Origin: Planctomycetota bacterium
GTDB lineage: Bacteria; Planctomycetota; Phycisphaerae; Phycisphaerales; Phycisphaeraceae
Direction of reading: 5' to 3'
Length of the DNA stretch: 64,000 nt
Assembly: GCA_021413865.1 (NCBI GenBank)
Contig: JAIOPN010000018.1
Span: 1 to 64,000 of the forward strand
A model generated the notes under the pieces. The model did no database searches, was not told the origin of the DNA, and saw only the letters and a list, made by a program, of their open reading frames with translations. Made by a program: the position numbers and the translations under genes. Positions 1-64,000 of this stretch are shown here, piece by piece; within the stretch, counting starts at the first letter, position 1; each line of letters opens with the position of its first letter.

Positions 1-306
1 CTGATCCTCGCCGTTGGTACAGGTCGAGATCACATCGGCACCTTCCAGGCACGAGCGATTGTCGGGGCAAATCTCGATTATGCCCGGGAAGTAACTGGCG
101 GCCGACTCCTTGAGCGTCGTCATTGCCTGTGCGCGGACATCTCGAAGACGGACCCGGCGGATCGTCGAAATCTCGTGGGTGATAAATCGCAGGTGCATCG
201 TACCCTCGAAACCGCATCCGGCGAGGGCCAGCGTCTCGGCTCCCGCTCGGGCAACCGACAACAACTGGCCGTCTATGGTCTCAATGAGAAGGCCACGACG
301 TGCGAT
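1..306 (-). pseudogene. Ornithine cyclodeaminase / mu-crystallin-like fragment (runs off left edge)
   Basis: Reading the minus strand from about 300 down to 1 gives an open frame with a Rossmann-fold signature: a segment reading LALAGCGFEGTMHL, then a helix and strand (RRVRLRDV), and near the edge GADVISTCTNGED. This is the NAD(P)-binding core of the ornithine cyclodeaminase/mu-crystallin family, whose GCG variant resembles the SbnB-like branch. The N-terminal dimerisation domain (about 100 residues) is missing, because the frame runs back into the neighbouring zinc-ribbon gene without a convincing start. The segment expected between GLLIETIDGQ and the Rossmann glycines also looks short. It is probably a decayed remnant, but the rest lies outside the window, so its state cannot be decided. 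Confidence 0.55.
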
Positions 307-307
307 C

Positions 308-523
308 CTACGCGCCCTCCGCCCTGACCTCCGACAGCCGCCGCACCTTTCCCTCCGCGTCCACCACGAACTCCAGTAATCGCTTGGCTGATTGTTTTCC
401 GACACCCAGCCGCTCCACGCAATGGGGACATCGGAAAAGGGTGTAGTGTTTTCCGCTGACCTCGATCTGCTTGTCCGACAAGACCGGTTGGTGGCATTGG
501 GGGCAGTTGGTGCTGTAGGGCAT
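308..523 (-). CDS. Small zinc-ribbon protein
   Basis: This encodes a 71-residue protein with two CxxC knuckles (Cys7/Cys10 and Cys32/Cys35) separated by about 21 residues, a typical zinc ribbon. A basic helical stretch follows. I chose the ATG at 523 because a GGAG Shine-Dalgarno lies 6 nt upstream; longer starts at 553 or 589 have no such site. Small zinc ribbons of this kind often bind nucleic acid or act as accessory subunits, but nothing here fixes the role. It diverges from the nitroreductase fragment and lies upstream of the cyclodeaminase-like remnant on the same strand. Confidence 0.6.
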   Translation of the reverse strand: MPYSTNCPQCHQPVLSDKQIEVSGKHYTLFRCPHCVERLGVGKQSAKRLLEFVVDAEGKVRRLSEVRAEGA

Positions 524-571
524 GCCGTACTCCAGTGGCTTCAAATTTACCATCGAATGTAATGATTTCTC

Positions 572-599
572 TTGACTACAGACACACAAGTCTTATTAT
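572..599 (+). promoter_or_regulatory. Sigma70-type promoter for the nitroreductase leader
   Basis: TTGACT (572-577) and TATTAT (594-599) are separated by 16 bp. Transcription would start near 606, giving a leader of about 185 nt that includes the structured element at 698-769. The opposite strand of the same AT-rich patch also reads TATAAT (595-600), so it may serve the zinc-ribbon gene too. Confidence 0.45.
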
Positions 600-697
600 A
601 AAAGTGGAGCCGCAGAGCAGAGGGTTAGATGCCCAAGGCGGCGGCAGGATTTCGGGGGCGAAGCACGGGGCCAATTGACACGGCCCAAATCAGATGG

Positions 698-769
698 TGC
701 TTCGGGAAGCAGTAGGGCCGACCGTTATACGGCTGGGTGTGCGACCCAGGCCGCAAGTGACGGTCGGCC
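698..769 (+). promoter_or_regulatory. Structured 5' leader (two hairpins) before the nitroreductase fragment
   Basis: Two consecutive hairpins can be drawn. The first pairs TGCTT (698-702) with AAGCA (707-711). The second has a 10-bp outer stem, GGCCGACCGT (716-725) with ACGGTCGGCC (760-769). Inside it is an 8-bp inner stem (731-738 with 744-752, one bulged G) and a 5-nt loop, plus unpaired CGCAAGTG. The gene's start codon is 23 nt downstream. The layout fits a cis-regulatory RNA; I could not match it to a riboswitch class I know. Confidence 0.45.
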
Positions 770-792
770 ATCTTTATTGAAGGGGGGCCGTC

Positions 793-1001
793 ATGGATTT
801 CCAAACGGTACTCCGGACCCGCCGCAACATCCGAGAGTTCGCCGCCAAAACAATCCCCGAGGACGTGCTGAAGCGAATCCTCGAAGCGGCACGCCTGGCC
901 CCCTCGGCCTGCAACTTTCAGCCGTGGCGGTTCGTTGTGGTGCAGGATGTCACCACCCGCACGAGGATTGCCCAACTGGCACACGATCAGACGTGGATCG
1001 G
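793..1001 (+). pseudogene. Nitroreductase, N-terminal fragment
   Basis: The start, a purine-rich ribosome-binding site (GAAGGGGGG) and about 70 codons are intact. The sequence shows the flavin-binding N-terminus of the nitroreductase superfamily: RRNIREF, then APSACNFQPWRFVVV. At the codons for QTWIG, where the family continues with a conserved 'APVVI' strand, the homology stops and the frame closes at 1018-1020. Usual family length is about 170-220 residues, so two-thirds of the protein, including FMN contacts and the dimer interface, is lost. The break coincides with the stop codon of the neighbouring minus-strand operon (1002), suggesting a recombination or insertion event. Confidence 0.75.
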
Positions 1002-2384
1002 TCATGTCTGTTGTGCGTAAATGGAGCCCGCGTTGGCGAGCGCTGCGATTGCCTCCCCGTGCAGGTTCGGCATGTCGGGCAGGGCCTCGCGGGCGGCGTC
1101 GACGAAGTCCTTGTCTGAGAGCGACTCGTAGGTGACGGCCTTGAAAGCCGCACTCACCGTGATCTTGCCCAGGTTGTGACCCAGAGGGTGGAAGGCACGA
1201 TCGAGCCGTGACTCCAGGAGGCTCTGGATGTCCTCGGGCTTCGGTGGCGCAGAAGTGAAGGGGCTGCGCCAGGCCTGGGGCGGGTTGGCCAGGACCAGGG
1301 GGAGGAATGCGGCTACGAGCTTGTTGCGCGAAGAGGTCAACTCGTCGGTCACGGATTGACCGACCTTCTCCGAGAACTCTTCGGCTAGTTTCTTGAGGTC
1401 GGCCACCTCTAGCTGGAAGGCCTCCTTGTCGGCGCGTCGAATCACGGCGCCGTAGCCCTTGATGTGCCGGATGTACTTCAGGGAGAGTTCTTGCCGCATC
1501 AAGTCGAACCACCGGGTGCTGACCTTGGTCTCGGTCAGCGGGGTGAAGGAGGTCTTGAGCCGGTCGCGCGTGGCCTTGTCGGCCAAGGGGATCAGCTCGT
1601 CGGGGAGGCGGATGGAACGGCGGTTCAGGTGGAGGCCGGTGATTTCCAGCTCGACGAACTCGAAGAAGGCGTTGAAGACGTTGAGGGTGTGGACGACGTC
1701 GAATTTCCGGGGCGGGTTGTTCTGGAGGTCGGTCTCGACGGCGAGGAGGGTTGCGGGCTGCGCGTTGTCCAGGCCGATGGTGCGGCCCATGGCGCCGTCG
1801 GGACCGGCACCCAGGTCACGCTCGATATCGGCCGGCGCCACACTCAGGCGGATGGCATTGGGTTTAGGCGGAGGCGCTGCCGGCCCGTCGTGCCCAAGAA
1901 AATCCGGATCGGATTGGGTCTTTGCGTTGGAATTACCGCCGCTGCTCCCAGCAGGGGCATTTTCTCCGGGGGCACTACTTCCGGGGGCGGGGGCGCTTCC
2001 GGGGCCGGGGGTGGGGCCGGGGGTGGAGGCTTCGATGAGCTTGGATTGTGGGGCGAAGATGAGGGTCTCTTCGTCGCTGATGATTACGGCGATGCGGACA
2101 CCAGGCTGCGTGCCGACCAGCGAGCCCACGTCACGCGCGGCGTCGTTGAGGTAGGCCATGGATTCAAAGTCCCCAAGCCCAAGCCGGAAGACCTCGGCGT
2201 CCATGTCAAGCACGACGGTGACGGCGTCGGCGCCCATCTCGCGCCAGCGATTGGACAGCACGATGGCGACCGGTGTGCTCAGCGCCGGCGCCAATACGAC
2301 GAGGCGGCGCCGCGCCGAGCGGATCATCTCGATGAGGGTGGCGTCGTCGGCGGTGGTCATGGACTGGGTGGTGGCGTAAGGCAT
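1002..2384 (-). CDS. Protein with PLD-like N-terminal domain, function unknown
   Basis: This encodes a 460-residue protein, last gene of a three-gene operon; its ATG lies 3 nt past the recombinase stop, with a GGGAG site 7 nt upstream. Residues 16-118 look like a phospholipase-D-type alpha/beta domain (RRLVVLAPAL, VTVVLDMDAEVFRLG, AVIISDEETLIFAP), but no catalytic HxKxxxxD motif is visible. Residues 120-156 are a Gly/Pro/Ser/Ala linker made by a GC-rich repeat at DNA level. A C-terminal half of about 300 residues, helical and charged, carries no motif I recognise. There is no signal peptide or membrane segment. Its stop sits at the point where the nitroreductase is cut, so the natural C-terminus may be altered. 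Confidence 0.75.
   Translation of the reverse strand: MPYATTQSMTTADDATLIEMIRSARRRLVVLAPALSTPVAIVLSNRWREMGADAVTVVLDMDAEVFRLGLGDFESMAYLNDAARDVGSLVGTQPGVRIAVIISDEETLIFAPQSKLIEASTPGPTPGPGSAPAPGSSAPGENAPAGSSGGNSNAKTQSDPDFLGHDGPAAPPPKPNAIRLSVAPADIERDLGAGPDGAMGRTIGLDNAQPATLLAVETDLQNNPPRKFDVVHTLNVFNAFFEFVELEITGLHLNRRSIRLPDELIPLADKATRDRLKTSFTPLTETKVSTRWFDLMRQELSLKYIRHIKGYGAVIRRADKEAFQLEVADLKKLAEEFSEKVGQSVTDELTSSRNKLVAAFLPLVLANPPQAWRSPFTSAPPKPEDIQSLLESRLDRAFHPLGHNLGKITVSAAFKAVTYESLSDKDFVDAAREALPDMPNLHGEAIAALANAGSIYAQQT
1957..2035. repeat. GC-rich low-complexity block, copy 1 (inside the PLD-like gene)
   Basis: Repeated TTCCGGGG(G) and GGGGCCGG units run through this stretch, ending in GGAGGCTTCGAT. 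It encodes the Gly/Pro/Ser linker of the PLD-like protein. The same units in similar order occur in the phosphatase gene at 4012-4115. Confidence 0.7.
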
Positions 2385-2387
2385 GGT

Positions 2388-3458
2388 TCAACTCCCGGTG
2401 TGTTTGCGGCGTGAATGTCTGGTTCCTGTGGTTTTGCGTGGAGGGGTCTTGGGGTGTGCCGAGTTTCCGACGGCGCGGGGTTGGTAGGGCAGGTTCTCGA
2501 TGTCGTACCCCTCGATGGCGCGTTCCCGTGCGAGTTGAGCGCAGGTTTCGTCGTTGATCCAACTGGCGTGGCCGGTGAGGGCCTTTACTTGGTCGGGCGT
2601 CTTGCCGGAGTGGATCAGGCTCACCACGTAGGCGCGGCGGACGTCGCGGGTGGTGATGTGGCGTAGCCGCCCCCGGGTGGTGATGCGGTTGAAGATGTCG
2701 TAGACAGCCTGGTCGGTCATGCGTCGGTGGCGGACGATGTCTCCACGCCCGACGGGGAGGAAGAGCGGGCCGGGCTTGGTGCCACGTGCCAGTACCCAAT
2801 CCTTGATGGCCGCGCGCGCCGGGCCGTGCAGAATGACGGTACGAACCTTTTCCGGGGTCTCGCCCCGGATGAGGAGCGCGCCGGCGGAGGGCTTGTAATC
2901 CGCCAGGTCGATCGTGGCGGCCTCTGCGCGGCGCAGCCCGGTGCACAGGAAGACGACCAGCAGGGCCGCGTCACGACGGCCCGAGGCCCCCGGAACCTTG
3001 CCGCACGCATCGAGGAGTTGCTTGACCTGCATGGGCGTGATCGGCGGCGGGGGAGTCGTGGGCTCCTCCGCCGCGCGCGGCGGGATTGGGATGAGGTCCG
3101 TGGTGGCCCCCTGGAAGTGCTTGTTGTCCATCAGGCCCATGCGGTGTGCGACACGCAACACGCCGCGCAGGGCGGAGAGCATCTTGTTGGCCGTCGCGGG
3201 TTTGAACTCCGTCGCCAGTCGCTTGCGGATGACTCCGGTCTCCGCGGCCGTGAGCTTCTCCCACCGGAAGCAGAGCGGGTCGATCTCTTCCCGATCCACT
3301 ACCAGTGCGGCGATGCTAGCGAGCGACTGACGCATCGTCCGCTTGGAACCCTCACCCAGGGAGTCGAGGTACACCGCCGCGGGGGATGGCGTGCGCAGAA
3401 CGGCGTACTCGGTCCGGGACATGTCGATCCAGGCATTGGGTTTGGCATCAACGCTCAT
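2388..3458 (-). CDS. Tyrosine recombinase / integrase family protein
   Basis: This encodes a 356-residue protein. The N-terminal SAM-like (core-binding) region covers about residues 25-125 and the catalytic domain 140-325. Visible active-site positions are Arg176 (GLRRAE), a candidate Lys204, Arg274 (RDVRR), His297 (LTGHAS) and a candidate Tyr318. The first His of the usual HxxR is replaced by Arg271, so activity may be altered. The ATG overlaps the phosphatase stop by 4 nt (ATGA), which indicates translational coupling. It is the middle gene of a minus-strand operon, not next to a tRNA, so it may serve a purpose other than phage-type integration. Confidence 0.8.
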   Translation of the reverse strand: MSVDAKPNAWIDMSRTEYAVLRTPSPAAVYLDSLGEGSKRTMRQSLASIAALVVDREEIDPLCFRWEKLTAAETGVIRKRLATEFKPATANKMLSALRGVLRVAHRMGLMDNKHFQGATTDLIPIPPRAAEEPTTPPPPITPMQVKQLLDACGKVPGASGRRDAALLVVFLCTGLRRAEAATIDLADYKPSAGALLIRGETPEKVRTVILHGPARAAIKDWVLARGTKPGPLFLPVGRGDIVRHRRMTDQAVYDIFNRITTRGRLRHITTRDVRRAYVVSLIHSGKTPDQVKALTGHASWINDETCAQLARERAIEGYDIENLPYQPRAVGNSAHPKTPPRKTTGTRHSRRKHTGS

Positions 3459-4609
3459 CGCCGGCCCCCGCCCCCCGGAAGTGCCCCGGAAGTTCCCACG
3501 GTTCGGCCCCCAGTTTGGTTGAATTCAAGCGGGGTACGCTGGCCGCAGTCGAAGACCAGTTCGCGCTCGGGCCAGCGCAGCGCCGCTAGCCGGCCGATGA
3601 ATGGCCCCGCCGTGTTGCCGGCCTTGCGTTCGCGGAAGCGGTAGCCGACCGAGTAGTCGATGCACACGGCCTTGCCCCCGTTGGGCCCGAGGGTGGCGAA
3701 CTCACCGGCGCCGGCGAAGAGACCGTCGTTGTGCACCGCACCGGGGACCATGGCGCGGGAGTAGTGGCCGAACACGCACATCGGGCCCTCCTCGTACCGG
3801 TCCCACCACCGGCTCCGGGCCTCGTTGCGGAGCTTGCCGGCGATCTCGAACGCTTCGGCGACCCGGTGCTCGGGGCCGGAGGTGATGAACTTGATGGGGT
3901 TCTGGTTCTGACGGATGAGCTTCTGATCGATCGGGTCGCTCACGGCCGCGGCCATGGCCTTGGTGCGCTCGGCGTGCATCCGGTAGACCGCCACGATGTC
4001 GCCCTCGCCACGCCCGGAGGCATCCCCGGAGGCACCCCCGGAGGCATTTCCGGTGGCGGGAGCGCTTCCGGGGCCGGCGGTACTTCCGGGGGCGGGGGGG
4101 CGGAGGGCTTCGATCGCGGCGTCGTCCCAGGCCGCATGCACCACACGCAGGTCCTCACGCTCAAGCGCCAGGGGCAGGGCGCGGAGGATGGTGGTGATCT
4201 CCTCGCGTTCCGCATCGTTGGCGACGGGCTTGGCATCACCCTTGGGAGGTTGATGGCCGAGGATCCAGCCGTTGTCGGCCTTCTGGGACCCGAGCACCAC
4301 GTTCAGGTCGTGGTTCCCCATGACCGCCAGGGCCCGCCCGGCGGAGATCAACCGGTGAATCCAGCGCACGACCGCCACGCTGTCGGGCCCGCGGTCGATG
4401 AGGTCACCCACGAAGACCAGCCGCCGGCCATGAGGGTGATCGCCGTCGGGGTCGTACCCCAGGTGAGCGATCAGGGCATTGAGCGCCTCGAACTCCCCGT
4501 GGACGTCCCCGACGATGTCGAGGGGCCCTTGGGGGAGGGGGCGGACGAGGTCCACGGGGTCAGACGGGCCGAGGAGGGCACGAATCACGGGTTGGACGGC
4601 GGTGGGCAC
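3455..4609 (-). CDS. PPP-type metallophosphatase (calcineurin-like)
   Basis: This encodes a 384-residue protein, first gene of the operon. It carries the metal-binding motifs of the PPP phosphatase family in order: GDVHGEF (34-40), GDLIDRGPDS (68-77) and GNHD (98-101). A later VHAAWDD follows with His158, and FGHYSRAM lies in the C-terminal third. That set fits Ser/Thr phosphatase or ApaH/PrpE-like enzymes; the substrate cannot be told. Residues about 171-202 form a Pro/Gly/Ala/Ser linker that interrupts the domain. The GTG at 4609 was chosen because AAAGGA lies 7 nt upstream and a consensus promoter lies just beyond; the open frame extends further up only by chance. Confidence 0.85.
   Translation of the reverse strand: MPTAVQPVIRALLGPSDPVDLVRPLPQGPLDIVGDVHGEFEALNALIAHLGYDPDGDHPHGRRLVFVGDLIDRGPDSVAVVRWIHRLISAGRALAVMGNHDLNVVLGSQKADNGWILGHQPPKGDAKPVANDAEREEITTILRALPLALEREDLRVVHAAWDDAAIEALRPPAPGSTAGPGSAPATGNASGGASGDASGRGEGDIVAVYRMHAERTKAMAAAVSDPIDQKLIRQNQNPIKFITSGPEHRVAEAFEIAGKLRNEARSRWWDRYEEGPMCVFGHYSRAMVPGAVHNDGLFAGAGEFATLGPNGGKAVCIDYSVGYRFRERKAGNTAGPFIGRLAALRWPERELVFDCGQRTPLEFNQTGGRTVGTSGALPGGGGRR
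4012..4115. repeat. GC-rich low-complexity block, copy 2 (inside the phosphatase gene)
   Basis: The block contains CCCGGAGGCAT triplet-type repeats, then GCGCTTCCGGGGCCGG, TACTTCCGGGGGCGGGG and GGAGGGCTTCGAT. It matches the units of copy 1 at 1957-2035 and likewise encodes a protein linker. Confidence 0.7.
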
Positions 4610-4639
4610 GGCGGTTTCCTTTCTAACATTCTCATAAGT

Positions 4640-4667
4640 ATTATACCGGGAAGCGGCGCCGATACAA
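4640..4667 (-). promoter_or_regulatory. Sigma70-type promoter of the phosphatase-recombinase-PLD-like operon
   Basis: On the minus strand TTGTAT and a perfect TATAAT are separated by 16 bp. The predicted start is near 4633, leaving a leader of about 24 nt before the AAAGGA site and the GTG at 4609. Confidence 0.75.
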
Positions 4668-4756
4668 GGGCCGACGCGTAGGAAATTGGATTTTGGAGTG
4701 ATGACGAAGTCAGAGGTTTTAGCCAACGAGCTTTGCATTTGAGACGACGCTGAGCG

Positions 4757-4766
4757 GTTTGAGCTA
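4757..4766. repeat. Target-site duplication of the ISAs1 element, left copy
   Basis: GTTTGAGCTA directly precedes the element and is repeated exactly at 6034-6043. Confidence 0.9.
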
Positions 4767-6033
4767 CAGGGTAAACGCATATGACTACCCGGCGATCAGG
4801 TGCAGCAGGAAATCGTGGTCCCAGCCGGCGATTTTTCTTCTGCCCCTGATGCTCCTGCGTCGGGTGTGTTTGTCGCCCTGCGTCCGCAGCAGGTTCATCG
4901 CCATACGGCGCAGCCGGCTCATGTTTTCCGCCCCGTGCACTTTGCGGATGCGGCTGTCGTCCTCGCGGAAGCTCACGTCCAGCACGTGATGCAGCCCGTT
5001 CTCGACGCTCCAGTGCCCGCGGATCGCGGCGGCCATCGCCTGGGCGTCGGCGGGCAGCGAGCTGATGAAGTATCGCCGCTCGATGCTTTGGCCCACCCCC
5101 GGAACCTGACGCCTCGACTCGACCACCGCCACGCTGCGCAGCCCCCGCCAGTCGCGACGCTGCGCGAGCCACGATAAATGATCCGTCACCCACACATGCC
5201 GCGTCTCGATGCGGCCATGCCCCGCGTCCACCGATTCATGCTCATCACCCGGCAGATACGCGCCCCGCGTGCGGATCATGTCATCGAGTTCTGCCTTGAT
5301 CGCCCGGTGCAGCGTGGGCTGATTCTCCTTGACCGCCAGCACGTACTCCCCGCCGGATTCACGTATCTTCTCCGCGATGTTCTTCTGCGCCCCGACCGCA
5401 TCGATGGTGACCGTGGCGCCCTTGAGATCGATCAGGCCCAGCATCCCCGCGATGGCGGCCAGTTCCCGGCCCTTGCCCGGGGCCTGAATCTGTGTGAACA
5501 CTTGGCCGTTGTGCTCGACAAAGGCGCTGACCATGTGCGTCATGCCGATCTTGTCCCAGCCTCGTTCGAACGATCGGCGGATGCTCTTGCCGTCAATGGC
5601 CACGAGCCTGCCTTGCGACAATTCGACCACGCCCTGCATCCATTGAAGGAAGCAGCGTTCGAACTCAACGGGGTCGAGCCTGCTGATCACCCGGCGAAAG
5701 GTGTCGGCGCTGGGGACGCCGTGTTGGAGATCAAGGAAGGTGGCAAACCAATCGCGTTTGGCGTCGGCGAAGTCCTCGAAATCATCCCAGCCATCGGCCC
5801 CGCAGAGGGTCGCGCACAGGGCCATGACGAGCAGATCGATGAGCCGATGCCGCACGTTGGCCGCACGGGGATCGGGGAGGTCGGAAAAGAAACGCAGTGG
5901 AACAACATCCGCAGGGCCATCCATGACCAGCTCCAGCAAGGGGTGAGTTGGAGAACCAGTAGACCCGCCACAAGGGGGTTATCTAACAAGGAAAAATGAA
6001 AAAGCGCCAGCAAGGACAAATGCGCCCGCCCTG
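4767..6033 (-). mobile_element. Complete ISAs1-family insertion sequence (1,267 bp)
   Basis: The element is bounded by a 10-bp direct repeat (GTTTGAGCTA) and has imperfect terminal inverted repeats. Left inward is CAGGGTAAACGCATATGAC and right inward is CAGGGCGGGCGCATTTGTC, identical at CAGGG, CGCAT, TG and C. It carries one transposase gene on the minus strand. Size, single transposase and a duplication of about 10 bp fit the ISAs1 family. The duplication is perfect and the reading frame of the target can be restored, which points to a fairly recent insertion. Confidence 0.93.
4785..5924 (-). CDS. ISAs1-family DDE transposase
   Basis: This encodes a 379-residue transposase. Typical ISAs1 features are seen in order: the N-terminal FSDLPDPR, then HRLIDLLVMALCATLCGADGW, the first catalytic Asp region VAIDGKSIRRS, VTIDAVGAQKNIAEKI with the second Asp, EYVLAVKENQ, and a late Glu region around IRGHWSVENGLHHVLDV, with LDVSFREDDSR following. 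The ATG at 5924 has GGAG 6 nt upstream and is preferred over an in-frame TTG at 5939. No frameshift is seen, so the element may still be able to move. It lies inside the zeta-toxin-like pseudogene. Confidence 0.95.
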   Translation of the reverse strand: MDGPADVVPLRFFSDLPDPRAANVRHRLIDLLVMALCATLCGADGWDDFEDFADAKRDWFATFLDLQHGVPSADTFRRVISRLDPVEFERCFLQWMQGVVELSQGRLVAIDGKSIRRSFERGWDKIGMTHMVSAFVEHNGQVFTQIQAPGKGRELAAIAGMLGLIDLKGATVTIDAVGAQKNIAEKIRESGGEYVLAVKENQPTLHRAIKAELDDMIRTRGAYLPGDEHESVDAGHGRIETRHVWVTDHLSWLAQRRDWRGLRSVAVVESRRQVPGVGQSIERRYFISSLPADAQAMAAAIRGHWSVENGLHHVLDVSFREDDSRIRKVHGAENMSRLRRMAMNLLRTQGDKHTRRRSIRGRRKIAGWDHDFLLHLIAG

Positions 6034-6043
6034 GTTTGAGCTA
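6034..6043. repeat. Target-site duplication of the ISAs1 element, right copy
   Basis: This is an exact copy of GTTTGAGCTA, immediately after the element end ...GCCCGCCCTG. Confidence 0.9.
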
Positions 6044-6307
6044 CGCCCGGCACATCCCGCGCTGGCGGAAGGCGGGGTATCACGTCAAACTGGTTTTCCT
6101 CGGCCTGCCCTCGGCGGACCTTGCGGCGGCGCGGGTGAAAGCCAGGGTGGCTCAAGGAGGGCATGGTGTGCCCGAAAAGGTGGTTCGACGGCGATTCGAT
6201 GCCGGATTGCGGAACTTCAACAACGTGTACCGCGCGCTGGTCAACAGTTGGGCCTGGTATGACAACTCCGGGCCGGCGCCGCGGCTGATCGACGCAGGAG
6301 ACAACCT

Positions 6308-6493
6308 ATGAGCCCAAAGAACATGCGATCGACGGACCCTGATATCCGAGCTTCGCTGCCGGCCCTGCGGCGCGCGGCCCAGGCGGCGCGGAAGCTGGCC
6401 AAAGCGACCGGAACGCCGGTGTACGTGATGAAAAAAGGACGGGTGGTCGATCTGAACGCGGGACGCGGTAAACAACGCAGGAAGACGGCATGA
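6308..6493 (+). CDS. Small basic protein downstream of the zeta-toxin-like gene
   Basis: This 61-residue, strongly basic protein has an ATG (6308) overlapping the end of the upstream gene by 4 nt, indicating an operon. A helical Ala/Arg/Lys-rich middle is followed by a short strand (GTPVYVMKKGRVV). Small proteins of this shape often sit beside zeta-toxin-like kinases and are thought to be the antitoxin or partner. That is inference from position; no DNA-binding fold can be assigned with confidence. It is intact although its partner is broken. Confidence 0.6.
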   Translation: MSPKNMRSTDPDIRASLPALRRAAQAARKLAKATGTPVYVMKKGRVVDLNAGRGKQRRKTA

Positions 6494-6571
6494 GTATTCA
6501 TCCGGGGGTGATACGCTAGGTGCAATGGATGGCGGCGTTCGCTGCCCAAAACCCAATTGGGAGTCTTGTAT

Positions 6572-7483
6572 ATGACGACACGAACGCTAGTAGTCGCCGT
6601 GATCGTTTGCCTAACGGCATTTATTACGGAACCCAGGCGAGGTACGGCTGCTGAGCCCGCGGCTCCTGCCGCCGATATCGGAACAGTCGACGTGATGGAG
6701 GTGACGGGACTCGATGGCCTAGTTGCCTACTCTACGCTTAGCCATGAGAACTTGGGGGTATTTCGCGCTAAGCTCGAAAAGGGTTACAGCGAGGCAATTA
6801 AAGCTTGGAAGGAAGCCAAGGCGGAGGCCGCCAGAGAAAATGACGGGAAAATATTTGACCAGCCCGAGCCGCAGCGGCCAAGACTCAAACTGATCCACAC
6901 CAAGCTGAGCGCAGATGACGCCGGCAAACTTGTGGCGGAACTTCGAGAAGCTCAGCGCCAGATAAAGGGCAAGACCTACTATCGATCACTGTGCGGAAAG
7001 ATAATGAACCGCCACGGTCCGATTCCATATGCCTTTATGGCCGTTCCTGATGGCAATAATCTTTTGACAGAGTCAGTGCTTGCAAGGCTTCGCGGACACG
7101 TGGACATGGACCTACGCGAGTACGAGGGTACCGGCAGATTGACCATCCCGAGCACCGGCGTATATCGCATTACCTGTTCTCAATCACTTTACTTGAATGG
7201 GCTTTTGATTGGTGGATTCCTACGTGACGCTGCTACCAAACTCGACGCTGGCACATACGATGTCCGTTTGACATGCGGTAACAACGGCGGACAACTACCC
7301 ACTACAACGCTGAAAATCGTCCAAGACTCGTCGGGGAAAGTGGTGCCTGTGTATAACTCGCAATTAGACATCGAAGCATTCCTTGCCAATCCGATCAACG
7401 GTTCTGTACCCAAAGAATTAAGTGGGTGGCGGCCTTCGCGAGAGAACTTGGTTGTTCTGCCTGCGACCCCCGAAAAGAAGTGA
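6572..7483 (+). CDS. Secreted protein of unknown function
   Basis: This encodes a 303-residue protein with a Sec signal peptide (hydrophobic TLVVAVIVCLTAFI, cleavage probably after the following Ala-rich stretch). The mature part has a charged helical region, then a beta-rich half with LTIPSTGVYRITC and GTYDVRLTCGNNG. That layout recalls a PEGA- or carbohydrate-binding-like sandwich, but no family is certain. The ATG at 6572 has GGGAG 8 nt upstream, better than the TTG at 6557. Base composition is visibly less GC-rich than most neighbours, which may indicate transfer. Confidence 0.7.
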   Translation: MTTRTLVVAVIVCLTAFITEPRRGTAAEPAAPAADIGTVDVMEVTGLDGLVAYSTLSHENLGVFRAKLEKGYSEAIKAWKEAKAEAARENDGKIFDQPEPQRPRLKLIHTKLSADDAGKLVAELREAQRQIKGKTYYRSLCGKIMNRHGPIPYAFMAVPDGNNLLTESVLARLRGHVDMDLREYEGTGRLTIPSTGVYRITCSQSLYLNGLLIGGFLRDAATKLDAGTYDVRLTCGNNGGQLPTTTLKIVQDSSGKVVPVYNSQLDIEAFLANPINGSVPKELSGWRPSRENLVVLPATPEKK

Positions 7484-7502
7484 ATCCAGTGCCGCCGTTA
7501 GG

Positions 7503-8204
7503 TCATGAACCGAATAATCCGCGATCGTTGTCGCCGGCGGATTCAATCTCAATGCACGCGGCATCATCGAACGCCGGGCTGTTTACTCGGGTGCTGACGG
7601 GATGGGCTTCGAGTCGATCATCGGCCAGTGGCATGAGCAGCCGCTCCAGCGTCGCGCGCGGCGTCGCCGGGTCCAGCCAGTCGTCGACGTCCGCCGTTTC
7701 TATGATCGCCGGCATACGGTCGTGGATCGGGCGCATTACCGCATTGGGCTCGGTGGTGATGATGACGCACGTTTCCAGCGCGTCCTCCCCATCGCTCACC
7801 CAGCGCTCCCACAAGCCGGCCAGAGCCATCGGTTCGCCGTCACGGCGCCGGATGAGCATCGGCTGCTTGTGCCTCGCGTCAATTTTGGCCCACTCGTAAA
7901 AGCCGTCGGCCGGGATCAGGCAGCGCCGCGCGTTGAACGCCTCGCGGAACGCCGGCTTGTCCGCCACGGTCTCCGCCTTGGCGTTGATCATCCTGTTGCC
8001 GATGGCCGGGTCGTCCGCCCAGCTTGGCACCAGTCCCCACCTGAGCATCGCAGCCTCGCGCCGTCCGTCACGTTGCCGCACCGCGAGGATCGGCTGGCTG
8101 GGCGCGATGTTGTAACGCGGCATAAAGAACGTGGGGTCGATCGCCAACTTGAAGGCATTGGCGATGCGTCTGGCCGTGGAATGGAGGGTGTAGCGGCCGC
8201 ACAT
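7503..8204 (-). CDS. yedK: SOS response-associated peptidase (SRAP, HMCES/YedK family)
   Basis: This encodes a 233-residue protein starting MCGRY, whose Cys2 becomes the N-terminal nucleophile that crosslinks to abasic sites in single-stranded DNA. Other family motifs are present: PRYNIAPSQP, RWGLVPSWA, NAKAETV, RRCLIPADGFYEW (containing the conserved Glu) and HDRMPAII. Length is normal. It is transcribed divergently from the Y-family polymerase gene 77 bp away, a pairing that suits a DNA-damage response module. Confidence 0.93.
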   Translation of the reverse strand: MCGRYTLHSTARRIANAFKLAIDPTFFMPRYNIAPSQPILAVRQRDGRREAAMLRWGLVPSWADDPAIGNRMINAKAETVADKPAFREAFNARRCLIPADGFYEWAKIDARHKQPMLIRRRDGEPMALAGLWERWVSDGEDALETCVIITTEPNAVMRPIHDRMPAIIETADVDDWLDPATPRATLERLLMPLADDRLEAHPVSTRVNSPAFDDAACIEIESAGDNDRGLFGS

Positions 8205-8224
8205 ACGGGCATTTTATCCCGGTC

Positions 8225-8253
8225 TTGAACTGCTGATGATTGTACGGTATATG
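8225..8253 (+). promoter_or_regulatory. Sigma70-type promoter of the Y-family polymerase gene
   Basis: TTGAAC (8225-8230) and TATATG (8248-8253) are spaced by 17 bp, and an AGGGG site lies 6 nt before the ATG at 8282. I looked for a LexA operator here and found no convincing one. Confidence 0.55.
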
Positions 8254-8281
8254 TTAGGGTTCATCAGGGTAGGGGTTTACG

Positions 8282-9034
8282 ATGCTGCGTTACCTGTTTG
8301 CCGACATGAACTCCTTCTTCGCATCGGTCGAGCAGCAGGAAACAGGCCTGTCCGGCCCTCTGGCCGTGGTGCCGATGGCCGGCGTGGAGACCACCTGCGT
8401 CATCGCGGCCAGCTACGAGGCGAAGGCCTACGGGGTGGGCACCGGCACCGCCGTTCACGAGGCGAAGAAGCTCTGCCCCGGTCTAAGGCTCATCGAAGCC
8501 CGGCCGGACTTGTACGTCCGCTATCACCACCGCATCGTCGAAGCGCTCGAATCGTGCCTCCACGTCGATCACGTCACCAGCATCGACGAAATGTACGGCC
8601 GGCTGATGGGCACGGAATGCCAGCCGCAGAATGCCGCCGTACTGGCCTACAAGGTCAAGGCCGCGATCCGCCAAGCGGTCGGGACGCGGATCAGGTGCAA
8701 CATCGGGATGGCCCCGAACGCCTGGCTTGCGAAGGTGGCGAGCGACATGAACAAGCCCGACGGGCTGACCATGATCATGGCTGACCAGATGCCCGAGGCG
8801 CTCTACCGGCTCAAGCTGACGGACCTGCCGGGCATCGCGTCGGGGATGGCGCACCGGCTCGCCAAGTTCGACATCTTTCATGTCTTCCAGCTCTGCGCCC
8901 TGAGCGAGCATCAGCTTTCCGTCGCCTGGGGTTCCAAGATCATGGGCGCTCTCTGGTTTGCCCAGCTCCGCGGCTGTGACCTGCCGTACCGGCCGACGCA
9001 GCGGAGCATGGTCGGTCACTCCCACGTCTTGGCT
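8282..9034 (+). pseudogene. Y-family DNA polymerase (DinB-like), 3'-truncated
   Basis: About 250 codons are homologous. Catalytic carboxylates are present in FADMNSFFASVE and TSIDEMYG, and the finger, palm and thumb parts (KAYGV, NIGMAPNAWLAKVAS, LPGIASGMAHRL) are recognisable. Homology ends at VGHSHVL near 9034; the little-finger DNA-binding domain is missing, and the open frame continues to 9112 only through unrelated sequence. Family members are usually 350-420 residues long. The product would keep a catalytic core but bind primer-template poorly. The junction joins it to a fragment of a different gene. Confidence 0.8.
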
Positions 9035-9807
9035 CGCCTGGCAGCTTGGACCCAAGGCGTACAAAGTGGTTCAGAAGCACGACCAGGACCGCGTATCGCC
9101 CCAGGGCGATGAGATTAAGGCCATGCTGGCGGCGGCGGGTATCGCCGGACCGGAGAGCGCGGCGGCGCCACCAAGCCGCCAGTGAGCCAGCCCAACGTTT
9201 CATCGAACTCCTCACGAGCGCCCTGTCGAGCGGGCATGCCCATTTGGCTGACAGGGAGGGAAACGCCCCGATCAATGCGGGGGCGTGGGGTTGGAGACGG
9301 ACGAATACAAGTGCCATTGAGGGGTGGCAGGCTCAGGGCGATCGCATCGGCTGGATAGTCGACGACGAGGTTTACTTGGACTCCGATGCCTCTTACCGCG
9401 TTGCAAACATGATGGCCGGCCATGGTGACGGGTTGGCCATTGGTGCCCGGACGCTGCGAAAGCGGCTGCAAGAGAAGGGCTTGATCATCCACGAGGGTAA
9501 GAAAGACACGTTGACGGTGCGCCGTGTGTTGGAAGGCCAGCTCCGCGGAGTACTTCGCCTGGCCAGTGGGGTCCTCTACCAGCAAACTGACATTTCTGAC
9601 ATTCCTGACACAAACAGCGCGATTGCCGGCAACGAAACCGAGGATGAGATTCATTCAACAGACGGACCCACGTCGTCGTCCCCACCCATGAGCCCGGTGT
9701 CAGCTGGCGATGGGAGAAATGTCAGAAATGTCAGAAAAGGCGGAGACCTACCCTCGGCCGCCGCGCCGCTTCAGGCCCAGGTGCGGAAGGCGGTGATGGA
9801 GGTATGA
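9035..9807 (+). pseudogene. Fragment of a mobile-element (replication-type?) protein, frameshifted
   Basis: Two overlapping frames carry protein-like sequence. The first (9035-9185) reads LGPKAYKVVQKHDQDRV and ends at a TGA. The second (about 9186-9807) reads PAQRFIELLTSAL, RIGWIVDDEVYLDSDASY, GARTLRKRLQEKGLI and RRVLEGQLRGVLRL. The second part resembles the C-terminal domain often found on plasmid- or phage-type primase/helicase proteins of integrated elements (inference from memory of such proteins). The N-terminus is lost at the polymerase junction and one frameshift lies near 9180. Its end overlaps the next gene by 4 nt (ATGA), so it belongs to the integrase-bearing element. Confidence 0.55.
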
Positions 9808-10169
9808 CCCCTGTAACCCTCATCGCCGGCTTGGTCGCTTACGGCTGTCATGTCGAGGCACGCGGCGACAACCTTCGCGTGGAAGGCCCGGCGGAGTTGC
9901 TGACGGACGGATTGAAGGCTGTGCTGACCCGCTGTAAGCCAGAGTTGATGCCACTGTTGGCCGACGGGGGGGCCGCAGCCGCGGAAAACGCCGGCCCCGA
10001 TGACCTGCCCGGTGACTGGCGCTGTGCGTGGGAGGAGCGCGCCGCGATCATGGAATTTGATGGCGACCTGCCGCGTGAGCGGGCTGAAGCCGATGCGATG
10101 TTGGAGACTCTTCGCCACATGGCGATAGAGGCTGCGACCGGTCGCTCAAATAACCTTGACAAAACGTGA
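9804..10169 (+). CDS. Small protein with TubC-N-like docking domain
   Basis: This encodes a 121-residue protein. Residues 1-52 (LIAGLVAYGCHVEARGDNLRV, then ELLTDGLKAVLTRCKPELMPLL) follow the pattern of the TubC N-terminal docking domain, a small helix-hairpin fold that also occurs as a stand-alone domain in integrated elements. The remaining residues are acidic and helical. It is coupled to the upstream fragment by an ATGA overlap and lies upstream of the HTH and integrase genes. Its role in the element is unknown. Confidence 0.55.
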   Translation: MTPVTLIAGLVAYGCHVEARGDNLRVEGPAELLTDGLKAVLTRCKPELMPLLADGGAAAAENAGPDDLPGDWRCAWEERAAIMEFDGDLPRERAEADAMLETLRHMAIEAATGRSNNLDKT

Positions 10170-10191
10170 ATCAATGAGGATATTTATCACC

Positions 10192-10398
10192 ATGTCAAAA
10201 ACCATCAAAACAACGATGACCGATCTGCTGAGAAGGGCGTTGGCCCAGTCGAAGTCCATCAACGCCGTTGCCGTGGCCACGGGCGTGCAGAAGGCCTCGC
10301 TCCTGCGCTTTGCGCGGGGGAAACAGTCGCTCCGCTTGGATATCGCCGACAAGTTGGCCGCGTACTTCGACATCGAATCAACGTGGAAAGGGAGGTAG
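10192..10398 (+). CDS. Small helix-turn-helix protein
   Basis: This encodes 68 residues. The segment SINAVAVATGVQKASLLRFARGKQSLRL matches an XRE/Cro-type helix-turn-helix, with the recognition helix at KASLLRFARGK. The ATG at 10192 is about 11 nt after AGGA; an upstream in-frame ATG at 10174 is possible. It lies just before the integrase gene (3 nt gap), the position of an excisionase or directionality regulator in such elements, so control of integration is a reasonable inference. Confidence 0.7.
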   Translation: MSKTIKTTMTDLLRRALAQSKSINAVAVATGVQKASLLRFARGKQSLRLDIADKLAAYFDIESTWKGR

Positions 10399-10401
10399 GC
10401 C

Positions 10402-12150
10402 ATGGGCACCGTTTACAAAGAAACCTACACCAAGCCGCTGCCGCCCGGGGCTGAGGTCTTCACGCGTAAGGGTGAGTTGCTCGCCAGGTGGAAGGACGCC
10501 AAGGGCCGCACCCAAACCGCCAGGGTGACGACGCCCCATACGGGTAAGAACGCCGGCGCCCACCGACTGGTGCTCGAAGCGGACACCTACACCGCCAAGT
10601 ACCGCGACGGGTCCGGGCACGTCATAAAGATTACGACGGGGTGCCGCGACGAATCGGCCGCCCGGGCGGTACTGTCGGAGCTTGAGAAGCGGGCCGAGCA
10701 CGTCAAGGCCAATATCTTCACGGCCGACCAGGACGCCGCCGCCGATTATCAGCGCGTGCCGTTGGTCGATCACATCGGCTCCTTTGAGAACCACCAGCGT
10801 GCCAAGGGGCTGACCGCTAACCGCATCGCCACGACCAAGCAGCGACTCACCCGGCTCGCCACCGAATGCGGCTGGGGGCGGCTAGCGGACCTGAGTGCGA
10901 CGGCGCTGGAGCGGTGGCTGAGCGATCACCGCAAAAAGAATATGTCCGCCGCCTCGCACAACGGCTACCGCGAGGCGGCTGTTGGGTTCGCGAACTGGTG
11001 CCTGCGGACGCACCGTTTGCTGAACAATCCATTTGTGGGCGTGCCTCGGGCTGATGAAAAAGCCGACCCACGCCGGCAACATCGGGCGCTCACGGCACCC
11101 GAACTTCTCAGGGTCTTGGCCGTGGCCCGCATTCGGCCGCTGGCCGAGTACGGACGCGAATCCGTGAAACTGCCGCCTGAGGAGCGTAAGGGCCGGCGGA
11201 CCTGGACCAAGGCCCCCCTTACATTCGCCGATCTGGACGCCGCCGAACGCGACGCCCGGGAAGCGCTCGTCGACAACCCGGGCCTCGTGGCCGCGATGGA
11301 ACGCCGGGGCCGGGAGCGGGCGTTGATCTACAAGACTTTGCTGTTGACTGGGCTGCGCAAGGGGGAGCTTGCTTCGCTCACTATGGGGCAGTTGGACCTC
11401 GAAGGTTCGGTGGCTTATGCCACGCTCCATGCCCCCGACGAGAAGAACCGCCGGGGCTCAGAGATTCCCATTAGGGCCGACCTAGCGGCGGACCTGCGCG
11501 GATGGGTGGCCGATCGCCTGAAAACCGTCAGGACCGAAGCCAGAGCTAAAGGCGAAGCGATCCCGGCCCGGCTGCCCGCAGACATGCCGCTGTTCAACGT
11601 GCCGACGGGTCTGGTGCGCATCTTGAACCGGGACCTGGCCGCCGCCGGCATCGCCAAGCGCGACGACCGGCGCCGCACAGTGGACGTTCACGCTATGCGC
11701 ACCACCTTCGGCACGCACTTGAGCAAAGGCGGCGTCGCCCCGAGAACTGCTCAAGCAGCAATGCGGCACAGCTCACTCGACCTGACCATGAACGTGTACA
11801 CCGACCCGCGCCTGCTGGACGTCGTGGGCGCTCTGGATTCGCTGCCGGCGATGCCGCTGGACCGTAAGGCGCAAGGCAGGCGTCAACGCGCAACTGGCAC
11901 CCACGCGGGTTCCCCGCTTGTACCAACGCTTGTACCAACTACTGTCCATTCCGGTACAAGCGGGGCAATCGCCGGCAAAGCGAGTGACTCCAGTCGCGCC
12001 ATCGCCGAATTGCTCGCCGTGTTCAAAAACACTGGAAATGTCGTAAGAAAAACGCCGGTGTCCACTCGTGACAACGGCGTTCTACAAATGGAGCCGACCG
12101 GGATCGAACCGGCAACCTCTTCATTGCGAACGAAGCGCTCTCCCAATTGA
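10402..12150 (+). CDS. int: Tyrosine integrase of a tRNA-associated element
   Basis: This encodes a 582-residue tyrosine recombinase. A core-binding helical region spans about residues 115-215. The catalytic domain follows with TGLRKGEL (Arg), a Lys-containing beta hairpin after YATLHAPDEKNRRGSEIP, DVHAMRTTFGTHL (HxxR), AMRHSSL (His) and MNVYTDPRLL (Tyr). The last codons (GIEPATSSLRTKRSPN) are translated from the complement of tRNA-Ala, a known by-product of integrases that abut their tRNA attachment site. There is a start next to the HTH gene. It is probably functional. Confidence 0.9.
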   Translation: MGTVYKETYTKPLPPGAEVFTRKGELLARWKDAKGRTQTARVTTPHTGKNAGAHRLVLEADTYTAKYRDGSGHVIKITTGCRDESAARAVLSELEKRAEHVKANIFTADQDAAADYQRVPLVDHIGSFENHQRAKGLTANRIATTKQRLTRLATECGWGRLADLSATALERWLSDHRKKNMSAASHNGYREAAVGFANWCLRTHRLLNNPFVGVPRADEKADPRRQHRALTAPELLRVLAVARIRPLAEYGRESVKLPPEERKGRRTWTKAPLTFADLDAAERDAREALVDNPGLVAAMERRGRERALIYKTLLLTGLRKGELASLTMGQLDLEGSVAYATLHAPDEKNRRGSEIPIRADLAADLRGWVADRLKTVRTEARAKGEAIPARLPADMPLFNVPTGLVRILNRDLAAAGIAKRDDRRRTVDVHAMRTTFGTHLSKGGVAPRTAQAAMRHSSLDLTMNVYTDPRLLDVVGALDSLPAMPLDRKAQGRRQRATGTHAGSPLVPTLVPTTVHSGTSGAIAGKASDSSRAIAELLAVFKNTGNVVRKTPVSTRDNGVLQMEPTGIEPATSSLRTKRSPN

Positions 12151-12161
12151 GCTACGGCCCC
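12089..12161 (-). tRNA. tRNA-Ala (anticodon CGC); likely attachment site
   Basis: The minus strand folds into a full cloverleaf. The acceptor stem pairs GGGGCCG with CGGCTCC, GCTC and GAGC form the D stem, and the anticodon loop is TTCGCAA giving CGC. A T stem of GCCGG/CCGGT carries the TTCGATC loop. The discriminator base is A and CCA is not encoded. The integrase gene on the other strand ends inside it, so the 3' part of this tRNA is the probable attB/att core. I did not find the second copy of the tRNA 3' end in the window. Confidence 0.93.
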
Positions 12162-12481
12162 AGAATGAGCACTGTATCGGCCGGGTTGGGCGGAGGCAAC
12201 TAGGGCGTCGGGGCGGTGGTCGGCGTAAAAATCCGGGGGACAAAATCGAAGATATGGGGGGTGTCTTCTTGACCGTGACGATGAACCGAAGTTTAATGCA
12301 GCGCGGCGGCGGGGACCGCGCGTAAGATAGCCGTGGCGGGCAACATGGCGATGGAGCGGGACCGAGCCGGGCCGCACGGGTTCGCAGAGGAAGGGGGAGG
12401 GAAACACCGCGGGGTTGTCGGGGGTGGTGGGCGCGTCGGTCGTAGGGCCGGCGTGAGGGCCGTTGGGTTCAGGAGCGCAGT
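12162..12481. other. Intergenic region between tRNA-Ala and the pilus-type operon
   Basis: This 320-bp stretch holds the upstream side of tRNA-Ala (only a weak promoter candidate) and, on the plus strand, the promoter at 12269-12297. The remaining G-rich leader of about 180 nt has no gene I can support. Confidence 0.6.
12269..12297 (+). promoter_or_regulatory. Sigma70-type promoter of the pilM-like operon
   Basis: TTGACC and TTTAAT are separated by exactly 17 bp. The predicted transcript has a leader of about 180 nt before the ATG at 12482. Confidence 0.6.
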
Positions 12482-14587
12482 ATGTCGAAAGCGAATGAGT
12501 CCTGGGGCATCGAGGTGGGCCAGAACGCTATTAAGGCCATCCACCTGGTGCGGACAGAGACGGACCTTGTTGTCGCCGATTACGAGATCCTGCCCTTTAA
12601 GAAGATTCTCTCGACGCCGGACCTGGATGTTCACGAGGCAATCCAGGTCAATCTCGATCAATTCCTCTCGCGTCACAACGTGGCCAAATCCACGGTGATG
12701 CTGTCGGTCCCGGGGCACATGGCCTTCGCGCGGTTCACGCGCCTGCCGCCGGTCGATCCCAAGAGTATCCCGGACGTGGTGCGCTTCGAGGCGCAGCAAC
12801 AGATCCCGTTCCAGATGGACCAGATCGAGTGGGACTACCAGGTCTTCTCGCAGGCGGACTCGCCGGACGTGGGCCTGGGCATCTTCGCGATCACCAAGGA
12901 CCGCGTGCTGTCGTTCCTGGATGACTACCGCAAGGTGGGCATGGCGGTGGACGGCATCACGCTCTCGCCGTTGGCGGTTTACAACGCGATGGTGTTCGAT
13001 CACGAGCTCAAGGCCGATTCGGCGGGCATGATCTTCGTGGACATCGGCACGGTGAGCACCGACCTGATCATCGTCGAGCCCGGGCAGGTCTGGCTGCGCA
13101 CGCTGCAGATCGGCGGCAACAACTTCACCGACGCTCTGGTGCGGGCGTTCAAGCTCAGCTTCCCCAAGGCCGAGAAGCTCAAGCGCGACGCCAGCACGAG
13201 CAAGTACGCCCGGCAGATCTTCCAGGCGATGCGGCCCGTCTTCTCCGACCTGGTGCAGGAGGTCCAGCGCTCGCTGGGTTACTACCAGAGCCTTAACCGC
13301 GACTCGAACCTGACCCGCATGGTCGGTCTAGGCTCGACCTTCCGCCTGCCAGGCATGGTCAAGTTCCTCAAGCAGCAGTTGCAGATGGACGTGATCAGGC
13401 CCGACGGCTTCAAGCGCGTACGGGTCGAGGGCAAGCGCGAGGCGGAGATGGCCGAGAACGCGATGAACCTGATGACGGCTTACGGCTTGGCGCTGCAGGG
13501 CCTGGACTTGGCGGCGGTGCACAGCAACCTGTTGCCCCGGCACATCATTAAGCAGCGGCTCTGGAACGCCAAACAGCCCTGGATCGCAACCGCCGCGGCG
13601 GTGATGGTGGCTTCGGCGGCTATGGCGGGCGTACGTCTGTGGAAAGAGCAGAGTGCTTATCAATCCGACTTCGCCATCGCCGAGAGTACCGTTGCGAAGG
13701 TCATCAGGGACGCAACCGACCTCCGCAACAAGTGGAAGGAGATCGAGGGCGGGCGCGACCCACGCCAGCAGATTGAAAACCTGCGCCGCATCCTGGACTA
13801 CCGCGAGGTATGGCCCCGTTTCATGGTGGACCTGGACATGGCGGCGCAGGCACTCGCCCCGCAGCCGCCGCTGCTCACGTCGGACTACAAGCTGATCGCC
13901 GCCGTGCCGCGCGACGAGCGCCGCAGGCTTTACATCGAGTCCACCAAGGTCGTGTACCAGTACGGCGACGGGAGGACCGCGGCCAACCGTCCGGCCGAGA
14001 GCGTGTCAATCGAAGAGCTTTTCGGTGGGCGGCGCCACGGCTCGGTCGATGCCGAGGGACCGACCGAATCCGCGACAGCGTCCAAGCGGTTGCCGCCATC
14101 GTTCGAGGTGACCCTAGTCGGCTACACGCCTTATAAGGACGCGGTGAAGCTCCTGGGCGATTCGTACATCAAATGGCTGCAGGACAACGCCCGTCGCCGC
14201 GGCCGACCATACGACATTGTCGCGTCGCGTGAATCGCTGGTGTCGGTGGAGCGCGTGCAGGAGTCAGAGCACGGCACCGGTGAAGGCGGCGGGGGAAACC
14301 GTGAAGCGATCAGCTATCCCACGCGTCCGCCGGAAGCCGAGACGGCGGTCGGGCCGGGCTGGTGGAAATTTGTGCTCCGCTGGCGGCTGAGCCTGATCCG
14401 CCCCGAGGACGCCCGCATCGCGGAAGAGGACCCGCTCCCCCCGGCACCCACGCCGCCGGCGGGGCAGACCACGCCCGCCGTTGAGCCCGCTCCCCCCGCA
14501 GCCACGCCCCCGACCCACACCACCCCCGCGCCGGGTGCCACGCCCCGCGCTCAGACGCAACTCCCCGCGGCGGAGGTCCGGCTATGA
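12482..14587 (+). CDS. pilM: PilM-like actin-fold protein fused to a PilN-like membrane part
   Basis: This encodes a 701-residue protein. Residues 1-345 are PilM, the cytoplasmic actin-like ATPase that anchors the inner-membrane platform of type IV pili or type II secretion. Phosphate-binding loops GIEVGQNAIKAIHL (9-22) and IFVDIGTVSTDLIIV (about 184-198) and the adenosine loop GLGSTFRLPGM are visible. NLLP (near 350) and a single membrane helix at about 367-387 follow, then a coiled/periplasmic part, as in PilN. The last 60 residues are Pro/Ala/Thr-rich. In most bacteria PilM and PilN are separate, so this is a natural fusion. It overlaps the next gene by 4 nt. Confidence 0.85.
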   Translation: MSKANESWGIEVGQNAIKAIHLVRTETDLVVADYEILPFKKILSTPDLDVHEAIQVNLDQFLSRHNVAKSTVMLSVPGHMAFARFTRLPPVDPKSIPDVVRFEAQQQIPFQMDQIEWDYQVFSQADSPDVGLGIFAITKDRVLSFLDDYRKVGMAVDGITLSPLAVYNAMVFDHELKADSAGMIFVDIGTVSTDLIIVEPGQVWLRTLQIGGNNFTDALVRAFKLSFPKAEKLKRDASTSKYARQIFQAMRPVFSDLVQEVQRSLGYYQSLNRDSNLTRMVGLGSTFRLPGMVKFLKQQLQMDVIRPDGFKRVRVEGKREAEMAENAMNLMTAYGLALQGLDLAAVHSNLLPRHIIKQRLWNAKQPWIATAAAVMVASAAMAGVRLWKEQSAYQSDFAIAESTVAKVIRDATDLRNKWKEIEGGRDPRQQIENLRRILDYREVWPRFMVDLDMAAQALAPQPPLLTSDYKLIAAVPRDERRRLYIESTKVVYQYGDGRTAANRPAESVSIEELFGGRRHGSVDAEGPTESATASKRLPPSFEVTLVGYTPYKDAVKLLGDSYIKWLQDNARRRGRPYDIVASRESLVSVERVQESEHGTGEGGGGNREAISYPTRPPEAETAVGPGWWKFVLRWRLSLIRPEDARIAEEDPLPPAPTPPAGQTTPAVEPAPPAATPPTHTTPAPGATPRAQTQLPAAEVRL

Positions 14588-15954
14588 GAGTCGTTTTGCA
14601 GTGGGCCAAGAACAACCTCGTCATCCTCATCTCGGCGTTCCTGTGCATTGGGTCGCTGGGCTTCCTCGTCTATATCCATTCCAAGGGCAATGACTTCGTC
14701 GCGGACCTCTCGGGGGTGGACAAACAGATCGCCAGCATCGGCAACCTCCTCAAGACGAACGTGACGATCCCGCCAGAGCAGCCCGACGGCGAACCGCGCA
14801 AGTTCCCCCTGGCCGTCAACCCCGCCGCCATCGACGCGCTGCGGACCGCGTACCGCAAGATGGACGACGAGTACCGCAATATCTTCAATTACGCCGTCAG
14901 CCTGAACTCGAAGGACCACCTGCCCATGGTGGACGGCCTGTTCCCCGAGCCATCGCGCGCCGGCGCGGCTTTGGCCTTCGACGCACGCGCCAGGTACAAG
15001 AACTCCTTTGACGAGATGCTCGGCAAGTACTCGCCTACCGCCGGCTATCCGCAGATCGACGCCCGCGCGGTGATGACCCCCGACTCGCTGATCGAGAAGA
15101 TGCGTGCGGTCGAGGACGAGTACCGCTCCAAGCACTTCATCCAGAACCCGGTGGCGGGGCTGCCCGCGGCCGAGGTCGAGATGGTCCGCGGGCTCAAGTC
15201 CAAGGAATACATGAAGACCATCCGTGAACACGCCGAGAAGGGCCATATCTATGCGGTCATAGACCCGACCGCGAACGAGTTCCCATTCGACGTGGGCGAG
15301 TGGGCACGCGGGATCAAGCTGCCGACCTCCGAGGAGTTGTGGGGGGGGCAGATGGGGCTGTGGATCCAGCAGGATATCGCCCGGGCGATCGCGCTGACCA
15401 ACCGCGTTGATAAGTCCGACTCGAACGTGCTGAACATGCCTGTCAAACGGCTGCTCCGCATCCAGATCGTGCCCGGCTACGTGGGCGTCCACGGCAACCG
15501 CGGCGGCATGCAGATGGAAGGTCCTACCGAAGGCCGGCTCAATGCCTCGTCGTTCGTACCCGCGGCCGGCGCAGTGCGCCCTACCGCACCCGCCGCGGGC
15601 GCGGCCGTCAAACTCCCTAACGATTTTGCAACCTCGCCCACGGGCCGCGCCAGCAACTCCCTTTACGACGTCGTCCACGTCTGGGTCAAGGTGATCATTG
15701 ATGTTCAGCGAATGCCCGAGTTCTTCGACAACCTGAGCCAGGTCAATTTCATGACCGTCCTCAAGATGGAGGTCCGGGACGTGGACGAATACAAGGCTCT
15801 GGAGCAGGGCTATGTGTACGGCACGGGGGACTGCGTCGAGGCCACCATGCTCATCGAGACCGTCTGGCTCCGCGATTGGACCGCCAAGCTGATGCCCGCT
15901 GAAATCCGTAAGGACCTGGGTATTTCCGACCCGGCCGCCCCCGCGCCCCGCTAA
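14584..15954 (+). CDS. Single-pass membrane protein of the pilus/secretion operon
   Basis: This encodes a 456-residue protein with one N-terminal membrane helix (LVILISAFLCIGSLGFLVYI, residues about 12-31) and a long periplasmic part. ATGA overlap with the pilM-like gene shows translational coupling. By topology and position it could be the PilO counterpart, but sequence similarity to PilO is not obvious to me. An Ala/Pro-rich segment lies near residues 320-345. The region around VHVWVKVIIDVQRMPEFFDNL looks like a folded C-terminal domain of the ferredoxin-like type expected in PilO/GspM (inference). Confidence 0.65.
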   Translation: MRVVLQWAKNNLVILISAFLCIGSLGFLVYIHSKGNDFVADLSGVDKQIASIGNLLKTNVTIPPEQPDGEPRKFPLAVNPAAIDALRTAYRKMDDEYRNIFNYAVSLNSKDHLPMVDGLFPEPSRAGAALAFDARARYKNSFDEMLGKYSPTAGYPQIDARAVMTPDSLIEKMRAVEDEYRSKHFIQNPVAGLPAAEVEMVRGLKSKEYMKTIREHAEKGHIYAVIDPTANEFPFDVGEWARGIKLPTSEELWGGQMGLWIQQDIARAIALTNRVDKSDSNVLNMPVKRLLRIQIVPGYVGVHGNRGGMQMEGPTEGRLNASSFVPAAGAVRPTAPAAGAAVKLPNDFATSPTGRASNSLYDVVHVWVKVIIDVQRMPEFFDNLSQVNFMTVLKMEVRDVDEYKALEQGYVYGTGDCVEATMLIETVWLRDWTAKLMPAEIRKDLGISDPAAPAPR

Positions 15955-15990
15955 CCGACCCGACCGCCCACGCCACCGAGCCGATACGCG

Positions 15991-17820
15991 ATGAAGATTA
16001 AGAATCTCAACTTCGTTGACAAGCACATCCACAAGATCATTCTTGGGGTGTCGCTGTTGTTCCTTGCGCTGGTGGTGTTCCTCTACGTCCTGGGCTCGCC
16101 CTACAAGGCGACGTTGTCTGGCACAAAGGAGGCCATCACGCCGCCGGATGTTATCGACGCCTACAACCGTGCCGGCGATAAGCTCAAGGTGAACATCAAC
16201 CGCACCGAAAGCCTGCTCCCGTCCATGAACATCCCCTCCTACACGGAGAACTTCCAGACCCACACCTTACGCTCCCCCGTCGGCCGCCCCCGCTTTGAGG
16301 TCCCCTTCGGCATGCCCGGCGTGGACCCCCACATCCTGCCTGACATTCAACCCAATCAGGCGATTGCGTACCAGATCGATACCCCGCCCTACCCGCACGA
16401 TTACGCGGTCAGCACCGGATTCAACGTCCTGGCGCCGCGCCCCGATCAGCCCCAGCTCAACGAGGCGATGCTCAAGCTCATCGGCAACAAGCAGCCGCGC
16501 GACTTCCACTATGTGAGCGTCGGCGCGTTCTTCGACTTCGACGCCTGGCGCAACAAGCTCCGCAGCGCCCCAACCGAGGCACGCATCCCCGAGGATTGGT
16601 GGCGCAACTATCTGCTCATCACCTACCTCCGCCTCGAGCGCCAGACGCTTAACCCCGCGACCGAGAAGTGGGGCCCCGTCGAGGTCATTGCCGCCTTGCC
16701 GGGTCAGCCCGACTATTCCGCCGTGTCGGAGAACCTCACCCCCGACGACGCCATCCGGACGGTGAACGCGATCCGCCAGAGCCAATCCGCCATCGCAACG
16801 CCGCAGTTTGTGCCCACCTCGGGTGAACAGCCCTGGGCGCCACCGCTGAGTGAGGCGGCGTTGTCCGAGCCGGCCAAACGCCAGGTCACGGCGCTGCAGC
16901 AGAAGATCAACGACGTCGTCGCGCGGATTCAGGCGCTGGAGAGCGCGGGAACATCAGGCCGCCGACCGCCGACCCCCGCCCCCGCGCCGCCGTCCGGCAC
17001 GGGCAGGACTCACCCGGGCATGCCCCCCGGAGCGGGCCAGCCGCCGCCAGCCGGGGCCGGGTTTGGCTCTCTGGATGGAAGCGCCGCGAGCCGCGACAAC
17101 CCCGCCGCACCGCCCCCGGCTTCCACGCCCGCCGAACCTGCCGCCGCTCCCACGGGCAACCCGCAGATCGATGCCCTGCGTGCCGAACTGCTCAAGTACC
17201 GCGTCGAGCTTAACCGTGTCAACGCGGCGGGCAATAATTTCGAGGGCGGCGCAGGCGGGGCGCAAAACCGCGTCCCTATCTGGGCACACGACATCACCGT
17301 CCAGCCGGGCAAGACCTATCGCTACCGCATCAGGCCCGCGGTGTTCAACCCGCTTTTCCAGAAACGTGAGCCCGCCCCCGAGCAGCGCCTCAAACAGATG
17401 AACAAGCTTTCGTGGGTGGCCGAGTTCCCCGAGAGCGACGACACCGTGTGGAGCAAGAGGGTCACGATCGAGACCGACACTCGGTTCTTTGTCGTTAAGG
17501 CCAACCGTCCGGTCGGTGTGACCGTCAAGGTATTCCGCATCTTTGGCGGCGCGTGGCAGTGGCGTGACTTCAACGTGGCCGCCGGCGATTCCATCGGCGG
17601 CCAACAGGTTCTCAAGTCGGGCAATGACCAGGCCACCGTTGACATGAGTGTCGGTGCGCTGGTGGTGGATGTCATCTTCCCGACGTCGTCGGGCAGCGTG
17701 GGGGCGGCGACGTCGAGCACGCGCATGCTCTATCTCGACACGGCCAGCAACGAGATGCGCTCCCGCTCGGTCGAAGTGGACAAGGAAAACCCGCAGCTCA
17801 AGGAGATGGGCGGGCCGTGA
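15991..17820 (+). CDS. Single-pass membrane protein with proline-rich linker, pilus/secretion operon
   Basis: This encodes a 609-residue protein starting 36 nt after the previous gene. One membrane helix lies at about residues 14-34 (HKIILGVSLLFLALVVFLYV). It is followed by a periplasmic domain, a coiled stretch near 290-312, a Pro/Ala/Gly-rich linker (about 325-395) and a C-terminal beta-rich domain (VPIWAHDITVQPGKTYRYRI). It could be a PilP/GspC-like connector, but no motif proves it. Typical Phycisphaerae gene order is suspected, with assembly ATPase and secretin genes elsewhere. Confidence 0.6.
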   Translation: MKIKNLNFVDKHIHKIILGVSLLFLALVVFLYVLGSPYKATLSGTKEAITPPDVIDAYNRAGDKLKVNINRTESLLPSMNIPSYTENFQTHTLRSPVGRPRFEVPFGMPGVDPHILPDIQPNQAIAYQIDTPPYPHDYAVSTGFNVLAPRPDQPQLNEAMLKLIGNKQPRDFHYVSVGAFFDFDAWRNKLRSAPTEARIPEDWWRNYLLITYLRLERQTLNPATEKWGPVEVIAALPGQPDYSAVSENLTPDDAIRTVNAIRQSQSAIATPQFVPTSGEQPWAPPLSEAALSEPAKRQVTALQQKINDVVARIQALESAGTSGRRPPTPAPAPPSGTGRTHPGMPPGAGQPPPAGAGFGSLDGSAASRDNPAAPPPASTPAEPAAAPTGNPQIDALRAELLKYRVELNRVNAAGNNFEGGAGGAQNRVPIWAHDITVQPGKTYRYRIRPAVFNPLFQKREPAPEQRLKQMNKLSWVAEFPESDDTVWSKRVTIETDTRFFVVKANRPVGVTVKVFRIFGGAWQWRDFNVAAGDSIGGQQVLKSGNDQATVDMSVGALVVDVIFPTSSGSVGAATSSTRMLYLDTASNEMRSRSVEVDKENPQLKEMGGP

Positions 17821-17826
17821 CGCCGG

Positions 17827-18468
17827 TCACACCCCTCTGACGCCGAACACCGCCGCCGCGCACCAGCCGTTGCCGATCCGCTCCGTGATGCGGAACCCGC
17901 GCAGCGCCGGTGACGAGACCGGGAACCCCGTGTCCACGCAACGCCGATGCCACACGAGGATGTCGTGCTCGGCCGTCTCCCTATTCGCCGTCAGCAGCAC
18001 CAGCAATAGCCCCGAGTGCATGATCAGGCTGTCGCTCCAGAGTTTGCGGATGTCCTGCGCGACGGGTGAAAACAGCTCAGCGCTGTAACGGCGAAAAGGA
18101 CCCGTGGTCTCGAACTGCGCGACCGATTTGATCTCCAGCCAATAAGCCTCCTCCGGATCGACGGCGGGGATGCTGTCGAAGAGCGTGCCGCGCAGCCCCG
18201 GCTCGCGCAGGGGGAGGTTGTCGTGCGTGAGCACGACGTCGCAGCGCTGCCCCTCGCTTTTTTTAGTCTTGAGTGAGTCGTCGGGGTACCGCTGCTCGGG
18301 CCACACGCCGTAGCCCGCGGCGCGGAACGCCCCGTGGATGACCGGGTGCAGGCCCAGTTCGTCCAGCGCATCAAAGCCGTACACGGCCTGTTCAAGGTCG
18401 TCGGCGCGGGCGCGTTCCCTCAGCCCCGCCTCGACCGCGTCCGCCAGATCGGCGGGAGACCACGTCAT
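17827..18468 (-). CDS. PD-(D/E)XK nuclease-like protein
   Basis: This encodes a 213-residue protein with no membrane segment. A core resembling the restriction-endonuclease fold is visible: an N-terminal helical part, RCDVVL with Asp77, then YWLEIKSV with Glu112 and Lys114. These give the spaced D...ExK signature, and a following helix and strand (SGLLLVLLTA) match the usual alpha/beta core. The substrate is unknown, and no methylase or other defence gene is adjacent. It is convergent with the pilus operon and lies 12 nt downstream of the Gfo/Idh/MocA gene on the same strand. Confidence 0.6.
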   Translation of the reverse strand: MTWSPADLADAVEAGLRERARADDLEQAVYGFDALDELGLHPVIHGAFRAAGYGVWPEQRYPDDSLKTKKSEGQRCDVVLTHDNLPLREPGLRGTLFDSIPAVDPEEAYWLEIKSVAQFETTGPFRRYSAELFSPVAQDIRKLWSDSLIMHSGLLLVLLTANRETAEHDILVWHRRCVDTGFPVSSPALRGFRITERIGNGWCAAAVFGVRGV

Positions 18469-18480
18469 CGCCGCGCTCCG

Positions 18481-19548
18481 TCACACCCGTGCTTTTTCGA
18501 GGCCTTCCCAGCGGTGCGCACGGATCGCCGCGACCACGCGCTCGGCGGCGTCCACCGCGGCGAAGCCCGCCTGCGCGTCCACCTCGGGCGTCACGCCGCG
18601 CCGCACCGCGTCGATGAAGCTCGTCAGTTCAGCCGTCAGTGGGTCGTTGCGCCAGTCCTCCGCCTCGCCCGGCGCGGCGGCCATGTTGAGTTCCTCAACC
18701 GAAACGAGCCGGGAGTAGTCCAGGCTCGACAGGTCCTCGCCCGATTCGAGCTGCCGCCGCACCTCGTCGAGCGCGTCGGAGTTGGCGGCGCGGTGGATGA
18801 CCACGCCATTGCGCTTCTGGTAGTCGAGGCTGACGTAGGCGTCCTCGCTGAAGACACGGAGCTTACGCTCGGTTTTGAGAGCCAGACGGCTGGCCGTGAG
18901 GTTGGCGACGCAGCCGTTCTGGAAAACGAGTCGGGCGTTGGCGACATCCTCGTGCTCGCCCAGCACCGCGACGCCGGCGGCATCGACCCGCGCCAGCGGC
19001 GAGCCGGCGAGCGTGAGCACGATGTCCAGGTCGTGGATCATCATGTCCATCACCACGCCCACGTCTAGCGAGCGGAAGGTCATGGTGCTGACGCGGTGCA
19101 CCTCCATGAAGCGCGGCCGGATGTTCATCCCGACCACCGCCCGCACCGCCGGATTGAACCGCTCGGTATGGCCGATCTGGAGGATCGCCCCGTGACGCGT
19201 CGCCTCGTCGGCCAGCGCTTTGGCCTCGGCGACCGTCGGCGCCATCGGCTTCTCGACCAGGCAGGCGATCCCGCGCGAGAGCAGCGGCGTCGCCGCCCTG
19301 AGGTGATACGCCGTGGGCACCGCCACGCTCACCGCACGCACGTCCGGGAATTTCGCCAGCATCTCATCGACCGTCCCGAACGACTCGCAGCCATACTCAT
19401 CCGCCACCGCGCCGGCACGCTCGGCGTCCGCATCCACCACGGCCACAAGCCTCGCACCGGCGATCTTTTTGTACGTCCGCGCGTGGTGCCTCCCCATCCG
19501 GCCCACGCCGACCACCGCCACGTCGATCACGTCCTGTCCGCTGCTCAT
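18481..19548 (-). CDS. Gfo/Idh/MocA-family oxidoreductase (GnnA-like)
   Basis: This encodes a 355-residue NAD(P)-dependent oxidoreductase. It has the N-terminal Rossmann loop VGVGRMGRHHA (14-24), EKP (99-101) with the catalytic-type Lys, and MIHDLDIVL in the C-terminal domain. The short MIHDLDI form and the tightly packed C-terminal domain recall the UDP-N-acetylglucosamine 3-dehydrogenase (GnnA) branch used in lipid A biosynthesis. Without lpx genes nearby this remains a suggestion. The gene is divergent from pdxA. Confidence 0.8.
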   Translation of the reverse strand: MSSGQDVIDVAVVGVGRMGRHHARTYKKIAGARLVAVVDADAERAGAVADEYGCESFGTVDEMLAKFPDVRAVSVAVPTAYHLRAATPLLSRGIACLVEKPMAPTVAEAKALADEATRHGAILQIGHTERFNPAVRAVVGMNIRPRFMEVHRVSTMTFRSLDVGVVMDMMIHDLDIVLTLAGSPLARVDAAGVAVLGEHEDVANARLVFQNGCVANLTASRLALKTERKLRVFSEDAYVSLDYQKRNGVVIHRAANSDALDEVRRQLESGEDLSSLDYSRLVSVEELNMAAAPGEAEDWRNDPLTAELTSFIDAVRRGVTPEVDAQAGFAAVDAAERVVAAIRAHRWEGLEKARV

Positions 19549-19613
19549 CCCCGCATATTACCCCTAACACCCGTGCACCGCGCCTCCCACGCTTGCCCGC
19601 TACACTTACCCCG

Positions 19614-20669
19614 ATGGCCTCCCAGACCCCACAACCCGCCGACCCCTCGCGCCCGGCGCGCCGGCCCGTGCTCGGCATCACCATGGGCGAGCCCGCCGGC
19701 ATCGGCCCGGAGGTCGTCGTCAAGGCGCTGGCCGACCCGGAGGTCCGCCGCCTCGCCCGCTTCGTCATCTACGGCATGAACGAGCTGCTCAGCTACGCCG
19801 CCGACCTTGCCGAGATCGACCCCTTCTGGTGGCGCATCCAGCACGACTCGCCCCGCGCCGAATACGACTTCGTGCACGACGTGGTTGTGATGGATTACGA
19901 CGAGTATTCGATCCTGGGCCAGGCGGTCCACCGCCCGACCAAGCAGGGGGGGCAGGCCTCGCTGCGCTTCCTCGACGACGCGATCTCCGCCGCCCTCCGC
20001 CCGCCGCACGACCCGGGCCGCATCGACGCCATTGTCACCGCGCCGGTCTGCAAGGAATCGTGGCTCATGGCCGGGTGCAAGTTCCCCGGCCACACCGAGT
20101 TCCTCCAGCACCGCACCAAGTCACGTCGCGCCGTGATGATGTTCAACTCGCCCAAGCTCAACGTCGTGCTCGCCACCGTGCACGTCCCGCTGATGGACAT
20201 CCGTAACCTGCTGACCATCGGCTGCGTGTTCGACCCGATCGAGCTGGGCCATCAGGCCTGCCTCCGCATGGGGATCAAGAACCCGCGCATCGCCGTCTGC
20301 GGCCTGAACCCGCACGCGTCGGAGAACGGCCAGTTCGGCGACGAGGAATCGCGCGTCATCACCCCGGCGATAGAGATGGCCTGCGCGCAGGGTATCGACG
20401 TCCGCGGCCCCTTCCCGGGCGACACCGTCTTCATCGACGCCGTGCAGGGGAAGTTCGACCTCGTGGTCGCGATGTACCACGACCAGGGGCTGATCCCCGT
20501 GAAGCTGCTGGGCTGGGAGGAGGCGGTGAACGTGACGCTGGGCCTGCCGGTCATCCGCACGAGCGTGGACCACGGCACGGCGTTCAACATCGTGGGCCAG
20601 AACAAGGCCCACCCCGGCAGTATGAAGGCCGCGATCCGGCTGGCGGCATCGATGGCGAGCGGGGGGTGA
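19614..20669 (+). CDS. pdxA: 4-hydroxythreonine-4-phosphate dehydrogenase
   Basis: This 351-residue enzyme of pyridoxal-phosphate biosynthesis oxidises 4-phosphohydroxy-L-threonine. Family signatures: TMGEPAGIGPE near the start, FPGHTEFL, a metal-ligand His in TVHVPL, another in YHDQGLIPVK and a third in SVDHGTAFNI. Length is slightly above the usual 330 because of a Pro-rich N-terminus. The ATG at 19614 is preferred over 19593, which would place the start in the divergent promoter region; no clear Shine-Dalgarno supports either. Confidence 0.93.
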   Translation: MASQTPQPADPSRPARRPVLGITMGEPAGIGPEVVVKALADPEVRRLARFVIYGMNELLSYAADLAEIDPFWWRIQHDSPRAEYDFVHDVVVMDYDEYSILGQAVHRPTKQGGQASLRFLDDAISAALRPPHDPGRIDAIVTAPVCKESWLMAGCKFPGHTEFLQHRTKSRRAVMMFNSPKLNVVLATVHVPLMDIRNLLTIGCVFDPIELGHQACLRMGIKNPRIAVCGLNPHASENGQFGDEESRVITPAIEMACAQGIDVRGPFPGDTVFIDAVQGKFDLVVAMYHDQGLIPVKLLGWEEAVNVTLGLPVIRTSVDHGTAFNIVGQNKAHPGSMKAAIRLAASMASGG

Positions 20670-20678
20670 GGAGGAAGC

Positions 20679-21446
20679 CTACTGCCGTTTTCTCTCGTTG
20701 TGGTTGCCTTTACCGATGAGCCTGGCGTGGGAAGAGGCGTGGGCAAAGAGTGAAGCGGCAAAAGTGGCAAGGCCCACTTCGGTATTGGGCTCTCTGAACT
20801 TTCCTCGTAGGCCGCCGGACTTGTCGCTCATCAGTAAACACGCCGAGTCGTACAGCCGTTCCCGGACCAGTTTGAGGCAGAGGATTTCGTACCTCTTTTC
20901 GTAGGACGCGTTCTTGAATTCGGGGAAGACGTTGAAATGCGGTTCGGACACATTGACAGGCGAGGTTGAACCCGGGGCGTCCTCGAGCAACACGAGGTAG
21001 CCGAGCCAAGGCCGAGGTGACTTGACGAACGCCCCTTCGCGGTATGCGGTCCAGAAGTCGTGGGCGTTGCCGATGGCTTCCTCGGCTCGGTTGTTGGAGT
21101 TGTTTCCAAAAGAACCGACTTGAGATTTGAACTCCATGCATGCGAGAAGGCGTTGATCGGCGACGACGATCAGGTCCCATTTTTTGGTGGGGCGGAAGAA
21201 GCCGGGTAGATAGGTGCTGCTGCGCACCTGATGGTAGATGCAAGGCTTGGTCACGCCGGCGGCGTGAATGACGTCTGCAATAAGATGAACGAAGCCGTCC
21301 ATTTGGGCGCCGCCGGTGACCGCTGCGCGATTACCGGCATCCTTTTGCCCGGAAGCGGTCCCCTGCGTTTTGAGCTGCCTCCGCCTCACAGACCAGAACT
21401 TCCGCATGGCTATGGACGCATCTTGTTGGAGGTCGTGGAAGTCCAT
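20679..21446 (-). CDS. Type II restriction endonuclease, PaeR7I/XhoI family
   Basis: This 255-residue protein resembles the PaeR7I/XhoI family, whose members cut CTCGAG. The catalytic core is visible as KKWDLIVVAD (Asp91) and ACMEFKSQVG (Glu105, Lys107), followed by the family-typical GSFGNNSNNRAEEAIGNA and PWLGYLVLLEDA segments. Length is normal. The start overlaps the methyltransferase stop by 1 nt (TGATG), so expression of the nuclease is coupled to, and follows, the methylase. Specificity is predicted from family membership only. Confidence 0.88.
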   Translation of the reverse strand: MDFHDLQQDASIAMRKFWSVRRRQLKTQGTASGQKDAGNRAAVTGGAQMDGFVHLIADVIHAAGVTKPCIYHQVRSSTYLPGFFRPTKKWDLIVVADQRLLACMEFKSQVGSFGNNSNNRAEEAIGNAHDFWTAYREGAFVKSPRPWLGYLVLLEDAPGSTSPVNVSEPHFNVFPEFKNASYEKRYEILCLKLVRERLYDSACLLMSDKSGGLRGKFREPNTEVGLATFAASLFAHASSHARLIGKGNHNERKRQ

Positions 21447-22441
21447 CAGGCGGCCGCTCCGGCTCCGGCCTTCATGGTCTCAACCTGGATGCCGCCGAAC
21501 AGGCCGGCGGTTGCCGTTTGAATCCGCGACACAGCGTATTTGTAATAGCTGGGATCGATCTCAACCCCGATGCTGTTACGGCCGCATTGGCTGGCGGCGA
21601 TCGTGGTCGTGCCGGTGCCCATGAAGGGGTCCAGAACGGTATCCCCCGCGAAGCTGAACATCCGGATTAGCCGCTCAGCCAGTTCTGTCGGATAGGGTGC
21701 GGGGTGGTCGCGTGTGGAAGCTCCGGTCACGCCGGTCCATATCTGTTGAAACCAGGTCCGGTGATCTTCTTCTGAGATCACGCTCATGATGCGCGTAGCT
21801 AGAGCAGGCTTGCGATAGCCGCCGGACTTACGCTCCATCAGGATGAATTCGATGTCGTTTTTGATGACGGCATTGGGCTCGTAGGGCTTGCCCAGGAAGC
21901 CCCCGCCGCTGCCCTCGGCTTCATAGACGGCGTTGGCGATCTTGTGCCAGATAATCGGCGCGAGATTGTCGTAGCCGATAGTACGGCATCGTTCCTGGAT
22001 TGAGGCGTGAAGTGGCACCACGGTGTGCCGTCCCTTGTTTTTCCGGCGGGACAGACAGACATCGCCTACCACGCAAATCAACCGTCCCCCGGGCACTAGG
22101 CCGGTGTAAACGCGACGCCAGACCTTGTCGAGTTCGTCAAGGAAGTGATCGTAGTCTTCGATGTGACCCATTTGCCCCTCGCTCTGCTGGTACTCCTTGA
22201 GCGTCCAGTATGGGGGCGATGTCACAACCAGATGAACTGATTCCGGCTCCAGAAACTCCAAGGTGCGAGCATCGCCTCGATACAGCTTGTGGAGGGTGGG
22301 GAGATAGCGCAGGGCATCGCGGATTGCAGCCGTTGCGGTGGGATTTTTGGCAATGGCGGGGATAGCTCGCTGCTCATCGTCGAGCTTGCGGAACTTCTTT
22401 GGAACAAGTTCTTCAAGCCCCGGTGGGATCGGCTCAGCCAT
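21446..22441 (-). CDS. Beta-class DNA amino-methyltransferase partner
   Basis: This 331-residue protein carries motif IV TSPPYW at residues 74-79 and the AdoMet-binding motif DPFMGTGTT near 286-294. That order (IV before I) defines the beta class of N6-adenine/N4-cytosine methylases. Between them is a region of about 190 residues that includes the target-recognition part. It precedes and overlaps the restriction endonuclease, so it should protect the same sequence, presumably CTCGAG. SPPY is common among both N4-cytosine and some N6-adenine enzymes; the base modified cannot be told from sequence. Confidence 0.88.
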   Translation of the reverse strand: MAEPIPPGLEELVPKKFRKLDDEQRAIPAIAKNPTATAAIRDALRYLPTLHKLYRGDARTLEFLEPESVHLVVTSPPYWTLKEYQQSEGQMGHIEDYDHFLDELDKVWRRVYTGLVPGGRLICVVGDVCLSRRKNKGRHTVVPLHASIQERCRTIGYDNLAPIIWHKIANAVYEAEGSGGGFLGKPYEPNAVIKNDIEFILMERKSGGYRKPALATRIMSVISEEDHRTWFQQIWTGVTGASTRDHPAPYPTELAERLIRMFSFAGDTVLDPFMGTGTTTIAASQCGRNSIGVEIDPSYYKYAVSRIQTATAGLFGGIQVETMKAGAGAAA

Positions 22442-22493
22442 TTACCACGGCCTTTCATGCGGGCCGCATGGTGCGTGGCCCGCCGCAGACATC

Positions 22494-23663
22494 TTATCTC
22501 AGCGCGTGCTCGATCGCGATCAGCGCATATGCCGTCGTGAGCGTGGGGTCGCCCTCCATCCAGCGGTCGGCCTTGTTGGTCCACGAGCCGTCGGGGTTCT
22601 GGGTTGCGGTGAGCTTGTCGATCAGGTCGGCGGCCCAGTCGCGCTCGGAGCCGTTGGAGAGCTTGATGGTCTGCTGTCCCCAGGCGTCGAGCGCCCGGCT
22701 GAAGGTGAGCAGGTAGTAGTAGTACCCCTGCATGTTTTTGTTCTCGGCGCGGGGCAGGCCGGGGTTTTCGTCGAGCGTGTAGTTGTGCTGGATCCAGCCG
22801 AAGGCCTCGACGACGCGGGAATCGTCGCGCGGGAGCTGGGCGTAGAGGTAGCTCTTGAAGCCGGCGTAGGTCATCGAGCCGTAGGTCGCCAGCCGCGTCG
22901 TGCCGTCCTCCATCTTGACCTCGCCCGCCTTGGATTCGAGCGTGCCGATCTTGTCCTTGCCCTGGCTGGTGGCGTAGATGAAACCGCCATCGTTCGCGAT
23001 CCTCGCGCCATACATCTTGTTTGTGGAAGAGCCCTGGCAGCGTGAGATGAAGACCATGGCGCGCTGGAAGGCGGGGTCTTTGCAGTCCATCCCCGAGTCG
23101 GCCAGGCCCTCGAGCATGATCTGGGTGTTGGACATGTCGGGCCTGCCCTCGCGGCCGTAGCCCGCGCCGCCGTAGAAGGGGTGGGATTCATCGATCGGTT
23201 TGCCCGCCGGGTCGGCCTGGCCCGCCCACTGGAGATTGCGGAGGTAGTCCTGCGCCGCCTTGATCTTCTCGGGCACGCCCGGGTGGTCGCGCACCAGGGC
23301 GAGGGCGGAGAGGCTGATCGCGGTGTTGTAGTTTTCGAGGATGCCGCCGTGGATGCCGCCGTCGGGCCGCGCTTTGGAGAGGATGTAGGCCACACCCAGG
23401 CTGATGGACTGATCCTTGGCGTTGAAGCCGGGCGACATGAGCAACCCGCGCACGACCAGGGCCGTGATCGCCGGCCCGGGCTGCGGGGACCAACTGCCGT
23501 CCGCGCCCTGCTTGGTCTTGAGGTACTCGACCGCCTTCTGCGCCGCGGCGATCGCGCGGTCCTGGCGGTCCTTGTCGAGCGCCAGCACGGGCAGCGCCCC
23601 GGCGAGCATGACGCAGACCATCACCACCAGCGTGAGGGCACGGTAAAGACTCGGGCGCGTCAT
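22494..23663 (-). CDS. Secreted prenyltransferase/squalene-cyclase-fold repeat protein
   Basis: This encodes a 389-residue protein with a signal peptide (LTLVVMVCVMLAGALPVLA, cleaved before about residue 30). It then has repeats of the alpha/alpha-barrel type seen in terpene cyclases and complement-like proteins: AVEYLKTKQGADGSWSPQ near the start and LTATQNPDGSWTNKADRW near the end, with QW-like GSW motifs. The DxDD motif of squalene-hopene cyclases was not seen, so enzymatic activity is doubtful. Such secreted repeat proteins are common in planctomycetes and of unknown role. Confidence 0.75.
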   Translation of the reverse strand: MTRPSLYRALTLVVMVCVMLAGALPVLALDKDRQDRAIAAAQKAVEYLKTKQGADGSWSPQPGPAITALVVRGLLMSPGFNAKDQSISLGVAYILSKARPDGGIHGGILENYNTAISLSALALVRDHPGVPEKIKAAQDYLRNLQWAGQADPAGKPIDESHPFYGGAGYGREGRPDMSNTQIMLEGLADSGMDCKDPAFQRAMVFISRCQGSSTNKMYGARIANDGGFIYATSQGKDKIGTLESKAGEVKMEDGTTRLATYGSMTYAGFKSYLYAQLPRDDSRVVEAFGWIQHNYTLDENPGLPRAENKNMQGYYYYLLTFSRALDAWGQQTIKLSNGSERDWAADLIDKLTATQNPDGSWTNKADRWMEGDPTLTTAYALIAIEHALR

Positions 23664-23696
23664 GTTCTGCTCCTGGAGGTATGCGGGAAGGCGGCA

Positions 23697-24416
23697 TCAG
23701 GACGGCTGATCGTCCTTGCGGTCGTTGAGTTCTTGTTCGAGCCGATCGATGTCCTGCTTCTCCGCCTCGAGCCTGGCGCGTCGGTTGGCGAGTTCCTTGG
23801 TCAGACGCACCTCGGGCGAATCCTCGTGGTAGAAGCTGTAAGGGATTTTCACACCCGGGGGGACGATGTCAATGTCTGCCGGGGGCGGGTTCGCCAGGAC
23901 CTGACGCATCGCGACCCACGTGAAACCCGCGAGCAGGGCGACGATGAGCGTGAGCAGTGCGTGCAGGCCGCGCGCGGCCCACGTCGCCCCGCCGTGCCAG
24001 AGCAGCACGCCGGCGAAAATCAGGATCACCAGCAGCAATGTTGTTGTGGCGAACGCCGCGACGCCGGCCCGCCTGCGTTCGGCCTGGAGCCCCAGGCCGA
24101 ACACGGCCATGCCTAATCCGCCGACCGTGCCGAACACCACGGTCAGGGTATATCCCGCCTCGCGCGGCCGCTGCGCCAGGTCACGCCACGAGCCGCCGAT
24201 GGGTTGCCCGGACTGGATCGCACCGAGGGTCTGCCCGTGGTCTTGCAACGGCTGCCACCAGGAGGAGAGCGAGCAGACGCAGCAGGAGGAGAGGAAGAGG
24301 ATGACGCCGACGGTCTGAAGCAGGACGCCCGTGCCCTGCGCGAAGGCGCGCGGCGGCGCGGCGTCGGTGGGCGCTGCGGGCACCCCGGGGGTCACGGGTC
24401 GTTGGGGTCGTTCCAT
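23697..24416 (-). CDS. Polytopic membrane protein with C-terminal coiled coil
   Basis: This encodes a 239-residue protein with about four hydrophobic segments (VLLQTVGVILFLSSCCVCSL, LTVVFGTVGGLGMAVFGLGL, ATTTLLLVILIFAGVLLW, LLTLIVALLAGFTWVAM). A C-terminal charged helix (LANRRARLEAEKQDIDRLEQ) suits a coiled coil. The ATG at 24416 overlaps the end of the preceding membrane-protein gene by 25 nt, so the two form an operon. No family is recognised. Confidence 0.65.
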   Translation of the reverse strand: MERPQRPVTPGVPAAPTDAAPPRAFAQGTGVLLQTVGVILFLSSCCVCSLSSWWQPLQDHGQTLGAIQSGQPIGGSWRDLAQRPREAGYTLTVVFGTVGGLGMAVFGLGLQAERRRAGVAAFATTTLLLVILIFAGVLLWHGGATWAARGLHALLTLIVALLAGFTWVAMRQVLANPPPADIDIVPPGVKIPYSFYHEDSPEVRLTKELANRRARLEAEKQDIDRLEQELNDRKDDQPS

Positions 24417-24961
24417 GGGTCGGTCTGCGTCTCCTGCACCCGCACCTGCCGGCCGGAGACGAGATAGAGGTTGCGGGCCATCATGCCCAGCGTGCCGATG
24501 ATCGTGCCGAACACGATGACGTAGATGGTCGCCGCGGGTAGGTTGGCCACACTGACGGCGGCGATGATGTTGAAGAGCGTCATCGTGCCTATCACGATGA
24601 TCTGCGTGACGGCCAGGAGGAGCGCCACGTAAATGGTCGGCTGTTTGCCCGCGCGCACACCGAAGCCGGCGATCAGGTACACGACACCCGGCACGAAGCC
24701 CAGCGAGAGCGTGAGGATCGCCACGTGCCAGAAGACCGGGTGCATCTGCGGGAGGGCCTGCACGAGTTGGGGATTGCCGGCAAATAATTGTTGCAACTCG
24801 GCCAGCGGCATGGAGGCCATGATCGCGTACATCGTGCCCGAGCAGCCGAACAGCACGATCTGCCCGGCGGCGACGGCCCAGACCCACACGGAGGCCCGCC
24901 GCGCGGCGGCGGACGCCGTCAGGTCGGCATCGTCCCACGGATTCATGTCTGGATCGGTCAT
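24392..24961 (-). CDS. Four-helix membrane protein
   Basis: This encodes a 189-residue protein. After a hydrophilic start (MTDPDMNPWDDADLT) there are about four membrane helices. NPWDD-type motifs occur at both ends (the C-terminus reads TDPWNDPNDP), a pattern common in planctomycetal membrane proteins of unknown function. It is first of a two-gene operon with the next membrane protein and divergent from the flippase-like gene. The ATG at 24961 is chosen as the first codon of the protein-like sequence. Confidence 0.65.
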   Translation of the reverse strand: MTDPDMNPWDDADLTASAAARRASVWVWAVAAGQIVLFGCSGTMYAIMASMPLAELQQLFAGNPQLVQALPQMHPVFWHVAILTLSLGFVPGVVYLIAGFGVRAGKQPTIYVALLLAVTQIIVIGTMTLFNIIAAVSVANLPAATIYVIVFGTIIGTLGMMARNLYLVSGRQVRVQETQTDPWNDPNDP

Positions 24962-25122
24962 GGCGGCTCGGCGGGGTCGGGGGCGATCGTGTCGGGCGGA
25001 CGATTGTACGACGTTCTCCCCGTCCCGTGGCCCGGTGCGCGTGAATATCGGGCGTGATGTGGCCGATATGATGAGGGCATCGGTATGTAATCGGTACGCC
25101 CCGCAACCCTCCCCGGTCATCC

Positions 25123-26310
25123 ATGAAACGCTATCTCTCGCTGGCACTGCGTGTGGTCCTCGCCATTGCCGGCGTAGGGTTCATCGTCTGGAGCGTGGAC
25201 TGGGTGGACCGCGTCGAGGTCCACGCCGGCGCGACCCTGGCCGGGCAGGAACTGCGCCTCAATGGCGAGCCGATCACCAAGTCCAGGCGGCTGCGCGTGG
25301 TCTCGGGCACGGTGGACCCCGCGGGGCAGAAGCAGGATCTGGTGGTCGTGGATGACGACACGCCCGGCTCGCCCACGGTGCGGATCACCGCCGCGGACGC
25401 CAACGGGTCCGACAAGATCATCGTCCGCGCCAGCTTCATCACCACCCTGCGTCATTCGCGCAAGGGCCTGCTGCTCATTGGCCTGATCATGATCGCCCCG
25501 GTGTACCCGATCACCGCCTACCGCTGGATGCTCCTGATGCGGGCGCGCGGCCTCGAGGTCAGCTTCGCCAAGGCGATGAAGCTCACCATGGTCGGCTGCT
25601 TCTTCAACTACTGCATGCCCGGCTCAACCGGCGGGGATTTCGTCAAGGCCTACTACGCCGCCGCCCGCAGCGACCGCCGCACTGACGCGGTCATGACCGT
25701 TATCTTCGACCGCATCGTCGGCGTATTGGGGCTGGTCCTCCTGGCGGGCGTCGCGGGCCTCTTCGCCATGCAGCAGGAACTCGCCCGGGCCATCGTCGTC
25801 AAGGTCTGGTTGTGCTCCGCGATCGGGGCCGTCGGCGCTTGTGTCTATTTCTCACACAGGCTGCGGCGGGCGTTTGGCCTCGACTGGATCATCGCCCGTC
25901 TCCCCGCCAAACAGCTCTTCGCCAAGCTCGACAACGCCGCCGTCGCCTACGGCAGGCACCCCCGCACGGTCGCGGCCACGGTTGCCATGAGCGTCCCCGT
26001 TCACCTGTTGATCGCTTCCGCCGCAGCCATTGCGGGTTATGCGCTGGGCATGACGACCGGGCTAGGCCTGCTGCTAACCGTCCTGCCCATCATCTTCCTC
26101 TCCGGCGCGCTCCCTATCACGCCCCAGGGCGCCGGTGTCTGGGAGTTCCTCGGCGGCATCATGCTCGTGCCCACCCACACGGCGTCGATGAACCAGATCG
26201 TCGCCATGCTCATGGTCATCCGCGTGTACCAGCTCGTCTATTCCGTCAGCGGCGGCTTCTACCTGCTCAAGGGGGACATCCACCTGCACCCGGAGCGCGA
26301 GGCGGCGTGA
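25123..26310 (+). CDS. Flippase-like membrane protein (LPG synthase TM / UPF0104 family)
   Basis: This encodes a 395-residue protein with one N-terminal membrane helix (about 7-26). An extracytoplasmic stretch of about 85 residues follows, then a cluster of about seven helices. The family patterns YRWMLLMRARGLEVSFAKA, FFNYCMPGSTGGDFVKAYY and PITPQGAGVWEF are present. They mark the lysylphosphatidylglycerol-synthase transmembrane family, which includes AglD-like proteins handling lipid-linked or glycolipid substrates. The insertion after helix 1 is unusual; most relatives go straight into the helix bundle. The substrate is unknown. Confidence 0.8.
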   Translation: MKRYLSLALRVVLAIAGVGFIVWSVDWVDRVEVHAGATLAGQELRLNGEPITKSRRLRVVSGTVDPAGQKQDLVVVDDDTPGSPTVRITAADANGSDKIIVRASFITTLRHSRKGLLLIGLIMIAPVYPITAYRWMLLMRARGLEVSFAKAMKLTMVGCFFNYCMPGSTGGDFVKAYYAAARSDRRTDAVMTVIFDRIVGVLGLVLLAGVAGLFAMQQELARAIVVKVWLCSAIGAVGACVYFSHRLRRAFGLDWIIARLPAKQLFAKLDNAAVAYGRHPRTVAATVAMSVPVHLLIASAAAIAGYALGMTTGLGLLLTVLPIIFLSGALPITPQGAGVWEFLGGIMLVPTHTASMNQIVAMLMVIRVYQLVYSVSGGFYLLKGDIHLHPEREAA

Positions 26311-26321
26311 TTTGCGGGGCT

Positions 26322-27149
26322 TTACGCCGTGAACGCGGCCTTGCCCCACGCGTGCTGCGCGACCGCCGCGGCATTGAGCGGGTTCTCCATGCCGCGCAGG
26401 TCCAGCACGACCGCACCGGCGCGGTGCGACGCAAGGTCCACCGCCACCCGGTAGCCGACGACATCCAGATCGCCCTCGCCCACGGGGCAGCGCACGCCCG
26501 CCACGCCGATGTTTTCATCATCACCGGTTTGTTCGCCGGTCCCGCCGATGTCGCAGAGTCGCGCGACGGCCAGGCGTTTGCCGAATCGCATCGCGGCGGC
26601 CACAGGGTCCTTCCCCCGCGCCAGCACCGCCGCCGGATCGACCGCCGCGCCCAGCGCCGGCATATCCACCTGTTCGATCCAGGCCGCCAGTTCGTCCGCC
26701 TGGTCCTCGGCGTGCACCGCGAGCCGCACACCGCGCCCGTCCGCCAGATCGACCAGCGCCCGTTTCGCGTCGTCGCTCATCGTCTTGATCGGCAGCATGA
26801 GGCTTACCGGTACGCGTCCCAGGTCTGCCGCCAGCTCCACGACTGACAGCGCCGCCGCCATCGCGCGGTCGAGGTGTTCGGCCTCCACAAAGTGACGTAC
26901 CGGGATGAAAAAATCGATCCCTGCCACGCTCATGCTCGCGCGCGTGAGCAGGGCGGACAGGTCCTTGCGGTCACGCACCCCCAGATCGCGCGGGCGGATG
27001 CCCGGCAGCGTCGCGTCGAGTTGCACCGAGCGGAACCCGAGTGATGAGAGTCGGCCCGCGGCCGTGCGCACCGTGCCGTCCGTCTGTTTGACAACCGGCT
27101 TGATCGTCGGCGCAAGCGTGAGATCAGAACCGTGGGTCAGGATCGCCAT
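26322..27149 (-). CDS. Xylose-isomerase-like TIM-barrel protein
   Basis: This 275-residue cytosolic protein is of the AP-endonuclease-2/sugar-phosphate-isomerase superfamily. Strand-helix units such as LGFRSVQLDATL, SVAGIDFFIP and VRLAVHAEDQ fit the barrel. The metal-binding Glu/Asp/His set is poorly preserved, so it may not be a classical isomerase. It is convergent with the flippase-like gene (11 nt between stops) and followed by a TTAGCG-type hairpin upstream of its start. Confidence 0.65.
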   Translation of the reverse strand: MAILTHGSDLTLAPTIKPVVKQTDGTVRTAAGRLSSLGFRSVQLDATLPGIRPRDLGVRDRKDLSALLTRASMSVAGIDFFIPVRHFVEAEHLDRAMAAALSVVELAADLGRVPVSLMLPIKTMSDDAKRALVDLADGRGVRLAVHAEDQADELAAWIEQVDMPALGAAVDPAAVLARGKDPVAAAMRFGKRLAVARLCDIGGTGEQTGDDENIGVAGVRCPVGEGDLDVVGYRVAVDLASHRAGAVVLDLRGMENPLNAAAVAQHAWGKAAFTA

Positions 27150-27178
27150 GCAAAAACATATCCGTGCGACGTTTTATG

Positions 27179-27218
27179 GTTTAGCGGCGCCCGGGGGGCT
27201 CCTGGCCTCCCGCTAAAC
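27179..27218. repeat. TTAGCG-core hairpin
   Basis: GTTTAGCGG (27179-27187) pairs with CCGCTAAAC (27210-27218) around a GC-rich loop. It belongs to the same dispersed palindrome set as 32083-32130 and 57090-57123. Confidence 0.6.
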
Positions 27219-27237
27219 ATGGACGATGCGCCGGTGC

Positions 27238-28115
27238 TTACTCGCTCTTTTCCTCGAACCGCCCAAGGTTCCGCAGCCGTTCATACCGTCGCTCGACCAG
27301 CGTGTCGAGCTTGACCTTCGACAGGTCGCGCAGGCTTTGTGTGATCCACTTTTCAAGCCGATCGGCGGCGGCGTCGGGGTTGCGGTGGGCGCCCCCCAGG
27401 GGCTCCTCGATCACGGCGTCGATGGTGCCGACCTTCAGGTTGTCGGCGGCGGTCAGCTTGAGGGCCTCGGCGGCGGTGGCGGCGGACTCGCCGGACTTCC
27501 AGAGGATCGACGCGCAGCCTTCGGGGCTGATCACGCTGTACCATCACGCAGGTTCACGGCGATCGCCTCGGCTTGGCCGCGCTCCTCGGCGCCGATGCCC
27601 GGGTACGCCCCCGCGGTGTCCACCAGTGTCACGATCGGCAGACCGAACTTCTCGGCGAGTTGCATCTTCAGCAGCGCCTTTCGGTACCCCTCCGGGTGCG
27701 CCATGCCGAAGTTGCAGGCGATGCGTTCCTTGGTGTCCTTGCCCTTGTGGTTGGCGACGACCAGGCACTTGTGCGGGCCGATGCGGCCAAACCCGGTGAT
27801 GATCGCCAGGTCGTCGCCGTAGCGGCGGTCGCCGTGCAACTCGCAGAAGTCCTTGACGAAGGCGCGGATGTAGTCGATCGCCTGAGGCCGGCCGGGGTGC
27901 CGCGCGACCTTGACGGTGTTCCACGCCCCGAGCTTGGCGTAGATCTTCTTGAGCATCGCGGTGTGGTTCTGCCGGAGCTTGCGCAGTTCGGTGTTGATGT
28001 CCACGCCCTGCTCGCCGGCGTGCGACTCCAACTCGGCGATCTGCCGCTCTAAAGCGATCAGGGGCCGTTCAAACTCGAGCTCATAAGCGCCGGTGTAGCT
28101 GTTGAGTGTCGTCAT
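27238..28115 (-). pseudogene. accA: Acetyl-CoA carboxylase carboxyltransferase alpha subunit with internal deletion
   Basis: The 5' part (28115 to about 27543) is normal AccA: LEFERPLIALERQIAELE, HPGRPQAIDYI, ELHGDRRYGDD, DTAGAYPGIGAEERGQAEAIA and NLR. Immediately after NLR the sequence jumps to YSVISPEGCASILWKSG in another frame, then continues normally (GTIDAVIEEPLGGAHRN) to 27238. About 37 residues are missing, including the conserved GEGGSGGALAIGVGD region that forms the oxyanion hole, and the frame is shifted, so the first frame ends at 27531. AccA is normally essential for malonyl-CoA synthesis. Either another copy exists, or this is an assembly or sequencing deletion. Confidence 0.9.
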
Positions 28116-28183
28116 AAATAAGGGTCCGTCCCTGGCGGCGGGGAGCCGCCTCTGCTCCCGTGAACGTGATATTGTAACGGGCC

Positions 28184-29074
28184 ATGGCCCGATCTGAAGC
28201 ACCATTGGCGGGAATCGATCGCGTGGCGATCGTGGGGACGGGGCTGCTGGGGGGCAGCCTGGGCCTGGGCCTCCGCGCTCTGGGCTACCGCGGGGCGATC
28301 CTGGGCGTCGGCCGGCGCCCCGAAACGCTCAAGACCGCGCGCGACGCCGGTTGCGTCACCGAGACCACCACCGACCTGCGACAGGCGGTGATCGCCAGCG
28401 GGCTGGTCGTCATGGCCACGCCTCTGGGGCATTTCGTCTCCCTCCTCGAACAGATCGCCGCCTGCAACCACCGCGACCTGATCATCACCGATGTGGGCTC
28501 GACCAAGGGCGAGGTCTGCGCCCACGCACGGCGCCTTCTTTCAGTTCCCGGCCGATTCATTGGCTCGCACCCGATGGCCGGCGGCGAACGGCACGGCCCG
28601 GAGTTCGCACGCGCCGACCTCTTCAACGGCAAGCCCTGCATCGTCACCCCGGCGGACGGCGCGGACTTCAACGCGCTCAACATGGTCGAGTCGATGTGGT
28701 CGGCGCTGGGCATGAAAACAGTCCGCATGACCCCCGAGGAACACGACCAGGCCGTCGCGAAGATCAGCCATCTGCCCCACGCGGTGGCGGCGCTGCTCGT
28801 GCAACTGGCCAAGCGCGGCGGGGCGATGCGGGTCGCCTCCACCGGCTTCGCCGACACCACGCGGGTCGCCAGCGGTGACGCCGAGGTCTGGACCGATATT
28901 TTTTTGACCAACCGCGCGGCGCTCTCGTCGGCGCTGGATGAGTTGGCGAAGGATGTCACCCGATTGCGCGACCTGTTGCAGCGCGAGGACATGGCCGCCG
29001 TGCGAGCCCTGCTCGACGCGGGCAAGGGCGGGCGGGATGAGTTGATCGAGACGTGGCGGCATGGCGAGGATTGA
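28184..29074 (+). CDS. tyrA: Prephenate/arogenate dehydrogenase
   Basis: This 296-residue enzyme of tyrosine biosynthesis oxidatively decarboxylates prephenate or arogenate. It shows the NAD(P) loop VAIVGTGLLGGSLG (about 14-27), the catalytic region DVGSTKGEV, SHPMAGGERHG, and the helical dimerisation domain with SHLPHAVAALL. No ACT domain follows. It is divergent from accA with 68 bp between starts and upstream of proC. Confidence 0.92.
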   Translation: MARSEAPLAGIDRVAIVGTGLLGGSLGLGLRALGYRGAILGVGRRPETLKTARDAGCVTETTTDLRQAVIASGLVVMATPLGHFVSLLEQIAACNHRDLIITDVGSTKGEVCAHARRLLSVPGRFIGSHPMAGGERHGPEFARADLFNGKPCIVTPADGADFNALNMVESMWSALGMKTVRMTPEEHDQAVAKISHLPHAVAALLVQLAKRGGAMRVASTGFADTTRVASGDAEVWTDIFLTNRAALSSALDELAKDVTRLRDLLQREDMAAVRALLDAGKGGRDELIETWRHGED

Positions 29075-29116
29075 TTTCGGCTTGTGCATTTGTGAAACCA
29101 GCGAGAGGTGCAACGT

Positions 29117-29938
29117 ATGTCGTATGAGCTTGGATTCCTGGGCGCCGGCAACATGGCCGAGGCGATCGCCAAAGCGGCGATCGGTAAAGGTGTGCTCAAA
29201 GCGGGGCAGATGATCGCCGCCGACCCGGTCGAAACGAGGCGGAAGGTCTTCGCCGACCTGGGTGTGCGCATCGCGGCCGACAACGGCGAGGTGATCCGCG
29301 GGTCGAAACAGGTGCTGCTCGCGGTGAAGCCGCAGACTTTCCCGCAACTGGCGCAGGAGTTGGCGCGTGACCTGACGGCCGATCACGTGCTGGTCACGAT
29401 CATGGCGGGGATCACGACGGCGAAGATCACGTCGGCGGTCGCGGCGGCGGGGGGGAAGACCGGGTCGCCGCGCATCATCCGCGTGATGCCCAACACGCCG
29501 CTGATGGTGGGCGTGGGCATGGCGGGCGTGGCGCTGGGGCCTGGCGCGAAACCCGGTGACGAGTCGCTTGCGCTGCGGCTCTTCTCGGCGGGCGGCGAGG
29601 CGATCGTTGTGCCGGAGGAAAAACTCGACGCGATCACCGCGGTCTCGGGATCGGGCCCGGCGTATGTGTTCTACCTCGCCGAGGCGATGGAAAAGGCCGC
29701 ACGCGAGCTGGGGCTGGAGCGTGAAGCGTCGCTGCTGGTGCGGCAGACGATCCTCGGCGCGGCGCACCTGCTAAAGGAAGCTGCGAACGAGGCCCCCGCG
29801 GAGCTGCGCCGCAAGGTGACCAGCCCCGGCGGCACGACCGAGGCCGCGATCAAGCACATGGACGGCAATAAGTCGATCGATGTGATCGTCAACGCGGTGA
29901 AGGCGGCGGAGAAGCGGAGCAAGGAACTCGGGGCGTGA
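29117..29938 (+). CDS. proC: Pyrroline-5-carboxylate reductase
   Basis: This 273-residue protein catalyses the last step of proline synthesis, reducing pyrroline-5-carboxylate. Evidence: GFLGAGNMAEAI for NAD(P), RVMPNTPLMVGVGM, AVSGSGPAYVFYLAEAM and the signature VTSPGGTTEAAI. The ATG at 29117 has GAGAGG 8-9 nt upstream and is preferred over 29108. Length is normal. It follows tyrA by 42 nt on the same strand. Confidence 0.95.
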   Translation: MSYELGFLGAGNMAEAIAKAAIGKGVLKAGQMIAADPVETRRKVFADLGVRIAADNGEVIRGSKQVLLAVKPQTFPQLAQELARDLTADHVLVTIMAGITTAKITSAVAAAGGKTGSPRIIRVMPNTPLMVGVGMAGVALGPGAKPGDESLALRLFSAGGEAIVVPEEKLDAITAVSGSGPAYVFYLAEAMEKAARELGLEREASLLVRQTILGAAHLLKEAANEAPAELRRKVTSPGGTTEAAIKHMDGNKSIDVIVNAVKAAEKRSKELGA

Positions 29939-29983
29939 CGGACGGTCCGGCCATGCACACGAACACGACAAAGGGAATGAATC

Positions 29984-30424
29984 ATGAAAGCGATTGCGAT
30001 CCTCGTGAGCCGTATGCCGCTGGGCCTGCTTTTCCTGCTCGCCGGTTATATGAAGCTCTTCACGATGGGGATGGAGAAATGGATGAGCGCGGCCTACCCC
30101 GGGGCGGTCCCGTCGTGGCTTCCTAACTGGTTTGCGACGCCGTTTGGATACGCGGTCCCCGTCGTCGAGTTGATCGCCGGCGCGATGCTCATCATCGGCC
30201 TGTTCGGCCGCACCGCGGCAACGCTGATCTTCCTGATGCTTGTGAGCTTCAGCATCGCCTTGATCGCCAAGACGGGGAGCATCACGGGCGGCGATCAGGG
30301 CTTTTTCCACCCGAACATCACGCTCGCGGGCTTCGCGCTGCTGCTCATCGTCACGGGCCCCGGCGCGATCAGCGTCGACCGGCTCTGGGGTAAGAAGTTC
30401 ACGGCCACGGTCGAGGTGAAGTGA
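29984..30424 (+). CDS. DoxX-family membrane protein
   Basis: This 146-residue protein has four membrane helices. The N-terminal SRMPLGLLFLLAGYMKLF and the central FGYAVPVVELIAGAMLIIGLF are typical of DoxX/SURF4-type proteins. Its function in bacteria is variable (quinol-related or redox stress). It ends 3 nt before the UbiD gene, so the two are probably co-transcribed, and a redox or quinone link is plausible but inferred. Confidence 0.85.
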   Translation: MKAIAILVSRMPLGLLFLLAGYMKLFTMGMEKWMSAAYPGAVPSWLPNWFATPFGYAVPVVELIAGAMLIIGLFGRTAATLIFLMLVSFSIALIAKTGSITGGDQGFFHPNITLAGFALLLIVTGPGAISVDRLWGKKFTATVEVK

Positions 30425-30427
30425 TCG

Positions 30428-32077
30428 ATGCAACCCACCCTCCGCGAATTCGTGGCCGCGCTCGAGAAGGCCGGTGAACTCCACCGGGTCAAGGCCCGCG
30501 TGTCGCCGCTGCTCGAGGTCACGGAGATCGCCGACCGGGTGAGCAAGAGCCCTGCCGCGTCGGTCAGCGAGCACGCGAAAATATTCGATCCCAATCACGC
30601 GCACCTGGGCGGCAAGGCGATCCTCTTCGAGAACGTCGAGGGCTCGTCGATGCCGCTGCTCATCAACGCCTTCGGCAGCTACCGGCGGATGGAGATTGCG
30701 CTGGGCGTGACGGACATCGGTTACGAGGGTTTGGCCGACCGCGTGGCGAAGCTCGTCAAGCCCGAGCCGCCGACGGGGCTGATTGAGAAGCTCAAAAAAC
30801 TCCCTGAATTGGCGAAGATCGCCTCCTTCCCGCCGAAGGTCGTGCGTTCGGGGGTCTGCCAGGAGATCGTGAAGAGCGGCGAGCAGGTGAACCTGTTCGA
30901 GCTGCCGATCATCAAGTGCTGGCCCGACGACGGCGACCCGTCAAAGTTTGGTTTCCCGATCGGCCAGCAGAAGCCCGGCGAGGGGCGGTATATCACCTTC
31001 GGCGGGGTGCACACGATCCACCCCGACGACGCCGGCGTGGACGGCCCGCGGCAGTCGCGCAACATCGGCATGTACCGCGCCCAACTGCTCGACAAAAACA
31101 AGCTCGCGATGCACTGGCACATGCACCACGACGGGGCGCGGCACTGGCGGGCGTGGAAAAAACTCGGCAAGCCGATGCCCGTCGCCATCGCGCTGGGCGG
31201 GGAGTCCGTGCTCCCCTTCGCAGCCACCGCGCCGCTGCCGCCGGGGATTTCGGAGTTCATCTTCGCCGGCTTTCTCAACGACGGCGGTATCGAGGTCGTC
31301 CCGTGTAAGACGGTGGACCTGCACGTGCCGGCGAACTCGGAGATCGTCATCGAGGGGTTCGTCTCGACGGAGAGCGGGGCGATCGGGTTTGATCCTCGCC
31401 TCCACGCGGGAGAGAAGGACCACGGCGTGGGCGATGGCGCTGTATTTGAAGGCCCATTCGGCGACCACACCGGCTTCTACTCGCTTCCCGACCGCTACCC
31501 GATCTTCACCGTCACCGCCGTCACGCACCGACGCGACCCGATCTATCCGACGACGATCGTCGGCCTGCCACCTATGGAGGACTACTACATGGGCAAGGCC
31601 ACCGAACGCATCTTCCTCCCGCTCCTCAAGACGCTCGTCCACGACATCATCGACTACCACCTCCCCATGTTCGGCGTGTTCCATTCCTGCGCGTTCATCA
31701 AGATCAAGAAGGAATACCCGCTGCAGGCGCGGCGCGTCATGCACGCGATCTGGGGCGCGGGGCAGATGGCGTGGACCAAGATGATCGTCGTCGTGGACGA
31801 GCACGTGAATGTGCATGACCAGGAGGATGTGCTGTTCCACCTGTGCGCGAACTGCGACCCGGGGCGGGATATCGAGATCGTCAACGGCCCGCTCGACATT
31901 CTGGATCACGCCGCGCCGAGGCTCGGCGCGGGGCACAAGATCGGCTTCGATGCCACCGCCAAAATTCCGGGCGAAGAGGTCAACGGCCACCCGGTGCGCG
32001 ACTGGCCGACACTGCTCAGCATGGCCCCGGAGATCAAGGGGCTGGTGGATCGGCGGTGGCGGGAGTATGGGTTTTGA
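30428..32077 (+). CDS. UbiD-family decarboxylase
   Basis: This encodes a 549-residue protein of the prenylated-flavin-dependent UbiD family. The start REFVAALEKAGEL, the GSYRRMEIALGV region, KFGFPIGQQKPGEGRYITFGG, NIGMYRAQLLDKNKLAMHWHMHH and the later GKATERIFLPLLK are typical. Members decarboxylate 4-hydroxybenzoate-derived quinone precursors or other aromatic acids. Planctomycetes usually make menaquinone, so a futalosine-pathway or aromatic-acid role is likely; this cannot be decided here. No ubiX flavin prenyltransferase lies next to it. Confidence 0.9.
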   Translation: MQPTLREFVAALEKAGELHRVKARVSPLLEVTEIADRVSKSPAASVSEHAKIFDPNHAHLGGKAILFENVEGSSMPLLINAFGSYRRMEIALGVTDIGYEGLADRVAKLVKPEPPTGLIEKLKKLPELAKIASFPPKVVRSGVCQEIVKSGEQVNLFELPIIKCWPDDGDPSKFGFPIGQQKPGEGRYITFGGVHTIHPDDAGVDGPRQSRNIGMYRAQLLDKNKLAMHWHMHHDGARHWRAWKKLGKPMPVAIALGGESVLPFAATAPLPPGISEFIFAGFLNDGGIEVVPCKTVDLHVPANSEIVIEGFVSTESGAIGFDPRLHAGEKDHGVGDGAVFEGPFGDHTGFYSLPDRYPIFTVTAVTHRRDPIYPTTIVGLPPMEDYYMGKATERIFLPLLKTLVHDIIDYHLPMFGVFHSCAFIKIKKEYPLQARRVMHAIWGAGQMAWTKMIVVVDEHVNVHDQEDVLFHLCANCDPGRDIEIVNGPLDILDHAAPRLGAGHKIGFDATAKIPGEEVNGHPVRDWPTLLSMAPEIKGLVDRRWREYGF

Positions 32078-32082
32078 AGAAG

Positions 32083-32130
32083 GACGCTAAGCCGCAAGCG
32101 GCTCGGGCAGGCCGCTTGCGGCTTAGCGTC
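32083..32130. repeat. Perfect 20-bp palindrome (TTAGCG-core hairpin) after the UbiD gene
   Basis: Arms at 32083-32102 and 32111-32130 are perfect inverted repeats around an 8-nt loop. The left arm reads GACGCTAAGCCGC then AAGCGGC. The hairpin lies 6 nt after the UbiD stop and 23 nt before the next start, without a T-run, so it may act as a transcript end or spacer rather than a classical terminator. Confidence 0.85.
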
Positions 32131-32153
32131 TGTCCCTCCATTATCATTTCACC

Positions 32154-33005
32154 ATGACCGCCACCACCACCCCGAAAAATGTTGCCGACCTCCGTGCCGA
32201 GTTGGACCGGTACTACCCGCTCACCCCCGATCAAATCCGCCGCTTCCGCGAGGACGGGTTTATCAAGTTGAAGGGCATCTTCTCCCGCCCCGCGCTGGAT
32301 TATTACGGCGGCGAGGTCACGCGCGTGACCATGGAGATCAACCCGCAGCGCGGCGTGCCGCTGGAGAAACGATCGACCTACGACAAAGCGTTCATCCAGG
32401 TCGGCAACATCTGGGAGAAGAATGCGGTCGTCCGCGAGTTCAGCTTCAGCAAGCGGCTGGCGCGCATCGCGGCGGAGCTGATGGGCACGACGGGCGTGCG
32501 CATGTGGCACGATCAGGCGCTTTATAAGGAAGCGGGCGGCGGGTTCACGCCGTGGCACGCGGACCAGCAGTATTGGCCGATGGCGTCGGGGCTGTCGGTG
32601 ACAGCCTGGGTGCCGCTGCAGGCGGTGCCCGCGGAGATGGGGCCGATGTGCTTCGGCCGGGGCTCGCACCTGAAAAACATCGGGCGTGACCTGGAGATCA
32701 GCGACACCAGCGAGAAGCTGATTCGCGACGCGGTGCGTGAGCAGGGCATCATCGAATCCGCCGAGCCGTATGAGGAGGGCGAGGTCAGCTTTCACACCGG
32801 CTGGACGCTGCACCGCGCCGGGCCGAACACCACCGACCGCATCCGCCGTGTGCACACGGTGATCTATATGGATGAGGACATGCGGGTGGCGCAGCCCAAG
32901 AACACGAACCAGGAGAGCGACCGCAAGGAGTTCTGCGGCGACACGAAGGTTGGCGAGATCATGACGGGTCCCAAGACCCCCGTGCTCTACAGCACACGGA
33001 GCTAA
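32154..33005 (+). CDS. Phytanoyl-CoA dioxygenase (PhyH)-family oxygenase
   Basis: This 283-residue protein has the double-stranded beta-helix fold of Fe(II)/2-oxoglutarate oxygenases. The iron triad is visible as His135-x-Asp137 (PWHADQ) and a distal His near 220 (TLHRAGPN), with an Arg a few residues further for 2-oxoglutarate. DGFIKLKG is the family's typical N-terminal strand. Planctomycetes hold many such enzymes and the substrate is unknown. It is directly followed by a Gfo/Idh/MocA gene (2 nt gap), so a shared catabolic pathway is likely. Confidence 0.88.
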   Translation: MTATTTPKNVADLRAELDRYYPLTPDQIRRFREDGFIKLKGIFSRPALDYYGGEVTRVTMEINPQRGVPLEKRSTYDKAFIQVGNIWEKNAVVREFSFSKRLARIAAELMGTTGVRMWHDQALYKEAGGGFTPWHADQQYWPMASGLSVTAWVPLQAVPAEMGPMCFGRGSHLKNIGRDLEISDTSEKLIRDAVREQGIIESAEPYEEGEVSFHTGWTLHRAGPNTTDRIRRVHTVIYMDEDMRVAQPKNTNQESDRKEFCGDTKVGEIMTGPKTPVLYSTRS

Positions 33006-33007
33006 AT

Positions 33008-34054
33008 ATGACGGGCAAGATCAGGGACAAGGTGCGCGTCGGCGTCATCGGCGTGGGCATCGGGTGCTACCACGTTGAGATGTACCGGGCCGCCAAGCGG
33101 TGCGAGATGGTGGCGCTGTGCGATGTGGACGCGACGCGGCTGGCCCCGGTCGCCAAACGTTATGAGATCCCCCACACCTTCACCGACGCGCAGGCGATGT
33201 TCGACTCGGGCCTGATCGACGCCGTCTCCGTCGCTACGCCGAATTTCGCCCACCACCCGCTCACGATGGCGGCGCTGAACTCGGGCGTCCACGTCCTGTG
33301 CGAAAAACCGCTGGCGCTGAACGCCAAGCTCGCACAGCAGATGGTGGACACCGCCAAGAAGAAAAAACTCAGACTCGCGACGCACTTCAACCACCGCATG
33401 ACGCCCGCCATCCAGACAATCCGGCGTTACGTCACCTCCGGCGAACTGGGCGAGGTGTACCACCTGCGCACGGTTTACCACCGGCGGCGCGGCATCCCCG
33501 GCGGGGCGGGCGGCTGGTTCTTCCGCAAGAAGACCGCCGGCGGCGGCTGCCTTATCGATTTGGGCGTCCATTACCTCGACGCGGCGCTCTTCATCATGGG
33601 TTTCCCACGCGTCGTCAGCGTCACGGGCCAGACGCACCTGAAGTTCGGCGACGTGGACATGAAGGGCCGGGACATGGACGTGGACGACTTCGCCACCGCC
33701 TACCTCCGGCTGGAGGGTGGCGCGACGCTGGCCATGGAGATCAGTTGGGCGAGCCACCACGAGCACCCCGAGCAAGGGCGCATGGCGATCTACGGCACCG
33801 GCGGGGGCGTGACCACCGGCACCGATCACTACAAGCCGATCGGTATTGAGGTCCACCGGCGCGAGCAGGGCAATCTCGTCTCGACGCGCGTGATCGAGCC
33901 GTTCGCGGCCTGCCCGACGGTGCAGCAGGATTTCGTGGACGCGATCCTCGACGGCCGCGAGCCCGCGTGCACCGGCGGGCAGGGGCTGCTCACAATGAAG
34001 GTCCTCGACGCGATCTATGAATCGAGCCGGATCGGGCGCGAGGTACGGTTGTGA
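33008..34054 (+). CDS. Gfo/Idh/MocA-family oxidoreductase
   Basis: This 348-residue enzyme has the Rossmann loop VGVIGVGIGCYHVEMY, the catalytic CEKPLALNAK and the C-terminal domain starting around GELGEVYHLRT. DLGVHYLDAALF holds the His/Asp pair typical of the family. It probably oxidises a sugar or inositol-type substrate. It is 2 nt downstream of the PhyH gene and convergent with a TIM-barrel isomerase across a long hairpin. Confidence 0.88.
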   Translation: MTGKIRDKVRVGVIGVGIGCYHVEMYRAAKRCEMVALCDVDATRLAPVAKRYEIPHTFTDAQAMFDSGLIDAVSVATPNFAHHPLTMAALNSGVHVLCEKPLALNAKLAQQMVDTAKKKKLRLATHFNHRMTPAIQTIRRYVTSGELGEVYHLRTVYHRRRGIPGGAGGWFFRKKTAGGGCLIDLGVHYLDAALFIMGFPRVVSVTGQTHLKFGDVDMKGRDMDVDDFATAYLRLEGGATLAMEISWASHHEHPEQGRMAIYGTGGGVTTGTDHYKPIGIEVHRREQGNLVSTRVIEPFAACPTVQQDFVDAILDGREPACTGGQGLLTMKVLDAIYESSRIGREVRL

Positions 34055-34070
34055 GTCGGTGTTCTAATTG

Positions 34071-34196
34071 AACCACAGAGACACGGAGGAAGATGAGGTC
34101 AGAGGAGAAGAGTTCAGGATTTTTCGGATTTGGTTTTTCTGAACACCTCTTTGCTTCTTCTCATCCAATCTCATCTTCCTCTGTGTCTCTGTGGTT
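34071..34196. repeat. Long inverted repeat (126 bp hairpin) with 27-bp arms
   Basis: Arm 34071-34097 (AACCACAGAGACACGGAGG...) and arm 34170-34196 (...CTCTGTGTCTCTGTGGTT) are complementary at 26 of 27 positions. GTTCAG and CTGAAC in the interior also pair. The CCACAGAGACAC core is a motif I recall as frequent in planctomycete and verrucomicrobial intergenic regions. It lies between convergent genes and could form a bidirectional terminator or be a small non-autonomous mobile element. Confidence 0.85.
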
Positions 34197-34211
34197 AGTC
34201 TTTGATTTACT

Positions 34212-34994
34212 TCACACCAGTGCCCGCCAGCGGCGGAGGAGCGCCAGGCCTTGGCGCACGTCGTCGCGCCAGGCATTGCCGCCCTCGCGTTCGATCACCA
34301 GCGGGCCCTCATAGCCGACGGCCTTGAGCCAGCCGAGGTATTGCGGCCAGTCGATGTCGCCCGCGCCGATCGCGCGCTCGCCGCCCTTGAACTGGGCGTC
34401 TTTCGCATGGGTGTGTACGGCGTCGCGGCAGAGCAGGCGGACACAGGATTCAAGGTCGAAGCCGCGCATCGTCATGTTGGCTGGGTCGAAGTTGAGCTTG
34501 ATGCGCGGGTGCGAGAGGTCGTCGAGGAATGCGCGGAGCGGCCCGCCATCCTCGGAGCCGGTCTCGCTGGCGAAGGTGACGTTGCGTTTAGCGCCGATGT
34601 CGCCAAGTTTTTTGAGGGACTCCAGCGCCGTGGCGTGGGCGGCGGTGTTGTTGGGGTCGTTGACGTGGCCGATGTGGCTGGTCACGACGGGCACGCCCAG
34701 CGCCTGGGCGACCTGGAAGAACTTGGCGGTCTGCTCGACGGCCTTGGCGACGGTCTGCGGGTTGCAGAACCCCAGGCCCAGGTCGCCGCAGAGCGCGGTG
34801 ATGCGCAGGCCGAGCATGTCGCACCGTTTGAGCACGCGGTTGGCGACGGTCATGTTGAAGTTCTCCGGCGCGAGTTCGCCGGCAGTGCACCAGACCTGCA
34901 CGACCTCGGCGCCATCGGCGGCCGATTGGGCGAGCTTGTCGTGGAGTTCGGTGCCGCCGATAAGGACACCGACGGGGAAGCGTTCGCAGGGCAT
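34212..34994 (-). CDS. Sugar phosphate isomerase/epimerase (TIM barrel)
   Basis: This 260-residue xylose-isomerase-like protein keeps candidate metal ligands of the family: Glu in ASETGSEDGG, Asp/Asn in KLNFDPANM, His in VHTHAKD and Glu in VIEREGG near the C-terminus. It likely interconverts a keto/aldo sugar. The neighbouring Gfo/Idh/MocA and PhyH genes fit a sugar or cyclitol breakdown set, though it is encoded on the opposite strand. Confidence 0.82.
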   Translation of the reverse strand: MPCERFPVGVLIGGTELHDKLAQSAADGAEVVQVWCTAGELAPENFNMTVANRVLKRCDMLGLRITALCGDLGLGFCNPQTVAKAVEQTAKFFQVAQALGVPVVTSHIGHVNDPNNTAAHATALESLKKLGDIGAKRNVTFASETGSEDGGPLRAFLDDLSHPRIKLNFDPANMTMRGFDLESCVRLLCRDAVHTHAKDAQFKGGERAIGAGDIDWPQYLGWLKAVGYEGPLVIEREGGNAWRDDVRQGLALLRRWRALV

Positions 34995-35035
34995 GGGGTA
35001 ATCCTTGGGGATGGTGGGTGGTGCGGGCGGAGGGG

Positions 35036-36127
35036 TCAGAGCACCTCGCGTGCCCGGGGGAAGGAGCCGAGGATGGTGAGTTGCTGGCAGTGCTTGCGGG
35101 CAGCCTCGATGGCGGCGGTGACGGCCGGGTCGCTCTGGTGGCCCAGACAGTCGATGAAGAAGTAGTACTCCCAGTTCACGCGCTTGCTGGGGCGTTTGTC
35201 GATGTGCGTGAGGTTGAGCTTGTGGTCGCGGAAGACGTCGAGCACTTCAGCCAGCGCGCCGGCCTTGTGGGCGGTGGTGAACATCATCGCGGTCTTGTCG
35301 TCGCCGGTGGGCTTGGCGGAGTCCTTGGAGATGATGAAGAACCGCGTGGTGTTGTTGGGGTTGTCCTCGATGTTGGCGAACTGGACCTTCAGGCCGTAAA
35401 GCTCGGCGGCGAGCGTCGAGCCGATCGCTGCGGTATTGGTTTCCTTGGACGCAAGCTCCGCCGCCTTGGAACTCGACGCGACGGGCACGCGCTCGGCGTT
35501 GCGGATCTGCACGCCCAGCCAGCGGCGGCACTGTGCGAAGACCTCGGGCTTGGAATAGACCTTCGTCACCCTTTCCGGTGGGCAGTTGGCCAGCAGGTTG
35601 TGGTGGATGTTGATCAGCACCTCGGCGTACACCTGCACGGGCGAGTCGAGGAACGAATCGAGCGTCTCGCCGATCCCGCCCATCGAGGAGTTCTCGATCG
35701 GCACCAGGCCCAGGTCGATGTGTCCGCGCACGATCTCCTCGAACACGCCGGCGATGTCCTCCAGGTCGTCGTATTCGACGCTCGCGCCGAACTTGCGCCG
35801 GGCGGCGAGATGGCTGAAGCTCCCGGGCGGGCCCAGGTACCCGATCCGCAGCGGGCGCTCCAGGGCGAAGCTGCCGCTCATCAACTCGCGCCACATCGCG
35901 ATGAGGCAGGAGTCGGGCAGCGGGCCCTTGTTGCGGTCCCGGACCTTCTGTAGAACCTGTTGTTCACGGTCGGGGGCGTAGATGGGCGACTGGCCGTCGC
36001 GCTTGACCTTGCCGATGTCCACCACCACGCGGGCGCGTTCGTTGAGCAACTCGACCAGTTGCTGGTCGATCTGGTCGATCCTCGCCCGCAGGGGCGTCAA
36101 TTCCGCGTCGGTGTTCGGTGTGCCCAT
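35036..36127 (-). CDS. pheA: Bifunctional chorismate mutase / prephenate dehydratase
   Basis: This 363-residue P-protein of phenylalanine synthesis has three parts. The N-terminal AroQ chorismate mutase (LRARIDQIDQQLVELLNERA) is followed by prephenate dehydratase (IGYLGPPGSFSHLAA, LVPIENSSMGGIGETLD, NTTRFFII) and an ACT domain (HKAGALAEVLDVFRDHKLN). The ACT domain usually carries ESRP at the Phe-binding site; here it reads DKRPSKR. The ATG at 36127 gives normal length; ATG 36139 is an alternative and neither has a clear Shine-Dalgarno. Confidence 0.93.
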   Translation of the reverse strand: MGTPNTDAELTPLRARIDQIDQQLVELLNERARVVVDIGKVKRDGQSPIYAPDREQQVLQKVRDRNKGPLPDSCLIAMWRELMSGSFALERPLRIGYLGPPGSFSHLAARRKFGASVEYDDLEDIAGVFEEIVRGHIDLGLVPIENSSMGGIGETLDSFLDSPVQVYAEVLINIHHNLLANCPPERVTKVYSKPEVFAQCRRWLGVQIRNAERVPVASSSKAAELASKETNTAAIGSTLAAELYGLKVQFANIEDNPNNTTRFFIISKDSAKPTGDDKTAMMFTTAHKAGALAEVLDVFRDHKLNLTHIDKRPSKRVNWEYYFFIDCLGHQSDPAVTAAIEAARKHCQQLTILGSFPRAREVL

Positions 36128-36236
36128 TGCGCGCGGCATTGTAACGACGCCCGACGATTTGGGCGATAATGGATGGCGGCGAGGGCGTAACGGTCCGAGT
36201 GCACGTTCGGTGCGGCTACAAACCGGCGATCCCCTC

Positions 36237-37034
36237 ATGCTCACCCATCTTAGTCTCGCGATGCCCGTCAAGCTCGACCCCCGGGTGGTCCTGTTCGCGG
36301 TCATGGTAATCGTCGGCCTCGTGCTGTGGCTGTTCGGACGCCGTCTGACCAAGCCGCTGTGCATCCTGCTGGGGACCGCCGCCGGTGCGTTAGCGGGCTT
36401 CGTGCTGGCGGATCAACTCAAGATTTCGTCCAGCGGGATCGCGATCTATCTGATGTGCGTCGTCGGCGCGGCGGTGGGCGTCCTGGTTTCGTGGCTCTTG
36501 TTCCGGCTCTGGATGGCGTTGACGCTCGGCATACTCATGGCCGTCCTGCTGGGGTATGGAATGCCGGGCGTTATGAGGCCGTGGCTGAACGATGGAGGCC
36601 GGCCGCCCATCCCGCACGAGGCGGCGAGCTATGACGGAAGCGTCGGGGCTGCTCTGACGCAATCCAACGAGGAGGCGGCGGTGATCGATCAGGCCGTCGT
36701 TGTGGTGCGGCGCGTTACCGAAGCCGTGCGGAATTGGTGGGCGTACCTGTCGCCGCGAGGGAGGCAACTCGCAGTGGCGGCGGGGCTGATCGGGTTATTT
36801 CACGGGTTGATTCTGGGGATATGGAAACCGCTGATCGCCGCCTCATTGCAGACGGCCTTCGCAGGGGCGCTGCTCCTGGTCTGGGCTGATTGGTCGCTGG
36901 TGATCCCCCGGTTATCCGCCGACACGCTCGACGGATTACGCCATTCCTGGGTGGCCCCGGCCGCGGTGGGTCTGATAACGATCCTGGGAGTTATCGTCCA
37001 ATGGACGATTCGACGCCGACAAACCGATAAGTGA
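36237..37034 (+). CDS. Polytopic membrane protein (paralog of the next gene)
   Basis: This encodes a 265-residue protein with about seven hydrophobic helices. The first part alternates Gly-rich helices (KPLCILLGTAAGALAGFVLAD, AIYLMCVVGAAVGVLVSWLL, LGILMAVLLGYGMPG), a DUF4203/TMEM198-like pattern. The middle is a soluble loop, and the C-terminus has three more helices. The ATG at 36237 was chosen because the upstream extension overlaps the divergent pheA start. It probably forms a set with the following gene. Confidence 0.65.
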   Translation: MLTHLSLAMPVKLDPRVVLFAVMVIVGLVLWLFGRRLTKPLCILLGTAAGALAGFVLADQLKISSSGIAIYLMCVVGAAVGVLVSWLLFRLWMALTLGILMAVLLGYGMPGVMRPWLNDGGRPPIPHEAASYDGSVGAALTQSNEEAAVIDQAVVVVRRVTEAVRNWWAYLSPRGRQLAVAAGLIGLFHGLILGIWKPLIAASLQTAFAGALLLVWADWSLVIPRLSADTLDGLRHSWVAPAAVGLITILGVIVQWTIRRRQTDK

Positions 37035-37092
37035 ACCCGGCGTTCTTTCTGCGCGTCACCCGCTCGACGCGCGCGAGCGCCAGGAGTTCACC

Positions 37093-37854
37093 ATGCTGCT
37101 CACACTCGCCGCCGCCGCTCAGGACCCTTCCGTGTTCGAGGTCGTCACGGGGATTTTCTCCCGCGTGGACACGCTCGCGCAGCCGGACAACCTCATGCTG
37201 CACCTGAAGAACCTCTCGGTCGTCTGGGCCGCGATCTTTTTCGCCGCCGGGCTGGTCTCGTTGCTGCAGGGGTACAAGTTTTACAAGGCCGTCACCGTGG
37301 TGATGGCGTTCATGATCGGCGGTTTCGTGGGCTACACGCTGGGCAAGCAGGTCAAGGCGGACTACATCGTCGCCGGCTGCTGCGCGGCGCTCTTCGCGGT
37401 GAGCTGCTGGCCGCTGATGAAATACGCGGTCGCCGCCATGGGCGGATTGGCCGGCGCGTTCCTGGGTGCTAATGCGTGGTCCGCCGTGGTCGCAACCATG
37501 AACACCCGTGGGCAGGGGGCGAACCCCGACCCGCACCAGAACACGTACTGGGTCGGCGCGCTGGTGGGGCTGGTCCTCTGCGGCATGCTGGCGTTCATCC
37601 TCTTCAAGCTGAGCGTGGTCATGTTCACCTGCGTCTGCGGCGCGACTGTGGCCGTGCTCTCGGGCATCTCTCTGCTCATGCAGGTGCCGCACTGGCAGGA
37701 CTCGATCACGGGCGCGCTGTCGCGGAATGCTGTGGCGCTCCCGCTGCTCGTGTTCGTCCCCGCGTTGATCGGCCTGATCTTGCAGCACCACGGCCCGGAG
37801 AAGGCCGGCGGCGGCGCAGGCGGCGGGCCCAAGCCCGCGGCAAAGCCGGCATAG
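37093..37854 (+). CDS. Polytopic membrane protein, DUF4203/TMEM198-like
   Basis: This 253-residue membrane protein has Gly-spaced helices (VWAAIFFAAGLVSLLQGYKF, KAVTVVMAFMIGGFVGYTLG, AVAAMGGLAGAFLGANAW) and a Gly/Lys/Pro-rich tail. The helix pattern parallels the preceding gene, suggesting duplication and divergence. The start follows a GGAG-type site (CAGGAGTTCACC). The N-terminal hydrophilic stretch could follow a short signal-like helix. The function is unknown. Confidence 0.65.
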   Translation: MLLTLAAAAQDPSVFEVVTGIFSRVDTLAQPDNLMLHLKNLSVVWAAIFFAAGLVSLLQGYKFYKAVTVVMAFMIGGFVGYTLGKQVKADYIVAGCCAALFAVSCWPLMKYAVAAMGGLAGAFLGANAWSAVVATMNTRGQGANPDPHQNTYWVGALVGLVLCGMLAFILFKLSVVMFTCVCGATVAVLSGISLLMQVPHWQDSITGALSRNAVALPLLVFVPALIGLILQHHGPEKAGGGAGGGPKPAAKPA

Positions 37855-37872
37855 CACGGGTTCCTCCCTAAC

Positions 37873-37901
37873 TTGACGCCGCGGTCGATCACGGTTGTAA
37901 T
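37873..37901 (+). promoter_or_regulatory. Promoter of rpsD
   Basis: TTGACG (37873-37878) and TGTAAT (37896-37901) are spaced by 17 bp. Transcription should start near 37908, giving a leader of about 100 nt. Confidence 0.6.
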
Positions 37902-37917
37902 ACCCTGCTCGATTGCG

Positions 37918-37935
37918 ACGGGGCGCGTGCCCCGT
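37918..37935 (+). promoter_or_regulatory. Hairpin in the rpsD leader
   Basis: ACGGGGC and GCCCCGT form a 7-bp stem with a GCGT loop inside the short leader. S4 represses its own operon in several bacteria through leader structure, so an autoregulatory site is possible; this is inference. Confidence 0.4.
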
Positions 37936-38006
37936 ACTTCGTGAATTGCAACGGCGCAGCCGCGCCCGAGCCTCACCGGAGGCCCCTCAAAAAAGGGGTT
38001 CAAAAC

Positions 38007-38633
38007 ATGGCCAATTACACCGGCCCCAAGGTCCGCCTCTCCCGCCGCGTCGGCGTCCCCATCGCCGACATCCCCAAGCACACCACCAAACGCCAGCTCA
38101 ACCCGCCGGGCATGCACGGCTTCCGCGGCCGTCGCCTCCGCGACTACGGCGTGCGCCAGAACGAAAAGCAGAAGCTCCGTTTTCACTACAACGTCCTCGA
38201 GACGCAGTTCCGCCGCTACCTCGAAGAGGCCGGTAGCGCCAAGGGTAACACCGGCGAGGCGCTCCTCCGCATCCTCGAGCAGCGCCTCGACAACGTCATC
38301 CGCCGCCTGGGCTGGGCGCGCACCGTCTGGGCCGCACGCCAGATCGTCACGCACGGCCACATCATGCTCAACGGCCGCAAGACCGACCGCCCGAGCTGCC
38401 AGCTCAAGGTCGGCGACGTCATCACCCTCCGCGAGCGCAAGCGCACGAAAGAGGGCTACAAGGGCGTCGGCGCCCTGATCCGCGAAAACCTCGAATCCCT
38501 CGCCGGCCACCAGGTTCCGGGCTGGCTCTCCTTCGACCCCTCGACGCTGACCGCCACGGTCATCGCGGTGCCGACCTCGGACCAGGTTCCGTTCGACGTG
38601 AACATGAACCTGATCATCGAGTTCTACCGCTGA
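38007..38633 (+). CDS. rpsD: Small ribosomal subunit protein S4
   Basis: This 208-residue S4 nucleates assembly of the 30S subunit by binding 16S rRNA. It begins MANYTGPKVRLSRR and contains EKQKLRFHYNVLE, an S4 RNA-binding domain with RLDNVIRRLGWA and AARQIVTHGHIMLNGRK, and the terminal NLIIEFYR. The N-terminus has no zinc-binding cysteines. AAGGGG lies 8 nt before the ATG. Unusually it sits alone, with its own promoter and terminator, away from other ribosomal genes. Confidence 0.96.
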   Translation: MANYTGPKVRLSRRVGVPIADIPKHTTKRQLNPPGMHGFRGRRLRDYGVRQNEKQKLRFHYNVLETQFRRYLEEAGSAKGNTGEALLRILEQRLDNVIRRLGWARTVWAARQIVTHGHIMLNGRKTDRPSCQLKVGDVITLRERKRTKEGYKGVGALIRENLESLAGHQVPGWLSFDPSTLTATVIAVPTSDQVPFDVNMNLIIEFYR

Positions 38634-38662
38634 TTGATGCGGGTCATTCTGCGACTTTCAAC

Positions 38663-38693
38663 GCCCAGGCATGGCCATGCCTGGGCTTTTTTT
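38663..38693 (+). terminator. Rho-independent terminator after rpsD
   Basis: GCCCAGGCAT and ATGCCTGGGC form a strong stem (38663-38686) directly followed by seven T residues (38687-38693). Confidence 0.95.
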
Positions 38694-38772
38694 ATCCATG
38701 GACTTCCACACTTGTGCCCGCGGGTCTCTTTCTTTCCAATATCCGGCCCGAAACAAACGCAAAGGAACGCAC

Positions 38773-41043
38773 ATGGACCGTGGCGAGATCCGGCTGGTCA
38801 ACGAGACGATCGCGAAGTTCGACAACTACATGGTGAGCCGTGGCGTGCCACTGCCGCCGGGGCGGGTGCACGACGTCGGGCAGGTCCGCGTGGTGGACGC
38901 CAAGGGGCAGCCCGTGCCCAGCGAGGCCTCCGTGCTCCAGCGCCGGCCCGACGGCAGCGTCGAGTGGGCGCTGGTGGACCTGCTCTCCTCCTGGGCGCCG
39001 GAAGAGAAGAAATCCCTCTTCGTCGAGATCGGCCCGAACACGCACGCCCCCGTCGAGCACCCCGTCGTTGTGAGCGAGAACGATGAGGTCGTCGTGGTCT
39101 CCAACGGCATCACGGGCGTCTCCATCTCCAAACGCGGTGGGTCGCTCTTCCGCGGCCTGTTCATGCACAACAAGCCGATCGTCGGTCCGACGGACAAGGT
39201 CGATCTCGAGGTTGTCAACCTCGACGGCAAGGTCTTCCGCGCCTCGGTCGGCAAGTCTTTCAACGTCACCATCGAGCACGCCAATCGTTTGCGGGCCGTG
39301 GTGAAGATCGAGGGCAAGCACGTGGCGCGGGACGGCTCGACGTTCCTCGACTTCGCCCTGCGCGTCACGCTCACCGCGAACCGCGCCGATCTTGGCTTGC
39401 AGCACACCTTCTTCTGCCGCGAGCCGGTCAACGGCGTGGTCGAGGTCAAGGCGATGCGTTTCGTCATGCCCACGCGCATGAGCCCGGCGGCGACCAAACT
39501 CGTCCGCCAGGCGCACCACGGCCACACGTTCTTCCCGCGCACCGTCGAGGTGCCCGAGAACGTGGAGATCGCCGCCAGCAGCGTGAACGACGTGAACCAG
39601 TACGCGAAGGACTACAAGTACGCCAAGATGGGCACGCTGTTCCTCCGCAATTACTCCAGCCTGCGTGAGGGGGGGGCGTTCTACCCCTTCCACATGAAGC
39701 CGCAGGGCGGGTCGGAGTTCCGTGCCGACTACATGATCGGCGGCGTGCGGCAGATCTACCCCTGGCTGGCGTGGAAGCAGGAGGACCTTACGCTCGTCTT
39801 CTCGATGCGGTACTGGAAGCAGTTGCACCCCAAGTCGGTCACGATCGACGAGAACGTGATGACGGTCTCGATCTGGCCGGACTGGTCGGTGCCCATGAAA
39901 CTGGTCCCGGGCGTGAGCAAGAGCCACCGGTTCTTCCTGACCGGCGAGCCGCGTGCGATGAACCACGACGAGTGCGAGGCGCACGCGTTGCAGTGGGAGG
40001 TGCAGGGGGTCGAGCCGCTGGATATCTCGTTCGACCCGGCGTGGCCGGCGTACTGCGAGGTGCTGGACTGCCACCGCCTGCTGCGTTATCAGCCCAGGAA
40101 GTACACCGCGCTCGAGCACCGCATCACCGCCACCGGCGGCGAGCCGTCACGCTTCACGTACCCGCGCAACAATCCGATCGGGATGTTCCACTTCGGCGAC
40201 TCCGGCGGCGAGGGCGGTTGGAGCAACAACGAGGACGACAGCGGCGTCTTCGTCCCGCTCCGCGACTACCTCCGCACCGGCGAGTCGTTCCACTTCGACC
40301 ACGGCCATGAAAAGGGCGAACACTACATGGAGGTCGATTTCTGCGAGTGGTCCACCGACCCGCGGCAGAACGGCGGCCTCATCCCGCACACCGTCGATCA
40401 CTTCATTGGCAACGTGTACCCCAGCCACATGTGGTCTGAGGGCATCCTGGCGTACTTCTACATCACCGGCGACCCGCGGGCGCGCAACGTGGTGGTGCGT
40501 GTCGGCGACAACAACATCCACTGGGCGACCAACGTGATGGAGGCCGTTGCCTGCGACGGCCGCGAGGCGGGCATCCCGCTGGTCAACCTCGCCGCCGCCT
40601 ACCGCCTGACGCGCGACGAGAAATACATCACCGCAGCCCGGCTCATCATCAACGCTTTCCACAAGAAGTGGTACGACCAGTGGGGCGATCTCAAATATCC
40701 TTACCCACAGGGCGGCCATCTTAAATGGACCACGGGCTACGGCGATTACTCCTCCTACTACGGCCTGTTCCGCATCTGGGAGGTCACCGGCGCGGAAGAC
40801 GTCAGGCAATTGCTCATCGCGCTGCTCAAGCCGGCGGTGCAACCCGAGCGGTTCAGCGTTAACGACGGCCGCATGATGGACTACTTCGCGGTCTGGGCGT
40901 ACGTCCATCTCACGGGGGACAAGTCCGTCTTCACAACGCTCAAGGACCAGATCGCCAACTTCCTGGAGAAGGGCGGCCACCCGATGCGCCGGTTGGAGTT
41001 CTTGAATCTCTTGGACCGCGAGGGGCTGTTGAAGGACAAATAA
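38773..41043 (+). CDS. Exo-rhamnogalacturonan-lyase-like protein (PcRGLX/YetA family)
   Basis: This 756-residue protein has an N-terminal RIFT-type beta-barrel (residues about 1-90: RGVPLPPGRV, VLQRRPDGSVEWALVD). A large central beta domain follows, then a C-terminal (alpha/alpha)-barrel-like part (HTVDHFIGNVYPSHMWSEG, GDNNIHWATNVMEA). This order matches PcRGLX/YetA-like proteins, which act on rhamnogalacturonan or related polysaccharides. No signal peptide is visible with the ATG at 38773 (AAAGGA 6 nt upstream), so it may act inside the cell. The substrate is inferred from family only. Confidence 0.75.
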   Translation: MDRGEIRLVNETIAKFDNYMVSRGVPLPPGRVHDVGQVRVVDAKGQPVPSEASVLQRRPDGSVEWALVDLLSSWAPEEKKSLFVEIGPNTHAPVEHPVVVSENDEVVVVSNGITGVSISKRGGSLFRGLFMHNKPIVGPTDKVDLEVVNLDGKVFRASVGKSFNVTIEHANRLRAVVKIEGKHVARDGSTFLDFALRVTLTANRADLGLQHTFFCREPVNGVVEVKAMRFVMPTRMSPAATKLVRQAHHGHTFFPRTVEVPENVEIAASSVNDVNQYAKDYKYAKMGTLFLRNYSSLREGGAFYPFHMKPQGGSEFRADYMIGGVRQIYPWLAWKQEDLTLVFSMRYWKQLHPKSVTIDENVMTVSIWPDWSVPMKLVPGVSKSHRFFLTGEPRAMNHDECEAHALQWEVQGVEPLDISFDPAWPAYCEVLDCHRLLRYQPRKYTALEHRITATGGEPSRFTYPRNNPIGMFHFGDSGGEGGWSNNEDDSGVFVPLRDYLRTGESFHFDHGHEKGEHYMEVDFCEWSTDPRQNGGLIPHTVDHFIGNVYPSHMWSEGILAYFYITGDPRARNVVVRVGDNNIHWATNVMEAVACDGREAGIPLVNLAAAYRLTRDEKYITAARLIINAFHKKWYDQWGDLKYPYPQGGHLKWTTGYGDYSSYYGLFRIWEVTGAEDVRQLLIALLKPAVQPERFSVNDGRMMDYFAVWAYVHLTGDKSVFTTLKDQIANFLEKGGHPMRRLEFLNLLDREGLLKDK

Positions 41044-41228
41044 AGGAAGAAGTGGGGCGCCCCATCGAGGCTAACCGCCGGGTTTCAATCATTTTGAGTC
41101 GGTTTGCCGATCACATAGGTCCGAGGTTATCGTGTCCGATATTCACGCATCACGCGTGGCTGTGGTGCGTCGGTCAGGGATCGTGATTCACGTCGGGTTG
41201 CATCTTTTACCAATCACGGAGTGCCTAC

Positions 41229-43871
41229 ATGCCCAAGTTCAAGCGTAGCCGCCGATCGTTTTACTGGATCGCATCGCTGTGCCTCTTTTTTCTCGGCGCA
41301 TTTGTGTATGCACAGGCCTACGGAACGCCCACCGGCCTGATCACGCTCGGGCAGGTGTCGGCGCCGGATTCCTCGATACTGCCGCCGATCCCAGCCCCCA
41401 TCGCCGTGGGGACGGCCGCGGCTCACGAGTTCCACTACTTCTCTTTCATGCGTGAGGGCTCCTCCTTCAGCCAGGGCGAGGTTATCTCCCTTTGGATCTG
41501 CATCGGTACCGCGCTCGCGGCGTTGCTGTATGCCTGGATGCTGGTCAAGCAAGTCGTCGCCGCCGACCAGGGCACCAAGCGGATGCAGGACATCGCCGCC
41601 GCTGTGCGCGAGGGCGCCGACGCGTACCTCAAGAAGCAGCTCTCCACCGTGGCGGTGCTGATCGCCATCCTGATCGTCGTGCTCTACGCGACCAAGGCGA
41701 TGCAGGACGGCAACTGGTCCAGCCCCTTCGCGCTGGGCCGCGCGGGCGCGTTCCTCGTCGGTGCGGTTTTCTCCGGCCTGGTCGGCTTCGTCGGCATGCG
41801 GCTGGCGACCACCGGCAACCTCCGCGTCGCCGCCGCCGCCCCGCACGGCTTCGGCAAGGCGCTCATGCTCGGCTACCGCACCGGCACCATTACCGGCATG
41901 CTCACGGACGGCCTGGGCCTCCTGGGAGGTACCGTCATCTTCATGATGTACGGCGAGCACGCCTATGAGGCCCTCCTGGGCTTCGGCTTTGGCGGCACGC
42001 TGCTGGCCCTCTTCATGCGTGTCGGCGGCGGCATCTACACCAAGGCCGCCGACGTCGGCGCCGACCTCGTCGGCAAGATCGAGAAGGACATCCCCGAGGA
42101 CGACCCCCGCAACGCCGCCACCATCGCCGACAACGTGGGCGACAACGTCGGCGACTGCGCCGGCATGGCCGCCGACATCTTCGAGTCCTACGAGGTCACC
42201 ATCGTCGCCGCCATGATCCTGGGCTGGGCCTCCTTCGGCCACAAGGGCGTCATCTTCCCGATCCTCGTCCGCGCCATCGGCGTCGTGGGCTCCATCATCT
42301 CCACCTACTCAGTACGCACCGGCGACAAGGGCGATGTCTCCTCCGCCATGAAGGCCATCAACAAGGGCTTCATCATCGGTTCGCTCATCTCGGTGCTCGG
42401 CTTCATGCTGCTGGGCTTCTTCTACCTCCGCTTCGACACCACCAACTCCAGCGCGATGGTGATTGAACAGGTCAACAAGCTGCCGTCGTGGATGAACTGG
42501 GGCCAGATCGGCCTCGACATGCGACCCGCGTACACCTGCCTTATCGGCGTCATCCTCTGCGTCGCCCTCAACCGCGTGACCGAGTACTTCACCGGCACCG
42601 AGTTCTCCCCGACCAAGGGCATCAAACGCGCCTGTGAGACCGGCCACGGCACCGCGATCATCGAGGGCTTCGCCGTCGGCTACGAGTCGGCCGTCTGGAC
42701 CGGCATCGTGCTCTGCATCGCCATCTTCGCCTCCGTCTTCATCTACGCCGAAACGACCGACAACAACGCCATCTTCATCGCCTACGGCGTCGCCATGTGC
42801 GGCATCGGCATGCTCACCCTCACGGGCAACACGATCTCCATGGACGTGTTCGGCCCCGTCGCCGACAACGCCAACGGCATCGCCGAGATGGGCTTCGATG
42901 AAAAGGAGATGGGCGCGGCCAAGTACAAGGAGAGCCGCCAGATACTGTCCGACCTCGACGCCGTGGGCAACACCACCAAGGCCGTCACCAAGGGCGTGGC
43001 GATCGGCTCGGCGGTCATCGCGGCCGTCTCGCTCTTTGCCTCGTTCATCACCGTGATCGGCTCGGGCGGCGGCGGCGAAGAGAAGCAGCTCCCCATCGCC
43101 ATGTTCAACGAGGTCGCCGGCCTGCTGACGATCTCCAGCCCCAAGCTGTTCATCGGCATGCTCATCGGCGGCGCGGTGCCGTTCCTGTTTTCCTCGATGC
43201 TCATCCGTGCCGTGGGCCGTGCGGCGTTCCTCATCGTGAAAGAGTGCCGCGTCCAGTTCCGTGACAAGGCCATCTGGGCGGGCACCAAGAAGCCGGACTA
43301 CGGCCGCGTCGTGGCGATCTGCACCACCTCCGCCCAGCACGAGCTCATCGGCCCGGCGATCCTGGGCGTCTTCACGCCGATCCTCGTCGGCTTCCTGCTC
43401 GGCCCCATCGGCCTGGCGGGTTACCTGGGCGGCTCGATCGTCGCTGGGCAGTTGCTCGCCTCCTTCATGTGCAATGCCGGCGGCGCGTGGGACAACGCCA
43501 AGAAGATGGTCGAGGACGAGCCCCGCGACATGGAGAAGAACACCGGCAAGGGCTCCGAGAAGCACAAGGCGGCCGTTACAGGCGACACCGTCGGCGACCC
43601 GCTCAAGGACACGGCCGGCCCCGCCGTCAACCCGTTGCTCAAGGTCATGAACATGGTCGCCATCCTGGGCGTCCCGCTCATGCTCGCGTACGACAGCAAG
43701 GTCGTCACCACCGTCAATGAGGGCGCGCTGACGCACAAGTTCGATCTGGCCTCGAAGCTGGAATACAAGGGCATGGACACCGCCCGCATCATCGCGATCG
43801 TTGTCTGCCTCGTGCTCATCGTCTGGGCGATGCGCCAGTCGAAGCGTGAAGCCGTCAGCATGAACGACTGA
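41229..43871 (+). CDS. hppA: H+-translocating membrane pyrophosphatase
   Basis: This 880-residue polytopic pump couples pyrophosphate hydrolysis to ion transport. The conserved cytoplasmic loops are present: DVGADLVGKIEKDIPEDDPR, then NPATIADNVGDNVGDC-like AATIADNVGDNVGDCAGM, and the C-terminal GDTVGDPLKDTAGPAVNPL. The GNTTKA segment has Lys where K+-dependent enzymes have Ala, which indicates a K+-independent, proton-pumping type. The N-terminus has about 70 extra residues with a first helix and a Pro-rich loop. It is larger than usual (about 700). Confidence 0.95.
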   Translation: MPKFKRSRRSFYWIASLCLFFLGAFVYAQAYGTPTGLITLGQVSAPDSSILPPIPAPIAVGTAAAHEFHYFSFMREGSSFSQGEVISLWICIGTALAALLYAWMLVKQVVAADQGTKRMQDIAAAVREGADAYLKKQLSTVAVLIAILIVVLYATKAMQDGNWSSPFALGRAGAFLVGAVFSGLVGFVGMRLATTGNLRVAAAAPHGFGKALMLGYRTGTITGMLTDGLGLLGGTVIFMMYGEHAYEALLGFGFGGTLLALFMRVGGGIYTKAADVGADLVGKIEKDIPEDDPRNAATIADNVGDNVGDCAGMAADIFESYEVTIVAAMILGWASFGHKGVIFPILVRAIGVVGSIISTYSVRTGDKGDVSSAMKAINKGFIIGSLISVLGFMLLGFFYLRFDTTNSSAMVIEQVNKLPSWMNWGQIGLDMRPAYTCLIGVILCVALNRVTEYFTGTEFSPTKGIKRACETGHGTAIIEGFAVGYESAVWTGIVLCIAIFASVFIYAETTDNNAIFIAYGVAMCGIGMLTLTGNTISMDVFGPVADNANGIAEMGFDEKEMGAAKYKESRQILSDLDAVGNTTKAVTKGVAIGSAVIAAVSLFASFITVIGSGGGGEEKQLPIAMFNEVAGLLTISSPKLFIGMLIGGAVPFLFSSMLIRAVGRAAFLIVKECRVQFRDKAIWAGTKKPDYGRVVAICTTSAQHELIGPAILGVFTPILVGFLLGPIGLAGYLGGSIVAGQLLASFMCNAGGAWDNAKKMVEDEPRDMEKNTGKGSEKHKAAVTGDTVGDPLKDTAGPAVNPLLKVMNMVAILGVPLMLAYDSKVVTTVNEGALTHKFDLASKLEYKGMDTARIIAIVVCLVLIVWAMRQSKREAVSMND

Positions 43872-43927
43872 TCGACCAGCGAGCCGGGCCGCCTCGGTCC
43901 CGGCGACTCTTCTCCCGCAACCACCCG

Positions 43928-43964
43928 CCGCGAGCCGGACTATCCCGGCTCGCGGCGGTCGTTT
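43928..43964 (+). terminator. Rho-independent terminator after hppA
   Basis: CCGCGAGCCGG pairs with CCGGCTCGCGG around a 6-nt loop (43928-43955), followed after 5 nt by TTTT. Confidence 0.7.
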
Positions 43965-44034
43965 TGTCTCACCCCCGTTTCCCTGCTAATCTCGGCACCC
44001 CGCACACGTCGCGGGCCAAGCAAGGAGCACGCTC

Positions 44035-44814
44035 ATGGGCGTAATGGACGGCAAACGCGGCATCGTCTTCGGCATCGCCAACGACCGGAGCTACGCCTGG
44101 TACATCTCCCGGCAGCTCGCCTCGCAGGGGGCCACTCTTCTGTTCACGCACCTGCCGGGCGAAAAGATGGAGCGACGCTGCCGCCAGGCGATTGAGGAAC
44201 TGGGCATCAAGGACCCCTGGCTTGTCTCCTGCGACGTGTCGAAGGACGAGGACCTGGACGCGGTCTTCAACAAGATCGCCGCCGACTTCGGCAAGATCGA
44301 CTTCATCGTCCACTCCGTCGCCTTCGCCGACCGTGCGTTCCTTGAATTGGGCAAGTTCCACACCACCACCCGCGCCGCCTGGAACCAGGCGCTGGACATC
44401 TCCGCCTACTCCCTGCTGGCGATGGGCCAGCGCGCCGTCAAGGTGATGCCCGAGGGTGGCTCGATCATCAGCATGACCTACTTCGGCGGCGAGAAGGTCA
44501 TTCCCGGCTACAACATCATGGGCGTCGCTAAGGCGGCGCTGGAGCACACGACACGCTACCTGGCGTATGAGCTTGGCGAGAAGAAAATCCGCGTGAACAC
44601 CATCTCCGGTGGCCCGCTCCGCACGCTCGCCGCCATGGCGGTGGGGGGCATCCAGGAGATGTTCGACCACCAGGCCCGCAAGTCCTCCCTCAAGCGCAAC
44701 ATCGAGGGTGAGGAGGTCGGCAACACGGCCGTCTATCTGCTCAGCGACATGTCCACCGGCGTCACGGGGGAGACGATCCACGTGGACGCGGGGTTCAGCA
44801 TCGTCGGGCTGTGA
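44035..44814 (+). CDS. fabI: Enoyl-[acyl-carrier-protein] reductase (NADH)
   Basis: This 259-residue short-chain dehydrogenase carries out the last reduction of fatty-acid elongation. It begins GKRGIVFGIANDRSYAW with the FabI-type nucleotide loop and has HSVAFADRA. The catalytic Tyr/Lys region is SMTYFGGEKVIPGYNIMGVAKAALE; the spacing of Tyr to Lys is that of FabI rather than classical SDRs. VNTISGGPLRTLA and VTGETIHVDAGFS complete the family pattern. AAGGAG lies 9 nt before the ATG. Confidence 0.95.
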   Translation: MGVMDGKRGIVFGIANDRSYAWYISRQLASQGATLLFTHLPGEKMERRCRQAIEELGIKDPWLVSCDVSKDEDLDAVFNKIAADFGKIDFIVHSVAFADRAFLELGKFHTTTRAAWNQALDISAYSLLAMGQRAVKVMPEGGSIISMTYFGGEKVIPGYNIMGVAKAALEHTTRYLAYELGEKKIRVNTISGGPLRTLAAMAVGGIQEMFDHQARKSSLKRNIEGEEVGNTAVYLLSDMSTGVTGETIHVDAGFSIVGL

Positions 44815-44901
44815 TCGCTGAGGGAGGCGAGTTTGCGACCGCGCGGCGCGGGCGGTATCGTCCGAGGCTCGACAAACCCACGTCTAAGCGAGGCCTATCC
44901 C

Positions 44902-45984
44902 ATGCCGATCCGTTTCCGTTGTCCGTCATGCAATGCGAAGATCAAGGTCCCCGACGGCTCCGAGGGGCGCAAGGTCAAATGCCCCCGCTGCGGCATGGCG
45001 CAGGAGGTCCGCAACGACCCCAACGAGACCGCGACCCCCGAGTCAACGGACACCCCGCAGGTGCTCGAAAACCTCGCGCCGCCCGCCGCGGCCGGTGCCG
45101 CGGCGTCGCGCCCCGCACCCACCCCCGAGCCGGCCCCCGAGCCGGCCCCCGAGCCCGAACCGGAATCGACCGACGACGATAACCCTTTGGCCGCGCTCGC
45201 CGCCGCCGCGGGCAACGACGAGTCCTCCGCGCCTGCCGCCCCTGTGGCCGCGCCCGCGCCGCCCCCGCCTAAACCGATCGTCGCCGCTCCGCCCGCACCC
45301 GCGCCCAAGCCAAAACCTGCAGCGCCGCCGCCCCCGCCGCCCGCTCCACTTCCCCCTCCCCCCGTGCCCGCGGCGACGGCCGCTGAGGCTCAGCCCGAAT
45401 CCGCCGATGATCTCGATCCCGCCGCGGCGCTCGCCGCAGCGCTGGGTGGGGCGGACGTATCGGCCCCGAGCGAACCCGTCGCGGCGCCCAAGCCCTCGGT
45501 CGCTGCGCGCGCTGTAGCGCCCAAGCCGATCCCGCTCTCTTCCACCACGCCCGCGTCTCCCCGGCCTACGCCCGCCGCCCGGCCCACGCCGCAGCCCGGC
45601 CCCGCCCCGGTGCGTGAGCCCGCGCCCGAGCCGGAGCCGGCTGCCAAGCAGGAAGAGCCCGCTTTCATGATCGACGAGCAGCCGGCCACGCCCGTTGTGC
45701 CAGTGCCCGTCGAGGTCAGCGCACCGGCGGCCGCCGCACCATCACGAACCGTCATCCGCGTCCCGGCGTACACAGGACTATCCGCGGCCTCGTGGGCGCT
45801 GCGTCTCCTGGCCGTCCTCGCCCTGGCGGGTGGGGCCAAGATGTTCATGATGGGGCGTGACGCCGGCATGGCGTACGGCCTGCTGGCGGGGCTGGTCGGC
45901 GTTTGGATGGCGGGGGTCGCATGGGCCCTGGGCGAGGCCGTGGGGGCATTCAGGGATATTGCCCGCAACAGCTTCCGCCGTTGA
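44902..45984 (+). CDS. Zinc-ribbon protein with long disordered region and C-terminal membrane helices
   Basis: This 360-residue protein begins with an MJ0042/FmdB-like zinc ribbon (CPSCNAKIKVPDG, then KCPRCG). About 230 residues of Pro/Ala/Glu-rich disordered sequence follow. Two membrane helices are near the C-terminus (AASWALRLLAVLALAGGA, YGLLAGLVGVWMAGVAWAL). Such zinc-ribbon-linker-TM proteins are common in planctomycetes and of unknown role. The upstream frame extension to 44833 lacks a ribosome-binding site. Confidence 0.75.
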   Translation: MPIRFRCPSCNAKIKVPDGSEGRKVKCPRCGMAQEVRNDPNETATPESTDTPQVLENLAPPAAAGAAASRPAPTPEPAPEPAPEPEPESTDDDNPLAALAAAAGNDESSAPAAPVAAPAPPPPKPIVAAPPAPAPKPKPAAPPPPPPAPLPPPPVPAATAAEAQPESADDLDPAAALAAALGGADVSAPSEPVAAPKPSVAARAVAPKPIPLSSTTPASPRPTPAARPTPQPGPAPVREPAPEPEPAAKQEEPAFMIDEQPATPVVPVPVEVSAPAAAAPSRTVIRVPAYTGLSAASWALRLLAVLALAGGAKMFMMGRDAGMAYGLLAGLVGVWMAGVAWALGEAVGAFRDIARNSFRR

Positions 45985-46021
45985 GGCGGGCAGCCCATTC
46001 GGCCGATAACGATAATCGCCT

Positions 46022-47392
46022 ATGCCCACTTTCGAGTACCGATCACACATCGCGGCCCCGGCGGATGCGGTGTTTGCCTGGCACACCCGTCCCGGTGCCT
46101 TTCAGCGCCTGATCCCCCCGTGGGAGTCGATCGAGGTCCTCGAACAGACCGGCGGGGTCGAGAACGGCTCGACGGTCACGCTGAAGGTCGGTTCTTTCCC
46201 ATTCCGCACAACATGGATCGCCGAGCACAGGGACTTCGTGCCCGGCTACCAATTCCGCGACGTGCAGGTCTCCGGCCCGTTTTCGCGCTGGGAGCATTCG
46301 CACCGCGTGGAAGCCGTCGGCGGCGGGGCGTGTCGGCTTCACGACCACATCACCTATGCACTGCCCGGCCTAGGTCTGGCGGACCTGTTCATCGGCCGGA
46401 AGCTGCGCCTCCGGCTGCACCGCATGTTCGTTTACCGCCACATGGTGACGGCCGAGGACGTGGCGGCGCACCTGATGTACAAGGACAAGCCGCGCCTCAC
46501 CATCGCCATGACCGGCGCCTCCGGGCTGGTGGGCAAACAACTCTCGGCGTTCCTGACCACGGGTGGGCACAAGGTGATCCGCCTGGTCCGCGGCGAGCCC
46601 AAGCCCGGCGAGGTGCAGTGGGACATCGACACCGGCGTGGCCAACCCCGAAGCGCTCGAGGGCATCGACGCCGTCATCCACCTGGCGGGCGAGAACATCG
46701 CCGAGGGCCGGTGGACCGAAGCCAAGAAGACCCGCATCTTCGAGAGCCGCGTCAAGGGAACTCGAACCCTGGTCGACGCGATTATGAACCTGAAGAGCAA
46801 ACCCAAGACCTTCATCACGGCGTCGGCGGTCGGCTTCTACGGCGACCGGGGCCAGGAGATCATGACCGAGTTCAGCCGTGTCGGCGACGGGTTCCTCGCG
46901 GACGTCTGCCGTGAATGGGAGGGGGCCTGTATGCCGGCGCAGGACGCGGGCATCCGGGTCGTGAACGTCCGGCTGGGCATGGTGCTGACGCTCGCCGGTG
47001 GGGCGCTGGCGAAGATGATCACGCCGTTCAGGTTCGGCGCCGGAGGAGTGATGGGCAACGGCGAGCAGTTCTGGAGTTGGGTCACCATCGAAGATGCGAT
47101 CGGTGCATTCCACCACGTGTTGATGAACGAGGGCGTGACCGGCCCGGTCAACGCCGTCGCCCCGGACGCCGCCACCTGCCATGACTTCACCAAGCTGTTG
47201 GGCCGCGTGCTCCACCGGCCGACGGTGTTCCCGATGCCCGCCATGGTCGCCAACATGGTTTTCGGCGAGATGGCCGACGCGCTCCTCATGGCAAGCGTCC
47301 GAGTCGATCCGATGCGGCTGACCGAGACCGGCTACCAGTTCCGTCACCCCGATCTCGAGAGCGCGTTGCGCCACATGCTGGGCTTGACCTGA
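46022..47392 (+). CDS. SRPBCC domain - TIGR01777 epimerase fusion
   Basis: This encodes a 456-residue protein. Residues 1-150 form an SRPBCC (START-like) domain (FEYRSHIAAPADAVFAWHT, FRTTWIAEHRDF). Residues 160-456 are the TIGR01777/SulA-like NAD-dependent epimerase with MTGASGLVGKQL, VIHLAGENIAEGRW, ITASAVGFYGDRG and FSWVTIEDA-like WSWVTIEDAIGAF. The fusion is a common architecture for this family. The substrate is unknown. Confidence 0.9.
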   Translation: MPTFEYRSHIAAPADAVFAWHTRPGAFQRLIPPWESIEVLEQTGGVENGSTVTLKVGSFPFRTTWIAEHRDFVPGYQFRDVQVSGPFSRWEHSHRVEAVGGGACRLHDHITYALPGLGLADLFIGRKLRLRLHRMFVYRHMVTAEDVAAHLMYKDKPRLTIAMTGASGLVGKQLSAFLTTGGHKVIRLVRGEPKPGEVQWDIDTGVANPEALEGIDAVIHLAGENIAEGRWTEAKKTRIFESRVKGTRTLVDAIMNLKSKPKTFITASAVGFYGDRGQEIMTEFSRVGDGFLADVCREWEGACMPAQDAGIRVVNVRLGMVLTLAGGALAKMITPFRFGAGGVMGNGEQFWSWVTIEDAIGAFHHVLMNEGVTGPVNAVAPDAATCHDFTKLLGRVLHRPTVFPMPAMVANMVFGEMADALLMASVRVDPMRLTETGYQFRHPDLESALRHMLGLT

Positions 47393-47457
47393 CCCCATAC
47401 GCGGCGTCTGCCGGGATCACGGGTGTTGGTCGAGACGGCGGGCCCCTGGGTTGAAAC

Positions 47458-48720
47458 ATGGCGAAGACAGACGTGGCAATCATTGGTGGTGGCCTGGCGG
47501 GGCTCTGCTGTGCCATCCAACTCAAGCGCGCCGGCGTGCCGTTCATGCTCATCGAGGCCGACGACAGGCTCGGCGGGCGCGTCCGCACCGACGAGGTTGA
47601 CGGCTTCCTCCTGGACCGGGGCTTCCAGGTGTTGCTCACGGCCTACCCCGAATGCAAGCGCATGCTGGACTACGAGGAGCTGAACATCCAGCCCTTCTAT
47701 CCCGGGGCCATGGTGCGGCACGACGGCGCGTTCCACCGCCTGTCTGACCCGTGGCGCAGGCCGATGGACGGCATCGAGGCGGTGCTCTCCGGCATCGCCT
47801 CGCTCACCGACAAGATCAAGGTCGCCGACCTGCGCAGCCACTGCCAGGAGGGCACGCCCGAGGACCTGCTCCGCCGGCCCGAGACCACCACGCTCGAGGC
47901 CCTGCGCGGGTACGGCATGAGCGACGCGATCATCGACCGCTTCTTCCGCCCCTTCCTGGGCGGTGTCTTCCTCGACGACAGCCTCAACACCTCTAGTCGG
48001 ATGCTCGACTTTGTCTTCCGCATGTTCTCCTCGGGCAACAACGTCCTGCCCGCACGCGGCATGGGGGCGATCCCCGAACAGCTCGCGTCGGAGCTGCCCG
48101 CCGCCGCCATCCGTTTGAATTGCAAGGTCGATTCGATCGACCCGAACACCGGCACGGTTACGCTGCCGACCGGTGAGTGGATCGACAGCAAGGTGATCGT
48201 CGTGGCGACCGAGGGGCCGGAGGCGGCGCGGCTGCTCAACCGGCCGCAGCCCCGGGCGTGGCGCGCGGTGACGTGCGTCTATTTCGCCGCGTTTGAGCCG
48301 CCGATCCGCGACCCTTTCCTGGTGCTCAACGGCGACGGCAAGGGGCCGGTGAACAACATGTGCGTGCCCAACCTGATCTCCCCGTCGTACGCCCCGATCG
48401 GCATGTCGCTGATCTCCGCGACGGTGCTGGGCGACCCGCCGGGCGGGGACAAGAAGCTCGTCGCGGGGGTCTGGCGTCACATGCAGGAGTGGTTCGGCGA
48501 TAGCGTGAAACAGTGGCGGCCGCTGCGTGCCTACCGCATCCGCAAGGCGCTGCCCGATCAGACCCCGGGGGCGCTGGAACCGGCGCAGAAGACGGTGAAA
48601 CAGGGCAAAGGGTTGATCGTGTGCGGTGACCACATGGACACCGCCTCGATCAACGGCGCGATGGCGTCGGGCCGCCGAGCCGCCGAGGCCGCGCTGACCG
48701 AACTGGGCAGGGGCGGGTGA
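47458..48720 (+). CDS. FAD-dependent amine-oxidase-type oxidoreductase
   Basis: This 420-residue flavoprotein starts with the dinucleotide loop VAIIGGGLAGLCCAIQL and EADDRLGGRVRTDEVDGFLLDRG, as in amine oxidases, protoporphyrinogen oxidases and phytoene desaturases. The C-terminal FAD contact CGDHMDTASINGAMASGRRA is present. The overall pattern is closest to the phytoene-desaturase-like group, but without carotenoid genes nearby the substrate stays open. It follows the epimerase gene by 65 nt. Confidence 0.85.
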   Translation: MAKTDVAIIGGGLAGLCCAIQLKRAGVPFMLIEADDRLGGRVRTDEVDGFLLDRGFQVLLTAYPECKRMLDYEELNIQPFYPGAMVRHDGAFHRLSDPWRRPMDGIEAVLSGIASLTDKIKVADLRSHCQEGTPEDLLRRPETTTLEALRGYGMSDAIIDRFFRPFLGGVFLDDSLNTSSRMLDFVFRMFSSGNNVLPARGMGAIPEQLASELPAAAIRLNCKVDSIDPNTGTVTLPTGEWIDSKVIVVATEGPEAARLLNRPQPRAWRAVTCVYFAAFEPPIRDPFLVLNGDGKGPVNNMCVPNLISPSYAPIGMSLISATVLGDPPGGDKKLVAGVWRHMQEWFGDSVKQWRPLRAYRIRKALPDQTPGALEPAQKTVKQGKGLIVCGDHMDTASINGAMASGRRAAEAALTELGRGG

Positions 48721-48765
48721 GCGCGGTAAGCCTGATAAAGAAGACTATGATGTCTTTCTTCTAGT

Positions 48766-49932
48766 ATGCTCTCCGCTCAAGCCTATTCTTTCCACCAGAA
48801 ATCCAGATTAGCGATCACTCTGTCCTGGATCGGCGGCTACACCAACGTCGTGAGCGTGATGGCGTGCGGCGCATATGTCTCGCACGCCACCGGCAACACC
48901 ACGCGGCTTGGTCTCGATCTCGCCACAGGGGAGTTCGGCAGCGCCGCGTTCGTAGGGTTCGTGCTGTTGGCGTTCCTCGCCGGCGCGGCCGTTTCGGGCT
49001 TCCTCTCGGAAGGGGCGCGGCTGTCCGGGGCCAGAAGCAAGTACATGGCCCCGATGATTATCGAGGCGATTCTGCTCACGGCATTTGCCTGGGGACTACA
49101 GCGTCATCCCACGGTGGGCCCCGCCGACACGTTCACGATGTACTGGATGTGCGGCGTCGCCGCCCTGGCGATGGGCCTGCAGAACGCCACCATCACCATG
49201 ATCTCCGGTGACGTCCGCACCACGCATGTCACCGGCGTTATCACCGACCTGGGTTTGGAGGGTGTGCGGTACCTCGTCTGGTACTGGCAGAAGTCACGCG
49301 GCCGGGGGCTGCGACGCGACGGTAGGCTTCTGCTGATCTCCACCCGCCACCCCACGGCGCTCCGGCTGCTCCTTCTCGCGTCGATGTTCGGTTCGTTCCT
49401 CTTCGGGGTCGTCGCGGGAGCCTACGTCTTTCGCCACTGGCACAGCGTGGTCTTTGTCCCGCCGATCCTCTTCCTGATCTTCATCCTGCTCCGCGACTGG
49501 TACAAGCCCATCGCCGACGTGCGCGAGATCAACATGCTCAGCGACCCGGAACTCCAGTCGCTGGGCCTCGTCCACTCGCTGCTGCCCAAGGAACTGGGCA
49601 TCTATCGGCTCGCGATGGTCAAGCACGGCTTATCCCACCGCGCGCCGAACTTCCAGGCGTGGGTCGATCGCCTGCCCGGGCACTGGAGCGTCGTCATCCT
49701 GGTGATCCAGCCGCTGCTCCGCCTCGACGACAACGCGCTGATGGACTTCGGCCACGCGGTCCGCAAGCTCCAGGGCCAGGGGCGTTCGCTCGTGCTCTGC
49801 GGCACGAACCCCCCGCAGTACGCCGCGATGGAGCGTGCGGGGCTGATCGACCTGATCGGCTGGGAGAATCTCTGCCCCGACGTCGAGTTTGCCGTGTCGC
49901 GCGGCATGGACCTGCTGCGCGGCCGGAAATAA
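48766..49932 (+). CDS. YoaK (DUF1275) membrane protein fused to a STAS-like domain
   Basis: This encodes a 388-residue protein. Residues about 15-245 form the DUF1275/YoaK membrane domain ([43 protein letters not shown] with the typical [12 protein letters not shown]). From about 270 the sequence looks like a STAS domain ([41 protein letters not shown]). STAS domains normally regulate sulfate-type transporters and anti-sigma pathways; attached to YoaK this is a rarer layout. The start was taken at the ATG at 48766. Confidence 0.8.
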
Positions 49933-49933
49933 G

Positions 49934-49955
49934 GCGCTAAGCCGCGGGTGGCCGG
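49934..49955. repeat. Left arm of inverted CGCTAAGCCGC repeat flanking the ThuA gene
   Basis: GGCGCTAAGCCGCGGGTGGC resembles, in inverted orientation, the sequence at 50782-50805 beyond the ThuA gene (shared core CGCTAAGCCGCG). It belongs to the TTAGCG family of hairpin arms. Confidence 0.55.
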
Positions 49956-49993
49956 ATTTGCTAACCTTCATCGACCTTCCCAGGAGCTTCACC

Positions 49994-50773
49994 GTGGCCA
50001 AGCCGATCCGTGTCACCGTTTGGGGCGAGTTCGTCCACGAAAAGACCAGCGACGCCGTCCGTGCGATCTACCCCAAGGGGATGCACACCACCATCGCCGA
50101 CTCGATCCGCGCCTCGCTGGGCGGCGACGTGCAGGTCCGCACCGCCACCCTCGAAGAGCCCGAGCATGGCCTGACCGACGCCGTCCTCGCCCAGACAGAC
50201 GTGCTCACCTGGTGGGGCCACTGCGCCCACGACAAGGTCGAGCACGCGATCGTGGACCGCGTGCATAAGCGTGTCCTCGAGGGCATGGGCATCCTCGTGC
50301 TGCACTCGGGGCACTACTCCAAGATATTCAAGAAGCTCATGGGCACCGGCTGCGGGCTCAAGTGGCGCGAGGCCGCCGAGCAGGAACGCATCTGGTGCGT
50401 CAACCCCAGCCACCCCATCGCCGACGGCGTCGGCGAATACTTCGAGCTCGAACATGAGGAGATGTACGGCGAGCTCTTCGACATCCCCGAGCCCGAGGAA
50501 CTCATCTTCATCGGCTGGTTCGAGGGCGGCGAGGTCTTCCGCTCCGGCTGCACCTGGCGGCGCGGCAAAGGCAAGGTCTTCTACTTCCAACCCGGTCACG
50601 AGACCTTCCCCGCCTACCACGACAAGAACGTGCAGAAGGTCATCGCCAACGGCGTGAAATGGGCCGCCCCAACCCCCGGCGCGCCCTACAGCCTGAGCGC
50701 CCCCAACCACAAGGCCCTCAACCCCATCCGCTCCAAACACGTCGTGGATGAATCACTCCACAAGAAGAAATGA
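49994..50773 (+). CDS. ThuA-domain (trehalose-utilisation-type) protein
   Basis: This 259-residue protein is of the ThuA/class I glutamine-amidotransferase-like family. It reads [51 protein letters not shown] and [17 protein letters not shown]. Homologs act on glycosides or as domains of large planctomycetal proteins. The GTG at 49994 is chosen because AGGAG lies 7 nt upstream; an ATG further up (49889) lies inside the previous gene. The gene is flanked by inverted repeat arms. Confidence 0.85.
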
Positions 50774-50781
50774 CTTCTTTT

Positions 50782-50805
50782 CTGCCGCCGCTCGCGGCTT
50801 AGCGT
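50782..50805. repeat. Right arm of inverted CGCTAAGCCGC repeat flanking the ThuA gene
   Basis: GCCGCCGCTCGCGGCTTAGCG is the inverted counterpart of the arm at 49934-49955; it also contains a short internal palindrome (GCCGC...GCGGC). Confidence 0.55.
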
Positions 50806-50806
50806 T

Positions 50807-50995
50807 TTACTCTTTCTCAAACTCCGCAAACTCTCCACGCGCCTCCGCCTCGTTCAGGTATTTCTGGAAATCAGCCATCTTGTAGCTGATGAACACGAAC
50901 GCGTGGTGCAGCGTGAGCCACTCGATGTCGGACTTGTCCTCGCCGATGTCTTTGCGCAGGCGGTTCAACTCGGCGAGGAACGGTTCGGGTTTCAT
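50807..50995 (-). CDS. Small acidic helical protein, unknown
   Basis: This 62-residue acidic protein reads MKPEPFLAELNRLRKDIG, then WLTLHHAFVFISYKMADFQKYLNEAEARGEFAEF. Helical throughout, with no cysteine or membrane segment. The ATG at 50995 starts the protein-like region; the longer frame to 51103 runs into the SGNH gene. It lies just downstream of the SGNH hydrolase on the same strand. No family is recognised. Confidence 0.5.
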   Translation of the reverse strand: MKPEPFLAELNRLRKDIGEDKSDIEWLTLHHAFVFISYKMADFQKYLNEAEARGEFAEFEKE

Positions 50996-51029
50996 GGTAT
51001 GGCCTTTGCAGTGAAGTCTGCTGCGTGGT

Positions 51030-51671
51030 TCAGCGGGCGGAGGGGCGGTAGCCGCGCAGCCAGCCTGCGATGTGGGCCGCCTGCAGGCGTTGGATCGGTT
51101 CATGGAAGTGCCGGCCGTCCGACAGCGTTTCTTTCAACGGGCCCATCCCCAGTGAAAAGCCGTGCAGGTCGATCGCCGGCACGCCATGCTTCGCCATCAC
51201 CTCGTCCGCTGCGGCGTTGAACCTGTCCACGTTGGCCGAGTGGCGGTGCATGCCCGAGCCCGGCGGGTTGTGCTGGCTCTCCTCGACCGGCGTGGTGCGC
51301 ACCCAGATCAGGCAGATGCCCGCCCCCGTCACAAGCGAAATAATCTTCGCCAGGTTGGCGCGGTACTCGTCGATCGGCACCTGCGTCGCGCGGTCCGGGT
51401 CGGCCGAGCGGACCTTGATGTCGTGCAGCCCGCAGTTGAGCAGGAGCACGTCCGTCTGAAGCTCGCCGTTCTTGAGCGCCGCGCTCAGATAAGCGAGGCA
51501 GCAGCGCGAGTCCCCTCCGTTCTCGGGCTCGGGGGTGTCGAGGTTTTTCGCCGCCGCCTCACGGCCGCTCTTGCGGGCGTAACGGAACGACCCGGCAACC
51601 ATCGCCGCGAGGAAGGGTCCGTACTGGATCGAGACGCTGTCGCCGAGGATGAAGAGACGCGGGAGAGGCAT
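51030..51671 (-). CDS. SGNH/GDSL hydrolase
   Basis: This 213-residue protein has the four SGNH blocks in usual order: GDSVS (block I, Ser nucleophile near residue 12), a Gly-containing segment, LNCGLHDIK (Asn, block III) and a C-terminal SDGRHFHE with Asp/His (block V). Such enzymes are esterases or acetylhydrolases of polysaccharides and lipids. There is no signal peptide, so it likely acts in the cytoplasm. It lies beside the ThuA gene. Confidence 0.85.
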   Translation of the reverse strand: MPLPRLFILGDSVSIQYGPFLAAMVAGSFRYARKSGREAAAKNLDTPEPENGGDSRCCLAYLSAALKNGELQTDVLLLNCGLHDIKVRSADPDRATQVPIDEYRANLAKIISLVTGAGICLIWVRTTPVEESQHNPPGSGMHRHSANVDRFNAAADEVMAKHGVPAIDLHGFSLGMGPLKETLSDGRHFHEPIQRLQAAHIAGWLRGYRPSAR

Positions 51672-51715
51672 ATGGGGAATCTCGGTTGTTCGCTGTTAGC
51701 CTACTCGGATGTTCA

Positions 51716-52489
51716 TTAGCCAAATATCTTATTGAACATGTCGGGGTCGACTTGGAAGAGCCGCTCCGCAAATTCGTTTACATAGAACATGTCTGGTGAG
51801 AACCGTTGCCCCCGCACGACGATCCGGAAATTGGGTTTTGATGGAGAGGTCGCATCGAATGTTACAAAACCGAGGCCGAACAACATGGCCAACGCTTCCA
51901 GTCGGCTGTAGTCGTCCGGCGACATCGACTGGGGCATTACGAGATAGGTCTTGTTTGAGAAAAGTCGATATGCGACCGCTTGTCCAAACGCAACGACAGC
52001 TTGTTGGGGGTCGATTTTGATCTCAGCCGTCACGATTTCAACGTCGAACTTGATGCGGTGGGAAGCCAGTGGCTTGTAAACACCCACAACGTCGGGCGTC
52101 CCCCATTTTTTCAGCATCGCAGCGCCGCCAAAAGGATAGGCGACTGTTACTTCATCGAGGTCACTGCGTAACCAATCTGCAAATGGGGCGTAGAACTCTT
52201 TTTCAACAGCCTTGGTTTCAACTTCGTCTTTGTCGCTGAATATGGGTTCTGTGGCGGGTGCACTTGCCGCGGCTTGTTGCGAAACGAAGAGGCCACGGCT
52301 TGGTTTCCCAATTTCCTTCGGGAATCGATTTTGCAGATCGTAAACCGATCCGTGAATCGTATTTGTCGGGGTTTCTGGGTGTTCAACCGAGATTCGATCG
52401 ACAAGCTGGGCGTAGCGGATTCCACCGGGAGACGAGGCCACGATCATTTTTGCCAAATCTCGGATTTGGTGGGTATTTAGTTTCGCCAT
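51716..52489 (-). CDS. HARE-HTH-like plus PD-(D/E)XK nuclease-like protein
   Basis: This encodes a 257-residue protein. Residues about 5-70 look like a HARE-HTH/winged-helix domain ([20 protein letters not shown], then [14 protein letters not shown] and GLFV), seen fused to restriction enzymes and chromatin proteins. Residues 90-210 resemble a restriction-endonuclease fold: Glu97 in KEFYAPFA, Asp133 in [10 protein letters not shown] and Glu156/Lys158 in [26 protein letters not shown]-type strand and helix follow. It is less GC-rich than its neighbours and lies alone between the SGNH and sucC genes, suggesting transfer. Its target is unknown. Confidence 0.68.
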
Positions 52490-52516
52490 GTCGTGGTTCC
52501 CCGTAAATCTCGATTT

Positions 52517-53719
52517 TCACGCTTTCTTGATCGCTGACGTGATCTTCTTGGCCGCGTCGGTCAGGTCCGAGCCGACCTGCATGGTCGGGATGTCCGCCTG
52601 CGCGTCGGCGAGCAGCTTGCGGGCCGCGTCCACGTTCGTCCCTTCCAATCGGACGACCAGCGGGACCTTGAAGCCCACCTGCTTGGCGGCGGTGATGATC
52701 GCGCGGGCGATGGTGTCGCACTTGGCGATACCGCCGAAGATGTTGACCAGCACGCCCTTGACGTTGGGGTCGTCGAGGATGATGCGGAAGGCCTCGGTGA
52801 CGGCCTCCTCGCTGGCGGAGCCGCCGACGTCCAGGAAGTTCGCCGGCTCCGCGCCGTGCAGCTTGATCAGGTCCATCGTCGCCATCGCCAGGCCGGCGCC
52901 GTTGACCAGGCAGCCGATGTTGCCGTCGAGCTTGATGTAGGAGAGGTTGAATTTGTGCGCCTTGGCCTCGGAGGGGTCCTCCTCCAGCGGGTCCGCCATC
53001 GCGGCGATCGCCGGCTGGCGGAAGAGCGCGTTGTCATCGAAGTTGATCTTGGCGTCGATGGCGACGACCGTGCCGTCGGGCGACTTGTCCGTTGGCTTGG
53101 TGACGACCAGCGGGTTGATCTCGGCGAGGCTCGCGTCGCTCTTGAGGAAGAGCTCGGTGAGCTGCGTCATGATCTTGACGGCGCCCTTGATCTGCTCGCC
53201 CGTGAAGCCCAGCCGGTAGGCGATCTTGCGGGCCTGATACGGCATCAAACCGGTGAGCGGGTTGACGACCTCGCGGATGATCGCCTTGGGGTTCTTGTGC
53301 GCAACCTCCTCGATCTCGACGCCGCCCTCGCTGCTGGCGATGAGCACCGGCGCGCCGCTCGCACGGTCGACGGCCATGGCCAGGTAATACTCCTTGGCGA
53401 TCTCGACACCCGAGGCGACCAGCAGCTTGGCGACCTTCACGCCCTTGGGGCCGGTCTGCGGGGTGACGAGCGGCTTGCTTAGGATGTTCTGGGCGACCGT
53501 GCGGGCCTCATCGGCGGAGCGGACGAGCTTGACGCCGCCGCCCTTGCCGCGGCCGCCGGCGTAAACCTGCGCCTTGACCACCGCGAGCGTCACGCCCTGG
53601 GCCTTGAGGGTGTCGAACGCCTTGGCCGCCTCGTCGGGCGTGCTTACGACGATCCCCGCCGGGACGGGGACGCCGAACTTGGCGAGCAGCTCGCGGGCCT
53701 GATACTCATGGATATTCAT
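52517..53719 (-). CDS. sucC: Succinate-CoA ligase [ADP-forming] beta subunit
   Basis: This 400-residue subunit of the TCA-cycle enzyme that makes ATP from succinyl-CoA starts [20 protein letters not shown]. It has the ATP-grasp region [34 protein letters not shown] and the C-terminal [15 protein letters not shown] with REGTNVD-like RLEGTNVD. The ATG at 53719 was chosen for that conserved N-terminus. sucD is not next to it in the window, which is unusual because the two genes are usually adjacent. Confidence 0.95.
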
Positions 53720-53872
53720 CGGTGCGGTCCGTGTAAGGGGAGGACCGGGGATGATAACGCAAACCACGTCCGTGGTGGTTCGGTGGGGGCGTCAACACAT
53801 GTTCTCGTGTCTTTTGCCTGGCGGGCGCCTCGGAGGGGCCCTTCGGGCCTTCCGCGAATCGAGAAATCCACA

Positions 53873-54604
53873 TCACCCGCGACGCTGACCACCGGGGCCA
53901 CCCGGGCCACCGGCGGGCAGCCCCAGTTGTTGCCGGCGGGCACGCAGGGCTTTCATGAACTCGGCCATGTACGCCTGCTTCTGCGGGTTGCCGTGTTCGA
54001 TGCGTTGCTGCCGGCGGCTCTGGAATTGATTCTGGCGCTCCTGCTGCCATTTTGCGCGGTCGGCGTCGCTCATGGGCGGGCGGTCGCCGCCGCCCGGGCC
54101 GCCTCCCGCACCACCGTCGGGGCGTGTCGTCGGGCCGCCGCGCCGGAACATTTCCATCATGGCGATGGCCTGGTCAAGGATCTGGACCTTCTTTGTCGGG
54201 TCCGCCAGCGCGAACTCTCTGGCACGCAGGGCCATCTCGTTCATCCCCGCCTCGCCCGCCGCGCGGCGCAGCTCGGGGTCGCCGCGGAACTTCTCCATGA
54301 GTGAGCGGCGATCCTCCTCGCTGAGCGACTCGCGGAGCTTCATCGACTGCTCAACGTACGGCTCCTTCTGGTCGTCCGTCAGGCGATTGAAGCGAGGCGA
54401 TTTCAGCAGGGCGATTGATTCATCGATCGTGGTCGGCATGGGCGGGGGCGTGCGCAGCCACCACGCATAAACCCCGCCGCAGAGAACAGTCAGCCCGATG
54501 ATGACCGCGAGCGAACCCACGATGATCCGCTTGAAGCTGCGGCGCGGCTTGTCGGCCATCTTGCCCGCGGGTTTGTTGCCCGGCTTGCTGGTGGGTTTGT
54601 TCAT
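53873..54604 (-). CDS. Single-pass membrane protein with Gly/Arg-rich tail
   Basis: This 243-residue protein has a short basic N-terminus and one membrane helix (IIVGSLAVIIGLTVLCGGVY, about 27-47). A charged helical periplasmic region follows, likely coiled (LTDDQKEPYVEQSMKLRESL), and the C-terminus is Gly/Pro/Arg-rich. Its ATG overlaps the prepilin stop by 4 nt, so it may belong with the secretion-type prepilin. No family is recognised. Confidence 0.6.
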   Translation of the reverse strand: MNKPTSKPGNKPAGKMADKPRRSFKRIIVGSLAVIIGLTVLCGGVYAWWLRTPPPMPTTIDESIALLKSPRFNRLTDDQKEPYVEQSMKLRESLSEEDRRSLMEKFRGDPELRRAAGEAGMNEMALRAREFALADPTKKVQILDQAIAMMEMFRRGGPTTRPDGGAGGGPGGGDRPPMSDADRAKWQQERQNQFQSRRQQRIEHGNPQKQAYMAEFMKALRARRQQLGLPAGGPGGPGGQRRG

Positions 54605-55176
54605 TGGAAGTTCCCCGCGTGGCCGTCGGCGAAGAGGAGGTTACGCAGGTCGTGGAACGAGGGCACGACGATGCTCGTGCCGTCCTGGAGGTCGAAAACG
54701 CCGCCGTCAAAATCCCGGACGACGACGATCTCGGACAACTGGCGGTTGCGTCGTATGCCCTCCATCTTCTGGCCGCTGAGCTGGGTTTCATACGAATAGC
54801 TCGACCCGGAGAGCTTGAAGACGCTCATGTCGGCGTAGCAGTGGTAGGCCTCGTTGTCGCGGCCCAGGGAGGCGGAGATGAAAGAATCCAAGGCCTTGTT
54901 CAGGGGCGGGGAGGGATCGCCGCTGAGGAAGGGCGGGGGCATGTACCTGGCGACGGGGAACGTCCCGCCATTCTGGTCGCGGTACATCTGGACGGCGTAA
55001 CCGATCTGCTTCAGGTTGGAAGAGCAGGCGACCTTGTAGCTGCGCTGCTTCGCCGCCGACAGGACTGGGAGCAGCAGGCCGATCAGTATCGCGATGATCG
55101 AGATCACCACCAGCAATTCGATCAGAGAGAACGCCCGGTGTGCGCGGACGGTGGCTGGTGTGGTCGTGCTCGGCAT
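54601..55176 (-). CDS. Type II secretion-type prepilin
   Basis: This 191-residue prepilin has a positive leader followed by the cleavage region AFSLIELLVVISIIAILIGLL (prepilin peptidase cuts before F) and LPVLSAAKQR. The C-terminus reads FHDLRNLLFADGHAGNF, related to the H-X9-DG tail of planctomycetal prepilins. The ATG at 55176 sets a normal 15-20 residue leader. It may use the pilus/secretion platform encoded at 12482-17820. Confidence 0.9.
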   Translation of the reverse strand: MPSTTTPATVRAHRAFSLIELLVVISIIAILIGLLLPVLSAAKQRSYKVACSSNLKQIGYAVQMYRDQNGGTFPVARYMPPPFLSGDPSPPLNKALDSFISASLGRDNEAYHCYADMSVFKLSGSSYSYETQLSGQKMEGIRRNRQLSEIVVVRDFDGGVFDLQDGTSIVVPSFHDLRNLLFADGHAGNFQ

Positions 55177-55234
55177 ACCTAGGCCCAACGCGGCCCGCGG
55201 CCGGTTATTGCGGAGGGCTTGATTGTACGCTCTT

Positions 55235-55262
55235 CCCCTCTCCCCCAAGGGGTGAGGGGAAA
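55235..55262. repeat. C/G-rich palindrome upstream of the prepilin gene
   Basis: CCCCTCTCCCCCAAGGGGTGAGGGG is an imperfect palindrome of the type also present at 57209-57231. Confidence 0.45.
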
Positions 55263-55286
55263 GATCACGCGATCCCAACACAATCC

Positions 55287-56387
55287 TCACCGCGCCGGCT
55301 CGAACCGCAGCACCAGGTCGTAGAGCTTCCCCCCCAGCGCGTCGGCGACGCCGTGGTCCTTGATCATCGCGATCTTCATCACGTCGCAGGTGAACGGAGC
55401 GTCGATGTTGCTCTCGACCGCACGGCCCATGCCCTCAATTACCACCAGATCGACCCCGCGTGTCCGCACCGCGTCGGCGAGGCCGGGCGAGATGCGCGTC
55501 AGGTCGATCAGCGGCAGGCCGTTCCCGCTGTGGATCAATTCCAGCTTTCCCGAACGCAGCGCACCGGCGATCACCGGTTCCCACTCCGCGATGCGGCGGA
55601 TGACCACGGTCAGCTCGTCGTGCGTGATGTCGTTGAGCGTGGGCGTGATGTTGGCGGTGAGGATGACGTGCGTGCCGCGGTGGAGCAGTTCACGCGCCAG
55701 GGGGATCATGCCCAGGATCACGTCGCTGCCGGCGTTGTCCACGAAGAGGCAGGCGGCGCGGTGCGGGGGGTTTTCGTTGAGCCGGGCGGTGAAGCGGTCC
55801 ATGTCGTCGAAGAGCCAGGGGCGCGGCGCGAGCTTCCCGCGCACGGCGTGGAAATCGACCGACGCGTCCTTGAAAAGATCGGCGGTCTGCGTCGCACCCA
55901 GGTCGAAGATGTTGCCGGCGAAGACGCCCTCCGCCAGCCGCGCCGGCCGTTCTCGATCGGGCGTTGCTTCCAGTTCTCGCAAGAGCCGCGGCAGCACGGC
56001 CAGCGCAACCTCGTTCTCACGCGATTTCACCAGCCGGTAGGGATCAACGATGCCGCTCTTTCGCAGCGAGCGTTCGCGGGCGATGCAGATTTCGAGGATG
56101 TCGAGCACGCCGTATTGCCCGGGCGCGGCGGTGATGGCGTCGAGGTATTGCAGGAAGTCGGAGCACGAGGCATCGGCGCGTCGGCGGGCGTCGGCGGCGT
56201 CAAGCCCGCGATCGGCGGCCTCCTCGACGGCGGCATCAGCGAGCTTGGCGATGTGCGAGCGGAACAGGCCGAGCCAGTACCCGCGCATCGCGTGTTCTCC
56301 GCGCAGGTCCCACGGGCAGGGGCGGTAGTTCGCCGGGTCGGCGAGCAGCGGGAAAACGGCGTCGCCCTGGAAGCGTTCGGTGGTCAT
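55287..56387 (-). CDS. DUF89 / ARMT1-like protein
   Basis: This 366-residue protein of the DUF89 family (damage-control phosphatase-type, related to the C-terminal part of pantothenate kinase 4) has a helical N-terminus, GNIFDLGATQTAD and the metal site CLFVDNAGSDVILG. Later come LVVIEGMGRAVESNIDAPF and KIAMIKDHGVA. Family members dephosphorylate damaged metabolite phosphates in a metal-dependent way. The ATG at 56387 gives MTTERF. It lies 22 nt downstream of hisH on the same strand. Confidence 0.82.
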   Translation of the reverse strand: MTTERFQGDAVFPLLADPANYRPCPWDLRGEHAMRGYWLGLFRSHIAKLADAAVEEAADRGLDAADARRRADASCSDFLQYLDAITAAPGQYGVLDILEICIARERSLRKSGIVDPYRLVKSRENEVALAVLPRLLRELEATPDRERPARLAEGVFAGNIFDLGATQTADLFKDASVDFHAVRGKLAPRPWLFDDMDRFTARLNENPPHRAACLFVDNAGSDVILGMIPLARELLHRGTHVILTANITPTLNDITHDELTVVIRRIAEWEPVIAGALRSGKLELIHSGNGLPLIDLTRISPGLADAVRTRGVDLVVIEGMGRAVESNIDAPFTCDVMKIAMIKDHGVADALGGKLYDLVLRFEPAR

Positions 56388-56409
56388 GGGGCAGGAATAA
56401 TATGAGAAA

Positions 56410-57048
56410 TCACACCGCCGCAAAGTTCGCGAGGATTTTTAGCCCGACGCGCTGGGATTTTTCCGGGTGGAACTGCGTCGCCCAGACGTTGTCACGCCAG
56501 AGCGAGGCACAGAACGGCCCGCCGTAATCGCACATCGCTGACGCCACCGGCCGGGCGGCGCTCTCGACGGGACGGGCGTAGTAGCTGTGCACGAAATAGA
56601 CGGCGTCGCCCTGGTTCAGGCCTCGCAAAAGCGGGTCGTCGCGCTGCCAGGTCAGTGTGTTCCACCCCATGTGCGGGACCTTGAGTCGCGGGGTCGCCTG
56701 CTCCTCGCGGAAGCGCACGACCGCGCCGGGCAGCGCGGCCAGCCCGGGCACGAGCGGGCCGTTCGCCGGAGCGTCTTCCTCGGAGCCGTCAAACAGGAGT
56801 TGCAGCCCGAGGCAGATGCCCAGGAAGGGTTTGCCGGTGCGGATGAAGTCGAGGACGGGCGCAACCCAGCCGCGCTGCCTGAGCATGGCCATGCCGTCGC
56901 CGTACGCCCCGACACCCGGGAGGATGAGGCGGTCGATCCCGCGCAACTGATCGGGCCCGGCGAGGATCGCGGCGCGCGCGTCGAGCTGCTCGAGCGCCTT
57001 CTGGACGCTGCGGAGGTTGCCGACGCCGTAGTCCACGATGCCGATCAT
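56410..57048 (-). CDS. hisH: Imidazole glycerol phosphate synthase, glutaminase subunit
   Basis: This 212-residue class I amidotransferase delivers ammonia to HisF in histidine synthesis. VDYGVGNLRSVQKALE, LPGVGAYGDGM, GICLGLQLLF with the nucleophilic Cys, and TQFHPEKSQ with catalytic His and Glu are all visible. Length is normal. No hisF or other his gene is in the window. Confidence 0.95.
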   Translation of the reverse strand: MIGIVDYGVGNLRSVQKALEQLDARAAILAGPDQLRGIDRLILPGVGAYGDGMAMLRQRGWVAPVLDFIRTGKPFLGICLGLQLLFDGSEEDAPANGPLVPGLAALPGAVVRFREEQATPRLKVPHMGWNTLTWQRDDPLLRGLNQGDAVYFVHSYYARPVESAARPVASAMCDYGGPFCASLWRDNVWATQFHPEKSQRVGLKILANFAAV

Positions 57049-57089
57049 GGGAGGAGCTCACACGGATGTTTGCGAGGCCGCGACTAAAT

Positions 57090-57123
57090 GTTTAGCGCCG
57101 CCCCGGTTGGGGCGGCGCTAAAC
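57090..57123. repeat. Perfect TTAGCG-core hairpin
   Basis: GTTTAGCGCCGCCCC and GGGGCGGCGCTAAAC are perfect 15-nt arms around a GGTT loop, between hisH and the OmpA-family gene. Confidence 0.85.
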
Positions 57124-57208
57124 GGTGTAAGGGGATTGCGGCGGGATTAGGGCGTCACCGTCACAGTTGCCGTTGACGCGCCCCTCACCCGGTTCGCGGA
57201 CTCGCCAC

Positions 57209-57231
57209 CCTCTCCCCGGAGGGGAGAGGGG
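57209..57231. repeat. Palindrome CCCTCTCCCC/GGGGAGAGGG next to the OmpA-family stop
   Basis: A 10-bp stem with a 3-nt loop ends just before the stop codon region of the minus-strand lipoprotein gene. It may act in transcript termination, but there is no T-run. Confidence 0.5.
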
Positions 57232-57237
57232 ACGCGG

Positions 57238-57948
57238 TCAGGACTTTTTGAGGATGATGATCTCGACGCGGCGGCTCTTGGCCTTGCTCTCGCGCGGCTG
57301 GGTGGAGCCGTAGCCCTTGGTGCTCAGCCGGCTCGACGCCACGGCCTGCTCGTGCAGGTAGCGTGACACGGCCGAGGCGCGGGCTTCGCTGAGTTCCTGG
57401 TTGCTCTTCCACTTGCTGTGCTTGATCGGGTCGGTGTCGGTGTGGCCCTCGACGCGGATTCGGTGGCCTTTTTCTTCGCCGTTGAGGATGCGGGCGATGC
57501 TCGCCAGCGTCTTGCGCGCCGACGGGGTCAGGTCCGCCTTGCCGGAGGCGAAGAGCACGTCGCCCGGGAGGCGGACGGTGATCTTCTCGGCGTCCTCGGT
57601 GACCTCGGCACCGCCGCCGACGTTCGAGAGCGATGTGGCGCCGGCGCTCGCGCCGCCGCCGCTCCCGCTGATCGGCACGGCCACTGCCGCGTTCTGCCGG
57701 TTGCGCGCCTCCTCAAGCTCCGCCTGGATCCGCGCGTTCTCCGCGGCCTGCCGCTGGCGCTCGGCCTCGGCGGCCTCCAGCGCGGAACGCGTCTTGTTCA
57801 GCTCGCCCTGCAGCTCCTTGTTCTGGCCATAGAGCGCCTCACGCTCCTCCGACAGCCGCGTCTGCTGGCAGCCCCCCGTGAGCGTCGCCATCGTGACAAG
57901 AGCCGTCGCACCCAACGCACGCAGCCACCCCGATCGAGTCGCAGTCAT
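57238..57948 (-). CDS. OmpA/Pal-family lipoprotein
   Basis: This 236-residue lipoprotein has a signal (LGATALVTMATLTGGC) whose Cys would be lipidated. A coiled-coil region follows (EEREALYGQNKELQGELNKT), then an OmpA peptidoglycan-binding domain (DVLFASGKADLTPSARKTL, VEGHTDTDPIKHSKWKSNQ, LSEARASAVSRYL). It probably links outer membrane and peptidoglycan. Two close ATGs exist; GGAAAGGA ends right before the first (57954), so the second (57948, 6 nt later) is the better-spaced start. Confidence 0.9.
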   Translation of the reverse strand: MTATRSGWLRALGATALVTMATLTGGCQQTRLSEEREALYGQNKELQGELNKTRSALEAAEAERQRQAAENARIQAELEEARNRQNAAVAVPISGSGGGASAGATSLSNVGGGAEVTEDAEKITVRLPGDVLFASGKADLTPSARKTLASIARILNGEEKGHRIRVEGHTDTDPIKHSKWKSNQELSEARASAVSRYLHEQAVASSRLSTKGYGSTQPRESKAKSRRVEIIILKKS

Positions 57949-58154
57949 GGTCATTCCTTTCCGGACGGAAAAAAGTTCGTGTGTTGCCGGTGAATCCTTT
58001 CGCCGGCGTGAGATGGACAACAGAATACCACATCCGGTGAAGTGCGGGCGTCAACAGGGCCCATGTCTGGAGCGGGCCGGCACCCGCCGCTTGTCCGGTG
58101 ATTACAATGCCGCCCGTTTCCCAAGGATACGAGACACCCCAGGAGAGATTCGAT

Positions 58155-58925
58155 ATGGCACGCAAATCGGCCCGCAAGGTCGCCATGTGCATGTTGGCCC
58201 ACCCCGACGACTGCGAGTTCCAGGTCGCCGGCACGCTCGCGCTCCTGGCCAAGAAGGGCTGGGAGGTCCACATCGTCAGCGCCACGCCCGGCGACTGCGG
58301 GTCGATGGAGCTTGGCCCCGTCGCCATCGCCGCCAAGCGCCGCGAGGAGAACGTCGCCTCGGGGAAGGTGATCGGGGCACACTACCACTGCCTGGAGTTG
58401 CGCGATCTTTACGTGACCTTTGACCACGACGCGATCCGCCGCGCGATCAGCGTGGCGCGGCACATCGGGCCATCGCTGGTCTTCACGCACAGCCTGCAGG
58501 ACTACATGCTCGACCACGAGGTGACCGCGCAGCTGGCGCGGACGGCAACGATCGGGTCGTTCGTCCCCAACACCTGCGGCGGGCCGATCGTGCCGGGCGT
58601 GGGGATGCCACACCTGTATTACGCCGACCCGGCGGGCATGCTGGACTATTTCGGCGACCGGCCGGTCGCGACGACGTACGTGGATGTCTCGTCGAAGATC
58701 GGCGTGAAGGAGAAGATGCTGCGCTGCCACGCCTCGCAGCGCGAGTGGCTGATGGCGCACTACGGCATCGACGAGTACACGCGGTTGCTCCGCGAGGGTG
58801 GGGCGCTGCGCGGGGCGGAGATCGGCGTGAAGTTCGCCGAGGGCTTCCGCCAGCACAAGGGCCAGGGATACCCCAAGGAGTGCATCCTCAAGCAGGAGCT
58901 GGGCGGCCTGGTCGTGAACCGCTGA
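58155..58925 (+). CDS. PIG-L/LmbE-family deacetylase
   Basis: This 256-residue protein of the zinc-dependent N-acetylglucosaminyl deacetylase family has AHPDDCEF (19-26) with the metal-binding His and Asp pair. Later FTHSLQDYMLDHEVTAQL contains the third His. HPDD-type enzymes release acetate from GlcNAc-containing substrates. AGGAGAG lies about 8 nt before the ATG at 58155. A GlcN6P-deaminase-like gene follows by 36 nt, which suggests sequential deacetylation and deamination of an amino sugar. Confidence 0.9.
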   Translation: MARKSARKVAMCMLAHPDDCEFQVAGTLALLAKKGWEVHIVSATPGDCGSMELGPVAIAAKRREENVASGKVIGAHYHCLELRDLYVTFDHDAIRRAISVARHIGPSLVFTHSLQDYMLDHEVTAQLARTATIGSFVPNTCGGPIVPGVGMPHLYYADPAGMLDYFGDRPVATTYVDVSSKIGVKEKMLRCHASQREWLMAHYGIDEYTRLLREGGALRGAEIGVKFAEGFRQHKGQGYPKECILKQELGGLVVNR

Positions 58926-58961
58926 CAATCTTTCGCAACCGCACACGCGGAGGAATCTCGC

Positions 58962-59921
58962 ATGGACTTCATCAGCACGTTCAAGGGTTCATACGCCGGG
59001 CCATTTTATCCGGCCGGGTGGGACTACAAGAAAATCCAGAAGATCACCGCGCTGGGCCCGAAGGAATTCGCGGTCCGGCAGAGCTGGTGGCACAAGGACT
59101 TTACGCCCGTGGTGTGCAGCGACGCGTCGGCGGGCGTCGAGTCGATGAACGCGATGATGGGCTACGAGATCTTCAACGAGGTGCGCGAGGCGGCGCACCA
59201 GAAGCGCGAGCTGGCGATGATCCTGCCCGTCGGCCCGATGGGGATGTACCGCTGGGCGCTCTATTTCAGCCTGCGGCACGGCGTCTCGTGGAGGCACGTG
59301 CACGGCTTCAACATGGACGAGTGGGCGGACGCTGACGGAAACTCCGCCCCGCCCGGCGCGCCCGGCAGCTTCCAAGGGGCGATGGAGCAGGCGCTCTACG
59401 GCCCATTGGGCAAACTCACCGTTCCCAAACCGCAGCGCAACTTCGCCACGCGGAAACTCCTCCCGCAATACCCGGACAAGATCGCGCGCCTGCGGAAAAA
59501 CGGCGCGAAGCTCGTGGTCGTGTACGGCATCGGTCGTGCGTGCCACATCGCGTTCTGGGAACCGCACTTCGCCGGCGAATATGAGAGCGTGAAGGAATGG
59601 CGCGCCGACCCGTTCCGCGTCGGGGCGAAGCTGCACCCGCTGACCATCGAGCAGAACTCGCTGCACTCCTTTGCGAGTCGGATGACACTGATCCCGCTCT
59701 TCGCCAACTCGATCGGCCCCGGGCTGTTCACGAACGCCGACTACTGCATCGGCGGCGCCGACGGCGCCCACGGCCCGCTCAATTGGCAGGGCCAGAGCAT
59801 CTGGATGACGCTGCGCTACGGCCCGGACACGTGGGTTCCCAGCTCATGGATGCCCACGATGGCGGGGCGGTTGTTTGTGATCAAAGCCCTCGCGGGCCCG
59901 CTCGTGCCCGAGGCGAACTGA
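58962..59921 (+). CDS. Glucosamine-6-phosphate deaminase/isomerase-like protein
   Basis: This 319-residue protein resembles the NagB/RpiA/6-phosphogluconolactonase fold: AMILPVGPMGMYRWALYFSL, FNMDEWADADGN (the Asp-Glu dyad near the catalytic region) and VVVYGIGRACHIAFWEP. The GxGxxxHIAF element is altered to GIGRACHIAF. It is longer than NagB (about 260). Together with the PIG-L neighbour it suggests amino-sugar breakdown. Confidence 0.8.
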   Translation: MDFISTFKGSYAGPFYPAGWDYKKIQKITALGPKEFAVRQSWWHKDFTPVVCSDASAGVESMNAMMGYEIFNEVREAAHQKRELAMILPVGPMGMYRWALYFSLRHGVSWRHVHGFNMDEWADADGNSAPPGAPGSFQGAMEQALYGPLGKLTVPKPQRNFATRKLLPQYPDKIARLRKNGAKLVVVYGIGRACHIAFWEPHFAGEYESVKEWRADPFRVGAKLHPLTIEQNSLHSFASRMTLIPLFANSIGPGLFTNADYCIGGADGAHGPLNWQGQSIWMTLRYGPDTWVPSSWMPTMAGRLFVIKALAGPLVPEAN

Positions 59922-59936
59922 AGTCTTCTTTTATCT

Positions 59937-59985
59937 CTTCAAGCTACGCCCGATGACGGGTCCGTGAGTCGTCGGGGTCTTGCCC
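59937..59985. repeat. Direct repeat copy 1 flanking the 60017-60616 gene
   Basis: CTTCAAGC, GCCCGATG and CGGGGTCTT occur in the same order as at 60699-60748, separated by unrelated 17-19 nt. Confidence 0.45.
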
Positions 59986-60016
59986 GCGCGTCGTGGCAAA
60001 AAAAAATAAATCGTGA

Positions 60017-60616
60017 TTACCGCTGCAGATTCCCCCGGTCCACCGCCAGCTTCATCATCGTCGGCATGAGGAAGTTCGTGTTACGGTAGAGCGTGATCTG
60101 CCCGGAGATGATGAACGTCACGCTGTCGCCGCGCTCACGCACCATGTCCTCCATGTTCTGGAGCATCTGGCACGGCAGCAGCGGCAGCGGGGCCTCGGCG
60201 GCGTTCTCCGAATCGGCGTCGAAGAGGAAGAGCGACTGCCCGCCGCCCGGGTGGATCAGCCTGCCCTTGCGGTTGACGACGAACTCCCCCTCGCGGCGCA
60301 TCTTGGGCTTGGGCTGGCCCGGCGCGGTGCCGAGCACTGCCGGGTTGTAGGCGGGGCGGATGTCCGGCGCGGGGGGGGAGGACTCCGACGGCATCGTCGT
60401 CGGGTTCACCGGCTCGATCATCGGGTTCGGCTCGACCTTCGCGCCAAGGTCACGCATCACGTCCTCGGAGCGCGGCGCGTCGGCCGGCTGCGTCGCGGCG
60501 GCGTTTTCAGGCGCTGCCGCGGGCTTGGAGGCCTCCTCGGCCCACACCCGCAGCGGAACCACGACCGACACCGCCAGCACGCCCGCCGTCAGCCATCCTC
60601 GCAGTCGCGTCATCAC
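60017..60616 (-). CDS. Exported protein of unknown function
   Basis: This 199-residue protein has a signal peptide (AGVLAVSVVVPLRVWAEE, cleaved after AEE or nearby). A low-complexity Ala/Pro region and a C-terminal part (GEFVVNRKGRLIHPGGGQSLF, FIISGQITLYRNTNFLMP) follow. Without a lipobox it should be periplasmic. No domain is recognised. It is convergent with nothing obvious; a stretch of ten A residues lies just downstream. Confidence 0.65.
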   Translation of the reverse strand: MMTRLRGWLTAGVLAVSVVVPLRVWAEEASKPAAAPENAAATQPADAPRSEDVMRDLGAKVEPNPMIEPVNPTTMPSESSPPAPDIRPAYNPAVLGTAPGQPKPKMRREGEFVVNRKGRLIHPGGGQSLFLFDADSENAAEAPLPLLPCQMLQNMEDMVRERGDSVTFIISGQITLYRNTNFLMPTMMKLAVDRGNLQR

Positions 60617-60698
60617 AAGGCTCCTTCACGGCGGCGTTACGCCGCCACGCATAGCTTACCGGTTCCCCATCCCCTCACGCCAGCGATCACGGAACATT

Positions 60699-60748
60699 CT
60701 TCAAGCCAAGCCCGATGCTGAAGTCTTCCGAAGCGCCGGGGTCTTCCC
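60699..60748. repeat. Direct repeat copy 2 upstream of the sialidase gene
   Basis: This is the second copy of the CTTCAAGC / GCCCGATG / CGGGGTCTT pattern seen at 59937-59985. Confidence 0.45.
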
Positions 60749-60788
60749 TATTCCTACGCTAAACTGCCCCTCAAACCGGAATCGCCTC

Positions 60789-61865
60789 ATGTCATCCACC
60801 CCGCGCATCACCACCCTCTTCCGCGCCCGTGAGGGCGGCTACCACAGCTACCGCATCCCCGAACTGGCCGTCACGCACCACGGCGTCATCCTCGCCACCT
60901 GCGAGGCCCGCCGCGACAGCCCGTGGGACGACGGCCCGATCGACCTGCTCATCCGCCGCAGCGGTGACGGCGGTGAAACATGGTCCGCGCCCGCCGTCCT
61001 CGTCGCCGGCCAGCCGCGCACCGCCCACAACGCCGTGCTCATTGCCGACCCGCGCTCGCCCCATATCCACTTCCTCCACTGCACCGACTACAACCGCGCC
61101 TTCTACTCCCGCAGCCGCGACGCCGGCCTCACCTTCGACACGCCCACCGATATCACGCCCGTCTTCGACCGCTACCGCCCCGAGTACAACCTGGCCCTCC
61201 TGGGCACCGGCCCGGGCCACGGCCTGCGACTCCGCACCGGCCGGCTCGTCGTCCCCGTCTGGTTCTCCACCAGCAAATCCCAGAAACCCACCGGCTCCTC
61301 CGTCATCTTCAGCGACGACGACGGTGCCACTTGGGACCGCGGTCCGATCATCACGCAGGACGGCGACGGCCAGGGCATCGACAACCCCATGGAGCCCGTC
61401 CTCGTCGAGCTCAACGACGGCCGAGTGATGTTCAACGTCCGCAACGCCTCCGCGCCGCACCGCCGCGCCGTCTCCGTCAGCCCCGACGGCGTGCGCGATT
61501 GGTCCCCGCTCCGCTTCGACCCGCAGCTCCCCGACGCCTTCTGCATGGCCAGCATCTGTCGCCTCTCCCCCGACGCCATCCTCTTCTCCGGCCTCGACAA
61601 CCTCGCCACCTCCGACCAGCCCGGCACCGCCAACGTCGGCGGCGCCGACCGCAAACGCCTCACCGTCAGGCTCAGCCGCGACGAGGGAGCCACCTGGCCT
61701 TTCGCAAAGGTTCTCAAACCCGACTGGTCTGCTTACTCCGACCTGGCGGTCGGGCCGGACAGGACGATCTACTGCCTCTACGAGAGCGGCTGCATTGATA
61801 ATCTGATGTGGGACGTGAAAGAGATATGTTTGGCGAGGTTTAAAGAAGATTGGTTGACCGCGTGA
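60789..61865 (+). CDS. Exo-alpha-sialidase-like protein (BNR/Asp-box)
   Basis: This 358-residue protein has a six-bladed propeller layout. The N-terminal YRIPEL carries the RIP motif with the first catalytic Arg. Four Asp boxes follow: SGDGGETW, SRDAGLTF, SDDDGATW and SRDEGATW. EARRDSPWDDGPID and Glu/Arg-containing strands fit the GH33 active site. There is no signal peptide with the ATG at 60789, so cytoplasmic action on imported oligosaccharides is possible. Confidence 0.85.
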   Translation: MSSTPRITTLFRAREGGYHSYRIPELAVTHHGVILATCEARRDSPWDDGPIDLLIRRSGDGGETWSAPAVLVAGQPRTAHNAVLIADPRSPHIHFLHCTDYNRAFYSRSRDAGLTFDTPTDITPVFDRYRPEYNLALLGTGPGHGLRLRTGRLVVPVWFSTSKSQKPTGSSVIFSDDDGATWDRGPIITQDGDGQGIDNPMEPVLVELNDGRVMFNVRNASAPHRRAVSVSPDGVRDWSPLRFDPQLPDAFCMASICRLSPDAILFSGLDNLATSDQPGTANVGGADRKRLTVRLSRDEGATWPFAKVLKPDWSAYSDLAVGPDRTIYCLYESGCIDNLMWDVKEICLARFKEDWLTA

Positions 61866-61939
61866 TGCGGTAAACTATTCCGGAGTTATCCGCAACGGCC
61901 GCAGACCGGAAGCCCTCTCGGAAAAAACTGGACAAAACG

Positions 61940-62959
61940 ATGAAGACCCTTGTGATAGCGATGCTCGCACTCGCGATGTTCTTGGCAGTGACGGGCGGCG
62001 TTTTAGCACAGCCACAGCCGGCGCCCGCTGCCGGGGGCAAGGAACTGACCTTGGACCTTGGTGACAAGGTGACGCTCAAGTTGGTGCGGATTCCGGCGGG
62101 CAAGTTCATCATGGGCAGCCCGGACGAGGAGAAGAAGGCGGTCGTCAAAGAGGCTGTGGATGCCGGGATTCCGGAAGCTGCTGCCTCCGACGCAATCAAG
62201 GGCGAAGTTCAGCATGAAGTGACAATCTCGAAGCCCTTTTACATGGGCATCATCCATGTGACGGTGGATCAGTTCGCGGCGTTCGTGAAAGACACCGGGT
62301 ACAAGACTGAGGCCGAGAAAGCTGGCTGGTCGTTCGGTTCTAAAATCAAGAACGGCAGATTCGACGTCAAAATGATGCTCGACTGCTCGTGGCGCAACCC
62401 GAGTTTTGATCAGAAGGGCGATCATCCGGTGGTGCAGGTAAGCTGGAACGACGCCAGGGGGTTTTGTGACTGGTTGTCGAAGAAGAGCGGCAAGAGGGTG
62501 GTGCTGCCGACTGAGTCGCAGTGGGAGTATGCCTGCCGTGCGGGCACGAAGACGGCGTATCCCTGGGGCGACAATCCCGACGACGGCAAGGGCTGGGCCA
62601 ACTGCGCCGATCAGAGCCTAAAGAAGAAGTTGCCCAACGCGCCCGCCACAGGGATGTACTTTAGCTGGGAGGATGGTTTTGTGTTCACCTCGCCGGTGGG
62701 TAGTTTCAAGGCTAATGCGTTCGGGCTCTACGACATGACCGGCAACGCCTGGCAGTGGTGCCAGGACCGTTATGGGGACTACAAAAAGGAAGCAGCCACC
62801 GACCCCACGGGAGCGGACACCGGCGATCTCCGTGTGCTGCGTGGCGGGTCTTGGAGCGACCTACCGGGGTTCTGCCGCTCAGCCAGCCGCGACAGTGGCG
62901 GTCCTGACGAACGGCTCGGCGACGACGGCTTCCGTGTGGTGGTCGAGGGCACAGACTGA
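61940..62959 (+). CDS. Secreted SUMF1/formylglycine-enzyme-domain protein
   Basis: This 339-residue protein has a signal peptide (VIAMLALAMFLAVTGGVLA). An SUMF1 domain follows: IPAGKFIMGSPDEEK, ISKPFYMGIIHVTVDQFAAF, HPVVQVSWNDARGFCDWL, LPTESQWEYACRAGT, YPWGD, GLYDMTGNAWQWC and RVLRGGSWSDLPGFCRSASR. In real formylglycine-generating enzymes two cysteines follow GGS; here the first is Asp and only one Cys remains. It is therefore probably not a sulfatase activator but one of the many planctomycetal SUMF1 proteins of other function. Confidence 0.85.
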   Translation: MKTLVIAMLALAMFLAVTGGVLAQPQPAPAAGGKELTLDLGDKVTLKLVRIPAGKFIMGSPDEEKKAVVKEAVDAGIPEAAASDAIKGEVQHEVTISKPFYMGIIHVTVDQFAAFVKDTGYKTEAEKAGWSFGSKIKNGRFDVKMMLDCSWRNPSFDQKGDHPVVQVSWNDARGFCDWLSKKSGKRVVLPTESQWEYACRAGTKTAYPWGDNPDDGKGWANCADQSLKKKLPNAPATGMYFSWEDGFVFTSPVGSFKANAFGLYDMTGNAWQWCQDRYGDYKKEAATDPTGADTGDLRVLRGGSWSDLPGFCRSASRDSGGPDERLGDDGFRVVVEGTD

Positions 62960-62999
62960 TTCTCACGAGTAAGGGAACGGTTCTTTTTCTTGTTCCGGT

Positions 63000-63033
63000 G
63001 ATTCGCGGACCACTCCCTCACGGTCGCGGCTCG
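63000..63033. repeat. 34-bp inverted repeat, left copy
   Basis: GATTCGCGGACCACTCCCTC... is the inverted counterpart, with 31 of 34 matches, of the sequence at 63965-63998. The pair flanks the isomerase gene. Confidence 0.85.
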
Positions 63034-63042
63034 TCCAAACCT

Positions 63043-63951
63043 TCATCCCAGCGGCGCCTTCAACCCGCCCAGCAGAGTCACCGCCGCCTGTGCCGCGGCG
63101 TGGAAGCAGTCGCCCTCGGACATCTCGGCGAACTGCACGTTCGCCTTTCCGCTCGGGCCGGTCGCCATCACGGCTTTGGAATGTTTGAGGTGCGGCTCCA
63201 GGCTCACCGGGCCCGCCCAGCCGCGCGAGAGGGCGTCGGCGAGGATATCGCGCGACTTGGTCGAGCCCTGGCCAATCAATACATGCGCCCCGCTCGCATC
63301 GGAGTCCTTGAGGTGGAACCCGTCCACCGCGTCGCGTTGTTCGAGCCAGATGGACCAGGGCTCCTGGCCGGTGCGGTTGTAGTTGTCGAAGTCGTAGATC
63401 ATGCGGAACGGCCCGCCGGGCTTGTGGCCGCGCAGCTCGCGGGCGATGGTTGTCACGTCCGCGGACTTGTCGCCGAAGATGTGGGCCTCGTTCTCGTGAT
63501 AGAGCGTCAGGTTCAACTCCACCGCCAGGTCGCGCAGGCCGCGCAGGCGGGTGAGCGATTCGGCCCGCCACTTGTCCGCGGGGGCGTTCTGCTTATTGAA
63601 ATAGGAAAAGATGCGGACGCTGCGGCAGCCCAGCACGTCGGCCAGTGCGCCCAGGTGGCGGAGCTTGTCCAGGTCGATCTTGAAATCGTCGGCGATATCG
63701 ATCTTGCCGATCGGCGAGCCGAACATGCCGACGGTGATCCCCGCCGCGTCGAGCTTCTTGCGGATGGCGGTGGCCTTATCGAGCGGGAGGGCGGAGATGT
63801 TGAAGCCATCGATCCCGCGCAGGTCGATGTGGCGCAGGCCGGCGCGCTTGAGCGCGGCGATCTGAACGTCGCACGCATCGCCAGCCTCGTCAGCGAAGGC
63901 GCTGAGCAGCCAGGTGGTGGAGCAGGAACGCAGGGGGATGGTGGTGGTCAT
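63043..63951 (-). CDS. Sugar phosphate isomerase/epimerase (TIM barrel)
   Basis: This 302-residue xylose-isomerase-like protein begins with SAFADEAGDACDVQIAALKR. Candidate metal ligands are Glu in LYHENEAHIFGD, Asp in MIYDFDNYN, His in VDGFHLKDSD and Glu in VSLEPHLKHS. The order matches the E-D-H-E pattern of the family. The substrate is unknown, probably a keto sugar or inositol derivative. It is bounded on both sides by inverted repeat copies. Confidence 0.82.
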   Translation of the reverse strand: MTTTIPLRSCSTTWLLSAFADEAGDACDVQIAALKRAGLRHIDLRGIDGFNISALPLDKATAIRKKLDAAGITVGMFGSPIGKIDIADDFKIDLDKLRHLGALADVLGCRSVRIFSYFNKQNAPADKWRAESLTRLRGLRDLAVELNLTLYHENEAHIFGDKSADVTTIARELRGHKPGGPFRMIYDFDNYNRTGQEPWSIWLEQRDAVDGFHLKDSDASGAHVLIGQGSTKSRDILADALSRGWAGPVSLEPHLKHSKAVMATGPSGKANVQFAEMSEGDCFHAAAQAAVTLLGGLKAPLG

Positions 63952-63964
63952 CTGTTTTCTCTGG

Positions 63965-63998
63965 CGAGCCGCGACCGTGAGGGAGCGGTCTGTGAATC
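63965..63998. repeat. 34-bp inverted repeat, right copy
   Basis: CGAGCCGCGACCGTGAGGG... is the inverted counterpart of 63000-63033. It lies just upstream of the isomerase start and runs close to the window edge, so the full element may extend beyond. Confidence 0.85.
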
Positions 63999-64000
63999 GT

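Follow-up and report, generated by a model that had tools for sequence, protein, structure and literature searches.

Why a PPP-family phosphatase, a tyrosine-recombinase homologue and a 460-residue protein with a PLD-like fold should be encoded side by side is the question raised by one locus in a 64,000-nucleotide stretch of DNA from a Planctomycetota bacterium (contig JAIOPN010000018.1, positions 1 to 64,000; hereafter the window). A preliminary description had proposed a mobile or defence-type module. The defence half of that proposal is retained here, through the associations of the 460-residue family only, and the recombinase activity that it assumed is not. With modest confidence, the locus is best read as an accessory operon of small size that most likely serves antiviral defence and is controlled by its own recombinase-derived repressor.

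The three open reading frames are real, and all lie on the minus strand between 1002 and 4609 (Table 1). The same-strand arrangement had been described correctly, with an ATGA overlap of the phosphatase stop and the recombinase start at 3455-3458 and a gap of 3 nt (2385-2387) between the recombinase gene and the gene for the 460-residue protein. The phosphatase probably starts at the GTG at 4609 rather than at 4780. The promoter, previously termed a consensus promoter, has a perfect -10 box, but its -35 box is weak and it is absent from the list produced by the consensus scan. With regard to the surroundings, the N-terminal half of a nitroreductase gene does abut the cassette, but since the remainder was not found in the assembly, the interruption reported earlier is indistinguishable from a truncation. 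The zeta-toxin gene does not adjoin the cassette as had been stated, since a transposase, which we take to be ISAs1-like, stands between them. No ISAs1 inverted ends of at least 12 nt were detected within 4600-6100. The rest of the window looks housekeeping-like, as judged beyond 9 kb from ORF starts only.

Table 1. Features of the cassette and its flanks, with coordinates in the window
Feature	Position	Strand	Evidence
PPP-family phosphatase, first gene	3455..4609	-	Metallophos E 2.5e-11; motifs intact; dN/dS of 0.145 between the two copies
Degenerate tyrosine recombinase, proposed DNA-binding autoregulator	2388..3458	-	Phage_integrase E 3.3e-15; residue table; tree
460-residue PLD-fold protein without HKD	1002..2384	-	Predicted model, fold matches, 22-row alignment
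11-mer CTTATGAGAAT close downstream of the -10 box, a candidate operator	4628..4638	-	Promoter comparison
Promoter	4640..4667	-	TATAAT 4640-4645, weak TTGTAT 4662-4667, 16-nt spacer; read from the sequence
Segment common to the window and the second copy on contig C38	1036..4693	-	blastn, 86% identical
Flank: nitroreductase N-terminal half, ending at the cassette edge	793..1020	+	Nitroreductase profile 1-62 of 167, E 4.7e-19
Flank: presumed ISAs1-like transposase	4785..5939	-	DDE_Tnp_1_assoc E 4.3e-33, DDE_Tnp_1 E 2.8e-17
Zeta-toxin-like fragment	6036-6311		Zeta_toxin E 0.013, below cut-off

Chance grouping is a poor account of the set, since this genome has another copy with all three genes, on contig C38, and four further genomes of the order (G494, G528, G580 and G027) have the complete set. 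The genes are ordered PPP-recombinase-PLD in the window, C38, G494, G528 and G580, and recombinase-PLD-PPP in G027, while G724 has a recombinase-PLD pair at a contig edge. The flanks of the window copy and of the C38 copy have no blastn match to each other. A profile search of 400 genomes from the order found the PLD family in 12, and the degenerate recombinase branch described below was found in nine of the 400, out of 17 genomes with matches; one of these, G524, was placed in the branch by its best tblastn match, outside the tree. Both families occur, side by side, in six of the 400 genomes (hypergeometric 1.4e-8, a value which assumes that both searches drew the same 400 genomes and which ignores relatedness). 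Weak partial matches were left out, namely G192, G229, G244, G299, G302 and G389, which are absent from the profile search of the phylum set, and G008, absent from that of the order set. L040, L041, L043 and L045 were counted once with G225, G168, G027 and G410, as were L037 and L038, which encode the same protein.

The three genes are not obligate partners, since G622 encodes the phosphatase and the recombinase without the PLD protein and G006 encodes the recombinase without either of the others. A decayed operon is present in G524, and a fragment of the PLD family on C54. Between the two copies in this genome, the dN/dS is 0.15-0.32 across the three genes, well below 1, and the frames are open in both. 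The proposed check on co-occurrence of the three families elsewhere was run, and the idea of a cassette survived it. The set is conserved in other genomes, apparently at different sites, and was found in no library searched. That the three genes form one operon unit is about certain, and as a set they travel together. In the literature, surveyed by title or by the start of the abstract and with subscription journals mostly outside the scope, no account of the operon or of the PLD family was found.

The recombinase homologue combines a recombinase fold, recognised by its match to Phage_integrase, with the loss of catalytic residues, as read from a residue table of 28 proteins that rests on their alignment. 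The catalytic Lys is absent from all nine members of the branch and present in the 19 others; the His of the HxxR motif is an Arg in the same nine and canonical in the 19. This replacement had been recognised in the preliminary description, but the larger loss had been missed, since the Lys is gone and the nucleophilic Tyr is a Cys in the window and C38 copies. The Tyr is kept in the other seven branch members, so that a loss of recombination is not proven for those seven. Both catalytic Arg residues (Arg I and Arg II) are present in the window homologue. The degenerate recombinases form one clade, with a branch support of 98/96 and a long-branch warning. Compared to the second copy, the recombinase has a dN/dS of 0.22, and its catalytic domain one of 0.126 (point estimates, no test); the change from Tyr to Cys is common to both copies and, thus, the value of 0.22 most simply postdates the loss of the Tyr. 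The homologue is rather likely to be a non-recombining regulator.

A candidate operator for such a regulator is the 11-mer CTTATGAGAAT. Seven phosphatase-recombinase operons are intact and have their promoter sequenced, and all seven carry it unchanged in the core promoter. In the five genomes with a complete set that were searched, it is confined to the cassettes, and a scan of 16 genomes gave eight exact matches, six of them at cassettes, with one for the reversed control. The element is also present at G622, with one mismatch at G006, and with two in the decayed operon of G524. Furthermore, TATGAGAA-N6-TTCTCA lies upstream of the operon in G647 and G637, two genomes of one genus with an intact sister recombinase; in it, a half-site one mismatch from CTTATGAGAAT forms an inverted repeat with a six-base spacing. 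The element is thus not exclusive to the degenerate branch. Among 156 loci, TATGAGAA-N6-TTCTCA was found in no other independent one, and such an inverted repeat is absent from six of the nine intact-sister loci. Perfect 6-N6-6 inverted repeats are common, arising in 13% of shuffles, and only arms equal to the half-site were counted. The catalytic losses, the low dN/dS, the promoter 11-mer and the half-site arranged as an inverted repeat together suggest that the recombinase probably represses the operon that encodes it. To do so, the degenerate protein would bind CTTATGAGAAT, which would serve as one recombinase-type half-site within the core promoter.

The phosphatase is intact, with its GDVHG, GDLIDRG and GNHD motifs preserved and the PPP motifs GDxHG, GDxxDRG and GNHD/E in all six aligned members. 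Among profile models it comes closest to Pnkp, ApaH and PrpE, and among structures to 4j6o and diadenosine tetraphosphatases. It shares the PPP metal-binding motifs with ApaH, PrpE and Pnkp, but differs from them in its genomic partners and in missing the curated NCBIfam scores by far (87.8 of 750 bits for Pnkp, 67.2 of 176 for ApaH and 62.5 of 340 for PrpE). It might act as a catalytic output or as a switch, with a nucleotide, the end of an RNA or a phosphoprotein as its substrate; as the output of the operon, it is given somewhat less than an even chance.

The 460-residue protein falls outside the known housekeeping families of Pfam and NCBIfam, a point which the preliminary description had marked for checking. 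It has no Pfam family at E 1 and no PADLOC family, and two NCBIfam rows at chance level. Its PLD-like fold is backed by the predicted model, in which residues about 3-210 resemble Nuc (Z 10.6, rmsd 3.5, 133 aligned) and TrmBL2 (Z 11.1, rmsd 3.2, 126 aligned), with Z values of up to 11.1 being among Foldseek's own candidates, for which the best Foldseek E is 1.4e-3. The likeness to the nucleases and sensors of the PLD superfamily (Nuc, NucT, BfiI, SauUSI; TrmBL2/TrmB) lies in this predicted fold, and the difference in the HKD motif, which is absent from the cassette family. In a 22-row alignment, where the G462 row runs six residues past its stop, HKD is absent from all 22 relatives, which present R-x-G/A-x4-D there (E in one); the window protein has R97-x-A-x4-D104 in the place of HKD by spacing. 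A low-complexity linker (about 120-171) is followed by a helical C-terminal part, which was predicted alone with a mean pLDDT of 70.5, a best Foldseek E of 0.27 and a best Z of 4.9. These weak C-terminal matches do not show a new fold. A PDB sequence search with the PLD alignment gave a best E of 0.12, PHROGs returned nothing for the window's PLD protein, and phage records had no match for two PLD-family queries. A grouping of the cassette PLD proteins as one clade was also considered, and was dropped; on the tree, the cassette label has to change twice, and a single origin is thus not established.

The association with defence comes from the relatives of this protein, which have recognised defence genes close by in 14 of their 20 loci outside the cassettes, a raw count that has no control for the proximity of any gene to a PADLOC match and that includes near-copies (G634, G554 twice and G526; G462 and G496; L036 and L039). 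These defence genes are of the BREX, type I restriction-modification, Hma-like and DISARM/Druantia-like kinds. For instance, a relative lies between pglX and pglZ on an Acinetobacter towneri plasmid, and another between hsdS and hsdR in G462. The cassette shares the PLD-fold family with BREX and type I restriction loci but lacks their methyltransferase, helicase and nuclease core genes; the BREX, type I and DISARM core genes (PglX, PglZ, BrxC; HsdRMS; DrmA/B) are absent from the operon, and its three proteins in the window have no PADLOC match at E 1. Family searches of the cassette neighbours covered the window up to 6.3 kb and the G027 locus, where the cassette adjoins a type I R-subunit fragment; at C38, G494, G528 and G580, no defence gene was seen by ORF starts alone. 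An intact phosphatase, a recombinase without its cutting residues and a defence-adjacent protein family are perhaps the parts of a self-regulated defence module, and a defence role for the cassette seems slightly favoured. Lacking the catalytic His and Lys, the protein with the PLD fold might be a sensor or a scaffold, as it may be beside BREX, restriction and DISARM-like enzymes.

The view of the preliminary description, that an active recombinase moves the cassette as a mobile element, would agree with the two retained Arg residues, with the Tyr kept in most of the branch, and with the unlike surroundings and the two copies in this genome. It appears improbable in the face of a branch without Lys and His and of a Cys in both copies here, and the claim that the protein acts on DNA as a recombinase is accordingly not upheld. 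Moreover, the flank repeats at six cassettes are of at most 11 nt, with direct-repeat shuffles reaching 12-15 (the inverted flank repeats had no shuffle control), the shared DNA element sits in the promoter and not at the cassette ends, and the same genes occur in two orders. In an empty-site comparison, synteny with the G528 flank was lost in G622 and G496. The affinities of the phosphatase would also suit a unit of nucleotide or RNA-end metabolism, removing diadenosine polyphosphates or 2',3'-phosphates, instead of a defence system; this is unlikely, given that every curated cut-off is missed, that the set, or a contig-edge part of it, occurs in only six of 400 genomes, and that restriction and BREX genes are repeatedly found close to PLD-family members.

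As for CTTATGAGAAT, its overlap with the -35/-10 region could mean that it serves a host regulator, or is a feature of the promoter, instead of being a site of the recombinase. Its confinement to cassettes in the five genomes, its recurrence at G622 and, with the mismatch, at G006, both devoid of the PLD protein, and the inverted repeat in the intact-sister genus make this quite unlikely. It is hardly credible that the genes are decaying passengers on a functionless transposed fragment: the C54 fragment, the decayed G524 operon and the truncated neighbour gene here speak for decay, but the frames are open in both copies, the dN/dS values of the three genes are low and the promoter element is kept letter for letter.

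The preferred reading, a recombinase-derived repressor of a defence operon, has partial parallels among known systems. MrpR, the master repressor of prophage SPbeta, has a recombinase fold without recombinase activity (PMC10516654). The likeness lies in a tyrosine-recombinase fold without the full catalytic set and in a DNA-binding repressor with a DNA element of its own, which is proposed for the cassette; MrpR comes from a phage and retains Lys and Tyr, with other residues lost (PMC10516654), whereas the cassette protein has lost Lys and His, stands in an operon with a phosphatase, and has its DNA binding proposed from sequence. BrxR and CapW (PMC9122589, PMC9122588) also regulate an adjacent immune operon but are WYL proteins, and RptR (PMC12255303) likewise controls an adjacent immune operon. 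CapK/CapS (PMC13373217) resembles the cassette as a regulator of an adjacent immune operon, with a phospho-switch enzyme paired with a repressor; CapS is STAS-like, whereas the cassette regulator is recombinase-derived and its enzyme a phosphatase.

The cassette is likely an autoregulated defence-type operon that is new as a combination, with each fold alone being known. A bolder reading, which we consider doubtful, would make it a new class of immune operon, where the operator of a recombinase turned repressor is the kept half of its crossover site, infection is detected by a PLD pseudo-enzyme and the PPP phosphatase responds, the pseudo-enzyme being an interchangeable sensor subunit common to BREX, type I restriction, Hma-like and DISARM-like systems. 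If true, a site-specific recombinase would have ended up regulating a defence cassette, its half-site being fixed as the operator, and an unnamed PLD-fold family would link at least five kinds of defence loci: BREX, type I, type IIG and type III restriction, Hma-like and DISARM/Druantia-like systems.

The three genes of the cassette form a unit. A second full copy is present in the same genome on contig C38, with 86% identity across window positions 1036-4693 (blastn); the flanks of the two copies gave no blastn match to each other. A fragment of the third gene lies on a further contig, C54. The preliminary description proposed looking for the three families together in other genomes: complete sets were found in the genomes G494, G528 and G580, with the gene order of the window, and in G027, in the order recombinase-PLD protein-phosphatase, while G724 holds the recombinase and the PLD protein at a contig edge. 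At the protein level these sets share about 33-50% identity with that of the window. Their surroundings appear unlike; G494, for example, has fusA/cmk/plsC-like genes nearby (names from ORF starts). A search of 400 genomes from the order detected the PLD family in 12, the clade of degenerate recombinases (hereafter, the branch) in 9 and both together in 6; the recombinase search matched 17 genomes, the other 8 holding intact relatives.

With regard to the window, the described ATGA overlap between phosphatase and recombinase and the 3-nt gap before the third gene are seen in the sequence. Of the consensus promoter claimed for the operon, the perfect -10 box stands and the -35 box is weak. Half of a nitroreductase abuts one cassette edge, and the zeta-toxin gene thought to adjoin the cassette on the other side is in fact a weak zeta-toxin-like fragment separated from it by a transposase, which we take to be ISAs1-like (Pfam searches). 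The motif RCTTCCGGGG occurs six times in the 64-kb window (0.57 expected), always within the cassette, where it encodes Gly/Pro/Ser-rich linkers of the phosphatase and PLD proteins; aligned cassettes from other genomes lack these linkers.

Features of the cassette and of related loci (L, extracted loci; G, other genomes)
Feature	Location	Strand	Remark
PPP phosphatase, first gene transcribed	window 3455-4609	-	Pfam Metallophos
Tyrosine-recombinase homologue, second gene	window 2388-3458	-	Pfam Phage_integrase
460-residue protein, third gene	window 1002-2384	-	no Pfam family
RCTTCCGGGG microrepeats	window 1977-2004, 3473-3493, 4064-4091
SRAP-like and DinB-like genes	window 7503-9112		divergent, near cassette (by eye)
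Serine-recombinase-like and two ParB-like genes	L004:10749-14246		follow C38 copy (by eye)
168-residue ORF	L145:8263-8769		G622
152-residue ORF	L080:4385-4843		G006
TATGAGAA-N6-TTCTCA	L146:6128-6149; L147:9860-9881		upstream of intact recombinase relatives behind AAA clamp-loader-like gene (by eye)
BREX, PLD relative between pglX and pglZ	L030:7482-8738		Acinetobacter towneri plasmid annotation; gene annotated hypothetical, distantly related to window protein
Type I RM, PLD relative between hsdS and hsdR	G462; G496		G496 by matching ORF starts
HmaA/HmaB-like neighbours	G225
DrmD and type III RM neighbours	G410
Type IIG, HKD-SNF2, McrB-like neighbours	G068		PLD gene carries internal stop
DrmMI-like methylase / DruE-like helicase loci	G526; G634; G554 twice		G554 by matching ORF starts
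HmaB-like gene	L039		viral contig
PLD-helicase-like gene	L036		viral contig
Type IIG and AriA/mad3-like pair	L037		viral contig
Mrr and helicase-nuclease genes, at most a few kb away	L042		Nitrospiraceae bin

Judged from its sequence, the branch recombinase is degenerate. In a 28-protein alignment, all nine branch members lack the catalytic Lys and carry Arg for the catalytic His, the replacement first noticed in the window protein; in all 19 non-branch proteins (9 close relatives and 10 Xer-like) the set Arg-Lys-His-Arg-His-Tyr is complete. The branch forms one clade (support 98/96), in which the program flags long branches, including G724 and G027. Both copies of this genome have Cys for the nucleophilic Tyr and, since Cys is common to both, the Tyr was most simply lost before they split. 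The recombinase dN/dS between the window and C38 copies (0.22; catalytic domain 0.126) would thus report selection on a protein already without its nucleophile; the values for phosphatase and PLD protein are 0.145 and 0.32 (all point estimates).

All seven intact phosphatase-recombinase operons with a sequenced promoter (window, C38, G494, G528, G580, G622 and G027) share the 11-mer CTTATGAGAAT, placed in the core promoter upstream of whichever gene comes first. This element sits downstream of the -10 box in the window and between or over the apparent -35/-10 boxes in the five other genomes; its version in G006 differs at one position, and that in the decayed G524 at two. Sixteen whole genomes contain eight exact matches, six at cassettes (five complete-set genomes) and two elsewhere (G006, G068), against one for the reversed-pattern control. 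The G724 genome, whose cassette promoter falls outside the contig, has no exact match, and at eight intact-relative loci the best match lying no more than 250 nt from the recombinase start has 3-6 mismatches. Upstream of the first operon gene in G647 and G637, two genomes of one genus with intact recombinases, CGTATGAGAAT forms one arm of TATGAGAA-N6-TTCTCA, which was found at no other independent locus among 156; G465 has a similar repeat, AGAA-N6-TTCT, and six of nine intact-relative loci have no such inverted repeat. An inverted repeat with six-base spacing is a common form of tyrosine-recombinase core site; the 11-mer accordingly resembles a single half-site retained as a candidate operator, to which the recombinase may bind.

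The third slot behind the degenerate recombinase looks variable. In G622 the phosphatase and recombinase genes precede a 168-residue ORF, and in G006 a lone recombinase gene precedes a 152-residue ORF; neither ORF has a Pfam match. Within the branch, therefore, the recombinase is constant, the phosphatase usual and the third gene variable. These different small genes overlap the recombinase stop codon and occupy the place of the PLD protein.

The 460-residue protein itself matched nothing in Pfam or PADLOC, and its sole two NCBIfam rows are at chance level (E 0.058 and 0.26). Its predicted model has a PLD fold over residues about 3-210 (pLDDT about 88 over 11-110, below 50 in the linker), with Z scores of 10.6 to Nuc, 11.1 to TrmBL2 and 10.4 to SauUSI. 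At the position of HxK(x4)D, assigned by spacing, 22/22 relatives have R-x-G/A-x4-D (E in one), which argues that the protein is probably not a PLD nuclease; D60, R67, G69, G71, G95, P112 and E118 are also invariant in this alignment. The phosphatase retains its PPP motifs in 6/6 aligned proteins and is closest to the Pnkp, ApaH and PrpE models (NCBIfam), yet far below their cut-offs.

Recognised defence genes lie near 14 of 20 non-cassette PLD-family loci, a count in which the background frequency for any gene is not controlled, several loci are near-copies of one another and neighbours called by HMM denote similarity rather than proven function. The six unassigned loci are G168, L044, L046, L047, one G634 fragment and a Caballeronia locus with a 66-residue McrC annotation nearby. 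The parts consulted of two recent surveys that could have covered the PLD protein (PMC12839542, PMC12458937) do not mention it.

The best-supported account is that of an accessory, autoregulated operon, in which the recombinase would have turned into a repressor of its own operon, the PLD pseudo-enzyme would act as sensor or scaffold and the phosphatase would be the output. MrpR is a precedent for the recombinase-turned-repressor (PMC10516654); for the pairing of an enzyme with a repressor, CapK/CapS at immune operons is another (PMC13373217). The other locations of the PLD family, together with the rarity and scatter of the cassette, suggest that it may serve in defence.
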